Shown here: positions 1 through 53,385 of the stretch, one piece after another | How the letters are laid out: the number at the start of each line of letters is the position of its first letter | Numbering within the stretch: position 1 is the stretch's first letter | Assembly: GCA_021768085.1 (NCBI GenBank) | Contig: JAETOJ010000018.1 | Location: 1 to 53,385 of the forward strand | Length of the DNA: 53,385 bases | Source: Bacillota bacterium | Lineage (GTDB): Bacteria > Bacillota > Clostridia > Oscillospirales > Oscillospiraceae | Reading direction: 5' to 3' | Notes under the pieces: model-generated | Database searches by the model: none | What the model saw: the letters and a program-made list of their open reading frames with translations, nothing else | What the model was told of the DNA's origin: nothing | Position numbers and translations under genes: made by a program

Positions 1-269
1 AGAACGAGCCGTTCAAACCGCAAACATTCTTCTGTCATCTCCGGGCAGTAGACCGTCAGCCGTTCCAGCTTATCATGGACTTCATACACAGCGTCCAGCA
101 ATTCCCAAAACTCCGGCGGCTGCTTGGGCCGGGGCCGCTTGCCCAGGCAAATCTCTCGGAAGTATTCGGATTGGGTCAGGCCGCACAAGGCGGCGTCATG
201 CTCCAGCTTGGCTTTTTCTTTCTCAGTCAGTCTGATTTTCAGCCGTACTTTTTTGTCGTTGGTACTCAA
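1..269 (-). CDS. MobC-like mobilization (relaxosome) protein, partial
   Basis: Reads leftwards from a TTG start at 269 and runs off the window, so the C-terminus is missing. A GGAGG Shine-Dalgarno at about 276-280 supports the TTG start; no ATG fits in frame. The visible 89 residues begin with a basic, RHH-like segment (KVRLKIRLTEKEKAKLEHDA), followed by a helix with GLTQSEYFREICLG and a PRPKQPP stretch. This is the usual layout of small MobC accessory proteins, which bind near oriT and assist a relaxase in nicking and mobilization. The relaxase gene would be expected further left, outside the window. The call rests on pattern recognition; another RHH-type mobilization protein is the main alternative. 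Confidence 0.7.
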   Translation of the reverse strand, partial: MSTNDKKVRLKIRLTEKEKAKLEHDAALCGLTQSEYFREICLGKRPRPKQPPEFWELLDAVYEVHDKLERLTVYCPEMTEECLRFERLV

Positions 270-371
270 AGTAATTCCTCCATTTTGTCAAATTTCCGCC
301 GTGGGAGGGGGTATTCAGGGGTCTCCCCTGGAACTGGATTTTGCCCCGTGGGGGGCGAAATCCGATGCTCG

Positions 372-485
372 CTATCCCTGTGGACAGGGATACTCTGTGA
401 GCCGGTGAAGTGGGAAGCGGATCGGTTCCTATCCCTGTGGACAGGGATACTCTGTGAGCCGGTGAAGTGGGAAGCGGATCGGTTC
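372..485. repeat. Two tandem 57-bp repeats, each with a perfect palindrome
   Basis: Copies at 372-428 and 429-485 look identical. Each starts with an inverted repeat, TATCCCTGT-GG-ACAGGGATA, followed by a non-palindromic tail (ctctgtgagccggtgaag...). They lie about 100 bp upstream of the MobC-like start, where transfer origins often sit. Two copies with no spacer are too few and too regular for a CRISPR. A protein-binding or oriT role is inference. Confidence 0.85.
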
Positions 486-630
486 GGCTTTTTTCGTAGA
501 GCTGCGATGAGAATATTTTTCTGCGTAGGTTTGTTTGGCTTGTTCCATGTCCGGGCTATGGCATCATGGGTGATACCATACTCAGGTTGCGGGAAAGAAT
601 AGTGGCATCACTTGTAATGCCGCACAAACG

Positions 631-650
631 TGACGGCAAATCTGCCGTCA
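631..650. other. Small perfect hairpin in the element's non-coding region
   Basis: TGACGGCA-aatc-TGCCGTCA forms an 8-bp stem, and the half-site GTGACGGCA recurs at about 672-680 before another TGCCGCC. The region 290-1078 carries no convincing gene: the reading frames there cross the repeats and hairpins and lack ribosome binding sites. It could be part of a transfer origin or regulatory DNA. Confidence 0.5.
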
Positions 651-792
651 TCTCTGCAGATGGATTAAACGGTGACGGCACTTTTGCCGCCACTCAGAAT
701 TTTCCTCCCACCCCCTACTACAACTTTCAATGCCCAAAACGGAACTTTTTTCTTGGGCCTTTTTCAAGTTTTTTGTTGCCAGAGCAAATAAA

Positions 793-877
793 AAAGCCGG
801 TCACATACACAACCGCACCAGCAGGACGGCCCTCGACCCGCTGGTATTTGTTTTGGTTTGTGTATGTAACCGGCTTT
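793..877. other. Long hairpin with nested inner stem (terminator or oriT-like structure)
   Basis: Arms 793-812 and 858-877 pair over 20 bp with one mismatch (AAAGCCGGT.ACATACACAA against its complement). Inside lies a second stem, ACCAGC...GCTGGT. It sits between the MobC-side repeats and the two-component operon. It is large for a terminator and resembles secondary structures found at transfer origins, but it could also insulate the downstream operon. Confidence 0.6.
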
Positions 878-984
878 ATCTGTATCAATCAGATTAGCCT
901 ATTCAGTTGGCGCTCCTATGAGGGAGTATTGTAGGATACCACACGGGAAAGCGGTTTGTCAATTACAAATCGGCGAATTTTATA

Positions 985-1011
985 GAAATGCGAGGGCAAT
1001 TCCCGCATTTC
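985..1011. terminator. Hairpin ahead of the response-regulator promoter
   Basis: GAAATGCG(a)GGG-caatt-CCCGCATTTC forms a stem of 10 pairs with one bulged base. It has no long T-run, so intrinsic termination is uncertain. It separates the mobilization side from the two-component operon. Confidence 0.35.
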
Positions 1012-1078
1012 TTAACAATAGCATCTTGCGTATTAAGCAAGTAACGGTTTATACTGATTTTCGTCAAATCTATTGTAT

Positions 1079-1110
1079 TGTGATATTTCTGTGACATTTT
1101 CATGTTATCC
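1079..1110 (+). promoter_or_regulatory. Direct-repeat operator and promoter of the two-component operon
   Basis: Two half-sites in direct repeat, TGTGATATTTC (1079-1089) and TGTGACATTTT (1090-1100), have an 11-bp period, about one helix turn. This is the usual arrangement for OmpR/PhoB-family dimers. A TGTTATCCT -10-like element starts 24 bp after the first half-site. The same half-sites and 24-bp offset recur before the ABC transporter genes (2903-2932), so this is probably the binding site of the response regulator encoded just downstream. Confidence 0.65.
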
Positions 1111-1134
1111 TACTAAAGGAAAGGACGTGAAGCC

Positions 1135-1818
1135 ATGAGGCTCTTGGTAGTTGAGGACGACCATCTTTTGAACAATACTCTTTGCTACAACCTTTCCGCG
1201 GCTGGTTACACTGTGGACGCTGCCATGACAAAATCAGCAGCGGTCAATTTCTGCGAAGCGCAGGACTATGATCTGATTGTGCTGGATGTCAATTTGCCTG
1301 ATGGAAATGGTTTTGATTTTTGCAAAGAAATCAAAGAGCGCCGTCCAGATACCGCTGTGATTTTCCTGACGGCAAATGATATGGAGAGCGATATGCTGAA
1401 AGGTTTTGAGTTGGGGGCGGATGATTATGTGACAAAGCCGTTCCCTATCAGTGTATTCCGCAAAAAGGTATCAGCGTTGCTGGCCCGCATCCAGAAGCAG
1501 ACAGGCGGCGATTGTTATACAGATGGTACGCTGTCCATCAATTTTTCGGAACTGACCGCCACCCTTGCGGGCGAGCCAATTATTTTCACGCCAATGGAAT
1601 ACCGTTTGCTAAAGGTGCTGGTGAGAAATCCGCAAATCGTATTGACCCGGCAGGTACTTCTTGAAAAGCTGTGGGACGCAGACGAAAACTTTGTGGATGA
1701 ACACGCCCTGACTGTTGCAATCAGCCGCATCCGGGGAAAGATCGAGATAGACGGCCTGCAATATATCAAGACCGTCTATGGCATGGGCTATATGTGGATT
1801 GGGGGGCTGAAAAAGTGA
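1135..1818 (+). CDS. OmpR/PhoB-family response regulator
   Basis: A DNA-binding response regulator of 227 residues, the family's normal length. The N-terminal receiver domain shows the acidic pair EDD (residues 7-9), the phospho-acceptor Asp in LIVLDVNLPDG near residue 52, a conserved Thr (FLTAND) and Lys in TKPF near residue 101. The C-terminal winged-helix domain ends in the typical ALTVAISRIRGKIE and YGMGYMW. The ATG at 1135 follows AAAGGA. The kinase gene overlaps its stop by 4 bases, so the two are co-translated. It probably activates the ABC exporter genes downstream and its own operon through the TGTGACATTT repeats. The ligand or stress sensed is unknown. Confidence 0.95.
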   Translation: MRLLVVEDDHLLNNTLCYNLSAAGYTVDAAMTKSAAVNFCEAQDYDLIVLDVNLPDGNGFDFCKEIKERRPDTAVIFLTANDMESDMLKGFELGADDYVTKPFPISVFRKKVSALLARIQKQTGGDCYTDGTLSINFSELTATLAGEPIIFTPMEYRLLKVLVRNPQIVLTRQVLLEKLWDADENFVDEHALTVAISRIRGKIEIDGLQYIKTVYGMGYMWIGGLKK

Positions 1819-2846
1819 GTGCTGATAAACTTTCCACCAACCGCGCCTGTGCGGTAGGCGCTGCTTTTTTAGGTGTGATTTCTGCCGCTACCATTGGTGC
1901 GGCTGTCCTCCTTACCAAAAATCCGGCAGTCGTATGTCTGGTGCTGCTGTTCGTTGTGCTGGTGTTTGCCTGTGTCGCCGCTTTTGTGGCCTTTCTGCGC
2001 CGAAAGCTGGTTTTGTTTTCGGACAACCTGTGCCGGACAATAGATAATATGCTGGATGGAGTAGCACCACCGTCACAAATCTGCGAGGAAGAAAGCCTGT
2101 TTTACAAAATCAATCACCGGCTGACGCGCCTATATGAAGTCCTGCGGGAGAACCGGGAGAGTATAGCGAAAGAGCGGGCCGATTTGCAGGAATTGATCTC
2201 CGACATATCCCATCAGGTAAAAACGCCAATCAGCAATCTCAAAATGGTAAATGCCACGTTGTTGGAACAACCCATGCCAGAGGAAAAGCGGCGGGAGTTT
2301 TTGCAGGCGTCCGGCGGCCAGCTTGAAAAACTGGACTTTCTCATGCAGGCCATGATAAAGACCTCCCGCCTGGAAACCGGCGTTATTTCGCTGGAGAGAA
2401 AAATGCAGCCGATTTATGATACGCTGGCGGCGGCGCTGGGCGGTATTCTGCTGAACGCGGAAAGGAAAAATATCCACGTTAGCGTGGACTGTCCAGCAGA
2501 TATAGTGCTGGCCCACGACAGGAAATGGACAAGTGAAGCTCTGTTCAACATTCTGGACAATGCGGTGAAGTACACCCCAGCGGGCGGCGATATTCAAATT
2601 TCCGTTCAAAGCTGGGAGTTCTATGTGAAGATCGACATTACGGACAGCGGAAAAGGGATAGCGGAGAGCAGACAAGGCATGATTTTCAAACGCTTTTACC
2701 GGGAAGAAGAAGTACACGACATTGAGGGCATCGGCATAGGACTGTATCTTGCCCGTGAGATCATCACCATGCAAGGCGGCTACATCAAGGTCACTTCGAC
2801 GGTAGGGCATGGCTCTACATTTTCCGTATTCCTGCCCCGTGGATAA
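1815..2846 (+). CDS. Sensor histidine kinase
   Basis: A membrane sensor kinase of 343 residues. GTG at 1815 is chosen because its GTGA overlap with the regulator's stop and a G-rich ribosome site at 1801-1806 fit translational coupling; ATG at 1794 is possible. Two adjacent transmembrane helices (about residues 12-32 and 37-60) leave almost no extracellular loop, as in intramembrane-sensing kinases that work with ABC transporters. A linker leads to the dimerization helix with phospho-acceptor His in SDISHQVKTPISNL. The ATPase domain has an N box (LDNAVKYTP), G1 (DITDSGKGI) and G2 (GIGIGLYLAREI). It lies directly upstream of a peptide-type ABC exporter, suggesting that the transporter takes part in sensing. 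Confidence 0.93.
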   Translation: MSADKLSTNRACAVGAAFLGVISAATIGAAVLLTKNPAVVCLVLLFVVLVFACVAAFVAFLRRKLVLFSDNLCRTIDNMLDGVAPPSQICEEESLFYKINHRLTRLYEVLRENRESIAKERADLQELISDISHQVKTPISNLKMVNATLLEQPMPEEKRREFLQASGGQLEKLDFLMQAMIKTSRLETGVISLERKMQPIYDTLAAALGGILLNAERKNIHVSVDCPADIVLAHDRKWTSEALFNILDNAVKYTPAGGDIQISVQSWEFYVKIDITDSGKGIAESRQGMIFKRFYREEEVHDIEGIGIGLYLAREIITMQGGYIKVTSTVGHGSTFSVFLPRG

Positions 2847-2855
2847 AAATTTCTC

Positions 2856-2932
2856 GAAATGTCACAGAATTGTGACATTTCAAGGGTGAAAAAACAGCGG
2901 CCTGTGACATTTCTGTGAGAATTGGCTGTTAG
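2856..2932 (+). promoter_or_regulatory. Operator cluster and promoter of the ABC exporter genes
   Basis: After the kinase stop lies a perfect inverted repeat, GAAATGTCACA-gaat-TGTGACATTTC (2856-2881). It is followed by a direct repeat, TGTGACATTTC/TGTGAGAATTG (2903-2924), with the same 11-bp period as at 1079-1100. A TGTTAG element begins 24 bp after the first half-site, matching the TGTTAT position before the regulator gene. The inverted copy could be an extra operator or a weak terminator. Confidence 0.65.
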
Positions 2933-2965
2933 ACTGGCGGCATCACAGAAAGGATGGTGCAACCC

Positions 2966-3631
2966 ATGAGCATTTTGCAAACGACTGACCTCAAAAAATA
3001 CTACGGCGCGGAGCCGAACATCACAAAGGCGCTGGACGGCGTGACCCTCTCCGTTGAGCAGGGGGAATTTGTCGCTATCGTCGGAACCTCCGGCAGCGGG
3101 AAGTCCACTCTGCTGAACATGATGGGCGGTCTGGATGTGCCGACCTCCGGCAGCGTCAAGGTGAGGGGCAAGGAACTGGCCGAACTGAACGACGAGCAGC
3201 TTACCATTTTCCGCAGGCGCAACATCGGCTTTATCTTCCAGAATTACAACCTCGTCCCTGTTCTGAACGTCTATGAAAACATTGTCCTGCCCGTAGAGCT
3301 GGACGGCGATACCGTAGACCAGAAATTCATGGATGAAGTCGTGCGCCTGCTGGCCCTGGGGGATAAGCTGAACAGTATGCCCAACAACCTGTCCGGCGGA
3401 CAGCAGCAGCGTGTCGCCATCGCCCGCGCTCTCGTTTCCAAGCCCGCCATCGTTTTGGCTGACGAGCCGACCGGCAATCTGGACAGCCGGACGAGCAGCG
3501 ATGTGCTGGGGCTTTTGAAAGTCACCAGCAACAAATTCCATCAAACGCTGGTGATGATTACCCACAACAACGAAGTCGCCCAGCTTGCCGACCGCATTAT
3601 CCGCATTGAGGACGGCAGGATTTCCAAGTAA
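2966..3631 (+). CDS. ABC transporter ATPase (antimicrobial-peptide exporter type)
   Basis: A 221-residue nucleotide-binding protein of the MacB/LolD/BceA class. It shows Walker A (GTSGSGKST), Q-loop (FQNYNL), signature LSGGQQQR, Walker B with ADEPTGNLD and an H-loop His in VMITHN. ATG at 2966 ([13 protein letters not shown]) is preferred over ATG at 2954, which sits directly on the AAAGG ribosome site. It would power the permease encoded 14 bases downstream. Together with the upstream kinase and regulator it forms the common detoxification module of Firmicutes, for example against bacitracin-like or lantibiotic peptides. The substrate cannot be read from sequence. Confidence 0.94.
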
Positions 3632-3645
3632 GGAGGGCGCAGGCG

Positions 3646-6216
3646 ATGAATGACATTTTATTCGGCAACAACAACGGCGCTGTCATAAAAAAGCTGTCAG
3701 GCCGCTATTTCAAAGCAAGCAAAAGCAGAAATATCATTGCGATTATCGCAATCATTCTGACTACGATACTGTTCACCACGATCTTCACCCTGGGTTCCGG
3801 CCTGATGGACACCGTTCACGATCAGAATATCCGCAAAGCGGGCGGCGACGGGCAGGCGGTCTTAAACTATATCAGCGATGAAGTTTTCAACGATGTGGCG
3901 GGAAATCCCTTGATTGACCGCATCGCCTATACAAAGGCGGTTTCCTACCGGCTGAAAAATCCGGGCCTGGAACGCTGGCGCTCTGACTTGTGGTATATGG
4001 ACGATACCGCGCTGGAATTTGCCCGTTACGCCCCCACAACAGGCCACCGGCCCGAAGCAGAAAATGAGATCATCGCGGACACAAAGACGCTGGACGCCCT
4101 GGGCGTACCGGCGCAGATCGGGGAAACTGTTTCGCTGACCTATGACATCAAGGGGACAGAGTACACCACCGATTTTATCCTCTGCGGTTTTTGGGAAACG
4201 GACAGCTTGAGCAACATCGGACGGCTGATCGTATCAAAAGCCTTTGTGGATGCTCACTCGGATATTCTGGCCTATACCTATCCCATAGACAACGACTATT
4301 CCGGCGTTGTCACCGCCTATGTGATGTTCAGGGGGAACGGCGATATAGAGGCCCAGCTCCACCAGCTTCTTTCCGAAACTGGCTATACCTGCGATACGAT
4401 GGGCGGCAGCAAGGAGGACGGCAATTATGTGATTGCCCGCGTCAGTCCGGCCTATCAGAGTGGCGTACTGTCGGACAACCCGGCCATGCTCATTTCCGGC
4501 ATCGTTGGCGTTCTGCTGATTATCGTAACGGGATATTTGATTATCTACAACATTTTCCAGATTTCCGTTATCCAGGACATTCAATCCTATGGGCAGCTAA
4601 AAACATTGGGAACGACAAAACGGCAGATCAAGCGGCTTATCAACCGGCAGGCGCTGCGGCTGTCCCTGATCGGTATTCCTGTCGGCCTGCTGGTCGGCTT
4701 CTTCATTGGCCGGGCCCTGGTGCCGTTCCTGATGAACGGGACGAGTTATACTGCGGACGCCGGTATCAAAGTGACGGTAAATCCCCTCATTTTCATTGGC
4801 TCCGCCGCCTTTGCCCTGTTTACGGTCTTTGTCAGCGTCCGCAAGCCCGCTAAAATCGCGGGTACGGTTTCCGCAATCGAGGCCATCCGCTACACAGAAA
4901 ACGATGCGGCGGCGTTCGGAAAGCACAAGACCAAGGATAAGAAATCGACCCACGGCGCAAAGCTCCATTTCATGGCGCTGGCGAACTTGGGCCGCAACCG
5001 CAAGCGTACTGTGTTGGTAATCGTGTCCATGACATTGAGCTTGGTGCTGTTCAACACAGTATTCACCCTGTCCGGCGGGTTTGATATTGACAAGTATATC
5101 GCTAAATTTCTGGATACCGATTTCGTAATCTCCACCGCAGATTATTTTCAGTTTCGTTTTGAAACAAGCGAAAGTGACTTGTCCGAAACCTTTATAGATG
5201 CCGTCCAGCAGAATGAAGCCTATGAGGATGGCGGTAGGCTGTATACCTCCCGCGTGCTGGAAGAACCGTTTTCCACGGAACACAACGCCTTTTTCAGCTA
5301 CAACAAAGATCAGAACGGAAATTCTTTTGTAGCCCTGTATGGCGCGGACGATTTTTTACTGAACGGCATGGAGGCCATAGAGGGGACAATAGACCTGGAA
5401 AAGCTGAAATCAGGCAAGTATATCCTGCTGAGTGTGGATTGTAACGATGATGGAACCATCATAGACAACCCCAATATCAGCGTGGGTGATACAGTACGGA
5501 TTAACCATCTGAAAGCAGAGGAACTTTCCACCACCATTACGGACAGCTATGACTTTATCATCCTGGCAAAAGTCCGGGCCAACGAGAACACGGCCACCAC
5601 CCGCAACACAGGCGAAGCCCGGTTTTACCTCCCAACAGAAATCTTCCTGCCGCTGTGTGATACCCCCCATCTTGTCAGTTTCCCCTTCGATGTGAAGGAG
5701 GGAACAGAAGCTGAAATGGTGGAGTTTTTGAACAGTTATATTGACAGCGTGGAGCCGAGTATGGATTTTGAGTCCAAGGAAACCTATGTCAGCTCCTTTG
5801 ATGACCTGACCTCCCTGATTATCACCATCGGCGGAGCGTTGAGTATCATCATCGGCATTATCGGTATCGCAAATTTTGTAAACTCCGTTCTGACGAGCGT
5901 TATCACCCGCAAAAAGGAATTTGCCATGCTGCAAAGCATCGGCATGACCGGAAAACAGTTGAAACGTATGCTCTCCTTTGAGGGATTGTATTATGCTGTG
6001 GGAACGATCATCACATCGGTTGTCCTGGGCGTTCTGTTTTCTGTGGTAGTCGTGCGGGGAATTTCCAGTGGGATATGGTTCTTTACCTATCGCTTTGTCA
6101 TGTGGCCCATGCTGGTGATTTATCCGTTCCTTATACTCCTGACTGTGGTAATACCAGCACTCTTGTACCAGCAAATTGCTAAAGACAGCATCATAGAACG
6201 GCTGCGGCAAAACTGA
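3646..6216 (+). CDS. ABC transporter permease, two FtsX domains
   Basis: An 856-residue membrane protein with an AAGGAGGG ribosome site before ATG 3646. The order is one N-terminal transmembrane helix (about residues 32-52), a large extracellular region (about 55-275), and a three-helix FtsX unit (about 275-410 with KTLGTTKRQIKRL). A short linker, another helix (about 455-475), a second large extracellular region, and a C-terminal FtsX unit with LQSIGMTGKQLKRML complete it. Two FtsX units in one chain resemble the lantibiotic or lipoprotein exporter families rather than the 10-helix BceB layout with a single large loop. It partners with the ATPase at 2966-3631 in the cytoplasmic membrane. The substrate is unknown. 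Confidence 0.92.
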   Translation: MNDILFGNNNGAVIKKLSGRYFKASKSRNIIAIIAIILTTILFTTIFTLGSGLMDTVHDQNIRKAGGDGQAVLNYISDEVFNDVAGNPLIDRIAYTKAVSYRLKNPGLERWRSDLWYMDDTALEFARYAPTTGHRPEAENEIIADTKTLDALGVPAQIGETVSLTYDIKGTEYTTDFILCGFWETDSLSNIGRLIVSKAFVDAHSDILAYTYPIDNDYSGVVTAYVMFRGNGDIEAQLHQLLSETGYTCDTMGGSKEDGNYVIARVSPAYQSGVLSDNPAMLISGIVGVLLIIVTGYLIIYNIFQISVIQDIQSYGQLKTLGTTKRQIKRLINRQALRLSLIGIPVGLLVGFFIGRALVPFLMNGTSYTADAGIKVTVNPLIFIGSAAFALFTVFVSVRKPAKIAGTVSAIEAIRYTENDAAAFGKHKTKDKKSTHGAKLHFMALANLGRNRKRTVLVIVSMTLSLVLFNTVFTLSGGFDIDKYIAKFLDTDFVISTADYFQFRFETSESDLSETFIDAVQQNEAYEDGGRLYTSRVLEEPFSTEHNAFFSYNKDQNGNSFVALYGADDFLLNGMEAIEGTIDLEKLKSGKYILLSVDCNDDGTIIDNPNISVGDTVRINHLKAEELSTTITDSYDFIILAKVRANENTATTRNTGEARFYLPTEIFLPLCDTPHLVSFPFDVKEGTEAEMVEFLNSYIDSVEPSMDFESKETYVSSFDDLTSLIITIGGALSIIIGIIGIANFVNSVLTSVITRKKEFAMLQSIGMTGKQLKRMLSFEGLYYAVGTIITSVVLGVLFSVVVVRGISSGIWFFTYRFVMWPMLVIYPFLILLTVVIPALLYQQIAKDSIIERLRQN

Positions 6217-6226
6217 ATTTTTCTTT

Positions 6227-6257
6227 GAAAACCGGGGGCAACTTGCCCCCGGTTTTC
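6227..6257 (+). terminator. Terminator after the ABC exporter operon
   Basis: A 15-bp perfect inverted repeat, GAAAACCGGGGGCAA against TTGCCCCCGGTTTTC, starts ten bases after the permease stop. The A-rich and T-rich ends of the arms suit termination in either direction. Confidence 0.75.
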
Positions 6258-6320
6258 AAATGTCACAAAGCTGTGACATTTGAGGTTGGTATATTGTCGA
6301 AACATATCATAACTGTGACA
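6258..6320 (+). promoter_or_regulatory. Third cluster of TGTGACATT half-sites
   Basis: AAATGTCACA-aagc-TGTGACATTT (6258-6281) is a perfect inverted repeat like the one at 2856-2881. A further half-site, TGTGACATT, lies at 6314-6322. No clear -10 lies 24 bp downstream, unlike the two other clusters. It may let the response regulator act on the sigma-like genes that follow, or be a copy of the element's operator. Confidence 0.5.
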
Positions 6321-6371
6321 TTGTAGTAATGTTTGCGGTTGAAAATAGGCGGTATATAGGAGGATGCCGCC

Positions 6372-6422
6372 ATGCGATTACAGGTAGATAGGCACACATC
6401 AAAAAAAGTCTGGCTCCAATAG
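6372..6422 (+). CDS. Possible 16-codon small ORF ahead of a terminator
   Basis: ATG at 6372 sits seven bases after an AGGAGG ribosome site (about 6359-6364) and is followed by 15 sense codons (RLQVDRHTSKKVWLQ) and TAG. A terminator hairpin follows 65 bases later at 6488-6522, before the first sigma-like gene. The layout would suit a leader peptide controlling read-through, but the length is short and the content unremarkable, so this is tentative. The remainder of 6217-6616 holds only hairpins and operator-like sites. Confidence 0.25.
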   Translation: MRLQVDRHTSKKVWLQ

Positions 6423-6487
6423 CGGCTGACAATACTCACGATTGCGAAAACCGTCGTTTCTTGACCGTCAATAATGTTATTCCAAGC

Positions 6488-6522
6488 GCCCGAATGGTCT
6501 TGCACCATCCGGGCACTTTTTT
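6488..6522 (+). terminator. Intrinsic terminator upstream of the first sigma-like gene
   Basis: GCCCGAATGGT-cttgc-ACCATCCGGGC (one mismatched pair), then AC and six T. It would stop transcripts coming from the ABC operon or from a promoter near 6340, so the sigma-like gene needs read-through or its own promoter. Confidence 0.75.
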
Positions 6523-6571
6523 ATGTTCAGGGCAGCGACATCGGCCCTGGCCCCGTTGCCGCTCCCCGCCC

Positions 6572-6607
6572 CTCCCATCTGAATTTCCAAAAAATTTCAG
6601 ATGGGAG
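6572..6607 (+). promoter_or_regulatory. Hairpin that hides the ribosome binding site
   Basis: CTCCCATCTGAA (6572-6583) pairs perfectly with TTCAGATGGGAG (6596-6607). The right arm contains the only purine-rich ribosome site (GGGAG) for ATG 6617. Folding would therefore block translation of the sigma-like protein until the stem opens. This is read directly from the sequence; the regulatory role is inference. Confidence 0.6.
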
Positions 6608-6616
6608 AAAACGGCC

Positions 6617-7045
6617 ATGTCATACAATCATGGCAAGGAAGAACGAAAATGGCAGCATTGGAAACTGGCTGAAGAAAAGGTGCTGCGGGCCTGTGGCATG
6701 GATGAAAGCACCATTGGACAGCTTCGCCTTTGGGACAGGGCTATGTTCAATTCGGACAGGCGCTTTTATGAAAAGTTGCAGGACACGGGTACATATCTTG
6801 ATAGCGTTGCAGAACATGAAACACTGACCCAGGTTTATACGGTGGAAGATCTGCTGAATGATATTGAAAATGCAGAACTGCTCAAAGTTCTGCTGACGGT
6901 GGACAAGCTCACCTTGCAAATTTCTGTTCTGAAAATGAACGGGTATTCTACCAATGAAATCGCTGTACTTATCCATCTGTCCACGGATGCCATTTATAAG
7001 CGAATAGCCGTACTGAAAAAGAAATTGAAGAAATTTCAAGGGTAA
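6617..7045 (+). CDS. Small sigma-70-like / HTH protein of the mobile element
   Basis: A 142-residue protein starting at ATG 6617 (MSYNHGKEERKWQHW); the longer upstream frame crosses a terminator and a hairpin and is not coding. The C-terminal third (about residues 95-140) holds a helix-turn-helix of the sigma region 4 or LuxR kind (GYSTNEIAVLIHLSTDAIYKRI) followed by a basic tail. The N-terminal half is helical with no recognised domain. Similar pairs of short sigma-like genes are carried near the ends of Tn1549-like and Tn4451-like elements, where they are thought to control element functions. The partner gene follows after a strong terminator. Confidence 0.6.
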   Translation: MSYNHGKEERKWQHWKLAEEKVLRACGMDESTIGQLRLWDRAMFNSDRRFYEKLQDTGTYLDSVAEHETLTQVYTVEDLLNDIENAELLKVLLTVDKLTLQISVLKMNGYSTNEIAVLIHLSTDAIYKRIAVLKKKLKKFQG

Positions 7046-7072
7046 CTCCAAAATCGCACGTCCTCATGGGCT

Positions 7073-7109
7073 GCTGGGTGAGAGGTCAAGTCCTCTCACC
7101 CAGCTTTTT
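7073..7109 (+). terminator. Strong terminator or attenuator between the two sigma-like genes
   Basis: A perfect 13-bp stem, GCTGGGTGAGAGG-tcaagt-CCTCTCACCCAGC, is followed by five T. Its T-run ends only a few bases before the AGGAGG site of the next gene, so transcription of that gene from upstream is probably limited. Confidence 0.85.
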
Positions 7110-7126
7110 CGTAGGAGGACGGGCGT

Positions 7127-7606
7127 ATGACGTTCATGGATAAGGTCTACACACTTCGGACAGAAGTGCGGAGCGATGGGAAAACATCATATTTTATCAG
7201 CTTTACAGACGGCCAGGGCGAATTTTACGATTTGGAGGTATCGGAAGTGTTCTATATAGAATTTCGGCAGATGGAGCGCAAAAACCGTAACCTCCAGCAA
7301 TCCGATTGGCGGCATCAGGAAGCGTCAGACTTGTGGGACGAAACGCTCTATAACCGGGCGTTTAGAGTGCCCAAAAGTGTTGAGGAATTGATTTTTGACG
7401 CAGAACAGCGAGAACTTCTCCGCAAGGCCATTTCTGCCCTCCCTGAAATCCAGCGGCGGCGGTTCCTGCTCTACCATGAGTATGACTTCAACTACCGTCA
7501 GATTGGAGAGATGGAGCATTGCAGGCCGCAATCAATCATGCACTCGGTCATACGGGCCAGGGAGAAGATAAAAGCCGAGATAGAAAAATACCGGGCTGGA
7601 CAGTAA
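7127..7606 (+). CDS. Sigma-70-family (region 4) transcription factor of the mobile element
   Basis: A 159-residue protein; TAGGAGG lies eight bases before ATG 7127. The N-terminus (residues 1-60) is a beta-rich segment with YFISFTDGQGEFYDLEVS. The C-terminal part (about 95-155) matches sigma region 4: LRKAISALPEIQRRRFLLY, then a helix-turn-helix (YRQIGEMEHCRPQSIMHSV) and a basic recognition end. This form is common in integrative elements of gut Firmicutes, where it is annotated as sigma-70-family or DUF-type. No region 2 is visible, so it may be a regulator rather than a full sigma factor. Confidence 0.75.
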   Translation: MTFMDKVYTLRTEVRSDGKTSYFISFTDGQGEFYDLEVSEVFYIEFRQMERKNRNLQQSDWRHQEASDLWDETLYNRAFRVPKSVEELIFDAEQRELLRKAISALPEIQRRRFLLYHEYDFNYRQIGEMEHCRPQSIMHSVIRAREKIKAEIEKYRAGQ

Positions 7607-7643
7607 CAGACTGCCCCATCTTTGGATATAGGGCAGTCTGTTA
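7604..7643. terminator. Bidirectional terminator between convergent genes
   Basis: TAACAGACTGCCC (7604-7616) pairs perfectly with GGGCAGTCTGTTA (7631-7643) around a 14-base loop. The left arm begins with the stop codon of the sigma-like gene. On the other side the tnpV gene converges, so the hairpin serves both. Confidence 0.75.
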
Positions 7644-7668
7644 AATGTTCTCTACAGTTTTTTTAATA

Positions 7669-8037
7669 TCAGGCGTAAATCAACTCATTATAGATAACTT
7701 CCTCTGCCCGGTTTCGGACGTTGTTCATTTGCCTGACCCATTTCATCTGATCCTCAGCTTTGAGCTGTTCGGTGATACTGTCCTGTGCCGCCACCTGTTT
7801 TACAAGCTGAGAAAACATAGCTTCTGCTTGCTCGTCAACTTCGGACAGGTGGTCGTTCAATTTGCCAGATAGTAGCAAAGCCGTATAAAGGGCCTGACGG
7901 TGTTCTTTCAGATACCGCCTCCTTCGTTGTCCCCATATACCGATGGCGGGGAGTTCGGGCACAGACAGGTCGGGGAAAAAGTAATCGGCCTCTTGATGAT
8001 AGGTTCCACCCATGCGCTCAAATAGTGACTTTTCCAT
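7669..8037 (-). CDS. tnpV: TnpV-family transposon protein
   Basis: A 122-residue protein starting MEKSLFERMGGTYHQEADYF, with GGAGGAC upstream of its ATG at 8037. The conserved stretches IGIWGQRRRRYLKEHR, LLLSGKLNDHLSEVDEQA and MKWVRQMNNVRNRAEEVI match the TnpV family first named from the mobilizable Tn4451/Tn4453 transposons. TnpV is not needed for Tn4451 excision and its function is unsettled. Its presence supports reading 1-8.1 kb as part of an integrative element. No large serine recombinase (tnpX) or integrase is in the window. Confidence 0.85.
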   Translation of the reverse strand: MEKSLFERMGGTYHQEADYFFPDLSVPELPAIGIWGQRRRRYLKEHRQALYTALLLSGKLNDHLSEVDEQAEAMFSQLVKQVAAQDSITEQLKAEDQMKWVRQMNNVRNRAEEVIYNELIYA

Positions 8038-8102
8038 GATATAGTCCTCCGATATATCGAATATCCCCGCAATTCAATCACTCTCGGCTGACTTTACAAA
8101 AG

Positions 8103-8139
8103 CTTTGGGAGGAACTTCCTTACGAAGTTCCTCCCAAAG
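8103..8139 (-). terminator. Perfect 16-bp hairpin at the element/chromosome junction region
   Basis: CTTTGGGAGGAACTTC-cttac-GAAGTTCCTCCCAAAG. On the minus strand it is followed by CTTTTGT, so it probably ends transcripts of the sulfatase-maturase operon. It also lies between tnpV and GC-rich chromosomal genes, so it could mark the element's end. The interval 8140-8235 shows nothing else. Confidence 0.7.
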
Positions 8140-8235
8140 GGGCGCCTCTCCGTTTATAGACCGATGCGTATTTATAGCCGTGACTTTTGATCTTTTCCCA
8201 AAAACTGTGGCACTATCTTACTATAAAGGCGTAAC

Positions 8236-9363
8236 TCAGTTCCAAATTTTGCCGCTGAGCAGCAGCCCCCTTGCCCGCTCCAGACGCGGAAGCGCATAGG
8301 CAAAGAAATCGCAGTAGGCCCCGCAGTAGTAATTGCGGCCCAGCCCATCCTCCTCCATCAGCCGATCCCTGCGGCAGCCGTTGCGGCACAGCGGATACCA
8401 CCGGCAGCCGCCGCACTTCTCCGGGACGCGCTGCGACTCTCGAATAAAGCCCAGCTCCTCTCTGGCCCCATCCAGCTCTGCCCAGGTGCTTTTTAGGACG
8501 TTTCCCAGCCGCCACCTGTCCAGACCGTAGAAGTCACAGGGATAGACGCTCCCGTCTGCCTCCACCAGATATTGCAGCCCACAGCACCCCCGCATGGAGC
8601 ACTGCTCCGGAGCGTGCCCGTCCAGCATCCACATCAGGTTATCAAAATAACGGATAGACCAGTACCGCCCCTGCTCCAGCTCCTGATACCACAGGTCAAA
8701 CAGCGTTTTCAAAAATTCCCCGTACTGAGCCGGGGAGAGGGAATACCCCTGTCCGCCCCGCTCCGACTCCAGCGGATCCAGGCACGGGATGTACTGCTGG
8801 AACCGAAAGCCGCCCTTGCACACCGATGCAAACACGCTTCGGATATGTCTGGCCAGATAGCCCGTCACCACGGTGAGTACATTGAACTCCACCTCGGCCT
8901 GATCCAGCAGCCGGGCAGCCCGTACCACTTGATCATAGGTGCCTTTCCCCGCCCCGTCTTGGCGAAAGCGGTTATGGCACTCCCGGTTCCCATCCAGAGA
9001 GAGCCCTACCAGGAAGTGATTCTCCCTGAAAAAACGGCACCATTCCCCATCCAGCAGCGTCCCGTTGGTTTGGATGGCGTACTGCACCGCCAGTCCCGCG
9101 TGGGCCGTCTTCTCCACGTAAGCTACAAACTCCCGGTAAAACTCCAGCCCCGCCAAGGTGGGCTCCCCACCCTGGAACAGGAAGGAGATCCGGCCTTCCG
9201 CCGCCCCCGCCGCCTTTTCGATCAGGGCACGGCTCACCTCCCGGGACATCAGGCCGTAACTTGGAACCGCGCGGACGCTGGCCTCGTCGGCGTAAAAGCA
9301 GTAGGAGCAGCGCAGGTTGCAGGCGCTGGAGGCAGGTTTTAATAATATACTCAAAGGCGGCAT
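8236..9363 (-). CDS. Anaerobic sulfatase-maturating enzyme (radical SAM, SPASM)
   Basis: A 375-residue radical SAM enzyme that oxidises an active-site Cys or Ser of sulfatases to formylglycine without oxygen. The radical SAM cluster motif is CNLRCSYCFY (residues 14-23), followed by the GGEPTL segment and QTNGTLL. The C-terminal SPASM region has many Cys for two auxiliary 4Fe-4S clusters (CSMRGCCGLQ, VYPCDFYG, CGGCRWYPLCRNGC). Length fits the anSME family. It lies 72 bases downstream of a Cys-type sulfatase on the same strand, its evident substrate. The intergenic hairpin GGGCGGCG-ctc-CGCCGCCC (about 9394-9412) may tune downstream expression. Confidence 0.93.
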   Translation of the reverse strand: MPPLSILLKPASSACNLRCSYCFYADEASVRAVPSYGLMSREVSRALIEKAAGAAEGRISFLFQGGEPTLAGLEFYREFVAYVEKTAHAGLAVQYAIQTNGTLLDGEWCRFFRENHFLVGLSLDGNRECHNRFRQDGAGKGTYDQVVRAARLLDQAEVEFNVLTVVTGYLARHIRSVFASVCKGGFRFQQYIPCLDPLESERGGQGYSLSPAQYGEFLKTLFDLWYQELEQGRYWSIRYFDNLMWMLDGHAPEQCSMRGCCGLQYLVEADGSVYPCDFYGLDRWRLGNVLKSTWAELDGAREELGFIRESQRVPEKCGGCRWYPLCRNGCRRDRLMEEDGLGRNYYCGAYCDFFAYALPRLERARGLLLSGKIWN

Positions 9364-9435
9364 GGCGGTTTCCCTCCTTCGCGCGGAAACCTGGGGGCGG
9401 CGCTCCGCCGCCCTTGGGCGTTCGTCTCCTCAGCC

Positions 9436-10788
9436 CTAATCCGTAATCACGGGCCGCGCTCCCTCCGCCCGCTCGATCCAGTCCAGCAGCCGCTCCCGTA
9501 GCTCCGCCTTTACCTGGGCATAGGACGGATCGGCCACCACGTTGTTCAGCTGGTGGGGATCCCGCCTCATGTCGTACAGGAAGTCGTCGGCGTATGTCTC
9601 CGCCGCGGCGAACTCGCCACCGTTGACGCCAGGGGCGTAGACGGAATACAGGTAGTCCGGCGTGCGCAGGCACCGGCCCACCCGGCTCTCCGAGATCTGG
9701 GCGAAGGCCTCGTTCCGCCTATTATTGTCCTTTTTCTCCACCACGTCAAGGAGGTTTTCCCCGATCATGGCGTCCCCCACGTCCACCCCGGCCAGGGCCA
9801 GGATGGTCTTGGGCAGGCTGGCGGTGCTCACCACGTCCTCCACCGTTAGGCCTCCCCGGAAGGGCCCGCCGGCGATCACCAGGGGCACATGGAGGGCTGC
9901 GTCGTGGCAGGAGCGCTTGTAGTCGTCATAGCCGGTGAGATGGCCGTCCTGGTTGCGGGTCTTGAAGTGGGATCCGTGGTCGGAGGCAAAGAAGATCACC
10001 GTGTCCTCATACAGCCCTTCGTCCTTCAACCGCTGCACCAGGCGGCCCAGGTTCTCATCCAGGCTGGTACACTGGCCCAGGTAGTCGGGGTACTCCTCAG
10101 CGGCATTGCCTCCCAGGACCTTCAGATCCTCCGGCAGGACGAAGTCCTTGAACCGCTCCTTGGAGCCCTCCGGTCCCTCGTAGTGCCCCCGGTCATTCTG
10201 ATGGTGGGGCTCGATCTGAGAGATGGTCATAAAGAAAGGCTTCTGACCGTCGTAGGAGTCGAAAAACTTTAGGGCCAGATCGGTGATGCAGTCCGCCCGG
10301 TAACCCTTGAACTCCACCCGGTTGTTGTTCTCGTCAAATACGAAGCCGTCATAGCCGTGGGAGGTAAATTCCAGCACGTCCGCCGCCCGCCAGTAGCCGG
10401 TGTAGCCTCCCCGCAGCTCCCGGGGGATGGCGGTGACGGTATGGTCGATGGTCGGAGGCTTTTCCAGCTCGCCGTCACTGGCCAGATGCCACTTGCCGAT
10501 GTAGGCCGTCTCGTAGCCCGCCTCCTCAATATAGCTGCCCAGGGTCTTGACACCTACCGGGAGCATGAGGTTGTTGCGGAAGCAGCCCGTTTCAGTGGGC
10601 CATTTGCCGGTCTGGAACAGGGCCCGGCAGGGGCCGCACACCGGCTGGGGGGAGAAGGCGTTGTCAAACTTGACGCCCTCCCGGGCCAGCCGATCCAGGT
10701 TGGGGGTGATGTCCAGGGGCTGGCCAAAGCAGCCACAGGTGTCCCAGCGCTGCTGGTCGGTAAAATAGAAGATGATATTATTGGGCAT
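9436..10788 (-). CDS. Cys-type sulfatase (arylsulfatase family)
   Basis: A 450-residue sulfatase of the alkaline-phosphatase superfamily. The N-terminal metal ligands lie in FYFTDQQRWDT, the modification motif is PVCGPCRALFQTG (C-x-P-C-R, with Cys as formylglycine precursor), and IGKWHL and FASDHGSHF carry further active-site residues. No signal peptide is seen, so the enzyme is cytoplasmic and would act on imported sulfated sugars or small sulfate esters. A partner maturase gene lies directly downstream. A 26-bp near-perfect palindrome sits about 40 bp upstream of the ATG at 10788, implying a specific repressor or activator. Substrate specificity cannot be told; phosphonate monoester hydrolase-like activity is a less likely alternative. 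Confidence 0.93.
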   Translation of the reverse strand: MPNNIIFYFTDQQRWDTCGCFGQPLDITPNLDRLAREGVKFDNAFSPQPVCGPCRALFQTGKWPTETGCFRNNLMLPVGVKTLGSYIEEAGYETAYIGKWHLASDGELEKPPTIDHTVTAIPRELRGGYTGYWRAADVLEFTSHGYDGFVFDENNNRVEFKGYRADCITDLALKFFDSYDGQKPFFMTISQIEPHHQNDRGHYEGPEGSKERFKDFVLPEDLKVLGGNAAEEYPDYLGQCTSLDENLGRLVQRLKDEGLYEDTVIFFASDHGSHFKTRNQDGHLTGYDDYKRSCHDAALHVPLVIAGGPFRGGLTVEDVVSTASLPKTILALAGVDVGDAMIGENLLDVVEKKDNNRRNEAFAQISESRVGRCLRTPDYLYSVYAPGVNGGEFAAAETYADDFLYDMRRDPHQLNNVVADPSYAQVKAELRERLLDWIERAEGARPVITD

Positions 10789-10826
10789 GGATCAACGCTC
10801 CTTCCTGGCAGCCTGGGCCGCCTTCC

Positions 10827-10852
10827 ATAACAGCGTTATATAACACTGTTAT
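10827..10852 (-). promoter_or_regulatory. 26-bp palindromic operator upstream of the sulfatase operon
   Basis: The site is centred on GTTATATAAC (10835-10844) with outer arms ATAACAG and CTGTTAT; 12 of 13 base pairs are symmetric. It lies 39-64 bases upstream of the sulfatase start, over the expected promoter. The size and symmetry fit a dimeric TetR- or GntR-type repressor. No such regulator gene is adjacent. Confidence 0.7.
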
Positions 10853-10948
10853 GATGCCCGTTTCCCGTGAATTTGTCAAGACCTTGTGCAGCATTTATTT
10901 TGCAAGCTCCACATGGAGCATAGAACTCATGTGAAATGTACGCATAGT

Positions 10949-11431
10949 TCAGTTGGACAGAAGTGTAGCGAACGTCTTGAGCCTTTCATCACCGATCCGT
11001 TCTTCCTTCCGGACAAGGTGCAGCCGCTCCGATTCCTCGAACATGGTGCGGCTGGCAATCTTGTCGCCGTCGGCCCTGCTCTCTGCCATGATACGCTGCC
11101 AGTATTCTGGGTGGTAGGGGCTCCCACCATGCCAATTTTCTCATTTCCCACCGCTTTTAAGTAAGCAATGGCCGTTTCAATTCGCTCCAAAGGATAGTTG
11201 TGGTGGCCGTAGTCTTTTCTGCCTGGGGACATGGCCATCAACATTACAACCCAACCTGTAGAGTCACCTCACGCCGGATTTTGCCATGTGGTCATCCGAG
11301 GAATCCCCCAGCATGGCGATCATGGCTTTACTGCTGGAGACGGGATTGGGATAATAGGCCCCATAGAAACCGTCCCGCTTAGGACTGAAATAGTGTTTTA
11401 CCACAGTTGCCGCCTCACTTCTTACAAATAA
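10949..11431 (-). pseudogene. Acyl-CoA thioester hydrolase/BAAT C-terminal family, degraded
   Basis: Reading leftwards, successive frames give GFYGAYYPNPVSSSKAMIAM and LGDSSDDHMAKSGVR, then a TGA, then LYRLGCNV. A frameshift leads to MSPGRKDYGHHNYPLERIE and IAYLKAVGNEKIGMVGA. A second frame then gives YHPEYWQRIMAESRADGD and a truncated tail ending at 10949. These match, in order, the start, nucleophile-side loop and later part of BAAT/alpha-beta hydrolase family proteins, as far as I recall them. At least one stop, one frameshift and an internal deletion (the region after KIGMVGA) make it non-functional. The intact protein would be about 300 residues. Base composition is lower in GC than neighbouring operons, hinting at acquired DNA. 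Confidence 0.65.
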
Positions 11432-11455
11432 AGCAGGCCATAGATTCTACTGTTT

Positions 11456-11764
11456 TTACCGCAGCTTGCCGATACTGCTGTACCAGTCGCCGACATAAGC
11501 TCTCTGCTGTTTCGTAGGGTGGGTAAAAAAGCCCCTTTTTTCATACGGTTCCTTCAACACCGCCTTGACCTCATAGCCCGTGCCCCTGATGACAGAGCGT
11601 AGCTCAGTCTCGTCAATGTCGCTTTCCGAGAGGATTACCGTCTCCCCTTTCCTGTGGGAGGATGTGACGTTCTTCACCGAAAACGCTTTGCGGACAGCGC
11701 CGTTCATATGGGCCTCGCACATCCCACACATCATCCCGTCCACTTTTACAGTAATTTTCAACAT
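11456..11764 (-). CDS. Heavy-metal-associated (HMA) domain protein
   Basis: A 102-residue protein whose first 70 residues form an HMA ferredoxin-like domain with the metal-binding GMMCGMCEAH motif (two Cys in C-x2-C). A C-terminal tail (about 75-102; HPTKQQRAYVGDWYSSIGKLR) lies outside the fold. Such small proteins carry Cu(I) or other soft metals to transporters. It lies 15 bases downstream of a ZIP transporter gene on the same strand, suggesting co-transcription and a metal-handling role. The partner metal is uncertain. The Met next to the motif favours a thiophilic metal. Confidence 0.85.
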   Translation of the reverse strand: MLKITVKVDGMMCGMCEAHMNGAVRKAFSVKNVTSSHRKGETVILSESDIDETELRSVIRGTGYEVKAVLKEPYEKRGFFTHPTKQQRAYVGDWYSSIGKLR

Positions 11765-11779
11765 GCCATCTTCTCCTTT

Positions 11780-12562
11780 TTATCCCAATGCCACATCCAA
11801 CACCAGCATGATGGTAAAACCTGCCGCGAAGAACAGCGTTCCCAGGTTGGAGTGTTCCCCGGCGGACGCCTCCGGGATCAACTCCTCTACCACCACATAG
11901 ATCATAGCTCCTGCCGCGAAGCTGAGGAGATAGGGCAGGGCAGGCAGAATCAGCCCTGCGGCCCAAATGGTTAGCACCGCGGCCAGCGGTTCCATGATGC
12001 CGGAGAGAACGCCATATAGGAAAGCACGTCCCTTGCCCGCTCCCTCTGCCTGGAGGGGCATGGAAATAATGGCTCCTTCCGGGAAGTTCTGAATCGCGAT
12101 ACCCAGGGACAGAGCCAGAGTTCCGGCGGCGGTGATGCCGCTGTTTCCAGCCATCCAGCCCGCCAGCACAACTCCCACCGCCATGCCTTCCGGGATGTTG
12201 TGGAGGGTAACGGCCAGCACCAGCATGGTGGTCCGCTTCAGCCGGGTATGGGGACCTTCCGGCTGAACGCTGTTTTGATGCAGGTGGGGAATCGTCCTGT
12301 CCAATATCAGCAGGAACAGAATCCCCAGCCAAAACCCCGCAACCGCAGGGAGGAACGCCCACTGGCCCATATCCGCAGCCTGCTCCATAGCAGGCACCAG
12401 CAGGCTCCACACGGACGCCGCCACCATAACCCCGGCGGCAAAACCAGTCAAAGCCCGCTGTACCAGCGGACGCATTCCTCTTTTCAGGAAAAATACGCAC
12501 CCCGCTCCCAATGAAGTCCCCAGGAAAGGAAGGAGCAATTCAACCAATACATTTTTCATCAT
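11780..12562 (-). CDS. ZIP-family metal transporter
   Basis: A 260-residue membrane protein with eight predicted transmembrane helices and family motifs. HNIPEGMAVGVVLAG in helix 4 and QNFPEGAIISMPL in helix 5 carry the His/Asn/Glu metal-site residues. A His-containing loop (DRTIPHLHQNSV) lies between helices 3 and 4. The length and helix pattern match ZupT/GufA-like importers of Zn2+, Fe2+ or Mn2+. The start is MMKNVLVELLL at 12562, just inside the 3' end of the methyltransferase remnant. The HMA protein follows and the feo iron-uptake genes lie upstream on the same strand, so this is a divalent-metal region. Confidence 0.9.
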   Translation of the reverse strand: MMKNVLVELLLPFLGTSLGAGCVFFLKRGMRPLVQRALTGFAAGVMVAASVWSLLVPAMEQAADMGQWAFLPAVAGFWLGILFLLILDRTIPHLHQNSVQPEGPHTRLKRTTMLVLAVTLHNIPEGMAVGVVLAGWMAGNSGITAAGTLALSLGIAIQNFPEGAIISMPLQAEGAGKGRAFLYGVLSGIMEPLAAVLTIWAAGLILPALPYLLSFAAGAMIYVVVEELIPEASAGEHSNLGTLFFAAGFTIMLVLDVALG

Positions 12563-12919
12563 TTTTCACTCGTGCCTCCAAATAGCACAGCGGCGCAAGG
12601 CTCCCGCCAAGTTTGACTGCTTGTATAACTTCAAAATTGTGTTCAGAAATAAATCTTTTAAACCCTTCCGCTGTCCACTTGGAATAAATCTTGAATCCCA
12701 CCAAGGCCAGCAGCCGCGCTCTCAGGCGAAACCCAGCCCCCTTTCCATGCACAAAAGTCGGCGCATATCAAGTTCCTTCCGGCTTCATACTCGGCTGATC
12801 TCCGCCAGCGCCAGCTCCAGCACATTCATATCCCTGGTCAGATTGGGACATATCCTTTTGCAGATTTCATCGTAGAGCTGTCCCGTGAACTTCATAAAAG
12901 GCGCATAGGATTTCGCCAT
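12540..12919 (-). pseudogene. SAM-dependent methyltransferase remnant
   Basis: From ATG 12919 the reading MAKSYAPFMKFTGQLYDEIC continues with KRICPNLTRDMNVLELAL and hits TGA after 44 codons. Past a scrambled stretch, another frame gives FKIYSKWTAEGFKRFISEHN and FEVIQAVKLGGSLAPLCYLE, ending at 12540. The first part is the N-terminus and the second the C-terminus of a class I methyltransferase, about 200 residues when whole. The SAM-binding motif after VLEL is lost by deletion. It has a good ribosome site (GGAGG at about 12931-12935), which shows that it was once expressed. It lies between the feo operon and the ZIP gene. Confidence 0.65.
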
Positions 12920-12963
12920 CCGCTGCCCATGCCTCCTCACCATGTCATATCAGATTTGAAGTT

Positions 12964-13104
12964 TTAGTGACAGCCGCGGCAGTTCCCGCAGTCGCCATTA
13001 CAGCCTCCGCCGGATTTGTGGGACTTCCACACAGAGCGGACAGCCAACGCAACAGCAGCGACTAATACGGCGATCACAATGATGTTTCCCAATATCGCGG
13101 GCAT
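12964..13104 (-). CDS. FeoB-associated Cys-rich membrane protein
   Basis: A 46-residue protein from ATG 13104 with an AAAGGAG ribosome site. One transmembrane helix (about residues 5-23, ILGNIIVIAVLVAAVALAV) is followed by a basic stretch and a Gly/Cys tail with CNGDCGNCRGC. This is the pattern of the small FeoB-associated family found after feoB in Firmicutes. It may support Fe2+ transfer at the FeoB pore; its exact role is not established. It is the last gene of the feo operon, 19 bases after feoB. Confidence 0.9.
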   Translation of the reverse strand: MPAILGNIIVIAVLVAAVALAVRSVWKSHKSGGGCNGDCGNCRGCH

Positions 13105-13123
13105 TGTCAGACACTCCTTTTTA

Positions 13124-15358
13124 TTACTTCGCGGCAGCAGCCACGGAGGTCAGCCGGCGGGACTGCTCCTCCCCCTGATACCCCTTGCGGAACAGCAGGT
13201 AGATGATCCCAATCAGCAGGGCAACAGCCGCGACAGTCCACAGGTTAAAGCTGACAGTTCCCGCAATCAGCCCGCCCAGTTGGAAGACAATCAGCGCTGT
13301 CACATAAGCAAACACGCACATATAGCCGATGGCGAAGGCGGTCCATTTGCCGTTGTTCATCTCCCGCTTGATGGCGCCCATGGCGGCAAAGCAGGGAGCG
13401 CACAGCAGGTTGAAGATCATGAAGGAATAGGCGGTGATGGCCCCGAAATCAGCCCCCACCAGCGCCCAGATCTCCTCGCCGTTCTCACTGATCTCACCGG
13501 CGAAGTGGTAGAGGGTGCCCAAAGTTCCCACCACGTTCTCCTTGGCGATGAGGCCGGTGAAGGAGGCCACGGTGGCCTTCCAGGCCATATCGCCCGTCCA
13601 GCCCAGGGGGTAGAAGATCCAGGCGATGGCGTTGCCGATGGCGGCCAGCAGAGAAGAATTGTTGTCCTCCACCGCCCCAAATGCCCCGTCGGTGAAGCCG
13701 TAGCCTTGGAGGAACCACAACACAATGGTGGACAGCAGGATCACCGTTCCAGCCCGCTTGATGAACGACCAGCCCCGCTCCCAGGTGGCCCGTAGGACGT
13801 TGCTGGCGGAGGGCGCATGGTAGGCGGGCAGTTCCATGACGAAGGGGGCGGGCTCTCCGGCGAAGGCTTTGAACTTTTTCAGCATGATGCCGGAGATCAC
13901 CACGGCGGCGATACCGATGAAGAAGGCGGAAGTGGCCACCCAAGGCGCACCGCCGAACACCGCCCCCGCAAACAGGCCGATGATGGGCATTTTCGCCCCG
14001 CAAGGGATGAAACCGGTGGTCATAATAGTCATCTTCCGATCCCGATCCTGTTCAATCGTCCGGGAGGCCATGATGCCGGGGACGCCGCAGCCGGTGGCTA
14101 CCAGCATGGGAATAAAGCTCTTGCCAGACAGGCCGAAGCGGCGGAAAATCCGATCCATGATAAAGGCGATCCGGGCCATGTAGCCCACATCCTCCAAGAT
14201 GGCCAGCAGCAGAAACAGCACCAGCATCTGAGGCACGAAGCCCAGCACGGCACCCACACCGCCCACGATGCCGTCGAGGATGAGGCCGTAAAGCCAGGAG
14301 CCCTCAGCCACGCCCAGAGCGGTCAAGGCGCTCCCAAACCAGCCGGGAACCAGCTCGCCAAACAGGGTATCGTTGGCCCAGTCGGTGCCCCAGGTGCCGA
14401 TGCCCACGCCCCAGGCCTCACCGGAACCGTCAAAAAGGGCCGCCGGGGAGGTACCCATGGCAATGGAATAGATGGCAAACATGACAAGGGCAAAGATCGG
14501 CAGGGCCAAAATCCGGTTGGTGACAATCTGGTCGATCTTATCAGACACAGAGAGGCTGTGTTTTGCCGCCTTTTTCCGTACCGCCTTGGCAACTACGCCG
14601 TTGATATAGGCGTACCGCTGGTTGGTGATGATGCTCTCGGAATCATCGTCCATCTCCTTTTCGCAGTCGACAATATGCTGCTCCAGGTGGGCATTCAGAT
14701 CTGCGGAGAGGTTCAGCCCCTCCAGCACCTTCTCGTCCCGCTCAAAAATCTTGATGGCGTACCAGCGGAGATACCCGTCCGCCACCTTCCCCTGGATGGA
14801 CTCCTCAATGTGAGCCAGGGCGTGTTCCACGCTGCCGGTAAACACATGGGGCAGCTCCCCGACCTGATGGCGCTGGGCCAGAGCCACGGCCTTTTCGGCG
14901 GCGTTCATGCCGCCTTCCCCCTTGAGGGCGCTCATTTCCACCACCTCGCAGCCCAGGGCGGCCCCCAGTTTGGCAAGGTCAATGGTATCGCCGTTTTTCC
15001 GCACCAGATCGATCATGTTCACCGCCACCACCACGGGAAGACCCAGCTCGATGAGCTGAGTGGTGAGGTAGAGGTTCCGCTCGATGTTGGTGCCGTCCAC
15101 GATGTTGAGGATGGCGTCCGGCTTTTCGTTCACCAGATAGCTGCGGGCCACCACCTCCTCCAAGGTGTAGGGAGACAGGGAGTAGATGCCAGGCAGATCC
15201 TGGATGATCACATCCTTATACCCCTTTAGCTTTCCTTCCTTTTTCTCCACGGTGACCCCTGGCCAGTTGCCCACATACTGGCTGGAGCCGGTGAGGGCGT
15301 TGAACAACGTTGTCTTGCCGCAGTTTGGATTGCCCGCCAGGGCAATTTTGATGTCCAT
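13124..15358 (-). CDS. feoB: Ferrous iron transporter FeoB
   Basis: A 744-residue Fe2+ importer, normal for the family. The N-terminal GTPase has G1 GNPNCGKTTLFN (residues 9-20), G3 DLPGIYSL and G4 NMID. A helical switch domain follows (to about 270). The membrane part starts near RILALPIFALVMF and contains two Gate-type repeats with conserved Cys (VATGCGVPGIM and LLCAPCFAAMGA). It sits in the cytoplasmic membrane and works with the two upstream FeoA proteins and the small Cys-rich protein downstream. A perfect DtxR-like palindrome lies 20-36 bases before its start, so it can be regulated separately from feoA. Confidence 0.97.
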   Translation of the reverse strand: MDIKIALAGNPNCGKTTLFNALTGSSQYVGNWPGVTVEKKEGKLKGYKDVIIQDLPGIYSLSPYTLEEVVARSYLVNEKPDAILNIVDGTNIERNLYLTTQLIELGLPVVVAVNMIDLVRKNGDTIDLAKLGAALGCEVVEMSALKGEGGMNAAEKAVALAQRHQVGELPHVFTGSVEHALAHIEESIQGKVADGYLRWYAIKIFERDEKVLEGLNLSADLNAHLEQHIVDCEKEMDDDSESIITNQRYAYINGVVAKAVRKKAAKHSLSVSDKIDQIVTNRILALPIFALVMFAIYSIAMGTSPAALFDGSGEAWGVGIGTWGTDWANDTLFGELVPGWFGSALTALGVAEGSWLYGLILDGIVGGVGAVLGFVPQMLVLFLLLAILEDVGYMARIAFIMDRIFRRFGLSGKSFIPMLVATGCGVPGIMASRTIEQDRDRKMTIMTTGFIPCGAKMPIIGLFAGAVFGGAPWVATSAFFIGIAAVVISGIMLKKFKAFAGEPAPFVMELPAYHAPSASNVLRATWERGWSFIKRAGTVILLSTIVLWFLQGYGFTDGAFGAVEDNNSSLLAAIGNAIAWIFYPLGWTGDMAWKATVASFTGLIAKENVVGTLGTLYHFAGEISENGEEIWALVGADFGAITAYSFMIFNLLCAPCFAAMGAIKREMNNGKWTAFAIGYMCVFAYVTALIVFQLGGLIAGTVSFNLWTVAAVALLIGIIYLLFRKGYQGEEQSRRLTSVAAAAK

Positions 15359-15378
15359 GTGCTTCTCTCCTTTCAGTT

Positions 15379-15394
15379 GTTAGCGACGGCTAAC
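15379..15394 (-). promoter_or_regulatory. DtxR-like operator between feoA and feoB
   Basis: GTTAGC-gacg-GCTAAC is a perfect 16-bp palindrome, 20 bases upstream of feoB. The same pattern recurs at 15913-15930 and 16003-16018. The GTTAG/CTAAC arms fit iron- or manganese-responsive DtxR/IdeR-family sites. Confidence 0.65.
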
Positions 15395-15431
15395 TTACGG
15401 TGTAAATAACAGCGGCCTCCCGCCGCGTTTT

Positions 15432-15653
15432 TTACTGGACTTCGATCATCTCCGCGTCGCCCTTGCGGACAGACAGCTCATAGCCCCGGACATTCAACTC
15501 CATAGGGTCACCCAGAGGGGCCACCTTGCGTACGAAAATTTCCACGCCCTTGGTGATGCCCATATCCATGATCCGGCGCTTCACTGGCCCTTCTCCGTGG
15601 AGCCGCGCCACAGTCACTTTCTCGCCAACTTTGACATCTTTCAGCGTTTTCAT
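15432..15653 (-). CDS. feoA: FeoA-family protein
   Basis: A 73-residue SH3-like beta-barrel protein. The sequence VGEKVTVARLHGEGPVKRRI and GITKGVEIFVRKVAPLGDPM shows the conserved spacing and the GDP/ME motif typical of FeoA. FeoA is a cytoplasmic accessory that is thought to contact the FeoB GTPase. An AGGAGAGC ribosome site lies just upstream. It is the second of two tandem feoA genes, 23 bases after the first. Confidence 0.93.
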   Translation of the reverse strand: MKTLKDVKVGEKVTVARLHGEGPVKRRIMDMGITKGVEIFVRKVAPLGDPMELNVRGYELSVRKGDAEMIEVQ

Positions 15654-15676
15654 TTGCTCTCCTCCCGTTTGTTGTT

Positions 15677-15889
15677 TTAAATCATAATACGATTTGCCAT
15701 GGTTTTGTCCAGCGCAATCCGGCTGTCCTTCACCTGCACGATCAGATTTCCCCCGATCTCGCTGACTACCGTCACATTGCTGTCCACCACAAAGCCCAAC
15801 TCCGCCAGATGCTGCCGCACCTCATCCTTCCCGGAGATTTTACGGATGGTGGCTGTTTCGCCCGCCCTTGCCATTGTCAACGGCATCAT
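15677..15889 (-). CDS. feoA: Second FeoA-family protein
   Basis: A 70-residue FeoA-like protein. The start MMPLTMARAGE at 15889 is chosen because GGGAGGCG lies at the right distance upstream. A longer in-frame start at 15973 would translate the operator. It has the family's KISGKDEVRQHLAELGF and SEIGGNLIVQVKDSRIALDK. Two tandem feoA genes before feoB are common in Clostridia; the paralogues may form separate contacts with FeoB. It is the first gene of the operon, and a DtxR-like box sits 24-41 bases upstream. Confidence 0.9.
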   Translation of the reverse strand: MMPLTMARAGETATIRKISGKDEVRQHLAELGFVVDSNVTVVSEIGGNLIVQVKDSRIALDKTMANRIMI

Positions 15890-15912
15890 TTCTTCGCCTC
15901 CCTCTGTAATAC

Positions 15913-15930
15913 GGTTAGCAATTCCTAACC
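15913..15930 (-). promoter_or_regulatory. DtxR-like operator before the feo operon
   Basis: GGTTAGCAATTCCTAACC is an 18-bp palindrome with one mismatched pair, placed 24-41 bases upstream of the first feoA. It shares its arms with the boxes at 15379 and 16003. A separate GCTAAC half-site lies near 15955. Confidence 0.65.
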
Positions 15931-16002
15931 TTAAAGCCGGCCTCAGTTTACTACTGCTAACTGCCATTGTCAAGCCCCTTTAAAGAAAAACTTGCTTCTT
16001 CA

Positions 16003-16018
16003 GTTAGAATATGCTAAC
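16003..16018. promoter_or_regulatory. DtxR-like operator between feoA and the broken regulator gene
   Basis: GTTAGAATATGCTAAC has one mismatched pair. It lies between the divergent feo operon and the DtxR-family remnant, where a metalloregulator would control both itself and feo. Confidence 0.6.
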
Positions 16019-16054
16019 CTATGCATAGAGGCCCATGCGAAAGGAAAAGTTTTT

Positions 16055-16238
16055 GTGAATATTCACGAATCCGCTCGGGATTACTTGGAACGTATTTTGA
16101 TGGTCTGAGAGAAAGGGTATCGTCTATTCGATTGACATTGCCCATGAATTGAATTTTTCCAAGCCCAGCGTCAGTGTTGCGATGAAGCGTCTGCGGGAAA
16201 AGGAGATCACGCTCCAAAAGCGGACGGATCAAGCGTGA
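16055..16238 (+). pseudogene. DtxR/MntR-family metalloregulator, broken
   Basis: From a GTG at 16055 one frame reads NIHESARDYLERILMV and hits TGA. The next frame, after GAGAAAGGG, reads IVYSIDIAHELNFSKPSVSV and AMKRLREKEITL, ending after QKRTDQA at 16238. Together these are the N-terminal winged-helix of a DtxR-family repressor (dimer helix, recognition helix FSKPSVSVAMKRLR). A stop with frameshift splits it, and the metal-binding dimerization half is missing. It is divergent from the feo operon and next to three matching operators, so it was probably the local iron regulator. The boxes may now be served by a homologue elsewhere. Confidence 0.8.
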
Positions 16239-16355
16239 GTAATTGAGTTCCTGCCATTATGCGGAGTATCATTTCAAGAGGAGCCGCCCCTCGCAGCGAG
16301 GATGCAGCTCTCCTTTTATGCCGGAACTGCCAGTTGCTCAATGGATATCCCTTGT

Positions 16356-16523
16356 TCAAGCATAGTCACATACTTCCCCACTATACAGCGGCTCCACAAT
16401 TTCATACAGTTTCCAGAAATCTACCACTTTGTCCACCTTCCGCAGCAGGTATTCCTGCGGCACCAAACTCTCTGTACCCACCAGTTCCACTACACCCCAC
16501 TCCAGTTTCCCCTGTTCCATCAT
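16356..16523 (-). mobile_element. IS1182-type transposase N-terminal remnant
   Basis: From ATG 16523 a 55-codon frame reads MMEQGKLEWGVVELVGTESL then VPQEYLLRKVDKVVDFWKLY and EIVEPLYSGEVCDYA, then stops. This resembles the first 50 residues of IS1182-family transposases (short acidic start, VP..HLLRKID.AVDF..IY). The catalytic DDE part is absent and no terminal inverted repeats were found, so it is a relic. The rest of 16239-16560 contains no other gene that I can support. Confidence 0.6.
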
Positions 16524-16560
16524 TTCTCTCACCCTGCTTCATTTTTCCTCATAAATATGA

Positions 16561-16588
16561 AAAAGTCTGCCTTCTGGCAGACTTTTTC
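16561..16588. terminator. Bidirectional terminator hairpin
   Basis: AAAAAGTCTGCC-ttct-GGCAGACTTTTT is perfect over 12 bp, with A and T ends giving a T-run on both strands. Confidence 0.8.
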
Positions 16589-16601
16589 AACAGGCGACAA
16601 G

Positions 16602-16629
16602 GCCCTCGGATTTCATAATCCGAGGGCCC
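16602..16629. terminator. Second hairpin, GC-rich
   Basis: GGCCCTCGGATT-tcat-AATCCGAGGGCC is perfect over 12 bp. With no T-run it is less certain as a terminator. It lies just downstream of tRNA-Leu when read on the minus strand. Confidence 0.5.
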
Positions 16630-16686
16630 TAAATGCGTTGAAAACACTGACTTGAAAGGCAAGATAGCATTTTCACCACATGAACT

Positions 16687-16771
16687 TGGTACGGGCAGTG
16701 GGGGTCGAACCCACACGGATCTCTCCACAGGAACCTAAATCCTGCGCGTCTGCCAATTCCGCCATGCCCGC
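16687..16771 (-). tRNA. tRNA-Leu (anticodon TAG)
   Basis: On the minus strand the acceptor arm GCGGGCA pairs with TGCCCGT. The D-loop is GAATTGGCAGACG. The anticodon stem CAGGA/TCCTG encloses TTTAGGT with anticodon TAG. A long variable arm (GTGGAGAGATCCGT) marks a class II tRNA, and the T-loop has GTTCGACC. The 3' CCA is encoded. Total 85 nt. It recognises CUA and probably other CUN leucine codons. Confidence 0.95.
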
Positions 16772-16803
16772 ATATGGGCGGCGAGCCTCCCCGCCGCCAT
16801 TTT

Positions 16804-18060
16804 TCACCACGCCAGCGTGGCGAAATAGTCCTCCGGCGTCTCCGCCCGCCGCAGCAGCTCCACCGAGCCGTCCTCCCGCAGCAGCAGCTCCGCCGAGCGC
16901 AACTTGCCATTGTAATTGTACCCCATGGAAAACCCGTGGGCGCCGGTATCATGGATCACCAGCACGTCCCCTCGCTCGATCTCCGGCAGGGCCCGGTCGA
17001 TGGCGAACTTGTCGCTGTTCTCACACAGCGAGCCCACCACGTCGTACACATGATCACAGGGCACCTCCTCTTTGCCCAGCACCGTGATATGGTGGTACGC
17101 TCCGTACATGGACGGCCGCATCAGGTTGGCGGCGCAGGCATCCACCCCAATATATTCCTTATAAATATGCTTCTCGTGGACCGCGGTGGTAACCAGATGT
17201 CCAAAGGGGGCCAACATGAACCGCCCCAGCTCAGTGAAGACGGCCACATCCCTCATACCAGCCGGGACTAAAATCTCCTCGTAAGCCCGCTGTACCCCCT
17301 CACCAATGGCCATAATGTCGTTGGCGGGCTGCTCCGGACGGTAGGGCACCCCCACCCCGCCGGACAGGTTGATGAAGGCCACAGGGCACCCAGTCTCCTC
17401 CGCCACGTCGGCAGCGGTCTGGAACAGCAACCGGGCCAGGGCGGGGTAATACTCGTTGGAGATGGTGTTGGAGGCCAAAAAGGCGTGTATGCCAAATCGC
17501 TTGGCCCCCAGCTCCCGCAGGCGGACGAAGGCCCGGGCCAACTGGGGCCGGGTCATGCCATATTTGGCCTCCCCCGGCTTGTCCATCACTTGGAAGCCCT
17601 CCTCGCTCTCCCCCAGGGCAAACACCCCCCCGGGGTTGAAGCGGCAGCACACCGTCTCCGGCACCCGGCCCAAGGTGTCCCGCAGGAAATCCACATGGGT
17701 CAGATCGTCCAGGTTGATATAGGCCCCCAGCCTGTCCGCCAGCTCAAACTCCTCGGCCGGGGTCTCATTGGAAGAGAACATGATCTCGCTGCCAGAAAAT
17801 CCGCACCGCTCCGCCATCATCAGCTCGGTGAGGGAGGAGCAGTCTACGCCGCAGCCCTCCTCTCGCAGAATTTTGAGGATGCCCGGAGTGGGAGTGGCCT
17901 TCACGGCAAAATACTCCTTAAACCCCGGATTCCACCCGAAGGCAGCCTTCAGCCTCCGGGCGTTTTCCCGGATGCCCCGCTCATCGTAGATGTGGAAGGG
18001 GGTGGGATAGGTCTCTCTGATCTCCCTGGCCTGGGCCAGGGTGAGGAAGGGCTTCTTCAT
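16804..18060 (-). CDS. PLP-dependent decarboxylase, diaminopimelate decarboxylase-like
   Basis: A 418-residue fold-type III PLP enzyme of the LysA/ornithine decarboxylase group. The PLP lysine is in EYFAVKATP (near residue 54). LSGGVGVPYRP carries the Gly-rich phosphate loop, TELGRFMLAPFG the family motif, and CENSDKFA the conserved Cys-Glu of the second active-site half. DapDC makes lysine from meso-diaminopimelate. The sequence departs from canonical LysA in places (GSLCENSDKFA instead of GxxCExxD.l), so a related amino-acid decarboxylase is possible. It is monocistronic, with tRNA-Leu downstream. Confidence 0.8.
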   Translation of the reverse strand: MKKPFLTLAQAREIRETYPTPFHIYDERGIRENARRLKAAFGWNPGFKEYFAVKATPTPGILKILREEGCGVDCSSLTELMMAERCGFSGSEIMFSSNETPAEEFELADRLGAYINLDDLTHVDFLRDTLGRVPETVCCRFNPGGVFALGESEEGFQVMDKPGEAKYGMTRPQLARAFVRLRELGAKRFGIHAFLASNTISNEYYPALARLLFQTAADVAEETGCPVAFINLSGGVGVPYRPEQPANDIMAIGEGVQRAYEEILVPAGMRDVAVFTELGRFMLAPFGHLVTTAVHEKHIYKEYIGVDACAANLMRPSMYGAYHHITVLGKEEVPCDHVYDVVGSLCENSDKFAIDRALPEIERGDVLVIHDTGAHGFSMGYNYNGKLRSAELLLREDGSVELLRRAETPEDYFATLAW

Positions 18061-18124
18061 CTTGTTCTCTCCTTGGTACGGCAGATACCGGTTCTATTTA
18101 TGATATAAGATTTTGGCCCGCTTG

Positions 18125-18403
18125 TCAACCGCAATCCCCGCCCTTTTCCTCAATCCATAGGAACGGGTTCTCCTCCGCCGCGTCCTCCAGCACCCGCAGC
18201 AACCGTAGCCCGAAGGGTGTGCCCTCCATAGTCGCCCGATCCGCCAATACCAGCGCCGTAGGCTCCCCCGGCTCCGTCAGGCAGTCATACAGGGCGTCCA
18301 GGTTCCGCCCCCACCACTCCGGCAGCTCCAGCTTCTCATTCAGATATTTCATGGCCTGCCCCCGCCGGGTCAGGCAGGCCCCATCCAGATCTATCCTTCT
18401 CAT
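18125..18403 (-). CDS. Barstar-family RNase inhibitor
   Basis: A 92-residue protein (MRRIDLDGACL...) starting one base after the stop of the RNase gene, with GGGGAG just upstream; longer starts would overlap the RNase. It shows the barstar landmarks: AMKYLNEKLELPEWWGRNLDALYDCL with the Trp and Asp that plug the RNase active site, and a C-terminal strand FLWIEEKG. Barstar binds and blocks barnase-type RNases in the cytoplasm before export. Its gene directly follows its presumed target, a classical secreted-toxin/immunity order. Confidence 0.92.
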   Translation of the reverse strand: MRRIDLDGACLTRRGQAMKYLNEKLELPEWWGRNLDALYDCLTEPGEPTALVLADRATMEGTPFGLRLLRVLEDAAEENPFLWIEEKGGDCG

Positions 18404-18404
18404 G

Positions 18405-18998
18405 CTAAGGCTCCCCATAGAGCAGCTCAAAGCTCTCATAATGATCCCCAGTGTAGTAGATCAGCCCGTCGTTGGAGAACACGATCCGCTTGGTCCCCCG
18501 GGAGGAGCGCCCCACCGTGTCGATGTCGCACTCCTGATAGGTGCGGCCCTCCTGCTCCGGCAGTTGGCCCTCGTAGTTTCCGAAGCGGCTGCCGCCGATG
18601 GCCGTCCCCTCCCCGGCATACCGCTCTACGCTGCCCCCCGTCCAGCCCAGCTCCTGGGCCTCCCGCTTGGTGACGTAGTTGCCCGGCAGATGACCGTACA
18701 GGTGGAGGTACAGTGCCACCTCGTCCTTGGTGTGATAAAAGCCGTCCTCATCCACCCCTGGGGTCTCTGTGGCTGGGGCCAGGGTGTCTTCCATCGTGGG
18801 CGTGGTTTCTGGCGCAGCCGTCTCAGGGGCCGGTGCGTCCGTCTCCCGGCTGTCCGTCTCCGGCAACTCGGTCTGGACAGCGGAGGGCAGGAACACCGTC
18901 TCCGCCGGGCTGTGAACAGGCCCTGTCTCCGCCGCGCAGCCCGTCAGAATCAGCGCCCACGCCGCCGCCAGCAAATACGCGGTGATCCGTTTCAGCAT
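18405..18998 (-). CDS. Barnase-type ribonuclease, predicted lipoprotein
   Basis: A 197-residue precursor. ATG 18998 (MLKRITAYLL) has GGAGGAGGGG at a good distance upstream. An N-terminal signal ends in the lipobox LTGC (Cys 19), so the protein is probably anchored outside the membrane. A long Thr/Pro/Glu-rich linker follows (about 20-85). The C-terminal 105 residues are a barnase-like domain: LPGNYVTKREAQELGW, GGSRFGNYEGQLP with the nucleus-binding loop, the acid side TYQECDIDTVG and the catalytic His in TGDHYESF. Barnase cleaves RNA after guanosine. Barstar immunity follows. A tethered form with a linker is unusual compared with free secreted barnase. Confidence 0.9.
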   Translation of the reverse strand: MLKRITAYLLAAAWALILTGCAAETGPVHSPAETVFLPSAVQTELPETDSRETDAPAPETAAPETTPTMEDTLAPATETPGVDEDGFYHTKDEVALYLHLYGHLPGNYVTKREAQELGWTGGSVERYAGEGTAIGGSRFGNYEGQLPEQEGRTYQECDIDTVGRSSRGTKRIVFSNDGLIYYTGDHYESFELLYGEP

Positions 18999-19029
18999 GG
19001 CAATCCCCTCCTCCCGTCCCACCCGGACC

Positions 19030-20190
19030 TCACGCCTGGACCGTGGGCTGGGCCTCGGCCTCCAGCTCCACCGGCAGGCCGTTCACCTCCACCCCGTCCC
19101 CGGCGGGGATGAGCAGATAAGTACGCCCCTCCAGCACCCGGGACTCCACCTGGCCGCTGAGCTCCGGCTTCACAGTGATGGTGATCTCCCCGGCCTTGAT
19201 CTGGAAGCGTTTGCTGTCAATGAGATTGGATGGATCCACCGCCGCCCCCTCGCCCAGTCGCTGATCGCAGTAGTCCTGGAAGGCGGACACCCGCTCCGTC
19301 TCCACGCCGCACTCCCGCAACATCCCGCCCACGTCCGCCGCCGTGACGGTGAGGGGATCGGGATCCTGACTCTCCTTGTGCAACTCAATGCGCTCTCGGA
19401 GCTGCTCGTGGACAGCCTGTACCAGCTCCATGCTGCACTCCGCCCCTAAGGCATCGGTGAGGGCGGTCTCAAAGGCCTCCCGCTGCTCCGGGGCAGACAG
19501 GGGCGGCTCCGTGCCAAACACCCCGCTGAGGAACTCCCCGTGGAGTAGCTCCGGCTTGCGGGCGTAATAGAGCGCGTTATAGAGGTTGGCGGCCCGGTCG
19601 TCAAAGGCAGGCCACAGGAAGCCCACCTCCGGCGGGGCGGCCAGCCGTCCTGCGGTTTTCACGTGGAGGGCATTCTCGTTGGGCACGTAGCCCAGCCCCG
19701 GCTTCCCCTCCCGCATGGGGCACACCGCGCACAGCAGATAGGAGTACACCGTGTCAGAGGCGTCATCCAGCGTCTCGTCGTTCCGGGTGCGAAAGGGCAC
19801 ATCGTAGCTCTCCTGGGCCAGCAGGATCAGATAACTGTCCTCCCCCAGCTCCAGGCTCTGGATCACCGTCTCGTAGAACGCCCGACGGGCGGCGGTGTCC
19901 TTCAGCTTGTCCTCCCGGAGGGCCTGGAGCCGCTTCAGCTCCTCCCCCTCCGCCACCTGCCGGGTGGAGAACTCCACGTCGATCAGATTGCGGCCCAGCC
20001 CGCCGGACAGGGCCTTGCGCAGCAGGGCCAGGCAGCTCTCCACATCGTCCTCGTTCAGCAGGGACAGGGGCTGATCCACCTCCGCGATGATCTCCTTCAG
20101 GGGGCTTACATAACAGCCGTACACATGGCTGAGGTTGTTCTTTCCGGGGCGCAACCGCCGGCGCAGCTCGCCCAGTTCTTTCTGATTCAT
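19030..20190 (-). CDS. DUF4317-family protein
   Basis: A 386-residue soluble protein with no signal or membrane segment. MNQKELGELRRRLRPGKNNL, HVYGCYVSPLKEII and YDVPFRTRNDETLDDASDT with a CAVCPM motif are features I recall from DUF4317, a family found mainly in Clostridia whose function is unknown. The C-terminal part (about 320-386) is beta-rich. It is divergent from the ATP synthase operon and has a good sigma-A-type promoter at 20248-20276. It runs towards the RNase/barstar pair, 31 bases before its start, so all three may be transcribed together. Confidence 0.8.
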   Translation of the reverse strand: MNQKELGELRRRLRPGKNNLSHVYGCYVSPLKEIIAEVDQPLSLLNEDDVESCLALLRKALSGGLGRNLIDVEFSTRQVAEGEELKRLQALREDKLKDTAARRAFYETVIQSLELGEDSYLILLAQESYDVPFRTRNDETLDDASDTVYSYLLCAVCPMREGKPGLGYVPNENALHVKTAGRLAAPPEVGFLWPAFDDRAANLYNALYYARKPELLHGEFLSGVFGTEPPLSAPEQREAFETALTDALGAECSMELVQAVHEQLRERIELHKESQDPDPLTVTAADVGGMLRECGVETERVSAFQDYCDQRLGEGAAVDPSNLIDSKRFQIKAGEITITVKPELSGQVESRVLEGRTYLLIPAGDGVEVNGLPVELEAEAQPTVQA

Positions 20191-20247
20191 GGTATCCCTC
20201 GCTTATCAAAGTCCCGCGCTGTCGGGCGCGGGCGGTAATGTTTTGTT

Positions 20248-20276
20248 ATCATACCACAATCCGGGCCGTTTGTCAC
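20248..20276 (-). promoter_or_regulatory. Sigma-A-type promoter for the DUF4317 gene
   Basis: On the minus strand GTGACA (20271-20276), a 17-bp spacer and TATGAT (20248-20253). Five of six bases match at each element. It faces away from the ATP synthase operon. Confidence 0.65.
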
Positions 20277-20402
20277 GGCCTCCCGGGGGAATTTCCCCCG
20301 CTTTGGCCCCCCTTTTTCAGCCCGCGGGTAAACTCCACAAAAATTTACAAAATGCGTTTGAAAGTCTGTGCGGTTTTCCCCGAAAAAGGATGGCCTCGCC
20401 GC

Positions 20403-20431
20403 TGGAAAGTTGTTGGCAACGGTGCTACAAT
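20403..20431 (+). promoter_or_regulatory. Possible promoter of the ATP synthase operon
   Basis: TACAAT at 20426-20431 is a good -10, 87 bases before atpB. The -35 candidate TGGAAA (20403-20408), 17 bp upstream, matches only four of six. The interval 20277-20402 shows no gene. Confidence 0.45.
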
Positions 20432-20517
20432 GAGGACGATACGTCCGGCGCGCGCGGACGCGGGGCTTCTGAAAAGAACTGGAGCCCAAAGGATTTCATT
20501 GAGAGAAGGGATGCTTG

Positions 20518-21360
20518 ATGAACCAGCACAAAAAAGGGCTGGTGGTGTGGATTGGGATCGTGCTCCTGCTGCTGGCCGGGGCGCTGCTGGCCGGCCCCGG
20601 AGATCGGGTGGAGACCGTCCAGGAAACCATGCGGGACGCAGTGCTCCACAATGTCAACCGGATCAGCCTGCTGGGCTTGAAGGAGGTCAACCCAGGTCTG
20701 ATCTCCGCCTTCCTGGTGACGATCATCCTGCTGATCGCCGCCGCCCTGATCCGCATATTCGCCGTCCCCCGCTTCCGGTACATTCCCGGCAAGCTCCAGC
20801 TCCTGCTGGAGCAGGCGGTGGGTCTCTTTGACAACATGGCCCGGGGGGCCAGCCCCCACCGCTTCCGGTTCGTAGGAGCCTACATCTTTGCCGCTGGCGC
20901 CTTCATCTTCGTGGGCACCCTGTTCGAGCTGCTGGGCATCCAGGTGGTGACGGTGGGAGGGCACCCCATCACCCTGCCCGCCCCCCTGTCCGACGTGAAC
21001 GCCGCCATCGCCCTGGGCACCCTGTCCTATCTGGTGATCCTGTCCGGTGGCGTGGCCGCCAACGGTGTGAAGGGCGTGGGCAAGACCTTGAAGGAGTTCT
21101 CCCTGCCCATCTCCATGAGCTTCCGTCTGTTCGGTGCCCTGCTCAGCGGCCTGCTGGTGACAGAACTGGTCTACTATTACGTAAACCTGAGCTTCGTACT
21201 GCCGGTGGTGGTGGGGGTGCTGTTCACCCTGCTCCACGCCGTCATCCAGACCTACGTGCTGACGATGCTCACGTCCATGTACTACGGCGAGGTGTCCGAG
21301 CCCTCCCCGCCTAAGCCCAAAAAGAAGAAGCAGGCATCCTCTCCGGCGGAGCACGCCTGA
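20518..21360 (+). CDS. atpB: ATP synthase F0 subunit a
   Basis: A 280-residue membrane subunit that forms the ion half-channels beside the c-ring. ATG 20518 follows AGAAGGG. One N-terminal helix (about 8-27) is followed by several more. The essential Arg is in MSFRLFGALLSGLLVT (helix 4) and the final helices include VGVLFTLLHAVIQTYVLTML, typical of subunit a. The last residues are Lys- and Pro-rich (PPKPKKKKQASS), a cytoplasmic tail. It opens the atp operon; no atpI is present upstream. Confidence 0.95.
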   Translation: MNQHKKGLVVWIGIVLLLLAGALLAGPGDRVETVQETMRDAVLHNVNRISLLGLKEVNPGLISAFLVTIILLIAAALIRIFAVPRFRYIPGKLQLLLEQAVGLFDNMARGASPHRFRFVGAYIFAAGAFIFVGTLFELLGIQVVTVGGHPITLPAPLSDVNAAIALGTLSYLVILSGGVAANGVKGVGKTLKEFSLPISMSFRLFGALLSGLLVTELVYYYVNLSFVLPVVVGVLFTLLHAVIQTYVLTMLTSMYYGEVSEPSPPKPKKKKQASSPAEHA

Positions 21361-21412
21361 CAGCCCTTCCTCATAATAAAAAAGAACAATCACTTCAAGG
21401 AGGTCATACCCC

Positions 21413-21775
21413 ATGAAACATCTGCTGAAGAAGATCCTGATCCTGGCCGGCGCGCTGGTGCTCACCCTGTCCCTGGCCGCCCCCGCCTTTGCCGCCGACG
21501 CCCCCACCCAGGGGGAGGATACCGCCCAGTCCGAGACAGCGGAGGGCTCCACCATCGGCTTGAAGGCCATCGCCGCGGGCATCGCCGTGGGCATCGCTGC
21601 CGCCGGCGGCGCCGTGGGTATGGGCCTGGCCACCGCTAAGTCCACCGAGAGCATCGCCCGCCAGCCCGAGGCGGAGGGCAAGGTGCGCACCACCCTGATG
21701 CTGGGTCTGGTGTTTATTGAGACGGCCATCATCTATGCGCTGCTGGTGGTCATCCTGATCATCTTCGTGCTGTAA
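21413..21775 (+). CDS. atpE: ATP synthase F0 subunit c with N-terminal signal peptide
   Basis: Subunits of the rotating c-ring. The protein is 120 residues, about 40 more than usual. Residues 1-27 look like a cleavable signal peptide (basic start, leucine-rich core, AFA before ADAP), then an acidic linker (28-47) precedes the normal hairpin. The polar loop is ESIARQPEAEG and the ion-binding Glu is E103 in FIETAIIY. The position that is Gln in classical Na+ c subunits (GQG) is Met 70 (VGMG), which argues for H+ rather than Na+, although Thr 104 and Tyr 108 resemble Na+-type neighbours. AAGGAGG precedes ATG 21413. The ion is uncertain. Confidence 0.93.
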   Translation: MKHLLKKILILAGALVLTLSLAAPAFAADAPTQGEDTAQSETAEGSTIGLKAIAAGIAVGIAAAGGAVGMGLATAKSTESIARQPEAEGKVRTTLMLGLVFIETAIIYALLVVILIIFVL

Positions 21776-21793
21776 CAAAGGAGGCGTTTGCAA

Positions 21794-22285
21794 ATGCCGT
21801 GGCCTTTAAACATTGACCCGCAGCAGATCCTGCTGCATTGGATGAACCTGGCCATCCTGGTGGGTGGGCTGTACTTCCTGCTGTATAAGCCGGTGAAGCA
21901 GTTCATGGCCAAGCGGGACGAGCATTACAGGGAACTGGATCAGCAGGCCCAGGACAAGCTGCTCCAGGCAGATCGGATCCAAGCGGAGTACAAGGAAAAG
22001 CTGGAGGGGGCGGAGGAGGAGATCCGCCAGTCCCGCGCCAAGGCTCAGCAGTCTCTCCAGCAGTCCGTCCAGGAGCAGCTGGATCAGGCCCAGGCCCAGG
22101 CCGAGCTCATCGTCTCCCGGGCCCACGCTGACGCGGAGCGCACCCGAGAGCAAGCTCTATACGACTCCCAGCAGGACATCCGCAGGCTGGCGGAGACAGC
22201 GGCCAAGCGGCTGGCCCTCCACGAGGACCCCTTCGACCAGTTTTTAGATCTGGCAGAGGGAGGCACCGACCATGAGAGCAAGTAG
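21794..22285 (+). CDS. atpF: ATP synthase F0 subunit b
   Basis: A 163-residue peripheral-stalk subunit. ATG 21794 lies nine bases after AAAGGAGG. A single transmembrane helix at about 13-31 (LHWMNLAILVGGLYFLLYK) is followed by a long, charged coiled coil, as in all b subunits. The C-terminus should bind the delta domain, which here is fused to alpha. The gene overlaps the [10 protein letters not shown] gene by 14 bases, implying coupled translation of the stalk and its binding domain. Confidence 0.94.
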   Translation: MPWPLNIDPQQILLHWMNLAILVGGLYFLLYKPVKQFMAKRDEHYRELDQQAQDKLLQADRIQAEYKEKLEGAEEEIRQSRAKAQQSLQQSVQEQLDQAQAQAELIVSRAHADAERTREQALYDSQQDIRRLAETAAKRLALHEDPFDQFLDLAEGGTDHESK

Positions 22286-24032
22286 GAGCCGGCTCAGCGC
22301 CGAGCTGCGCAGCGCCGCCCGCCCCACTGGTGAACAGCTCCACCGGTTTGAGGAGTTCCTTACCCGCACCTACCACCGGACGGTTCCCCTCCACTGGGAG
22401 GAGGACGCTGCCCTGCGCTCCGGCTTCCGGCTCCAGGTGGGCTCGGACGTGTACGACTGGACGTTCGACGGCCGGGTGCGGCAGTTCACCGACTATCTGC
22501 GGCAGCTCCAGCCGGGGAAGGACGACCTGCTCCCCCTGATGCGCCAGGCGGTGGACGACTGGGAGCTGGCCGCCGTGCCGGAGGAGATCGGCACCGTCCG
22601 CACCGTGGACAGCGAGATCGCCACCGTCACCGGCCTGGAGCACGCCCAGTACGGCGAGATCCTGATCTTCTCGGGCGGCGTGCGGGGTATGGTGCAGGAT
22701 CTGCGGCCCGACGGCCTGAGCTGCATTCTGTTCGGGGACAGCGAGGCCATCAGCGCGGGCAGCATGGTGCGCCGCACCCTGAAAACCGCCGGTATGCCCG
22801 TGGGGGATGAGTTTTTGGGCCGGGTGGTGGACGCCCTGGGCCAGCCCATCGACGGCCGGGGTCGCCTGCGCCCCCAGGGCCGCCGACCCATCGAGGCCCC
22901 CGCCCCCGGCATTCTGGACCGCCAGCCGGTGAACGCCCCCATGGAGACGGGTCTGCTGGCCATCGACTCCATGTTCCCCATCGGCCGGGGCCAGCGGGAG
23001 CTCATCATCGGCGACCGGCAGACGGGCAAGACCGCCGTGGCCATCGACACCATTCTCAACCAGAAGGGCAAGGACGTGGTGTGCATCTACGTGGCCATCG
23101 GCCAGAAAACCAGCTCGGTGGCCCAGCTGGTGGAGAACCTGAAGCGCCGGGGGGCCATGGACTACACCTGCGTCATCTCCGCCCCCGCCGGGGCGTCTGC
23201 TGCTTTGCAGTATATCGCCCCCTACGCCGGCTGCGCCCTGGGCGAGCACTTCATGCACCAGGGCCGGGATGTGCTCATCGTCTATGACGACCTGTCTAAG
23301 CACGCGGTGGCCTACCGGGCCCTGTCCCTGCTGCTGGAGCGTTCCCCCGGTCGTGAGGCCTACCCCGGGGATGTGTTCTACCTCCACTCTCGGCTGTTGG
23401 AGCGCTCGGCGCACCTGTCCGACGAGCTGGGGGGCGGCAGCATGACCGCCCTGCCCATCGTGGAGACCCAGGCGGGGGACGTGTCCGCCTATATCCCCAC
23501 CAACATCATCTCCATCACCGACGGCCAGATCTTCCTGGAGAGCGACCTGTTCTTCTCCGGCCAGCGGCCCGCCGTCAACGTGGGCCTGTCCGTGTCCCGC
23601 GTGGGCGGCGACGCCCAGACAAAGGCCATGAAATCCGCCGCCGGAGCCATCCGCCTGGAGCTGGCCCAGTACCGGGAGATGGAGGTGTTCACCCAGTTCT
23701 CCAGCGATCTGGACGACGCCACCAAGCGCCAGCTCACCTACGGCCAGGGGCTCATGCGCCTGCTGCGCCAGCCCCAGTACGCCCCCTTCTCCCAGCACCA
23801 GCAGGTGGTGATTCTGGTGTCCGCCCTGGGCCATGTGATGCAAGACGTGCCCCTGGAGCGGATGGACGCCTTCCGGGCGGGCCTGCTGGACTATGTGGAA
23901 TCCAACGGCGCCGACCTGTGCCGCCGGATCGACCTCACCGGCCAGCTTCCCCCGGAGGACCGGGAGGAGATCCTGACCTTGGCCCACGAATACCTGGAGC
24001 AGTTCCAGGATGGCGGAAAGCAGGGCAGCTGA
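22272..24032 (+). CDS. atpA: Fused ATP synthase delta C-terminal domain plus F1 subunit alpha
   Basis: A 586-residue protein, about 78 longer than a normal alpha. Residues 1-79 are not alpha: LHRFEEFLTRTYHRTVPLHW and EEDAALRSGFRLQVGSDVYD resemble the C-terminal domain of delta/OSCP, the part that joins subunit b. From about 95 on it is alpha: IGTVRTVDSEIATVTGL, P-loop GDRQTGKT (247-254), ISAPAGASAALQYIAPYAG, SLLLERSPGREAYPGDVFYL and SVSRVGGDAQTKAMK. Alpha is the non-catalytic nucleotide subunit of the F1 hexamer. There is no free atpH in the operon and the N-terminal delta domain is absent. A GAGGGAGG site before ATG 22272 supports this start. Confidence 0.93.
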   Translation: MRASRSRLSAELRSAARPTGEQLHRFEEFLTRTYHRTVPLHWEEDAALRSGFRLQVGSDVYDWTFDGRVRQFTDYLRQLQPGKDDLLPLMRQAVDDWELAAVPEEIGTVRTVDSEIATVTGLEHAQYGEILIFSGGVRGMVQDLRPDGLSCILFGDSEAISAGSMVRRTLKTAGMPVGDEFLGRVVDALGQPIDGRGRLRPQGRRPIEAPAPGILDRQPVNAPMETGLLAIDSMFPIGRGQRELIIGDRQTGKTAVAIDTILNQKGKDVVCIYVAIGQKTSSVAQLVENLKRRGAMDYTCVISAPAGASAALQYIAPYAGCALGEHFMHQGRDVLIVYDDLSKHAVAYRALSLLLERSPGREAYPGDVFYLHSRLLERSAHLSDELGGGSMTALPIVETQAGDVSAYIPTNIISITDGQIFLESDLFFSGQRPAVNVGLSVSRVGGDAQTKAMKSAAGAIRLELAQYREMEVFTQFSSDLDDATKRQLTYGQGLMRLLRQPQYAPFSQHQQVVILVSALGHVMQDVPLERMDAFRAGLLDYVESNGADLCRRIDLTGQLPPEDREEILTLAHEYLEQFQDGGKQGS

Positions 24033-24033
24033 C

Positions 24034-26338
<2,305 letters not shown>

Positions 26339-26339
<1 letters not shown>

Positions 26340-26752
26340 TGGACGCCTTTCAGGTACACATTCTGGCCGCCGACCGCACCTTCTATGAGGGGCCCTGCGT
26401 CAGCCTCACCATCCCCACCAGCGACGGGGAGCAGGGCATCCTGGCCCACCACAGCCCCATGATCGCCGCTGTCCAGCCCGGCACGCTGCGCTGGCAGCCC
26501 CTGGACGGCGAGGTGGAGCTGGCCGCCGTCTCCCCTGGCATGGTGAAGGTGGAGAAGAATGAGGTGCTGGTGCTGGTAGACTCTGCCGAGCGCCCCGAGG
26601 AGATCGACGAGGTGCGGGCCCGCCGGGAGGCGGACGAGGCCCGGGAGGCCCTGTTGCAAAAAAAGAGCCGCCAGGAGCACCAGGTGGCCCAGGCCACCCT
26701 GGCCCGGGCGCTGAACCGCCTGCGGGTCAAGTCCCACGGCGTCGGGCGGTAG
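26339..26752 (+). CDS. atpC: ATP synthase F1 subunit epsilon
   Basis: A 137-residue subunit that couples gamma to the c-ring and inhibits ATP hydrolysis. The N-terminal beta sandwich (about 1-85) has FQVHILAADRTFYEGPC and GEQGILAHHSPMIAAV. Two C-terminal helices (about 90-130) are rich in Arg and Glu. The start codon overlaps the beta stop (TAATG). It is the last gene of the operon, followed by a hairpin. Confidence 0.95.
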
Positions 26753-26780
26753 CCCCCGCCGGTACAGCGCTGCAACAAAG

Positions 26781-26823
26781 CAAGACCGCACAGCCGCGCC
26801 CCGCGCCGCGTTGTGCGGTCTTG
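26781..26823 (+). terminator. Hairpin after the ATP synthase operon
   Basis: CAAGACCGCACA pairs perfectly with TGTGCGGTCTTG around a GC-rich 19-base loop. There is no T-run, so termination may be partial and transcripts may continue into the next gene. Confidence 0.5.
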
Positions 26824-26855
26824 TCCAACCATAGAGAGAAAGGCCGTGTCCCCCT

Positions 26856-28145
26856 ATGTATGACCTGTATGATCTGGCCCTGTTTCTGCTGATCTACTCC
26901 TTCCTGGGCTGGGCGGCGGAGGCCGGGTACTACGCCGTGGTGCGCCGGAGGTTCTGCAACCGGGGCGTGGTGGCCCTGCCGCTGGTGCTGTCCTACGGCT
27001 TCACCTTTGTGCTGCTGCTGATCCTGCTGCCCACCCTGGCGGGGCGGCACATTCTGTCCTTCCTGGCCACCCTGGCGGTGTCCTCGGTGGTGGAGCGCAT
27101 CGGCGACCATTTTTTCCAGCGGGTGGGCCCCAAGATCCGGTGGAATCAGGAGCGCAACCGCCTGCTGTCCGGCACCGGGAAGGGGCTGGCCGCCTCCTTG
27201 CTGGCGGCGGCGGTGTATTACCTGACCTATCTTGTCATCCACCCGGTGCTGCTGGCGGGGGTGCTGCTGATCCCGGAGATCGTCCGGCACATTGTGGTGC
27301 TGGCGGCACTGGCCCTCATCGGCCTGGACTTCGCCGCTGTGTTCTACGCCGTGCGCACCGGGGACGCCTCCCGGTATGAGGCGCTCCAGGCGGGCAGCGG
27401 CCAGAAGAAGCTGGCGGATCGAATCTACCGCGCCGTCTGGAAGCGCCTTCAAAGGGCCTACCCCGGCCTGGAGCAGAGCCCCGGGGCGGAGGAGGGGGCC
27501 TACACCTTTGCCAAGGGCCTGTGCTGGGACAAGCTGGTGTGGGTGTTTCTCCTCTCCGCCCTGCTGGGGGATATCATCGAGACCTTCTGGTGCGGCCTGG
27601 TGGACGGCCAGTGGATGAACCGCTCCAGCGTGCTCTACGGCCCCTTCAGCTTTGTGTGGGGGCTGGGGGCGGTGGTGCTCACCGTGGCCCTCCAGGGGCT
27701 GGCGGGCAAAAACGACCGCTATGTGTTCCTGGCCGGGTTCGTGGTGGGGGGCGCCTATGAGTACTTATGCAGCGTGTTCACCGAGCTGGTGTTCGGCACC
27801 GTGTTCTGGGACTACAGCGAGATGCCGCTGAACATCGGCGGGCGCACCAACGTGCTGTTCTGCTTCTTCTGGGGCGTGTTGGCGGTGGTGTGGATCAAGG
27901 GGATCTACCCGCCCATGTCCAGGGGGATCGAGTCCCTCCCCGCCCTGGCGGGCAAGATCCTCACCTGGATCGTGGTATTCTTCATGGCCTGCAACGCCCT
28001 GCTCACCAGCGCCGCCATGATCCGCTACGGCAGTCGAGCCGTCCAGCCCGAGCCCGCCAACGCCTTCGAGGAATTTCTGGACAGCCAGTATGGGGACGAG
28101 CGGATGGAAGAGCGTTGGCCCAATATGATAGTCACCGGGGACTGA
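26856..28145 (+). CDS. Putative ABC-transporter-permease-like membrane protein (CmpB family), duplicated
   Basis: A 429-residue integral membrane protein with about ten helices. Two related halves are visible: residues 1-150 begin LFLLIYSFLGWAAEAGYYAV, and from about 225 FLLSALLGDIIETFWCGLVD and LYGPFSFVWGLGAVVLT repeat the pattern, ending at SEMPLNIGGRTNVLFCFFWG. This matches the CmpB family, named as putative ABC permease in many Clostridia but without proven transport. A MATE exporter gene follows 19 bases downstream. Its role is unknown. Confidence 0.8.
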   Translation: MYDLYDLALFLLIYSFLGWAAEAGYYAVVRRRFCNRGVVALPLVLSYGFTFVLLLILLPTLAGRHILSFLATLAVSSVVERIGDHFFQRVGPKIRWNQERNRLLSGTGKGLAASLLAAAVYYLTYLVIHPVLLAGVLLIPEIVRHIVVLAALALIGLDFAAVFYAVRTGDASRYEALQAGSGQKKLADRIYRAVWKRLQRAYPGLEQSPGAEEGAYTFAKGLCWDKLVWVFLLSALLGDIIETFWCGLVDGQWMNRSSVLYGPFSFVWGLGAVVLTVALQGLAGKNDRYVFLAGFVVGGAYEYLCSVFTELVFGTVFWDYSEMPLNIGGRTNVLFCFFWGVLAVVWIKGIYPPMSRGIESLPALAGKILTWIVVFFMACNALLTSAAMIRYGSRAVQPEPANAFEEFLDSQYGDERMEERWPNMIVTGD

Positions 28146-28164
28146 CCGGGAGAGGAGGGATGGC

Positions 28165-29499
28165 ATGAACCGGGATCTCACCAGGGGCCCCGTGATGGGC
28201 TCCATGCTGGCCTTCGCCGTCCCCATGATTCTGGGCGATCTGCTCCAGCAGTGCTACAACATCGCGGACACCCTCATCGTGGGGCGGTATCTGGGCAAGC
28301 ACGCCCTGGCGGCGGTGGGCTCGTCCTTCACCCTGATGACCTTCCTCACCTCCATCCTGCTGGGCCTGTGCATGGGCAGCGGGGCGGTGTTCTCCATCCG
28401 CTTCGGCCAGCGGGACGAGGACGGCCTGCGGGAGGGGGCCCACGCCTCCTTCGTCCTCATCGCGGCGCTGGCCCTGGCGCTGAACGCTCTGGCCTTTGCC
28501 TGCCTGGACGGGATCCGGATCTTTCTCCAGGTGCCGGACGCGGTGTGGCCCATGATGCGGGAGTACCTGGCCGTCATCTTCTGCGGCATCGCCGCCACCT
28601 TCCTCTATAACTACTTCGCCTCCTTCCTGCGGGCGGTGGGCAATTCCGTGGTTCCGCTGGCCTTTCTCGCCGCCTCCGCCGTGCTGAACATAGTCCTGGA
28701 TCTCTGGTTCGTGCTGGGGCTGGAGCGGGGCGTGGCAGGGGCCGCCGAGGCCACCGTCCTGGCCCAATACGCCTCCGGCCTGGGCATTGCCACCTACACC
28801 CTGATCCGCCGCCCGGAGCTGCGCCCCGGCCGGGGCCGCTTCCAGCTGCGCCTGCGCCGAGTGCAGGAGATCGCCGGCTTCTCCGTCCTCACCTGCGTGC
28901 AGCAGTCGGTGATGAACCTGGGCATCCTGATGGTGCAGGGGCTGGTGAACAGCTTCGGCCCCACGGTGATGGCCGCCTTTGCCGCGGCGGTGAAGATCGA
29001 CTCATTCGCCTATATGCCGGTGCAGGACTTCGGCAACGCCTTCTCCACCTTCATCGCCCAGAACTACGGCGCGAGACAGGAGGAGCGCATCCGCCGAGGG
29101 CTGCGGGGCGCGGTGGCCGTGTCGCTGGTGTTCTGCGTGCTGTCCTCCGCCCTGGTGTGCCTGTTCGCTGCCCCCCTCATGGGCCTGTTCACCGAGCCGG
29201 GAGATCTGGAAACGGTGGCCGAGGGGGTGCGCTACCTGCGCATTGAGGGGGCGTTCTATGCCGGCATCGGCTGCCTGTTCCTGCTGTACGGCCTGTACCG
29301 GGCCCTGGGCAGGCCGGGTATGTCGGTGGTGCTAACGGTGATCTCCCTGGGCACCCGGGTGGCCCTGGCCCACCTGCTGTCCGCCCTCCCCAGCCTGGGC
29401 GTGGTGGGGATCTGGTGGTCGGTGCCCATCGGCTGGGCGCTGGCGGATCTGGCGGGGCTGGGCTATTACCTGCTGCGGCAGAAGCAGCTGTTCTTTTGA
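28165..29499 (+). CDS. MATE-family multidrug exporter
   Basis: A 444-residue, 12-helix member of the MATE family. It starts MNRDLTRGPVMGSMLAFAVP with GGAGGGAT upstream. Family features are the N-terminal QQCYNIADTLIVGRYLG and, at the start of the second half, QQSVMNLGILMVQGLVNSFG; the AAAVKIDSFAYMPVQDFGNAF segment is typical of clostridial members. Drives efflux of organic cations with Na+ or H+. The substrate is unknown. A strong terminator follows. Confidence 0.93.
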   Translation: MNRDLTRGPVMGSMLAFAVPMILGDLLQQCYNIADTLIVGRYLGKHALAAVGSSFTLMTFLTSILLGLCMGSGAVFSIRFGQRDEDGLREGAHASFVLIAALALALNALAFACLDGIRIFLQVPDAVWPMMREYLAVIFCGIAATFLYNYFASFLRAVGNSVVPLAFLAASAVLNIVLDLWFVLGLERGVAGAAEATVLAQYASGLGIATYTLIRRPELRPGRGRFQLRLRRVQEIAGFSVLTCVQQSVMNLGILMVQGLVNSFGPTVMAAFAAAVKIDSFAYMPVQDFGNAFSTFIAQNYGARQEERIRRGLRGAVAVSLVFCVLSSALVCLFAAPLMGLFTEPGDLETVAEGVRYLRIEGAFYAGIGCLFLLYGLYRALGRPGMSVVLTVISLGTRVALAHLLSALPSLGVVGIWWSVPIGWALADLAGLGYYLLRQKQLFF

Positions 29500-29581
29500 C
29501 CCGAGCCCTCCTCCGGGGCGTAGCGGGCGCCGCCCTTCTTCGCGGGAGCTGGCCGGCGGCCCCTCTCCTCTGTCATATGCG

Positions 29582-29618
29582 TCCCCGGCTCCCACTGGCG
29601 GAGCCGGGGATACTTTTT
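29582..29618 (+). terminator. Terminator after the MATE gene
   Basis: TCCCCGGCTCC-cactggc-GGAGCCGGGGA is perfect over 11 bp and is followed by TAC and five T. Confidence 0.85.
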
Positions 29619-29624
29619 GCTTTC

Positions 29625-29642
29625 TTGTCACAATTTTCACAA
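29625..29642 (+). promoter_or_regulatory. Rex-like operator before the hydrogenase locus
   Basis: TTGTCA-caattt-TCACAA resembles the 18-bp Rex site (TTGTNA-N6-TNACAA), with one asymmetric position. It lies 20 bases upstream of the -35 of the promoter at 29662. Rex senses NADH/NAD+ and controls hydrogenase and fermentation genes in Clostridia. The assignment is inference from similarity and context. Confidence 0.45.
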
Positions 29643-29661
29643 GGTTTTTTTGAAATTTCTA

Positions 29662-29690
29662 TTGGCTTTTGGCAAAATTCATGGTATTCT
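29662..29690 (+). promoter_or_regulatory. Promoter of the hydrogenase regulatory module
   Basis: TTGGCT (29662-29667), a 17-bp spacer and TATTCT (29685-29690), 35 bases before the first gene. An AGGAGG ribosome site follows at about 29710-29715. Confidence 0.65.
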
Positions 29691-29724
29691 AAAGGCAGTT
29701 TAGGGCACGAGGAGGTACATCAGA

Positions 29725-30063
29725 ATGACGTTAAAGGAAGTCCGTGATATCCTGCACGCGGAGGTGCTGTGCGGGGAGGAGCTGCTGGATACCGAGGTGC
29801 GCTCCGCCTGCGGCAGCGACTTTATGAGCGACGTGCTGGCCTATGTGAAGAATCAGGCCCTGCTGCTCACGGGGCTGGTCAACCCCCAGGTGGTGCGCAC
29901 CGCAGAGATGATGGACATGAAGTGTATCGTCTTTGTCCGGGGCAAGCAGCCCGACGAGGCCATTTTGGATCTGGCCCAGGATCGGCAGCTGGTGGTGCTG
30001 GCCACCAAGGAGCGGATGTACAACGCCTGCGGTCTTTTGTACATCAACGGCCTGCGGGAGTGA
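29725..30063 (+). CDS. DRTGG-domain protein
   Basis: A 112-residue cytoplasmic protein with the DRTGG fold. MTLKEVRDILHAEVLCGEEL, then SDVLAYVKNQALLLTGLVNP and VRTAEMMDMKCIVFVRGKQP are the typical strand-helix pattern, ending LVVLATKERMYNACGLLY. DRTGG domains occur in regulatory contexts, for example with CBS domains, and next to [FeFe]-hydrogenase genes in anaerobes. The ligand is unknown. It is the first gene of this locus; a second DRTGG gene lies at 31900-32232. Confidence 0.85.
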   Translation: MTLKEVRDILHAEVLCGEELLDTEVRSACGSDFMSDVLAYVKNQALLLTGLVNPQVVRTAEMMDMKCIVFVRGKQPDEAILDLAQDRQLVVLATKERMYNACGLLYINGLRE

Positions 30064-30068
30064 GCGCC

Positions 30069-30494
30069 ATGGACGACTGCATTACCCTCACCTATCAGGT
30101 AGAGGGGGGCGATCTCAGCCACGCGGGGGAGGCGTCCTCCGGCGTGAAGCAGGCCCTGCGGAAGCTGGGCCTGGATCCCAGCGTCATCCGCCGGGTGTCT
30201 GTGTGTATGTACGAGGGCGAGATCAACATGGTCATCCACGCCAACGGCGGCACCGCCCGGGTAGACGTGGGGCTGGACGACGTCACCATCACCCTCACCG
30301 ACACCGGCCCTGGCATCCCCGACATCGACAAGGCCATGCAGGCGGGCTTCACCACCGCCGCCGACTCAGTGCGAGATCTGGGCTTCGGGGCGGGCATGGG
30401 CCTGCCCAACATGAAAAAGTACAGCGACGAGATGACGGTGGAGTCCACCGTCGGCGTGGGCACCACCGTCACCATGGTGGTGCGCATCGAGTGA
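30069..30494 (+). CDS. HATPase-domain regulatory protein (RsbW/SpoIIAB-like)
   Basis: A 141-residue single-domain GHKL ATPase. ATG 30069 lies eight bases after the DRTGG stop. N box CMYEGEINMVIHANGG, G1 LTDTGPGIPDIDKAM and G2 DLGFGAGMGLPNMKKY are intact. Such stand-alone domains act as anti-sigma or anti-anti-sigma kinases. In this locus it is probably part of a hydrogenase-linked signalling module with the DRTGG and HsfB-like proteins. No sigma factor or antagonist gene is adjacent, so the partner is unknown. Confidence 0.85.
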   Translation: MDDCITLTYQVEGGDLSHAGEASSGVKQALRKLGLDPSVIRRVSVCMYEGEINMVIHANGGTARVDVGLDDVTITLTDTGPGIPDIDKAMQAGFTTAADSVRDLGFGAGMGLPNMKKYSDEMTVESTVGVGTTVTMVVRIE

Positions 30495-30543
30495 AGCGCT
30501 CAGGACTTCGCGCTTTGCATCAAAACCGAAGGAGGTAACCGGC

Positions 30544-31884
30544 GTGCGCCACTCTGTCTCCCTCAACCTGAAAAAATGCCGGGGCTGCACCACCTGCATC
30601 AAGAGCTGTCCCACGGAAGCCATCCGCGTGCGCAGCGGCAAGGCCACCATCCTACCCAACCGCTGCATCGACTGCGGCACCTGCGTCCAGGTGTGCCCCC
30701 ATCAGGCGGTGCAGTCCGTCCGCAGCGACTTCTATATGCTCAAGCGGTTCCAGTATAATATCGCCGTGCCCGACCCCGCCCTCTACGCCCAGTTCCACCA
30801 CCTGGACGACATCAACATCGTCCTCAACGGCCTGCTGTCCATCGGGTTCGACGATGTGTACGAATCCGCGGCGGCGGCGGAGCTGCTGGCCGACTGCCTG
30901 GATCACCGCACCGGGGACGGCACTCTCAAGCCGGAGCTCTCCCCCGCCTGTCCCGCGGTGATCCGGCTGATCTGCATCCGCTTCCCCGACCTGCTGGGCC
31001 ACATCGCCCCGGTGATCACCCCCTTGGAGCTGGCCGCCATCCTGGCCCGCCGGAGGGCGTCGGAGGCCACCGGCCTGTCCCCCGACGAGATCGGCGTGTT
31101 CACCATCGTCCCCTGCACCTCCCAGCTCACCGCCGCCGCCGCGCCCGAGGGCCTGAAGCGGCAGGTGGTGGACGGGGCTTTCGCCATCCGGGACGTCTAC
31201 CTGGCCCTGCTGGATCCCATGCGCCAGCTGGACATGGACAACCTGAAGCCCATGGCGGCGGGGGCTGCCGGGGTGAGCTGGGCCTTCGCTGGGGGCGAGG
31301 CCCTGTCTCGCCGGGACAAGAACTACATCGCCGTGGACGGCATCAACAACGTGATCCGCATTTTGGAGGAGATCGAGGACGGCCGTATGCCCGAGGCGGA
31401 CTTCATCGAGCTGCGGGCCTGCACCCAGGGCTGTTTAGGGGGCTGCCTCACGGTGGAGAACCCCTTCACCGCCAAAATGCGGCTGAAGGGCCTGATGGCC
31501 AACCTCTCCCCCGTCCGGCCCCGGACTGCCGACCGGGAGGAGGTCAGCGACATTTTAGACTACACCAAAAAGCCGGAGTTCCTGCCCACCTTCCAACTGG
31601 ACTCCAACCGCCGCCGGGCCATGGAGAAGATGCGGGCCATCCAGAAGCTGGAGGAGCAGCTCCCCGGCCTGCGGTGCGGCTCCTGCGGGGCCCCCTCCTG
31701 CCGGGCCTTCGCCGAGGACGTGGTGATGGGCCGGGCCAGCGAGGATGACTGCATCTTCAAGGTGCGGGAGCGGATGCAGCACATGGCGGGCCGCACCGAT
31801 GCGGACGAGTACCTCCCCGCCCCCTTCCGCCGCCACCAGGACGACGCCTGCGGCGGCCTGCCCCCGCTGCTGGATGACCGGTGA
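30544..31884 (+). CDS. HsfB-like sensory [FeFe]-hydrogenase homologue
   Basis: A 446-residue iron-sulfur protein starting at GTG 30544 after GAAGGAGG. Two N-terminal 4Fe-4S motifs (CRGCTTCIKSC, CIDCGTCVQVC) precede a hydrogenase-like core. The core's H-cluster loops are altered: SPACPAV, VPCTSQL and CTQGCLGGC in place of the catalytic TSCCP, MPCTAK and C..GGC. A C-terminal 4Fe-4S domain follows (CGSCGAPSC...DDCIF). The altered active site and extra cluster fit the sensory (group D, HsfB-type) proteins rather than an enzyme. It may sense H2 or redox state and signal to the neighbouring HATPase proteins. Alternative: a redox scaffold protein. Confidence 0.8.
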   Translation: MRHSVSLNLKKCRGCTTCIKSCPTEAIRVRSGKATILPNRCIDCGTCVQVCPHQAVQSVRSDFYMLKRFQYNIAVPDPALYAQFHHLDDINIVLNGLLSIGFDDVYESAAAAELLADCLDHRTGDGTLKPELSPACPAVIRLICIRFPDLLGHIAPVITPLELAAILARRRASEATGLSPDEIGVFTIVPCTSQLTAAAAPEGLKRQVVDGAFAIRDVYLALLDPMRQLDMDNLKPMAAGAAGVSWAFAGGEALSRRDKNYIAVDGINNVIRILEEIEDGRMPEADFIELRACTQGCLGGCLTVENPFTAKMRLKGLMANLSPVRPRTADREEVSDILDYTKKPEFLPTFQLDSNRRRAMEKMRAIQKLEEQLPGLRCGSCGAPSCRAFAEDVVMGRASEDDCIFKVRERMQHMAGRTDADEYLPAPFRRHQDDACGGLPPLLDDR

Positions 31885-31899
31885 AAGGACGGTGAAGCT

Positions 31900-32232
31900 A
31901 TGACGGTACAAGGCTTGATTGACGCCATCCCCCTGTCCGTGTTCCATCTGGACGACCCGGAGCGCCTGGTGGAGGGGGGCTACTGCGGCGACCTGCTCAG
32001 TTGGGTGATGGGCCGGGCCCCCGCCGGGGGCGCGTGGCTCACCATCATGAGCAATGTGAACGTGGCGGCGGTGGCCGCCCTGTCGGATACTGCCTGCGTG
32101 GTGCTGGCGGAGGGCGTGATCCCCGACCCCCCCCTGCTGGACAAGGCCCGGGCCCAGGGGATCACCCTGCTGGGGACGGATCTGTCCGTGTTTGACTGCG
32201 CCATCCGGCTGGGCGAGCTGATCGGGCGGTAG
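31900..32232 (+). CDS. Second DRTGG-domain protein
   Basis: A 110-residue protein similar in size and fold to the one at 29725-30063. It has LDDPERLVEGGYCGDLLSWV and TIMSNVNVAAVAALSDTACV then VVLAEGVIPD, the usual DRTGG pattern. It lies 15 bases after the HsfB-like gene and 27 before the PHP gene. The pair of DRTGG genes flanks the sensor, suggesting that they serve different partners or ligands. Confidence 0.85.
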   Translation: MTVQGLIDAIPLSVFHLDDPERLVEGGYCGDLLSWVMGRAPAGGAWLTIMSNVNVAAVAALSDTACVVLAEGVIPDPPLLDKARAQGITLLGTDLSVFDCAIRLGELIGR

Positions 32233-32259
32233 CAAACCAAGAGGAATGGAGGCCGGGCC

Positions 32260-32994
32260 ATGAAACAATACGCGTTCGACCTCCATCTCCACAGCTGTCT
32301 TTCGCCCTGCGGCGGGGAGGACAACACCCCCGCCAATCTGGCGGGAATGTGCGCCCTGGCGGGGCTGGAGGTGGTGGCCCTCACCGATCACAACACCTGC
32401 GGCAACTGCGCCGCCTTCTGCCGGGCGGCGGAGCACTACGGCCTGCTGGCCCTGCCGGGGATGGAACTGACCACCGTGGAGGAGGCCCATGTGGTGTGCC
32501 TGTTTCCGGGGCTGGCGGAGGCGGACGCCTTCTCCGCCCTGGTGCGGGAAAAGCTGCCCCCCTTGAAGAACAACCCCGCCGTCTTTGGCCCCCAGATCTA
32601 CATGGACGAGGAGGATCGAGCGCTGGGGGAGGAGGACGCTTTCCTGGCCGGGGCCTCCTCCGTCGGCATCTACGACGCGGCGGCGCTGGCGGCGTCCTTC
32701 GGCGGCGTGGCCTACCCCGCCCACATCGACCGGCCCTCCTTCTCCCTGCTGGCCAACCTGGGGCTTTGGGATCCGGCCATGGGCTTTTCCGTGGCGGAGA
32801 TCTCCAAAAACTGCCCACCCGACCTGTTTGACCGGCCCGACCTGCGGGGGATCCCCCACTTCGACGGCAGCGACGCCCACTACCTGGATCAGATCCGGGA
32901 CGCCCACCAGTATATGGAGCTGCCAGAGCGCACCCCACAGGCGGCTTTGGCATGGCTCCGGTCGGGTGCGCCAGCTTCGGATGGAATTTCCTGA
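32260..32994 (+). CDS. PHP-domain metal-dependent phosphoesterase
   Basis: A 244-residue PHP-family protein. Metal ligands are visible in FDLHLHSCLSPCGG, VALTDHNT, LPGMELTTVEEAHVVCLF and the C-terminal DGSDAHYLDQI. This subtype carries an insert between about 110 and 160. Its typical substrates are small phosphate esters; the one here is not known. PHP proteins are recurrent neighbours of [FeFe]-hydrogenase operons in Firmicutes. It is the last gene before the structural hydrogenase genes, which have their own promoter. Confidence 0.9.
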   Translation: MKQYAFDLHLHSCLSPCGGEDNTPANLAGMCALAGLEVVALTDHNTCGNCAAFCRAAEHYGLLALPGMELTTVEEAHVVCLFPGLAEADAFSALVREKLPPLKNNPAVFGPQIYMDEEDRALGEEDAFLAGASSVGIYDAAALAASFGGVAYPAHIDRPSFSLLANLGLWDPAMGFSVAEISKNCPPDLFDRPDLRGIPHFDGSDAHYLDQIRDAHQYMELPERTPQAALAWLRSGAPASDGIS

Positions 32995-33024
32995 CGAATT
33001 TTAACGGAATTTATGCTGTTAGCT

Positions 33025-33155
33025 TGGACAAACTGCCGGTTCCTGTGGTAGAATAATCGTAACGTGCCCGGGTGATCGTTTGGCAGACTGTTCGCCCGGG
33101 TATTCTCTTACCCTGTGATCCAATCACCGGGGCGGCGGCAGGCTGTGGCCGCCCC
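33025..33155 (+). promoter_or_regulatory. Promoter and structured leader of the hydrogenase structural genes
   Basis: TGGACA (33025-33030), an 18-bp spacer and TAGAAT (33049-33054) form a plausible promoter. The leader up to 33180 has repeated GCCCGGGT (about 33066 and 33091) and a perfect hairpin GGGGCGGC...GCCGCCCC (33129-33155), then AAGGAGG. I do not recognise a riboswitch class. Confidence 0.5.
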
Positions 33156-33180
33156 ATATTAAGTACAAGGAGGAAGCGAA

Positions 33181-33684
33181 ATGCCTAACTGCAAAACCGC
33201 AGTACCTTACCGGGGCACCCCGGAGCAGGAGGAACGCCTGCGTCAGGTCATCGAGGCGCACAAGGGCCAGCCCGGGGCCACCATGCCGGTGCTCCAGGCC
33301 GCCCAGGAGATCTTCGGCTATCTGCCGGAGGAGGTTCAGATCATGGTGGCCGAGGGGCTGGATATCCCCCTGTCCGAGATCTACGGCGTGGCCAGCTTTT
33401 ACTCCTTCTTCTCCCTCAACCCCAAGGGGAAGTACCAGATCTCCGTGTGCCTGGGTACCGCCTGTTACGTAAAGGGCGCGGCGGACGTGCTGAACGCGGT
33501 GGAGAAGAAGCTGAACATCGCCCCCGGCGGCATCACCACCGACGGGCTGTTCTCCCTGGACGCCTGCCGGTGCATCGGCGCCTGCGGCCTGGCCCCCGTC
33601 ATGATGATCAACGACGACGTGTACGGCCGCCTCACCGCCGCCCAGGTGGGCCCCATCCTGGACGAGTACATCAAAAAGGGATGA
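33181..33684 (+). CDS. hydC: NuoE-like 2Fe-2S subunit of bifurcating [FeFe] hydrogenase (HydC-like)
   Basis: A 167-residue subunit of the electron-bifurcating hydrogenase. It has the thioredoxin-like 24-kDa fold, with 2Fe-2S ligands in CLGTACYVKGA and LDACRCIGACGLAPVMMIND (four Cys, C-x4-C...C-x3-C). Residues 1-75 are the helical part, with GEQ-type contacts (MPVLQAAQEIFGYLPEEVQI). It passes electrons between the NADH-binding subunit and the rest of the complex. Its stop overlaps the next start (ATGA). Confidence 0.95.
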   Translation: MPNCKTAVPYRGTPEQEERLRQVIEAHKGQPGATMPVLQAAQEIFGYLPEEVQIMVAEGLDIPLSEIYGVASFYSFFSLNPKGKYQISVCLGTACYVKGAADVLNAVEKKLNIAPGGITTDGLFSLDACRCIGACGLAPVMMINDDVYGRLTAAQVGPILDEYIKKG

Positions 33685-34259
33685 AGGAGCTGTCCCTGCA
33701 CCTGCTGGACGTGGCGAAAAACTCGGTGGCGGCGGGAGCTAAACACGTGTCCATCACCCTGGACGAGGATGAGGACGGCTGGCTGACCATCGCCATTGCC
33801 GACGACGGACGGGGCATGGCCCCGGAGTTCCTGGCCCGGGTCACCGACCCCTTCACCACCACCCGCACCACCCGGAAGGTGGGGCTGGGCCTGCCCCTGC
33901 TACGGCTGACGGCGGAGCAGACCGGCGGCTCTTTGTCCATCGACAGCACCCTGGGGGTGGGCACCACCCTCACCGCCCGCTTCCAGCGGCGGCACCTGGA
34001 CTGTCCCCCCCTGGGGGATCTGCCTGGGGCGGTGGCGCTGCTCATCCAGGGCAGCCCGGATATGGAGCTGACCTACCGCCACACCACCCCCAAAGGGGAG
34101 GCGGCGCTGTCCACAGCGGAGCTGCGGGATATTTTAGGCGACATCTCCCTGGCGGAGCCGGAGGTGTTCGCCTGGATTCAGGACTATCTGACCGAGCAGG
34201 AAAACGAAGCGGCGGTGGACGCGAGCCCCGCCGCCGTAAGCGAAGGAGAGGTACAATGA
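33681..34259 (+). CDS. HATPase-domain regulator inside the hydrogenase operon
   Basis: A 192-residue protein whose ATG (33681) overlaps the hydC stop. Residues 1-110 form a GHKL ATPase: N box LHLLDVAKNSVAAGA, G1 IADDGRGMAPEFLARVTDPF and G2 KVGLGLPLLRLTAEQTGGSL. The N-box Asn is present, but no phospho-acceptor His domain precedes it. A C-terminal extension (about 115-192) is unlike classical kinases and ends in an acidic, low-complexity tail. It is found in many clostridial hyd operons. It may regulate enzyme maturation or transcription; the function is not established. Confidence 0.82.
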   Translation: MKELSLHLLDVAKNSVAAGAKHVSITLDEDEDGWLTIAIADDGRGMAPEFLARVTDPFTTTRTTRKVGLGLPLLRLTAEQTGGSLSIDSTLGVGTTLTARFQRRHLDCPPLGDLPGAVALLIQGSPDMELTYRHTTPKGEAALSTAELRDILGDISLAEPEVFAWIQDYLTEQENEAAVDASPAAVSEGEVQ

Positions 34260-34624
34260 AAAGCTTAGAAGAACTGAAGGCCATCCGGGAAAAAATGAAG
34301 CGCCAGATGGATCTGCGGGAGAACGACGAGAGCAACATCCGGGTGGTGGTGGGCATGGCCACCTGCGGCATCGCCGCCGGCGCCCGCCCGGTGATGACCG
34401 CCTTTTTGGACGAGATCAACCGCCGGGGCCTGACCAACGTCACCGTGTCCCAGACGGGGTGCATCGGCGTGTGCCGGCTGGAGCCGGTGGCCGAGGTGTT
34501 CGTCCCCGGGGAGGAAAAGGTGACCTACGTGCGCCTGCGCCCGGAGATGGTGCCCGCCATCGTGGAGCAGCACCTGGTGAACCACAGCGTGGTACAGGAC
34601 TATACCATCGGCGCCGCCGAATAA
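34256..34624 (+). CDS. Thioredoxin-like 2Fe-2S ferredoxin
   Basis: A 122-residue protein overlapping the HATPase stop by 4 bases. MKSLEELKAIREKMKRQMDL leads to a thioredoxin-like 2Fe-2S domain with four Cys: ATCGIAAGARP, then TGCIGVCRLEP. It resembles the N-terminal domain of NuoF-like HydB, so the operon has this fold three times (here, in hydC and in hydB). It probably serves as an electron carrier or assembly partner of the hydrogenase. Confidence 0.88.
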   Translation: MKSLEELKAIREKMKRQMDLRENDESNIRVVVGMATCGIAAGARPVMTAFLDEINRRGLTNVTVSQTGCIGVCRLEPVAEVFVPGEEKVTYVRLRPEMVPAIVEQHLVNHSVVQDYTIGAAE

Positions 34625-34643
34625 TTGGAGGGAGGAAACACAT

Positions 34644-36446
34644 ATGAGCCATATCCGAAGCCACATCATGGTGTGTACCGGCACCGGCTGCACCTCCTCC
34701 GACAGCCCCAAGCTCATCACCGCCTTTGAGGAGGAGCTGAAGCTGGAGGGCATGGATCAGGAGGTTCGGGTGGTTAAGACCGGCTGCTTCGGCCTGTGCG
34801 CCATGGGCCCCATCGTCATGGTGTTCCCCGAGGGGGCGTGCTACACCCGGGTCACCGTGGACGACGTTCATGAGATCGTGGCCGAGCATATCGTCAAGGG
34901 CCGTATCGTCACCCGCCTGCTCCACATGGAGGGCGAGGCGGGCGAGTCCGTCACGTCCCTGAACGAGACCCAGTTCTACAAGCACCAGCTGCGCATCGCC
35001 CTGCGCAACTGCGGCGTCATCAACCCCGAGTACATCGACGAGTACATCGGCGTGGACGGCTACACCGCCCTGGAGCGGATCCTCACCGAGAAAACCCCGC
35101 CCCAGGAGATCATCGACGCGCTGAAGAAATCCGGCCTCCGGGGCCGGGGCGGCGCGGGCTTCCCCACCGGCAACAAGTGGCAGTTCACCTATGACGCGGT
35201 GAGCCCCAACGGGGTGAAGTACGTGTGCTGCAACGCCGACGAGGGCGACCCCGGCGCGTTCATGGATCGCTCCGTGCTGGAGGGTGACCCCTTCTCCGTC
35301 ATCGAGGCCATGACCATCGCGGGCTACGCCGTAGGCTCCCATCAGGGCTACATCTACATCCGGGCCGAGTACCCCATCGCCGTCAAGCGGCTGGAGCTGG
35401 CCATCAAGCAGGCGGAGGAGTACGGCCTGCTGGGCGACGACATCCTGGGCTCTGGCTTCTCCTTCCACCTGGAGCTGCGGCTGGGCGCCGGCGCGTTTGT
35501 GTGCGGCGAGGAGACCGCCCTCATGACCTCCATCGAGGGCCACCGGGGCGAGCCCCGGCCCCGTCCTCCCTTCCCGGCTGTCAAGGGCCTGTTCGGCAAG
35601 CCCACCCTGCTGAACAACGTGGAGACCTACGCCAACATCACCTGGATCCTCAACAACGGCTGGGAGAAGTTCGCCGCCATCGGCACCGAGAAGTCCAAGG
35701 GCACCAAGGTGTTCGCCCTGGGCGGCAAGATCAACAACACCGGCCTGGTGGAGGTCCCCATGGGCACCCCCCTTCGCACCATCATCGAGGACATTGGCGG
35801 CGGCATTCCCAACGGCAAGAAGTTCAAGGCCGCTCAGACCGGCGGCCCCTCCGGCGGCTGCATCCCCGCCGAGCTCATCGACACCCCCATCGACTATGAC
35901 TCCCTCACCGCCATCGGCTCCATGATGGGTTCCGGCGGCCTCATCGTCATGGACGAGGACAACTGCATGGTGGACATCGCCAAGTTCTTCCTGGAGTTCT
36001 GCGTGGACGAGTCCTGCGGCAAGTGCGTCCCCTGCCGGATCGGCACCAAGCGGCTGTACGACCTGCTGTGCAAGATCACCGACGGCAAGGGCACCCTGGA
36101 GGATCTGGATACCATCGAGGAGCTGTGCCACCACCTGAAGGACTCCGCCCTGTGCGCCCTGGGCCAGTCCGCCCCCAACCCGGTGCTGTCCACCCTGAAA
36201 TATTTCCGGGACGAGTACGTGGCCCACGTGGTGGAGAAGCGGTGCCCCGCTGGGGTGTGCCGCAACCTCACCCGGTACATCATCGACCCGGGCAAGTGCA
36301 AGGGCTGCACCCTGTGCGCCCGGAACTGCCCGGTGAACGCCATCTCCGGCGCGGTGAAGGCCCCCCACGTCATCGATCAGAACAAGTGCATCCACTGCGG
36401 CCTGTGCCAGAACAACTGCCGCTTCGACGCCATTTCCAAAGCGTAA
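34644..36446 (+). CDS. hydB: NuoF-like NADH-binding subunit of bifurcating hydrogenase (HydB-like)
   Basis: A 600-residue flavoprotein. Residues 1-100 hold a thioredoxin-like 2Fe-2S domain (Cys 11, 16, 48, 52). The NuoF core follows: GLRGRGGAGFPTGNKW (NADH/FMN loop), NADEGDPGAFMDRSVLEGDP and an SLBB segment. Next come the 4Fe-4S motif ESCGKCVPCRIGTKRL and two C-terminal 4Fe-4S motifs (CKGCTLCARNCPVNAI, CIHCGLCQNNCRFDAI). This is the layout of HydB in NAD-dependent, ferredoxin-linked hydrogenases. FMN-based bifurcation couples NADH and reduced ferredoxin to H2 formation. AGGGAGG precedes the ATG. Confidence 0.95.
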   Translation: MSHIRSHIMVCTGTGCTSSDSPKLITAFEEELKLEGMDQEVRVVKTGCFGLCAMGPIVMVFPEGACYTRVTVDDVHEIVAEHIVKGRIVTRLLHMEGEAGESVTSLNETQFYKHQLRIALRNCGVINPEYIDEYIGVDGYTALERILTEKTPPQEIIDALKKSGLRGRGGAGFPTGNKWQFTYDAVSPNGVKYVCCNADEGDPGAFMDRSVLEGDPFSVIEAMTIAGYAVGSHQGYIYIRAEYPIAVKRLELAIKQAEEYGLLGDDILGSGFSFHLELRLGAGAFVCGEETALMTSIEGHRGEPRPRPPFPAVKGLFGKPTLLNNVETYANITWILNNGWEKFAAIGTEKSKGTKVFALGGKINNTGLVEVPMGTPLRTIIEDIGGGIPNGKKFKAAQTGGPSGGCIPAELIDTPIDYDSLTAIGSMMGSGGLIVMDEDNCMVDIAKFFLEFCVDESCGKCVPCRIGTKRLYDLLCKITDGKGTLEDLDTIEELCHHLKDSALCALGQSAPNPVLSTLKYFRDEYVAHVVEKRCPAGVCRNLTRYIIDPGKCKGCTLCARNCPVNAISGAVKAPHVIDQNKCIHCGLCQNNCRFDAISKA

Positions 36447-36464
36447 GGGAGGGAGGAATACACG

Positions 36465-38219
36465 ATGGAACCTAAAATGGTTAATCTGAAGATCAACGAT
36501 ATCCCCGTCACCGTCCCCGAGGGAACCACGGTGCTGGAGGCCGCCCGGGCCGCGGGCTTCAAGATCCCCTCCCTGTGCTACCTAAAGGACGTGAACGAGA
36601 TCGGCTCCTGCCGGATCTGCGTGGTGGAGGTGAAGGGCGCCCGCTCGCTGATGGCGTCCTGCGTCTACCCCGTCAGCGAGGGCATGGAGGTGCAGACCAA
36701 CACCCCCAAGGTGCGCCACTCCCGGCAGCTCTCCCTGGAGCTGATCCTGTCCAACCACCGGATGGACTGCCTGACCTGCGCCCGCAACGCCCACTGTGAG
36801 CTGCGGGAGCTGGCGGCGGAGTTCCAGATCGACGCGGTGCGCTACGCCAACGACCTGATGGTGCCCCAGATCGAGGCCTCCGCCCTGCACCTGGTGCGGG
36901 ACAACTCCAAGTGCATCCTGTGCCGCCGGTGCACCGCCGCCTGCCGCAAGTACCAGTCCGTGGGCGTCATCGGCCCCAATGACCGGGGCTTCATGACCCA
37001 CATCGGCTCCGCCTTCGACCGGGATCTGGCCGAGGTGGACTGCGTGTCCTGCGGCCAGTGCCTGGTGGCCTGCCCCACCGGCGCCCTCAGCGAGCAGGAC
37101 TCCATCCCCGAGGTGATGGCCGCCCTCCACGACCCCACCAAGCACGTGGTGGTGGGCCCCGCCCCCTCCGTTCGGGTGACCCTGGGCGAGTGCTTCGATA
37201 TGCCCATCGGCACCAATGTGGAGGGCAAGATGGTGTCCGCCCTGCGCCGCCTGGGCTTCGACAAGGTGTTCGACGTGGACACCGCCGCCGACTTCACCAT
37301 CATGGAGGAGGGCACCGAGTTCCTGGAGCGCCTCCAGAACGGTGGCACCCTGCCCATGATCACCTCCTGCTCCCCCGGCTGGATCCGGTTCTGCGAGCAG
37401 CACTACCCCGAGTTCATCCCCTCCCTGTCCTCCTGCAAGTCTCCCCAGCAGATGTTCGGCGCGCTGGTTAAGAGCTACTACGCTTCGACGGCGGGCATCG
37501 ACCCCAAGGACATCTACGTGGTGTCCATCATGCCCTGCACCGCCAAGAAGTACGAGGTCAAGCGGGAGGAGCAGCGCATGGCCAACGGCTGTATGCCGGT
37601 GGACGCCTCCCTCACCACCCGGGAGCTGGCCCGGATGATCACCCAGGCCGGCATGATGTTCGATCACCTGCCCGACGGCGAGTTCGACCCCATGCTGGGC
37701 ATCTCCACCGGCGCGTCCGTCATCTTCGGCGCCACCGGCGGCGTGATGGAGGCCGCACTGCGCACCGTGGCGGCCAAGCTGATGGGCGATGCCGACGCCC
37801 CCCTGGAGTTCCACGAGGTGCGGGGCATCAAGGACATCAAGGAGGCCACCTATGAGCTGCCCGGCCGCACGGTGAAGGTGTGCGTGGCCTCCGGCCTGGC
37901 CAACGCCAAGATCGTGCTGGACGGCCTGAAGTCCGGCGAGCTGCACTATGACTTCATCGAGTTCATGGCCTGCCCCGGCGGCTGCGTCAACGGCGGCGGC
38001 CAGCCCCTCCACGCCTCCTCCGTGCGCTCCTTCACCGATATGCGCACCCTCCGGGCCCAGGCGCTCTACAAGCAGGACGAGAATATGCCCCACCGCCGCA
38101 GCCACGAGAGCCCGGTGGTCAAGGAGGTCTACGAGACCTACCTGGGCGAGCCCGGCGGCCACAAGGCCCATGAGCTGCTCCACTGCACCTACGTGCCTCA
38201 GACCCGCTACCGCACCTGA
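36465..38219 (+). CDS. hydA: [FeFe] hydrogenase catalytic subunit (HydA)
   Basis: A 584-residue M3-type hydrogenase. The N-terminal 2Fe-2S domain (about 1-80) has CYLKDVNEIGSCRICVVEV. The His/Cys 4Fe-4S motif is HRMDCLTCARNAHCEL. Two ferredoxin clusters have CILCRRCTAAC and CVSCGQCLVACP. The H-cluster loops are TSCSPGW (300-306), MPCTAKK (356-362) and MACPGGC (501-507). The first has Ser where the commonest form has a second Cys (TSCCPxW); I recall this variant from NAD(P)-linked enzymes. The C-terminal small domain is present. Forms the H2-evolving core with HydB and HydC. Maturases HydE, F and G are not in the window. Confidence 0.97.
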   Translation: MEPKMVNLKINDIPVTVPEGTTVLEAARAAGFKIPSLCYLKDVNEIGSCRICVVEVKGARSLMASCVYPVSEGMEVQTNTPKVRHSRQLSLELILSNHRMDCLTCARNAHCELRELAAEFQIDAVRYANDLMVPQIEASALHLVRDNSKCILCRRCTAACRKYQSVGVIGPNDRGFMTHIGSAFDRDLAEVDCVSCGQCLVACPTGALSEQDSIPEVMAALHDPTKHVVVGPAPSVRVTLGECFDMPIGTNVEGKMVSALRRLGFDKVFDVDTAADFTIMEEGTEFLERLQNGGTLPMITSCSPGWIRFCEQHYPEFIPSLSSCKSPQQMFGALVKSYYASTAGIDPKDIYVVSIMPCTAKKYEVKREEQRMANGCMPVDASLTTRELARMITQAGMMFDHLPDGEFDPMLGISTGASVIFGATGGVMEAALRTVAAKLMGDADAPLEFHEVRGIKDIKEATYELPGRTVKVCVASGLANAKIVLDGLKSGELHYDFIEFMACPGGCVNGGGQPLHASSVRSFTDMRTLRAQALYKQDENMPHRRSHESPVVKEVYETYLGEPGGHKAHELLHCTYVPQTRYRT

Positions 38220-38297
38220 GTTTTGTCAGTCACCCCCTGGCTTTGCCGGGGGGTGACTGCTGTTTTCAGCCCCGCTGCCGCACCTGCATTTTGTCAG
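38199..38297 (+). repeat. Short duplication of the hydA 3' end
   Basis: A 31-bp segment at 38199-38229, covering the last codons and stop of hydA up to TTTTGTCAG, recurs at 38267-38297 with four differences. Each copy is directly followed by a different GC-rich hairpin. The result is two tandem terminators. Confidence 0.8.
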
Positions 38298-38328
38298 CCT
38301 CTCCCCGGCTTTGCGGGGAGAGCTTTTT
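38227..38328 (+). terminator. Two tandem terminators after hydA
   Basis: Hairpin 1: CAGTCACCCCC (38227-38237) with GGGGGTGACTG (38249-38259). Hairpin 2: CTCTCCCCG (38299-38307) with CGGGGAGAG (38314-38322), then C and five T. The second is a clear intrinsic terminator. Confidence 0.85.
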
Positions 38329-38414
38329 GTCCCCACCCCTGTGGCTTACCGGGTTCCTCCGCCGTTTTAGGGGAATTATACCGCTTCTTAAAAAAATCTT
38401 ACAATTCTCCCCGC

Positions 38415-38481
38415 TGGTTTCTTAACCCTCCAGGTGTATACTGTCTGTACTGATACGGATAGTACAGTTTGGGCAGTACAG
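38415..38481 (+). promoter_or_regulatory. Promoter and operator of the Bce-like ABC genes
   Basis: TATACT at 38437-38442 is a good -10; TGGTTT (38415-38420) is a weak -35. Just downstream, CTGTACT (38445-38451) and AGTACAG (38461-38467) form a perfect inverted repeat, with another AGTACAG at 38475-38481. A dimeric repressor bound there would block transcription. No regulator gene is adjacent. The stretch 38329-38414 is otherwise empty. Confidence 0.55.
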
Positions 38482-38522
38482 AGCCGCCGGAGCACGGCGC
38501 AAACCAGTTGGAGGGAATCGCT

Positions 38523-39290
38523 ATGTCAATTCTGGAAGTCAATCACGTGCAGAAAATCTATTCCACCCGCTTCGGATCACAGAAGGTGGAGGCCCTGGCC
38601 GACGTGTCCTTCACCGTGGAGGAGGGGGAATATGTGGCCATCATGGGCGAGTCCGGCTCGGGCAAAACCACCCTACTGAACATCCTGGCGGCGCTGGACA
38701 GGCCCACCGCCGGGTCAGTGCTGCTGGCGGGCCGGGATCTCACCGCGGTGCGGGAGAAGGAGCTGGCCGCCTTCCGCCGGGACAACCTGGGCTTCGTGTT
38801 CCAGGACTTCAACCTGCTGGACACTTTCTCCCTCCGGGACAACATCCTCCTCCCTCTGGTGCTGGCGGGAAAGAAGTATCAGGAGATGGTGCGCCGCCTG
38901 GCCCCCCTGGCCGAGGCGCTGGGCATCCAGGATCTGCTGGACAAGTACCCCTACGAGGTGTCCGGCGGGCAGAAGCAGCGGTGCGCCGTAGCCCGGGCGC
39001 TGATCACCCAGCCCCAGATCGTGCTGGCCGACGAGCCCACCGGCGCCCTGGACTCCCGGGCGGCGGACAGCCTGATGGATCTGTTCACCCAAATCAACCG
39101 GGCGGGCCAGACGGTGCTCATGGTCACCCACTCCACCGCCGCCGCCAGCCGGGCGGGCCGGGTGCTGTTTATCCGGGACGGCCGGGTGTACCACCAGCTC
39201 TACCGGGAGAACCGCACCGACGGCCAGATGTACCGCCTCATCACCGAAACCCTCACCCGGCTCACCGACGGAGGTGAGAAGCGTGCGTAA
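38523..39290 (+). CDS. ABC transporter ATPase, BceA-like
   Basis: A 255-residue ATPase. ATG 38523 (MSILEVNHVQKIYSTRFGSQ) follows GGAGGG. Walker A GESGSGKTT, Q-loop FQDFNLL, signature VSGGQKQR, Walker [12 protein letters not shown] and MVTHS are intact. The C-terminal region (about 225-255) is longer than in the LolD type. It pairs with the overlapping permease gene downstream, as BceAB-type peptide-resistance exporters do. No kinase or regulator lies beside it, unlike classic bce loci. Confidence 0.93.
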   Translation: MSILEVNHVQKIYSTRFGSQKVEALADVSFTVEEGEYVAIMGESGSGKTTLLNILAALDRPTAGSVLLAGRDLTAVREKELAAFRRDNLGFVFQDFNLLDTFSLRDNILLPLVLAGKKYQEMVRRLAPLAEALGIQDLLDKYPYEVSGGQKQRCAVARALITQPQIVLADEPTGALDSRAADSLMDLFTQINRAGQTVLMVTHSTAAASRAGRVLFIRDGRVYHQLYRENRTDGQMYRLITETLTRLTDGGEKRA

Positions 39291-41331
39291 CGGTCTTTAT
39301 CCCAAGCTGGCCGCCCGGGGGATGCGGCAGAACCACCGCTTCTTCGTCCCCTACCTGCTGGCCCTGGCGGGGCTCACCGCCGCCTTCTACGTCATGTCCG
39401 CCCTGTGCGCCGACCCCGGCGTGCTGGAGATGCGGGGCTTTGCCTACGTGCTGGTGATGATGCAGATCGGGATGTTTGTGGCGGGGGTGCTGTCCACCGT
39501 GCTGCTGCTATACATCAACAGCTTCCTGATGAAACAGCGTAAAAAGGAACTGGGCCTCTACAACATTCTGGGCATGGGCAAAGGGAACATCGCCCTGATC
39601 CAGTGCTGGGAGAGCCTTTACACCGCCCTCATCGGCATTGGCGGCGGGCTGGTGCTGGGGGTGATCTTCCACAAGCTGGCCACCGTGGCCCTGGTCTCCC
39701 TGCTTCAGTTTTCCATCCCCTTCCACTCCTCTTTCTCCCTGCCCGCCATGCTCAAAACGGCGGTGTTCTTCGGGCTGCTGCTCCTGCTGGCCCTGGCGCT
39801 AAACCTGTTCCGGGTGCGGCTGTCCCGGCCCATTGAGCTGCTCCACGGCGGGAACGTGGGGGAGAAGGAGCCCCGCACCCGCTGGCTCATGGCAGTGATC
39901 GGGGCCCTCTGCCTGGGAGCGGGCTACTTCATCGCCGTGGCTACCAAGGATCCCGCCGTCGCCCTGGGCCTCTATTTCATCGCGGTGCTGCTGGTGATTG
40001 TGGGCACCTACTGCCTGTTCACCGCCGGCAGCATCGCCCTGCTGAAGCTGCTGCGGAAGAACAAGGACTTCTACTACCAGACCGGCCACTTCATCGGCAT
40101 ATCCGGGATGCTCTACCGCATGAAGCGCAACGCCGTGGGGCTGGCCAACATCTGCATTTTGTCCACCATGGTGATGGTGATGATCTCGGGCACCCTGGCC
40201 CTCTACCTGGGGCAGGGGGAGATCATCGCCGCCCAGTACCCCGCCAGCCTCAATATGACCGTCCACTACGATCCCGCTTACAGCCAGACGTTGAACCGGG
40301 GGGAGGCCGAGGGGCTGATCCGGCGGTTCGCAGCGGAGCAGAACGTCCCCATCACCAGCCTGCGCTCGGTGGAGTTCCTCCACTTCAACGCCCTGGCCAA
40401 CCCGGATACCCGCCGCCTGGAGGTGGGCGCCCAGGGGGCAAACAACGACCGCAGGGCCGTCTACCTCCTCACCGCCCAGGACTACGCCGCCCTGACCGGA
40501 AACGCCGCCCCGGCGCTCCAGCCGGGGGAGACGGTGGTATGCGGCCAACTGCCCCCCGGTTTCGGCCCGGAGCTCACCATCCAGGGGATCAGCGGGGGCA
40601 GGGAGACCGGCACACCGAAATCCCTTACCGTGACCGGTTCCCTGCCAGTCATCACCCACTTTGACACCACCTTTGACATGAGCGAGACCCTGTGCCTGGT
40701 GTTGTCCGATTCCGCGGAAGTCATGGAGTTCTGGGCCCTCCAGAGCGCCGCGCTGGACAACTACGCCGCCGACCTGGTCACCACCCTGCTGGTGGAGCTG
40801 GACTGCACCAACGAGGAGGAACTGGCCCTGGTGGACGCCTGGTCGGAGCGGACGATCTCGGACGATGGCTTCTTCAACGGCACCGGCGATTGGGAATCCT
40901 GGCGGGTGGAAAGCCGGGCGGAGATGGCGGTGGACGGCTACGCCATGGCGGGGGGCTTCCTGTTCCTGGGCATCCTCCTGGGGGTGATCTTCCTCATGGC
41001 CACCGTGCTCATCATCTACTACAAGCAGGTGTCCGAGGGCTACGAGGATCAGGGCCGGTTCGAGATCATGCGCAAGGTGGGCCTGAGCCGCCGGGAGGTG
41101 AAATCCTCCATCCGCAGCCAGGTGCTCCTGGTGTTCTTCCTGCCCATCGCGGTGGCGGCCATCCACATCCTGTTCGACTTCAACCTGGTGGCCCGGATGC
41201 TCACCATGTTCGGGGTGCGCAGCGTGATGACGGTGGTGCTGTGCACTGGGGGAACGCTGCTGGCCTTCCTGGCGGTGTACGCCGTAGTGTACCTGCTCAC
41301 CGCCCGCACCTATTACAAGATCGTTCGCTGA
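39283..41331 (+). CDS. ABC transporter permease, BceB-like (FtsX)
   Basis: A 682-residue membrane protein. GTG 39283 is chosen because GGAGGTGAG lies just before it; it overlaps the ATPase stop by 8 bases. Ten helices are predicted. The first FtsX unit has KQRKKELGLYNILGMGKGNI. A large extracellular domain (about 330-560) with YPASLNMTVHYDPAYSQTL lies between helices 7 and 8, and the C-terminal FtsX has GRFEIMRKVGLSRREVKSSI. This is the BceB/YxdM topology, which exports or removes peptide antibiotics and often acts as sensor for a BceS kinase, here absent. Confidence 0.92.
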   Translation: MRNGLYPKLAARGMRQNHRFFVPYLLALAGLTAAFYVMSALCADPGVLEMRGFAYVLVMMQIGMFVAGVLSTVLLLYINSFLMKQRKKELGLYNILGMGKGNIALIQCWESLYTALIGIGGGLVLGVIFHKLATVALVSLLQFSIPFHSSFSLPAMLKTAVFFGLLLLLALALNLFRVRLSRPIELLHGGNVGEKEPRTRWLMAVIGALCLGAGYFIAVATKDPAVALGLYFIAVLLVIVGTYCLFTAGSIALLKLLRKNKDFYYQTGHFIGISGMLYRMKRNAVGLANICILSTMVMVMISGTLALYLGQGEIIAAQYPASLNMTVHYDPAYSQTLNRGEAEGLIRRFAAEQNVPITSLRSVEFLHFNALANPDTRRLEVGAQGANNDRRAVYLLTAQDYAALTGNAAPALQPGETVVCGQLPPGFGPELTIQGISGGRETGTPKSLTVTGSLPVITHFDTTFDMSETLCLVLSDSAEVMEFWALQSAALDNYAADLVTTLLVELDCTNEEELALVDAWSERTISDDGFFNGTGDWESWRVESRAEMAVDGYAMAGGFLFLGILLGVIFLMATVLIIYYKQVSEGYEDQGRFEIMRKVGLSRREVKSSIRSQVLLVFFLPIAVAAIHILFDFNLVARMLTMFGVRSVMTVVLCTGGTLLAFLAVYAVVYLLTARTYYKIVR

Positions 41332-41335
41332 TCGA

Positions 41336-41366
41336 GGGCCCCTCCCCTGGCGGAGGGGCCCTTTTT
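41336..41366 (+). terminator. Terminator after the BceB-like gene
   Basis: GGGCCCCTCC-cctggc-GGAGGGGCCC is perfect over 10 bp and is followed by five T. Confidence 0.9.
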
Positions 41367-41388
41367 CCCCCTGTTTCCCCATCCCCTC

Positions 41389-41416
41389 TTGACTTTCCGG
41401 GCAGACGCGCTATACT
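41389..41416 (+). promoter_or_regulatory. Promoter of the second MATE gene
   Basis: TTGACT (41389-41394), a 16-bp spacer and TATACT (41411-41416) make a near-consensus sigma-A promoter, 41 bases before ATG 41458. Confidence 0.75.
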
Positions 41417-41457
41417 GTCCCCTTGGGTACTTTTCGCGAAATCGAGGGATCGGGATC

Positions 41458-42840
41458 ATGTCAATCTTCAAGCAATCCGGGGACGGCCGCGCCGCCCCCC
41501 TCACCCAGGGCTCCATCGTCCGCAGCATCGTCTCCTTTGCCCTGCCCATGCTGCTGGGGCAGTTTCTCCAGCAACTCTACAATATGGCGGACGCCTGGGT
41601 GCTGGGCAACTTCGCCGACAACGGGGCCTTTGCCGCCGTCAGCTCCGGCGGCAACCTCACCTTCCTGGTCATCGGCTTCTTTAACGGCATCGCCGTGGGC
41701 GGCGGGGTGGTCATCTCCCGATACTACGGCGCGGGGGACAAGGACAACGTGTCCCGGGCTATCCACACCAGCTTTTTGTTCGGCGTCATTGCCTCGATTC
41801 TGTCCACCGTGGTGGGGCTTCTGCTCATCCCCCACCTGCTGGTGCTGATGAACACCCCGGACTCGGTGCTGCCCTACTCCCTGACCTACTTCCGGATCTA
41901 CTTTGGCGGCGTGTTCACCGTGATCCTCTACAATATCTGCATGGCCGTCATGCAGTCTTTGGGGGACAGCCTCCACCCCCTGTACTACCTGATGATCTCC
42001 TCCGTGCTGAATATGGGGCTGGATCTGCTTTTTGTGGCCGCTTTCCACTGGGGGGTGGCGGGGGCCGCCGCCGCCACGGTGCTCACCCAGGGGGTCAGCT
42101 TCCTGCTGTGCCTGTGGCGGATGTGCCGGGTGAAGGATTTTACCCGGCTGGATCTCCACCGGCTGCGGCTCTACCCGGGCATACTCCCCCAGATCCTCCG
42201 CCAGGGCCTGCCCACCGGGGTGCAGAACGCGGTGATCAGCGTGGGCAACATCGTCATCCAGAGCAACATCAACTCCTTCGGCGAGTACGCCATGTCCGGC
42301 CACGGGGCCTATGTAAAGCTGGAGGGGCTGGTGTTCCTGCCCATCATGAGTATGTCCATGGCCCTGCCCACCTTCATCAGCCAGAACCTGGGGGCACAGC
42401 AGTATGACCGGGCCAAAAAGGGCGCAGTGTTCGGCATCGTCTCCGGCGTGGCGGTGGCGGAGCTCATCGGCCTGCTGTTCCTGCTGGCGGCGCCCCCGGC
42501 TTTAGGCGCCTTCGTGGATCAGCCCGAGGCTATCCGGTTCGGCACCATCCACGCCCGCACCGTGGCCCCGTTCTTCTGTATGCTGGCCTTCACCTACTGC
42601 GCCGGCGGGGTGCTGCGGGGGTGCGGCCGCTCCTTCGTCCCCATGGTCACCATGCTGGCCTTCTGGTGCTGCGTCCGGGTGACCTACGTCACCCTGGCGG
42701 TGCGGGCCTTCCCGGTGTTCCAGACGATTTCCTGGGCCTACCCCCTCACCTGGACGCTGAGCTCCATCGTGCTGCTGGTGTTCCTGCTGCGCTCCGACTG
42801 GGCCCACTCCTTTGACCGGGGCGCCCCCCACGCCGCCTGA
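41458..42840 (+). CDS. MATE-family multidrug exporter
   Basis: A 460-residue, 12-helix MATE exporter. ATG 41458 (MSIFKQSGDGRAAPLTQGSI) follows GAGGGATCGGGA; the frame extends upstream through the promoter, so longer starts are rejected. It shows QQLYNMADAWVLGNFADNGA and, in the second half, GVQNAVISVGNIVIQSNINS. It shares the family and general layout with 28165-29499 but is clearly a different subgroup. The substrate is unknown. It stands alone, with its own promoter and preceding terminator. Confidence 0.92.
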   Translation: MSIFKQSGDGRAAPLTQGSIVRSIVSFALPMLLGQFLQQLYNMADAWVLGNFADNGAFAAVSSGGNLTFLVIGFFNGIAVGGGVVISRYYGAGDKDNVSRAIHTSFLFGVIASILSTVVGLLLIPHLLVLMNTPDSVLPYSLTYFRIYFGGVFTVILYNICMAVMQSLGDSLHPLYYLMISSVLNMGLDLLFVAAFHWGVAGAAAATVLTQGVSFLLCLWRMCRVKDFTRLDLHRLRLYPGILPQILRQGLPTGVQNAVISVGNIVIQSNINSFGEYAMSGHGAYVKLEGLVFLPIMSMSMALPTFISQNLGAQQYDRAKKGAVFGIVSGVAVAELIGLLFLLAAPPALGAFVDQPEAIRFGTIHARTVAPFFCMLAFTYCAGGVLRGCGRSFVPMVTMLAFWCCVRVTYVTLAVRAFPVFQTISWAYPLTWTLSSIVLLVFLLRSDWAHSFDRGAPHAA

Positions 42841-42905
42841 AAATCCGCCGGGACAGGCAAGTTCTCCCCCGCCTCCGCATAGTCTCTCCCACGGGGGGTG
42901 AGGCC

Positions 42906-44078
42906 ATGCTGAGGCTGCTCAAGCAAAAACAGGTGCGGGACGCGCTGGCGGGGCTGGCGCTGCTCATTGCCACGGCAGCGCTGGTGTTCTCCCCCGCGGA
43001 GGCCATCGCCGGGGCCAAGGACGGCCTGACCCTGTGCTTCAACGTCATCGTGCCCTCCCTGTTCCCCTTTTTCGTGCTGTCCTCCCTGGTGGTGGATCTG
43101 GGGCTGGCGGCCTACCTGGGCCGAGCGCTGGAGGGGTTGATGCGCCCCCTGTTCCGGGTGAGCGGCTCCTGCGCCGCGGCGGTGGCCCTGGGCTTCATCG
43201 GCGGCTACCCCGTGGGTGCCCGCACCGCCCTCCAGATCTATGAGCAAGGGCTGTGCTCCAAGACGGAGGCGGAGCGGCTGCTGGCCTTCTGCAACAACTC
43301 CGGCCCCGCCTTTATCCTGGGCGTGGTGGGGGCGGGGGTGTTCGGGGACAGCCGGGTGGGCCTGCTGCTCTACCTCACCCACGCCCTGGCGTCCCTGCTG
43401 GTGGGGCTGCTGTTCCGGTTCTACGGCGGCACGGATCGAGGCCGAACCCGGGCCGTCCGCCCCAAGCCCATCCAGACCGTCACCCTCCCCGCCGCCTTCA
43501 CCGGGGCGGTGTCCCGCGCCCTCCAGAGCACGCTGAACATCTGCGCCTTTGTGGTGTTCTTCGCGGTGGTGCTGCGGCTGCTGTCCGCCTACGGCGTGCT
43601 GTCTGGGTTGGCGGCCCTGCTGTCCCTGGCGGGCTTTGAGGGGGAGTGGGCCCGGCGACTGGTGGCGGGGCTGCTGGAGCTGTCCTCCGGGGTGGCCTCC
43701 CTGCGGGGGGGCGCGGAGCTGGCGGGGCGGGTGTCCATGGCGGCCTTCATGCTGGGGTGGGCAGGCCTGTCCGTCCACTGCCAGGTGCTGTCCTTCCTGG
43801 TGGACAGCGGCCTGTCCGCCCGGGTGTACCTGGCGGGCAAGCTGTGCCACGGGCTCATCGCCGCCGCCCTCACCTGGGGGGTCACCCGGCTGTTCCCCCT
43901 GTCCGCCCCGGTGGCAGACTACCTGGCGGAGCAGGCCGAGTCCATCGCCGCCCTGGATTTCTCCACCGCCTTGGCGGCGTCTACCCTGGCGGCGCTGGCG
44001 GGTTGGCTGATTCTGGCGGGGCTGTGCGGGCCCCTTCTGCGAAAAAAGTGTGGAAATGTGCCGCGCAGGGGTGTATAA
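42906..44078 (+). CDS. ylbJ: YlbJ-like sporulation integral membrane protein
   Basis: A 390-residue membrane protein with about nine helices. It shows AGAKDGLTLCFNVIVPSLFP near the start, GYPVGARTALQIYEQGLCSK and LAFCNNSGPAFILGVVGAGV, characteristic of the YlbJ/nucleoside-recognition (Gate) family. YlbJ is made in the mother cell during sporulation and is needed for normal spore formation; its transport role is not proved. A gene with a ribosome site GGGGGTGAGG starts at 42906, 65 bases after the MATE gene. Confidence 0.85.
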   Translation: MLRLLKQKQVRDALAGLALLIATAALVFSPAEAIAGAKDGLTLCFNVIVPSLFPFFVLSSLVVDLGLAAYLGRALEGLMRPLFRVSGSCAAAVALGFIGGYPVGARTALQIYEQGLCSKTEAERLLAFCNNSGPAFILGVVGAGVFGDSRVGLLLYLTHALASLLVGLLFRFYGGTDRGRTRAVRPKPIQTVTLPAAFTGAVSRALQSTLNICAFVVFFAVVLRLLSAYGVLSGLAALLSLAGFEGEWARRLVAGLLELSSGVASLRGGAELAGRVSMAAFMLGWAGLSVHCQVLSFLVDSGLSARVYLAGKLCHGLIAAALTWGVTRLFPLSAPVADYLAEQAESIAALDFSTALAASTLAALAGWLILAGLCGPLLRKKCGNVPRRGV

Positions 44079-44126
44079 TGAGGAATTGGAAGCAGCCTTC
44101 CACAAACCACCCCCAAGGAGGCCCCC

Positions 44127-44336
44127 ATGCTGTTTGATAAGGATATCGACCCCCGCTGCGCCTACTGCAAGCGGGGCACGCCGTTGGAGGACGGACAGGT
44201 GATGTGCGTGAAAAAGGGTATCGTGGCCGCCTCCGGCGCCTGCCGCCGGTTTCGGTACGATCCCCTGAAGCGGGTTCCCCCCAAGCCCCTGGCCGCCTCC
44301 TTCGCCCATCTGCGGGACGAGGATTTTACATTATGA
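44127..44336 (+). CDS. Small Cys-containing protein, function unknown
   Basis: A 69-residue protein, ATG 44127 with AAGGAGG upstream. Four Cys are placed as a small zinc-finger-like set: CAYC near residues 11-14, then MCVKKG and GACRRF. The rest is basic (KRVPPKPL). I have seen such small proteins in Oscillospiraceae but do not know a function. It lies between ylbJ and a NUDIX gene, 15 bases before the latter. Confidence 0.65.
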   Translation: MLFDKDIDPRCAYCKRGTPLEDGQVMCVKKGIVAASGACRRFRYDPLKRVPPKPLAASFAHLRDEDFTL

Positions 44337-44351
44337 CAAGGAGGACGGCCC

Positions 44352-44975
44352 ATGGACGCGGGCACACAACAATGGCTGGCCTGGATTGTAGAGTTGCAAA
44401 GCCTGGCCCAGGCGGGGCTTACCTACGGCAGAGATGATTTTGACCTGGAGCGGTATGCCCGCATCCGGGAGCTCTCCGCCGAGATGATGGCCCGGATGGC
44501 AGATCTCCCCGTGGAGACGGTGACGGGCCTGTTCTGCAATGAGACGGGCTACCAGACCCCCAAGCTGGACACCCGGGCTGCCCTGTTCCAGGACGGGCAG
44601 ATCCTCCTGGTGCGGGAGCGAGACGGCCGGTGGGCCCTCCCCGGCGGCTGGTGCGATGTGGATCGCTCCGTGGGGGAGAACACCGTCAAGGAGGCAAAGG
44701 AGGAGGCGGGGCTGGACGTGATCCCCCGGCGGATCATTGCCGTCCAGGATCTGGCAAAGCACAATGGTCCCGTCTGTCCCTACGGCGTGTGCAAGATCTT
44801 CTTCCAGTGCGACGCCGTCGGCGGGCAGTTCGTCCCCAACATCGAAACCACCGAGGCCCGCTACTTCCCCCCGGATCAGCTTCCCCCGCTGGCGGAGGAG
44901 AAGAACACCCGGGAGCAGATCGCCCTGTGCTTTGAGGCGTACCGCTCCGACTTCTGGGTCACCCAGTTCGACTGA
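44352..44975 (+). CDS. NUDIX hydrolase with N-terminal NUDIX_N domain
   Basis: A 207-residue protein. Residues 1-65 match the helical N-terminal domain of a NUDIX subfamily (LAWIVELQSLAQAGLTYGRD). The NUDIX box lies in GGWCDVDRSVGENTVKEAKE and EAGLDV; its KEAKEEAG matches the REUXEEXG core with Lys for Arg, so Mg2+ binding is likely. These enzymes cleave nucleoside diphosphates linked to other groups; related members act on ADP-ribose or CDP-choline. The substrate is not known here. A strong terminator follows. Confidence 0.88.
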   Translation: MDAGTQQWLAWIVELQSLAQAGLTYGRDDFDLERYARIRELSAEMMARMADLPVETVTGLFCNETGYQTPKLDTRAALFQDGQILLVRERDGRWALPGGWCDVDRSVGENTVKEAKEEAGLDVIPRRIIAVQDLAKHNGPVCPYGVCKIFFQCDAVGGQFVPNIETTEARYFPPDQLPPLAEEKNTREQIALCFEAYRSDFWVTQFD

Positions 44976-44983
44976 CGCAAAAA

Positions 44984-45019
44984 CCGCCCCGCCGGTCACC
45001 CGGCGGGGCGGAGCTTTTG
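44984..45019 (+). terminator. Terminator after the NUDIX gene
   Basis: CCGCCCCGCCGG (44984-44995) pairs with CCGGCGGGGCGG (45000-45011), followed by AGC and TTTTG. Confidence 0.85.
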
Positions 45020-45035
45020 TTCTGTTATACTTCTT

Positions 45036-45191
45036 CATAAAACGGTGAAACCGTTTTATGGGGCCGCGGAACGCGGCTCGACGGCGAAGCCGTCAAGAAT
45101 GTTGTCAATACTTTTCTTGGCGCGCCGCAGGCGCGGCGCCTGCGGCGCCGCGATAAAAAGGTTTTTAACCTTTTTATCAAGAAACAGTATT
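45036..45191. repeat. Cluster of five perfect hairpins between convergent genes
   Basis: In 156 bp lie: CATAAAACGGT-gaa-ACCGTTTTATG (45036-45060); GCCGCG-gaa-CGCGGC (45063-45077); GACGGC-gaa-GCCGTC (45080-45094); a 13-bp arm pair GCGCCGCAGGCGC (45122-45148); and GATAAAAAGGTT-ttt-AACCTTTTTATC (45152-45178). The first three share a GAA loop. AATACTTTTCTTG (45107) and CAAGAAACAGTATT (45178) enclose the last two. It could be a dispersed palindromic repeat, a structured RNA or a terminator array for hpf. Confidence 0.8.
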
Positions 45192-45729
45192 ATTCCTCGT
45201 CCTCAATCAGGCCATAGCCGCCGTCGTTGCGCTTATAGACGACCGCAAACGCGCCGCCGTCCTCGTCCTTGAAAGCGTAGAAGCTGTGGCCCAGCAGATC
45301 CATCTGAAGGATGGCCTCGTCCACCGTCATGGGCTTGATGGGGAACCTCTTGGTGCGCACCACCTGGAACTCCCGCTCCTCCACGTCGGGCACGAAGGAG
45401 GTCTCCTCAAGCCCCTCCGGCTGGACAAAGGCGCCCTGGCGCAGCCGCTTCTCCAGGCGGGTCTTATGCTTGCGCAGCTGCCGCTCCATGGAGGTGACCG
45501 CCGCGTCCACCGACGCGAACATATCCGACGTGCTCTCCGCCACCCGCAGGATGGTACCGCCGGAACGGATGGTCAGCTCCACCTTGTTCCGATCCTTCTC
45601 CACGGAAAAAACCAGGTTGGCCTCCGCCTCATTTTTGAAGTAGCGGTCCAGCTTCCCCACCTTTTTCTCGGCATAGTTGTGGAGGGACTTGGGCAGGTTC
45701 ACCTTTTTGTCTGTAAACGTAAACTTCAT
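45190..45729 (-). CDS. hpf: Ribosome hibernation-promoting factor, long form
   Basis: A 179-residue protein, the long form of HPF. ATG 45729 (MKFTFTDKKVNLPKSLHNYA) follows AAAGGAG. The N-terminal domain (about 1-100; KVELTIRSGGTILRVAESTS, DMFASVDAAVTSMERQLRK) binds the ribosomal decoding site. The C-terminal domain (about 120-175; VVRTKRFPIKPMTVDEAILQ, MDLLGHSFYAFKDEDGGAFA) dimerises to form 100S ribosomes. It stabilises ribosomes in stationary phase. Its own promoter lies at 45794-45822. Confidence 0.95.
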   Translation of the reverse strand: MKFTFTDKKVNLPKSLHNYAEKKVGKLDRYFKNEAEANLVFSVEKDRNKVELTIRSGGTILRVAESTSDMFASVDAAVTSMERQLRKHKTRLEKRLRQGAFVQPEGLEETSFVPDVEEREFQVVRTKRFPIKPMTVDEAILQMDLLGHSFYAFKDEDGGAFAVVYKRNDGGYGLIEDEE

Positions 45730-45793
45730 GTGCTCAGCTCCTTTCGCCCAAAAGGGCGCAGCGTTGGGGGACGGGCTCCCCCTGTATGAGGGT

Positions 45794-45822
45794 ATTATAC
45801 CATACCCTTCGTCAATATGCCA
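45794..45822 (-). promoter_or_regulatory. Promoter of hpf
   Basis: On the minus strand TGGTATAAT is an extended -10 (TATAAT at 45794-45799). The -35 candidate TGGCAT (45817-45822) is weak but the 17-bp spacing is right. Confidence 0.5.
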
Positions 45823-45852
45823 TACCTTTTTGGCGTTTTTCACAAAAAGTTT

Positions 45853-47004
45853 TCAGTCCTTGACCTCCTGCCCATCGATCAGCACATGGACGGCCCTGCT
45901 GCGCCAGTGGAAGGGGTGGCCGTCCATCACCACGATGTCCGCGTCCTTTCCCGGGGAAAGGGAGCCCAGCCTGTCCCCTGCCCCGGCGATACAGGCGGCG
46001 TTGATGGTGATGGCGGCCAAGGCCTCCTCCTCGTCCATCCCCGCCCGGGCGGCCATGGCCGCGCAGAAGGGCAACAGGGAGATGGGGGTTTCCGGGTGGT
46101 CGGTGCAGATGGCCACCTGCACCCCAGCCCGGGCCAGAATGGCGGTGTTCTCCATGGTCAGGTTGGCCAGCTCCGGCTTGCACCGATCCATCAGGAAGGG
46201 CCCGGTGATCACCGGCACCCCCTCCCTGGCCAGAAAGTCCGCCACCAGATGGCCCTCAGTGCCGTGGACGATGACGCAGTCCAGCCCGAACTCCTTGGAA
46301 ATGCGCACGGCGGTCACAATATCGTCCGCCCGGTGGGCGTGGAAGTGGGCGGCCAGCCGTCCTCCCACCACCGGCCGCAGGGCGTCCAACCCCGCATCGA
46401 ACTCCGGATCCTCCATGCCGTCGTCCGCCTGGGCCTTGGCCCACTTCAGCTCATAGTCCAGGGCCTTGGCCAGCCGCTCCCGGATCAGAGCGGCGGAGGC
46501 CATCCGGGTGGCGGGACCGTGGCCCTTGTGGACACCCTTGGGGTTCTCTCCCAGGGCGAACTTCATGGACGCCGGCGCCCGCACCACCATCTGATCGATG
46601 ACCTCACCCGCCGTTTTCAGCAGCACCGACTGCCCCGCAATGGGGTTGGCGGAGCCCGGGCCGGTGAGCAGGCAGGTCACCCCCGCCCGCCGGGCCTCCC
46701 GGAAATACTGGTTCAGCGGGTTTACCCCGTCCAGCGCCCGGAGTTGGGGGGTACAGGGGGCTGGGCTCTCGTTGAGATCGTCCTCCTGGGCCGCTCCACC
46801 GTACAGACCCACATGGCAGTGGGCGTCGAGGAAGCCGGGGAGGACGTGCCCCCCCTCCGCGTCGATGACGCCGGCGGGATCTCCCTCCCCGGCCATCTGA
46901 TCCATGGGGCCCACCTGGGCGATGCGGCTGCCCTCCGTGCGGACGAAGCCCCGGGGTATGGTACCCACGTCCATGGTGTGGACGATTCCATTGACAATCA
47001 GCAT
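45853..47004 (-). CDS. Amidohydrolase-family protein
   Basis: A 383-residue metal-dependent hydrolase. Metal ligands are LDAHCHVGL (first His pair), a Lys or Gly site near FALGENPKGVHKGHG, HFHAHRADDI, VHGTEGHL and CTDHPETPIS (final Asp). The flanking N- and C-terminal strands (MLIVNGIVHTMD; SPGKDADIVVMDGHP) form the usual small beta domain. It is closest to imidazolonepropionase-like or dipeptidase-like amidohydrolases, but the substrate is not known. It is cytoplasmic with no signal peptide. It is probably its own transcription unit, though hpf lies downstream. Confidence 0.9.
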   Translation of the reverse strand: MLIVNGIVHTMDVGTIPRGFVRTEGSRIAQVGPMDQMAGEGDPAGVIDAEGGHVLPGFLDAHCHVGLYGGAAQEDDLNESPAPCTPQLRALDGVNPLNQYFREARRAGVTCLLTGPGSANPIAGQSVLLKTAGEVIDQMVVRAPASMKFALGENPKGVHKGHGPATRMASAALIRERLAKALDYELKWAKAQADDGMEDPEFDAGLDALRPVVGGRLAAHFHAHRADDIVTAVRISKEFGLDCVIVHGTEGHLVADFLAREGVPVITGPFLMDRCKPELANLTMENTAILARAGVQVAICTDHPETPISLLPFCAAMAARAGMDEEEALAAITINAACIAGAGDRLGSLSPGKDADIVVMDGHPFHWRSRAVHVLIDGQEVKD

Positions 47005-47054
47005 TGAATTTCCTCCTCCGTCACCGTTCGACCGCCTTTTTCACGCCGCTGTGG

Positions 47055-47168
47055 TACACTGAACTGGCGGCAAAGGCCGCGGCATGGGGCGACCCATGCG
47101 GTCATTCCATTCTCCCGCGCAAATAGACCCTGGGCTCTTTTCCACAACTGGAAAAGAGCCGCTTTTTT
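47055..47168 (+). ncRNA. Candidate small RNA with intrinsic terminator
   Basis: On the plus strand lie TACACT (47055-47060), a hairpin GCATGGG-gcga-CCCATGC (47082-47099), and a perfect 12-bp terminator GGCTCTTTTCCA-caac-TGGAAAAGAGCC (47133-47160) followed by GC and six T. The T-run is on the plus strand only, yet the flanking genes run on the minus strand and no coding frame leads to it, so an RNA of about 100 nt is the simplest reading. The -35 is poor. I do not match it to a known class. Confidence 0.4.
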
Positions 47169-47230
47169 ATAGAAGCGCGGAGGCGTGACAGCATCAAAAA
47201 AGGGGGGCGTCGTGCGCCCCCCCTTTCAGC

Positions 47231-47716
47231 TTACTTCCTTCCACCCCTACGGCTGCCCCGCTTCTCATTCATGTGCAGCTCCGACAGCTTGCTATCCGAG
47301 CTGGCCATAAACTGCTTGAGCTGATCCTCAAAGCTGGCCGGGCCTCGGGGCTGGATGGGCTCCGGCGTAAAGCCCCGGCCCGGACCGGGACGGCGGGCCT
47401 GACGGTGCTCTCCCTCCGGGCGGGCATGGGGATTGGGACTCCCGGACCGGGGGCCGGGACGGCGTTCCGGCCTGGGGGGCGGCGGCGCCGCCTGCTTGAT
47501 GGATAGGTTGATGCGGTTGTTCGCGTCCACACCGATGACCTTCACCTTGACCTCCTGTCCCTCCGTCAGGTGGTCGTGGACATCGTTGACATAGGAGTAC
47601 GCGATCTCCGAAATGTGCACCAGGCCCGAGCGGTTGCCCGACAAAGACACAAACGCGCCGAAATTGGTGATCCCAGTCACCTTTCCGTCTAAGATAGAGC
47701 CGACTTCAATCCCCAT
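47231..47716 (-). CDS. yabR: S1-domain RNA-binding protein (YabR-like)
   Basis: A 161-residue protein. The N-terminal S1 domain (about 1-75) has EVGSILDGKVTGITNFGAFV, SGLVHISEIA and VKVKVIGVDANNRINLSIKQ. The C-terminal half is a low-complexity Pro/Arg/Gly tail typical of S1 proteins that bind RNA. It follows divIC with a 60-base gap, giving the Bacillus order yabP-yabQ-divIC-yabR. Role: RNA binding, exact target unknown. Confidence 0.9.
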   Translation of the reverse strand: MGIEVGSILDGKVTGITNFGAFVSLSGNRSGLVHISEIAYSYVNDVHDHLTEGQEVKVKVIGVDANNRINLSIKQAAPPPPRPERRPGPRSGSPNPHARPEGEHRQARRPGPGRGFTPEPIQPRGPASFEDQLKQFMASSDSKLSELHMNEKRGSRRGGRK

Positions 47717-47776
47717 AAATCTCTTTTTTCCCTCTCAGTATGTATGGATTTTTCCCACAGGTTGTTACGCTTCCGC

Positions 47777-48055
47777 CTACTTCGACGAATCGACAAACTC
47801 GATCTCGTCCGGCTCCAGCAGGCCCAGCTTACTTCTGGCGATGTCCGCCAGGTACTCCGGGTCGCCGCTGTGGGCGATATCGTCCGCCAGCCCGGCGTTG
47901 GCCTCCCGCTGCTCCTCCACCTGGCGGGCCAGCTCGTCCCGCCCGCTTCGGGCCTCGGTCAGCTTTGCCTGGGTGGACAGCAGGCCGGCGGCCAATACCG
48001 CCAGCAGCACCAGCACCAGCAGCTTTGTGGCGATGCCTGCGCGCTTGATCTTCAT
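47777..48055 (-). CDS. divIC: Septum-formation protein DivIC/FtsB-like
   Basis: A 92-residue membrane protein. ATG 48055 (MKIKRAGIATKLLVLVLLAV) has GGAGG nine bases upstream. One transmembrane helix (about 11-28) is followed by a coiled coil (LTEARSGRDELARQVEEQRE) and the FtsB/DivIC tail DPEYLADIARSKLGLLEPDE. It is a division-site scaffold protein with FtsL and DivIB. The upstream yabQ frame overlaps this gene by 227 bases. Confidence 0.9.
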   Translation of the reverse strand: MKIKRAGIATKLLVLVLLAVLAAGLLSTQAKLTEARSGRDELARQVEEQREANAGLADDIAHSGDPEYLADIARSKLGLLEPDEIEFVDSSK

Positions 48056-48527
48056 CTGTCGCCGCCTCCTCTCCCGCCTGCATGGCAAAACGGTGTATCA
48101 TATTTATTTTATACCATTCCAGCCAATTTTGAAAGTGTTTTTTTTGGTTTTTCAAAACTTTTTTTCCGGCCCGTCCCAGCCCCCGGGCCGGAGCCGTCAA
48201 AAACGCCCACACCGCCCGCACAATTCCCGCCAGCCACAGCAGCGCCGGCAGTACCAGACGGCTCAGCGTCACAAAATACAGTCCCCCACCCAGCAGGAAG
48301 GCCAACATATGGTAAATGCGCACCTCGCCATTGTCCCGCAGCAGGGTGAGGGCAAACAGGGCCGCCACCGCTCCCAGCCAGAACAGCAGATCCAGCACAA
48401 AGGCCAACGCTGGCAGACGGATGCTCCGGCGCAGGGTGCGCATCCCGTCGTAGAGCAGGCCCAACGCCGCCCCCAGCAGGAACCCCTGGCCGAAGATCAG
48501 CCCCTGGCCCGCGATATCGACGTGCAT
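47829..48527 (-). CDS. yabQ: Spore cortex protein YabQ, with long frame overlapping divIC
   Basis: The first about 150 residues are YabQ: MHVDIAGQGLIFGQGFLLGA, LLYDGMRTLRRSIRLPALAF and VRIYHMLAFLLGGGLYFVTL with four predicted membrane helices, then LEWYKINMIHRF. YabQ sits in the forespore outer membrane and is needed for cortex formation. The frame then runs on to 47829 through divIC, adding about 75 Gly/Ala/Arg-rich residues that are divIC read in another frame. This could be a lost stop or a real long overlap. ATG at 48527 lies three bases after yabP. Confidence 0.8.
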   Translation of the reverse strand: MHVDIAGQGLIFGQGFLLGAALGLLYDGMRTLRRSIRLPALAFVLDLLFWLGAVAALFALTLLRDNGEVRIYHMLAFLLGGGLYFVTLSRLVLPALLWLAGIVRAVWAFLTAPARGLGRAGKKVLKNQKKHFQNWLEWYKINMIHRFAMQAGEEAATDEDQARRHRHKAAGAGAAGGIGRRPAVHPGKADRGPKRAGRAGPPGGGAAGGQRRAGGRYRPQRRPGVPGGHRQK

Positions 48528-48530
48528 GGA

Positions 48531-48812
48531 TCAGCGCAGCAGCCGGGCCAGGAATCCGCCCCGGCCTCCCCCGGCGTCGTCCTCGTAGCTGACGGCGTCG
48601 ATGTCGCCCTCCACCTTCAAATCGCCGCCGTCCAGGGACAGCTTCTCAATGTGCAGGTTCTCCCCGGTCACCACCATGGCCCCCTTGGAGGTGGACAGCA
48701 CGATGGTGGTTTCGTCGAACCGCTCCACGTCCTCCACCCCGGACACCGTCAGGCTTTTCCGCTCCTCAATCACCACATGGTGGGGGGCGGACAGGCCACC
48801 TTCATACGCCAT
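48531..48812 (-). CDS. yabP: Sporulation protein YabP
   Basis: A 93-residue protein of the YabP/YqfC family. HHVVIEERKSLTVSGVEDVE and FDETTIVLSTSKGAMVVTGE show the conserved beta-rich core. The C-terminal tail is Gly-rich. YabP is made under sigma-E in the mother cell and is needed for spore coat or cortex assembly in Bacillus. GGAGATGG lies before ATG 48812. Confidence 0.9.
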   Translation of the reverse strand: MAYEGGLSAPHHVVIEERKSLTVSGVEDVERFDETTIVLSTSKGAMVVTGENLHIEKLSLDGGDLKVEGDIDAVSYEDDAGGGRGGFLARLLR

Positions 48813-48866
48813 GGAACCATCTCCCTTTACGCTTGATGGTTCCAGTGTATGGGGTTTGTCCCAGGA

Positions 48867-50018
48867 TTATGCCTGTGGATCCTCCGGAGGATCCGCCGCA
48901 GCCGGAGCAGGCGTCCGGGCCCGCAGATCCTGCCTCAGCAGGGTGTAGAGCACCGCCGCCAGCGGCACGCTCACCACCATGCCCGCCAGGCCCAGCAGGG
49001 AGCCGCCCACTGTCACCGCCGCCAGCACCCAGATCCCCGGCAGGCCCATGGACGTGCCCACCACCCGGGGATAGATCAGGTTCCCCTCAAACTGCTGGAG
49101 GCAAACCAGGAACACCAGGAACCACACCGCCTGCCAGGGGTCGATCATCACCAGCAGCAACACTGCCAGCACCGCCCCCAGGTAGGCCCCCGCGATGGGT
49201 ATGAGGGCAAACACCCCCACCGCCACCGAGATCAGGGGGGCGTAGTCAAACCGGAGGACGCACATACCCAGGAAGCACAGGCTGCCCAGGATGCAGGCCT
49301 CGATGATCTGGCCGTTGACGTATTTGGAGAAGGTGTCCGCCGTCAGCTGGGTGACGGACAGCACCGTGTCCGCCGCCCGCTCCGGCAGGTAGGCCCGCAC
49401 CAGCCGGCGGCACTGGGCCGTCAGCTTGGGCCCGCCGGACAGCACGTAAATGGAAAACACAAAGGAGATCACCACGGTCACCACCCCTGAGATCAGCACG
49501 CTGGTCATGCCGATGAGGTGGGGCAGGGTGTTGGTCAGGGCGTCCAGCGCCCCGGTGAGCAGATCCTTTAGCGAGTCGCTGATCCCTGCCGACAGATCCA
49601 GGTTGGCCAACTGCTCCAGATCCAGCTTGGCCACCAGCCAGTCAAACAGCGCCTGGAAGTTGGCGGCATAAGCGTTCAGGTTGCCGATGAACATCTCGAT
49701 GCTGTGGGTGAGCTCGGGCACCACCAGGGCGATCAGCGCGGTGAACAGCGCGATCACAAGGAGGTAGGCCGTGGCCGCCGCCAGGGGCCGGGCCGCCCCC
49801 CGGGCCTTTTCCGGCAGGGCCCGCTGGTACAGACGCGCGAAGAAATTACAGGGACGGTTGAGGACGAAAGCGATAACCGCCCCGATGATCAGGGGCCGGA
49901 AGGCAGCGATCACCCCGCCCAGCCAGCCCGTCACCGCGTCCAGCTTGACGATCACCGCCACCAGCACCACCGCGTAGGTGATCAGCAGAATCAGGCTGCG
50001 AAACAGTTTCTTGTCCAT
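48867..50018 (-). CDS. AI-2E-family transporter (PerM-like)
   Basis: A 383-residue membrane protein. ATG 50018 (MDKKLFRSLILLITYAVVLV) is placed by the GGGGGAGCG ribosome site; longer frames overlap the NUDIX gene. It has about eight helices, with AFRPLIIGAVIAFVLNRPCN at the start of the family core, GVVTVVISFVFSIYVLSGGP in the middle and PLISVAVGVFALIPIAGAYL before the end. This is the AI-2E/YdiK/PerM family. Roles range from autoinducer-2 export to Na+/H+ antiport, so the substrate is not certain. It ends 55 bases before yabP's start. Confidence 0.88.
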   Translation of the reverse strand: MDKKLFRSLILLITYAVVLVAVIVKLDAVTGWLGGVIAAFRPLIIGAVIAFVLNRPCNFFARLYQRALPEKARGAARPLAAATAYLLVIALFTALIALVVPELTHSIEMFIGNLNAYAANFQALFDWLVAKLDLEQLANLDLSAGISDSLKDLLTGALDALTNTLPHLIGMTSVLISGVVTVVISFVFSIYVLSGGPKLTAQCRRLVRAYLPERAADTVLSVTQLTADTFSKYVNGQIIEACILGSLCFLGMCVLRFDYAPLISVAVGVFALIPIAGAYLGAVLAVLLLVMIDPWQAVWFLVFLVCLQQFEGNLIYPRVVGTSMGLPGIWVLAAVTVGGSLLGLAGMVVSVPLAAVLYTLLRQDLRARTPAPAAADPPEDPQA

Positions 50019-50034
50019 GACACGCTCCCCCGTC

Positions 50035-50514
50035 TCAGTGAGGTTTGGCGGCTTCCCTTGCCTGCCGGTACGCCAGCCAGTCCGGCAGTCGCCGCCGGAA
50101 CCCTGGGGACAGGCCGTCGGGAAGCTCATCCGGATGGAAAAACCGCAGCTCCTCCACCTCGTCCGCCTGACGCCCCAGCGTCCCGAACCAGTCCCGGCAG
50201 ACGTAGACGAATTCCACATTATACACCTCGTCGCCGTTGGGGTAGACGTGGTGCTCCCGCGGCCCGGTGAACACGCCGCACAGCTCCAGGGTGCGGGCGG
50301 TGAGGCCCGTCTCCTCCAGCAGCTCCCGGCGGGCGGCGTCCTCCGCCGACTCCCCCGGCTCCATGGAGCCCGCGCCGGAAAAGCTCCACAGGCCGTCGTC
50401 TGTCCTCCGCTGGAGCAGGATGCGCCCCTGTCCGTCCTCCAAAATCACGCAGGAGCCCACCTGGATCAGGGGGCGGTGGCCCACATAGGCCCGCAAATCC
50501 ATGATATAGCCCAT
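50035..50514 (-). CDS. NUDIX hydrolase
   Basis: A 159-residue protein. ATG 50514 (MGYIMDLRAYVGHRPLIQVG) follows CGGGAGGACGC. The NUDIX box, starting GSMEPGESAEDAARRELLEE, is canonical, including the catalytic Glu pair. LLQRRTDDGLWSFSGAG and FVYVCRDWFG are typical strands. Similar small NUDIX proteins act on nucleotides such as ADP-ribose or 8-oxo-dGTP. It lies 16 bases before the AI-2E gene, so they are co-transcribed. Confidence 0.9.
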   Translation of the reverse strand: MGYIMDLRAYVGHRPLIQVGSCVILEDGQGRILLQRRTDDGLWSFSGAGSMEPGESAEDAARRELLEETGLTARTLELCGVFTGPREHHVYPNGDEVYNVEFVYVCRDWFGTLGRQADEVEELRFFHPDELPDGLSPGFRRRLPDWLAYRQAREAAKPH

Positions 50515-50608
50515 CGCGTCCTCCCGCGGCCCCAAATTTTTCCTTCTCCGGCCGCGCTTTCCCCCAGTGTACCACCAGGGGGCGCTCCCGTCAATTTAAG
50601 AATTTCAA

Positions 50609-50668
50609 AACCTGTATTCACAGTCGAAGATGCCGGCTGGACGGCGTTTGAGGTTGTGGATACAGGTT
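50609..50668 (-). terminator. Hairpin after tyrA
   Basis: On the minus strand AACCTGTATCCAC and GTGAATACAGGTT pair over 13 bp with one mismatch around a 34-base loop, directly after the tyrA stop at 50670, followed by TTTG. A long-looped terminator is likely but not certain. The rest of 50536-50608 is empty. Confidence 0.5.
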
Positions 50669-50669
50669 C

Positions 50670-51545
50670 TCAGAAAGAGGGGTGCACGTCGTCGCCCCGG
50701 GCCCGCTCCAGGTCGATCCGCTTTTTCCGATCCGACGCGGAGGCCAGCATGGCCCGCAGGCACTCCCTGTCCCCCGCCTCCATGGCCTCCCGGTACTGGC
50801 GCAGCCTGTCCTCCAGCGCCCGCACCACCCCCGTCAGCGCCGGGGCGTTGAGGGAGAACAGCTGCACCCACATGGCGGGATCCAGCGCCGCCACCCGGGT
50901 GCAGTCCCGGAAGGAGCCGCCCTCGAAGCCCTTGCAGGCGAACAGCTCGTCGTTGTCGCACACCGACAGGGCGATGACGTGCATCAGCTGGCTGGTGTAT
51001 GCGATCATGGCGTCGTGGCGCTCCGGGGTGGTCTCGATCACGTCCCCGAAGCGGCACCAGTCCGCCATGCGCCGCAGCAGGGCCAGGTGCTCCCCCGTGG
51101 CCCGGGGGCCGGGGGTGACAATGAAGTGGGTGTTGCGGAACAGCCCCGCCTCGGCGTTGCCGATGCCGGACACCTCCTTGCCCGCCATGGGATGGCAGCC
51201 GATGAAGTCCACGTCCGGCCGCAGGCACTCCGCCGCCGCCATGACGGCGGTTTTCACGCCGCACACGTCCGTCACCAGAGCACCGGTCTTGAATCGATCC
51301 CGGTGCTCCGCCAGAAAGCCAGTGATCCCCGCCGGATCCTGGCACAGCACCACCACGTCCGCCCCGGGCAGCTCCGGCTCTGGGTCGGGGGCCACCCGAT
51401 CCCCCGCCCCCTTAGTCGCCGCCTTCTCTCGGACGGCGGGGGACACGTCCGTGCCCACGATCTCAAAGTCCTCAAAGCCCCGCAGGGCCATGGCCAGGGA
51501 GCCGCCGATGAGGCCCAGGCCCACCACCAGAATCTTCTTCTCCAT
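50670..51545 (-). CDS. tyrA: Prephenate dehydrogenase
   Basis: A 291-residue NAD(P)-dependent enzyme that turns prephenate into 4-hydroxyphenylpyruvate in tyrosine synthesis. ATG 51545 starts MEKKILVVGLGLIGGSLAMA with the Rossmann GxGxxG (residues 9-14). GCHPMAGKEVSGIGNAEAGL holds the prephenate-binding and catalytic His. A second His lies in SQLMHVIALSV; the SFRDCTRVA segment is typical. No ACT or chorismate-mutase domain is attached. It is 16 bases downstream of aroF, whose leader responds to tyrosine. Confidence 0.93.
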   Translation of the reverse strand: MEKKILVVGLGLIGGSLAMALRGFEDFEIVGTDVSPAVREKAATKGAGDRVAPDPEPELPGADVVVLCQDPAGITGFLAEHRDRFKTGALVTDVCGVKTAVMAAAECLRPDVDFIGCHPMAGKEVSGIGNAEAGLFRNTHFIVTPGPRATGEHLALLRRMADWCRFGDVIETTPERHDAMIAYTSQLMHVIALSVCDNDELFACKGFEGGSFRDCTRVAALDPAMWVQLFSLNAPALTGVVRALEDRLRQYREAMEAGDRECLRAMLASASDRKKRIDLERARGDDVHPSF

Positions 51546-51561
51546 AAAAAACGCCCCGCTC

Positions 51562-52578
51562 TCACAGATCCCGGCCCACACATTGGGCCAGCGGGCGCAG
51601 CTTGTCCATCATCTCGCCGAACTGCTCCGGCGTCACCGACTGGGCCCCGTCGCACAGGGCACAGGACGGGTTGTTGTGCACCTCGATGATGAGCCCGTCC
51701 GCCCCGGCGGCCACCGCCGCCATGGCCATCCGCTCCACCATCCACGCCTTGCCGCAGGCGTGGGAGGGATCCACCACCACCGGCAGGTGACTCTGCCGCT
51801 TCACCGCCAGCACCGCCGACAAATCCAGCGTGTTGCGGGTGTACGTCTCGAAAGTGCGGATACCCCGCTCGCACAGGATTACGTTGGGGTTGCCCCCCGC
51901 CATGATGTACTCCGCGCTCATGAGCCACTCCTCAATGGTGGAGGACAGGCCCCGCTTGAGCAGGATGGGCTTGTGGGTCTTGCCCACCTTCTTCAGCAGA
52001 TCGAAGTTCTGCATATTCCGGGCCCCGATCTGGATCACGTCCACCGCCTCCTCGAACAGGGGGAGCTGGTCGGCGCTCATCAGCTCGGACACAATGGGCA
52101 GACCGGTATTCTTCCGGGCCTCGTCCAGCAGGAGGACGCCCTCCACCCCCTTGCCCTGGAAGGCGTAGGGGGAGGTGCGGGGCTTATACGCGCCCCCCCG
52201 GAGGGCCGCCGCCCCGGACGCCTGGACGGACTGGGCCACCTCCAGGATCTGCTCCTCGCTCTCCACCGAGCAGGGCCCGGCAATCACCGCCAGCTTCTTC
52301 CCGCCGATGGACACGCCGCCGCCAATGTCGATCACCGAGTCGTCCGGGTGGTACTTGCGGTTGGCCTTTTTGTAGGGCTCGCTCACCCGCATCACCCGCT
52401 CCACCCCGGGGAGCTGGGCCAGCGTCTCCTGGTTCAGGGCGCCCGCGTCCCCCTCCGCGCCTAAAATGGTGGTCTCGGCGCCCTTGGACACCATCACCCG
52501 CACGCCCCCCGCCTCCATGGCGTGGACGGCCTGCTCCAGCTGTTCGGCGGTAAAGCCGTGCTTCATAATCACTACCAT
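51562..52578 (-). CDS. aroF: 3-deoxy-7-phosphoheptulonate synthase (DAHP synthase)
   Basis: A 338-residue first enzyme of aromatic synthesis, joining phosphoenolpyruvate and erythrose 4-phosphate. Residues 1-70 are an FeS-independent N-terminal regulatory (FLD-like) domain: GFTAEQLEQAVHAMEAGG and VERVMRVSEPYKKA. The barrel holds IAGPCSVESEEQI, ALRGGAYKPRTSPYAFQG, DVIQIGARNMQNFDLLKK, LLKRGLSSTIEEWL and VDPSHACGK, with Cys, His, Glu and Asp metal ligands. It belongs to the AroA-beta type used by Bacillus and Thermotoga. It heads the aroF-tyrA unit behind a Tyr-rich leader. Confidence 0.95.
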   Translation of the reverse strand: MVVIMKHGFTAEQLEQAVHAMEAGGVRVMVSKGAETTILGAEGDAGALNQETLAQLPGVERVMRVSEPYKKANRKYHPDDSVIDIGGGVSIGGKKLAVIAGPCSVESEEQILEVAQSVQASGAAALRGGAYKPRTSPYAFQGKGVEGVLLLDEARKNTGLPIVSELMSADQLPLFEEAVDVIQIGARNMQNFDLLKKVGKTHKPILLKRGLSSTIEEWLMSAEYIMAGGNPNVILCERGIRTFETYTRNTLDLSAVLAVKRQSHLPVVVDPSHACGKAWMVERMAMAAVAAGADGLIIEVHNNPSCALCDGAQSVTPEQFGEMMDKLRPLAQCVGRDL

Positions 52579-52611
52579 CGTATATCCGCTCCTTCATTTC
52601 ATGTTTCCGGC

Positions 52612-52641
52612 AAAAAGAAAGACGGCCGCCCCCGGCGGCCG
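52612..52641 (-). terminator. Attenuator terminator before aroF
   Basis: On the minus strand CGGCCGCC-ggg-GGCGGCCG is a perfect 8-bp stem, followed by TCTTTCTTTTT. It lies between the leader peptide and aroF. The upstream arm starts with GGCCGC, which can also pair with GCGGCC inside the leader-peptide region, so an antiterminator fold is possible. Confidence 0.85.
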
Positions 52642-52669
52642 CGCTCCACAAAAAAGACGCGCATCACCT

Positions 52670-52738
52670 TCAAGGGCATGACAAAAGGCCGCTATCGCAA
52701 TAGCGGTAATCGCCATACCCGTAGCTCCGGCAGTTCAT
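52670..52738 (-). CDS. Tyrosine-rich leader peptide of aroF-tyrA
   Basis: A 22-codon frame from ATG 52738, with GGAGGAG seven bases upstream, reads MNCRSYGYGDYRYCDSGLL and ends SCP. Tyr codons occur at positions 6, 8, 11 and 13, four in eight codons. The region 52689-52706 can form a hairpin CCGCTAT-tgcg-ATAGCGG that includes the last Tyr codons. The downstream GCGGCC can instead pair with the terminator's first arm. This is the classic leader-peptide attenuation layout: starving for Tyr-tRNA stalls ribosomes, frees the antiterminator and lets RNA polymerase pass into aroF-tyrA. Confidence 0.85.
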   Translation of the reverse strand: MNCRSYGYGDYRYCDSGLLSCP

Positions 52739-52768
52739 ACGCGGCTCCTCCTTTTGGTTGCTGCGGTT

Positions 52769-52797
52769 ACTCTAACACTTTTAAGCATGAAAGTCAA
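52769..52797 (-). promoter_or_regulatory. Promoter of the aroF-tyrA unit
   Basis: On the minus strand TTGACT (52792-52797), a 17-bp spacer and TAGAGT (52769-52774). Transcription would start about 25 bases before the leader-peptide ATG. Confidence 0.8.
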
Positions 52798-52952
52798 GAG
52801 AAAATTTTTGCCCACGGAAAACGCCCGCCTCCAGGAAAGAGAGGTGGGCGGGCGCTCCGGCCCCGGCGGGGGCCGTGACCCCGCCGCAGGCATATCATAC
52901 ATCCGACTGACTGTAGCAGGGGGCTGTAGGCCCTGCTTGATTTCATAATAAC

Positions 52953-53028
52953 ATACTGCCGACATTATATCAACATGGTATTTTTACCAATTTTATACTG
53001 TCGACATTATTTATAATACCGATAGTAT
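52953..53028 (+). promoter_or_regulatory. AT-rich promoter with three operator-like copies
   Basis: ATACTGCCGACATTAT (52953-52968) and ATACTGTCGACATTAT (52995-53010) are direct repeats 42 bp apart, four helix turns. An inverted, less exact copy lies at 53013-53028. TATAAT at 53012-53017 overlaps it. The RHH protein encoded just downstream is a likely ligand, giving autorepression. The region 52798-52952 has no gene. Confidence 0.7.
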
Positions 53029-53060
53029 ATCTTATACTACCTCCTGTAGGAGGTGGTCAT

Positions 53061-53255
53061 ATGGCATATTCCGATGCGCAACGGGAAGCAACTGCCAGAT
53101 ACAATAAAAAAGCCTATGACCGCATTGAAATCAAGGTGAAGAAGGGGCGCAAGGCACATATTGTAGCTTTTGCCGCCAAACAACATAAAAGCATGAATCA
53201 ATTCATCGTTGAACTCATCGACAAAGCCATGGCCGAACAAGAGGAGGACGCCTGA
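53061..53255 (+). CDS. Arc-like ribbon-helix-helix DNA-binding protein
   Basis: A 64-residue protein with AGGAGG seven bases before ATG 53061. Residues 1-20 (MAYSDAQREATARYNKKAYD) lead into the RHH: the strand RIEIKVKKGRKAHI and helices FAAKQHKSMNQFIVELIDKA. This resembles Arc/MetJ-type regulators and RHH antitoxins found on mobile elements. No toxin gene lies next to it in the window; one could follow after 53385. The three upstream sites suggest autoregulation. The gene is AT-rich compared with its neighbours, a sign of transfer. Confidence 0.85.
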   Translation: MAYSDAQREATARYNKKAYDRIEIKVKKGRKAHIVAFAAKQHKSMNQFIVELIDKAMAEQEEDA

Positions 53256-53318
53256 ACCCAGGCGTCCTCCTCAGCCTGTCGAAAAGCGGCCTGCCTGGGA
53301 AATGTCCAGGCAGGCCGC
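53241..53318 (+). terminator. Two hairpins after the RHH gene
   Basis: GAGGAGGACGCCT-gaaccc-AGGCGTCCTCCTC (53241-53272) overlaps the last codons and stop. GCGGCCTGCCTGG-gaaatgt-CCAGGCAGGCCGC (53286-53318) follows. Both are perfect 13-bp stems without T-runs. Nothing more is seen up to 53385. Confidence 0.65.
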
Positions 53319-53385
53319 AGAGCATAAAAGATACGTACGGGCGGAAAACAGCAGGAAAGGAAGACGAGCTGGCCATATTGCTTTC

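Follow-up and report, generated by a model that had tools for sequence, protein, structure and literature searches.

Transcription of the aroF-tyrA operon studied here is most probably controlled by ribosome-mediated attenuation in response to charged tRNA-Tyr, a reading to which we give a probability of about 0.88. The operon and its leader lie on the minus strand of a 53,385-nucleotide stretch of DNA from a Bacillota genome, which as a whole is called the window below. On comparison of sequences, a promoter, a Tyr-rich leader ORF with its ribosome site, a hairpin, a terminator and the operon are kept together in most relatives. The original prediction, which proposed this type of Tyr-leader control for aroF-tyrA in a Firmicute, stands as the best reading, with both the Tyr codons and the stems conserved.

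The mechanism would operate as follows. With plentiful charged tRNA-Tyr, the ribosome would reach the stop codon of the leader ORF, the terminator would form, and transcription would end before aroF. With scarce charged tRNA-Tyr, the ribosome would stall in the Tyr cluster and cover the 5′ strand of the hairpin; the freed 3′ strand would then take the loop and 3′ arm of the terminator and the linker would take its 5′ arm, leading to read-through by the RNA polymerase. In RNA that is not translated, hairpin and terminator would be the default structures. Of all steps in this scheme, the geometric one is the least certain.

The aroF-tyrA leader in the window

The following elements were located in the window, listed in the order of transcription.

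52769..52797, minus strand: promoter TTGACT-17-TAGAGT, sigma-70-type, from a sequence scan
52747..52752, minus strand: Shine-Dalgarno sequence AGGAGG of the leader ORF, 8 nt 5′ of the ATG, from direct reading
52670..52738, minus strand: leader ORF MNCRSYGYGDYRYCDSGLLSCP, 22 codons, ATG at 52738 and TGA ending at 52670
52674..52720, minus strand: pause/anti-antiterminator hairpin, from folding, inner stem 52706-52689
52671..52692, minus strand: strand predicted by masked folding to be exposed on Tyr stalling, with the terminator loop and 3′ arm (52634-52622) as its predicted partner
52656..52668, minus strand: linker segment, predicted partner of the 5′ arm of the terminator (52647-52637) in antiterminated RNA
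52622..52647, minus strand: intrinsic terminator (5′ arm, loop and 3′ arm), GC-rich, core stem 52642-52622
52612..52621, minus strand: terminator U-tract CTTTCTTTTT, from a sequence scan
51562..52578, minus strand: aroF, DAHP synthase (DAHP_synth_1 with FXD domain, from a domain search), ATG at 52578
50670..51545, minus strand: tyrA, prephenate dehydrogenase (from a domain search), likely ATG 16 nt past the end of aroF

The promoter, ribosome site, 22-codon Tyr peptide, hairpin, terminator and aroF are thus all present on the minus strand in the order that had been claimed. To judge from its sequence, the putative leader ORF combines a ribosome site with codons for the end product of the operon, as expected of an attenuator. 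Its Tyr residues occupy codons 6, 8, 11 and 13; the last three fall within the 5′ half of the hairpin and codon 6 lies just upstream, while 27 nt separate the leader TGA from the terminator stem. The window sequence taken singly is weak evidence, because the whole naked leader folds with a z of only -1.43 against its shuffles (19 of 200 were equally stable) and 2 of the 764 short ORFs in the window have four Tyr in eight codons; it is sequence conservation that settles the reality of the putative leader. Beyond the aroF promoter, a small divergent ORF on the plus strand (53061-53252) gives a weak match to a TacA1-like antitoxin (20.7 bits, cut-off 21).

Distribution of the leader among relatives

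A sample of 400 genomes from the family of the window yielded 294 with an AroF match at E<=1e-110. Among the matches listed, two types of AroF can be told apart: AroF-I, 70-100% identical to the enzyme of the window and found in 72 genomes and 22 genera (a genus count that we made from the genus tags of the match table), and AroF-II, with about 60-66% identity to it. In a separate AroF homology search, two metagenome bins gave the closest matches (92 and 91% identity), and Flavonifractor, Intestinimonas and Papillibacter are among the named relatives, which match at 72-79%. The tyrA gene follows the AroF-I gene in 65 of 71 fetched loci, versus none of 38 AroF-II loci.

All 71 other AroF-I loci were read, and since one of them (L159) has only 80 nt upstream, 71 were evaluable with the window included. 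A Tyr leader is present in 62 of these, 60 found by script and two by eye (L131 and L161, the latter with N's and an in-frame stop), with 20 of the 22 AroF-I genera represented. The remaining nine evaluable loci have no Tyr leader: in seven of them (L102, L103, L106, L109, L111, L162 and L164) the gene follows the same promoter directly, and the other two (L151 and L154) have a different upstream region. Two observations concern individual lineages. In L131, the leader terminator and aroF are set apart by some 200 nt of additional sequence, seen by eye. Moreover, in genus g77 three of the four AroF-I loci (L103, L106 and L109) lack the leader and L117 retains it, and all four AroF-II loci fetched from this genus (L170, L175, L177 and L179) are also leaderless.

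The separate AroF homology search gave 18 AroF-I-like loci (L003-L020), 16 of them with the leader. Adding these brought the collection to 76 leaders, 66 of them distinct, with the two leaders found by eye outside the 66. Within the homology set, L018 has no leader and L016 was left out, its Tyr-rich ORF being 444 nt upstream and devoid of a ribosome site. L102 was also left out, as the ORF chosen by the script was spurious, and for L155 a Val codon further downstream was set manually as the start. The weak cases are L009 and L101, with only two Tyr, and L139, which is degenerate.

The Tyr codons themselves are conserved. When no motif was required, at least four Tyr in 13 codons were found in 55 of 72 upstream regions on the sense strand, versus 1 of 72 on the antisense strand, and in 2 of 38 AroF-II upstream regions. 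In the same motif-free count, Tyr had the highest mean best count of the 20 residues (4.29), followed by Leu (3.29). No residue is commoner in frame than Tyr in the 66 distinct leaders: it makes up 21%, versus 0.6% and 1.1% when the two other frames are read, the first figure being biased upward by a leader-finding script that needed at least two Tyr and favoured Tyr-rich ORFs. Both Tyr codons are used (198 TAT and 131 TAC), and the number of Tyr per peptide ranges from 2 to 8, with 4 to 6 in 56 of the 66 leaders and only 2 in two of them.

A terminator that responds to stalling in the folding model

A strong terminator lies between leader and aroF in 64 of the 66 distinct leaders, a score reached by 5 of 660 shuffled linkers. 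The other two, L149 and L163, have weak terminators and were kept out of the switch tests, which were therefore run on 64 leaders; L100 also has a weak terminator and gave no switch. The stalled ribosome was modelled by masking the RNA from its start to 13 nt beyond the first base of the codon in the A site, a footprint that is assumed. For the window, the probability of the terminator was 0.56 in naked RNA and 0.61 with a ribosome at the stop codon, and fell to 0.05 with a stall at Tyr 6 and to 0.00 at Tyr 8 and at Tyr 11. A stall at Tyr 13 changed it little (0.48).

The mean cost of losing the terminator in the 64 leaders was 11.8 kcal/mol for naked RNA, 12.8 with the ribosome at the stop codon, and 5.9 with a stall at the last-but-one Tyr. 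This drop of 6.8 kcal/mol compares with 3.5 when the exposed strand is shuffled (30 shuffles each; Wilcoxon p 2e-11, which, as for the other p-values, is optimistic since the leaders share ancestry). Leader by leader, 10% or fewer of the shuffles match the drop in 37 of 64, and at least 90% do so in 2 of 64. In the model, a ribosome held at the Tyr codons leaves free RNA able to compete with the terminator.

The position of the stall can be followed codon by codon in the 62 leaders left after L019 and L142, which have no anchor, were excluded. Stalls at -12 to -1 before the SG codon gave a mean cost of 6.0-6.6 kcal/mol, those at the SG codon 7.6-8.0, and those beyond it 11-13. Most Tyr codons fall between -11 and -2, counted from the SG codon, and they are nearly absent past it (Spearman -0.68, p 0.001); the low-cost plateau also spans codons where Tyr is rare (-12 and -1). 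At equilibrium, the terminator remains the favoured structure in most relatives even when the ribosome is stalled, and therefore kinetics must matter.

Geometry of the antiterminator

The strongest of the alternatives concerns how, rather than whether, the terminator would be defeated. In the classical trp-type geometry, the exposed hairpin strand would pair with the 5′ arm of the terminator, and the antiterminator originally proposed was of this kind, GCGGCC pairing with GGCCGC. The complementarity does exist in the window, and the same computational pipeline recovers such an arrangement elsewhere: the E. coli leaders thrL, trpL, pheL and leuL, which share with the Tyr leader the regulatory codons, a terminator and an alternative structure, differ from it by placing the upstream RNA mainly on the terminator 5′ arm when the stall is at the last-but-one regulatory codon. 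This comparison comprises four controls without shuffles, and with the stall at the last regulatory codon the preference for the 5′ arm is lost in pheL (linker to 3′ arm, 4.4) and leuL (no such pairing) and weaker in thrL. In the relatives of the window, however, pairing of the exposed strand with the 5′ arm does not hold as a general rule: over the 64 leaders this duplex is no better than in shuffles (mean z +0.11, with 2 of 64 at p<=0.05). Hence the proposed pairing can be read in the window and was rejected for the family, and we regard the trp-type geometry as a doubtful explanation, at roughly one chance in four.

The pairing in the relatives points instead to the other arm. The duplex of the exposed strand with the 3′ arm has a mean z of -0.54 (64 leaders), and when the terminator is forbidden the exposed strand makes at least 4 bp with the 3′ arm in 58 of 64 leaders versus 11 of 64 with the 5′ arm, and the linker pairs with the 5′ arm in 53 of 64. 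Counted in base pairs, the exposed strand contributes 10.0 to the loop and 3′ arm versus 6.8 in shuffles (above the shuffle mean in 59 of 64 leaders), and the linker contributes 8.0 to the 5′ arm versus 5.1 (above in 53 of 64). When the 3′ arm has yet to be made, the linker already pairs with 42% of the 5′ arm, versus 26% in shuffles (44 of 64 leaders). Because GC-rich RNA easily finds alternative pairings, we give about even odds to the model in which the linker keeps the 5′ arm paired and the exposed strand captures the loop and 3′ arm of the terminator. Such a predicted 3′-arm capture, should it prove real, would mean that a terminator can be defeated in a different manner.

A conserved promoter

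A second alternative places the main control at the promoter, with a repressor bound to a conserved palindrome and the attenuator in a secondary role. The promoter pattern was present in 82 of the 90 upstream regions searched, including the seven leaderless loci where it stands directly before the gene. Its spacer is unusually conserved (consensus AAAAAGTGCTAAAGT), and the promoter overlaps an imperfect palindrome, ACTTTAAC-N10-GCTAAAGT, which is kept in the seven loci without attenuator. A looser form of the pattern has one exact match in the window's own genome; with the 25-base consensus and up to three mismatches no site was found in this genome, the window's own included. The palindrome is a possible repressor site, to judge from its sequence. 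Main control by a repressor would nevertheless leave the conserved Tyr leader, hairpin and terminator unexplained, and a candidate regulator was not identified, so we consider this alternative unlikely, and less probable than the trp-type geometry.

Selection on the leader RNA

The leader could also be a gene in its own right, the short ORF encoding a functional small protein and the terminator merely trimming basal transcription. Its peptide is indeed recognisable in 20 genera, but its conserved parts track the RNA stems, the number of Tyr drifts from 2 to 8, and the ORF is missing from 9 of 71 loci. The stability of the leader RNA exceeds that of synonymous recodings (200 for each of the 66 distinct leaders), with a mean z of -2.0; z is below -1 in 47 of the 66 and below -2 in 37, and is -1 or above in 19. 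The point raised with the original prediction, that the stems might be conserved and the Tyr codons not, is answered by these relatives, where both are (55 of 72 versus 1 of 72 for the codons, and the mean z of -2.0 for the stems). In folds of 17 leaders, a hairpin overlaps the Tyr codons.

Eleven leaders were scored as having a stop shortly after the SG codon (one of them, L139, mis-anchored), and in nine of these the motif [TC]GCCC lies beyond the ORF, immediately 3′ of the stop. Because early stops drop the C-terminal residues and the RNA motif stays, we conclude from the sequences that this strand is kept as RNA, and that the peptide C-terminus is not what is conserved. A small-protein function is thus very improbable, and selection on the RNA fits the attenuator. 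Because the loops vary in length, the scores from consensus folding of a codon-anchored alignment were weak (-3.9 and -4.1, or -18.5 under RIBOSUM settings), and for this reason we relied on per-sequence folding with recoding and shuffle controls. A MAFFT alignment put several 5′ arms in the wrong place and was kept out of any covariance model.

T-boxes, TRAP and known attenuators

T-boxes and TRAP are the usual explanation for how Firmicutes control aromatic biosynthesis. The genome of the window has 11 T-box matches, two of them above the Rfam cut-off, and one precedes tyrS (L087:1501-1743; 86 bits, cut-off 93; E 1.6e-18). The aroF leader has no T-box (Rfam RF00230) match, and an Rfam search of it at E up to 10 returned only four sub-threshold matches to unrelated families. 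No TRAP (PF02081) match was found in the genome, with an assembly 90.6% complete and a positive B. subtilis control. An incidental ORF, with the operon under a T-box, a TRAP site or an unknown riboswitch, is the least credible explanation, for although T-boxes exist in the same genome and Tyr genes are cited as T-box controlled in the accessible part of PMC1262725, the Rfam and TRAP searches described above speak against it, and so does a Tyr enrichment confined to the sense strand and to one frame and shared by both synonymous codons. One genome would thus have a T-box on tyrS and yet run tyrosine synthesis, as it seems, by a leader peptide.

The original prediction had called ribosome-mediated attenuation unexpected here, in view of the T-box and TRAP systems. 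The contrast holds within this genome, with its tyrS T-box; as a general statement it has to be softened, for the mechanism is uncommon in Firmicutes and has precedents. From the portions available of the respective papers, ribosome-mediated attenuation is described for Listeria Rli60 (PMC5864092), with experimental support, and for the ilv-leu leader of S. aureus (PMC5794164), both of which concern branched-chain amino acids and another operon, and it is predicted for bacillar His leaders (PMC2965389). In Corynebacterium glutamicum, aroR-aroF is a Gram-positive case of leader-peptide attenuation of a DAHP synthase gene; it differs in belonging to an Actinobacterium, in its Phe-Tyr-Phe peptide and in responding to Phe limitation, with Tyr reportedly having no effect (PMC11802643, as far as its available text goes). 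For Acholeplasma aroF, a Phe uORF followed by a terminator has been proposed as a candidate attenuator (uORFC-13-1 motif), restricted to Acholeplasma and environmental sequences and carrying a Phe U-run, with no Tyr cluster described in the accessible part of PMC8632094.

Two further systems resemble the Tyr leader by description or idea, again from sources available in part. A gbs2033-type element before the aroFBC-tyrA operon of Enterococcus faecium is likewise an RNA element in front of a Firmicute aroF-tyrA operon, and is proposed to be a riboswitch (PMC4448216). The idea of Tyr-tRNA control of aroF was put forward with a proposed aroF-tyrA Tyr attenuator in E. coli and Shewanella, a proteobacterial hypothesis (PMC2659441, PMC8632094). 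Among the open PubMed Central papers listed, we found no Tyr leader attenuator in Clostridia. With the experimental support for Rli60 (PMC5864092), the class of attenuator is known in Firmicutes; the Tyr specificity, the clade, the geometry and the Phe-leader paralogue appear to be new.

A Phe-rich leader on the second aroF

The second aroF of the same genome (L002, reverse strand) is preceded by a Phe-rich leader, MALSHIYSLTVAFSWTRFTGFGFGGMARRAV, and by a terminator-like stretch seen by eye. Phe-rich leaders with a core like FGWARFMGAGYFGMGK were found in 28 of 38 AroF-II loci (L165-L202, taken from the matches listed) by a script that favours aromatic ORFs, and four more are visible. In these leaders Phe makes up 14.6% of residues in frame versus 3.0% and 6.9% off frame, which suggests, at the level of sequence, that the second DAHP synthase is controlled by Phe attenuation. 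A skipping-rope RNA (RF02924) lies near this gene, at L002:953-1048.

The DAHP synthases of E. coli are split into Tyr and Phe isozymes. The two DAHP synthases of the genome studied here are seemingly told apart by their Tyr and Phe leaders, and this pair, if true, would be an RNA-level counterpart of that split. Taking the geometry into account as well, we propose tentatively, with slightly less than an even chance, a clade-specific attenuator that works by 3′-arm capture on two DAHP synthase paralogues, with Tyr for aroF-tyrA and Phe for the second aroF.

Aromatic leaders may extend well beyond this family, as a layer of control for which the 18 loci scanned gave no Rfam entry. Within L021-L082, short ORFs rich in aromatic residues stand before aroF in groups that we take to be many Clostridia, Negativicutes, a Synergistaceae and a Treponema record. 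This range, which comes from the homology search, includes 61 further aroF loci whose upstream sequence reaches 300 nt or more; in 38 of them a short ORF on the sense strand holds eight or more Phe, Tyr or Trp in 16 codons, and in none of the 61 does one on the antisense strand. These aromatic-rich ORFs, mostly in Clostridia, suggest a broad layer of control.
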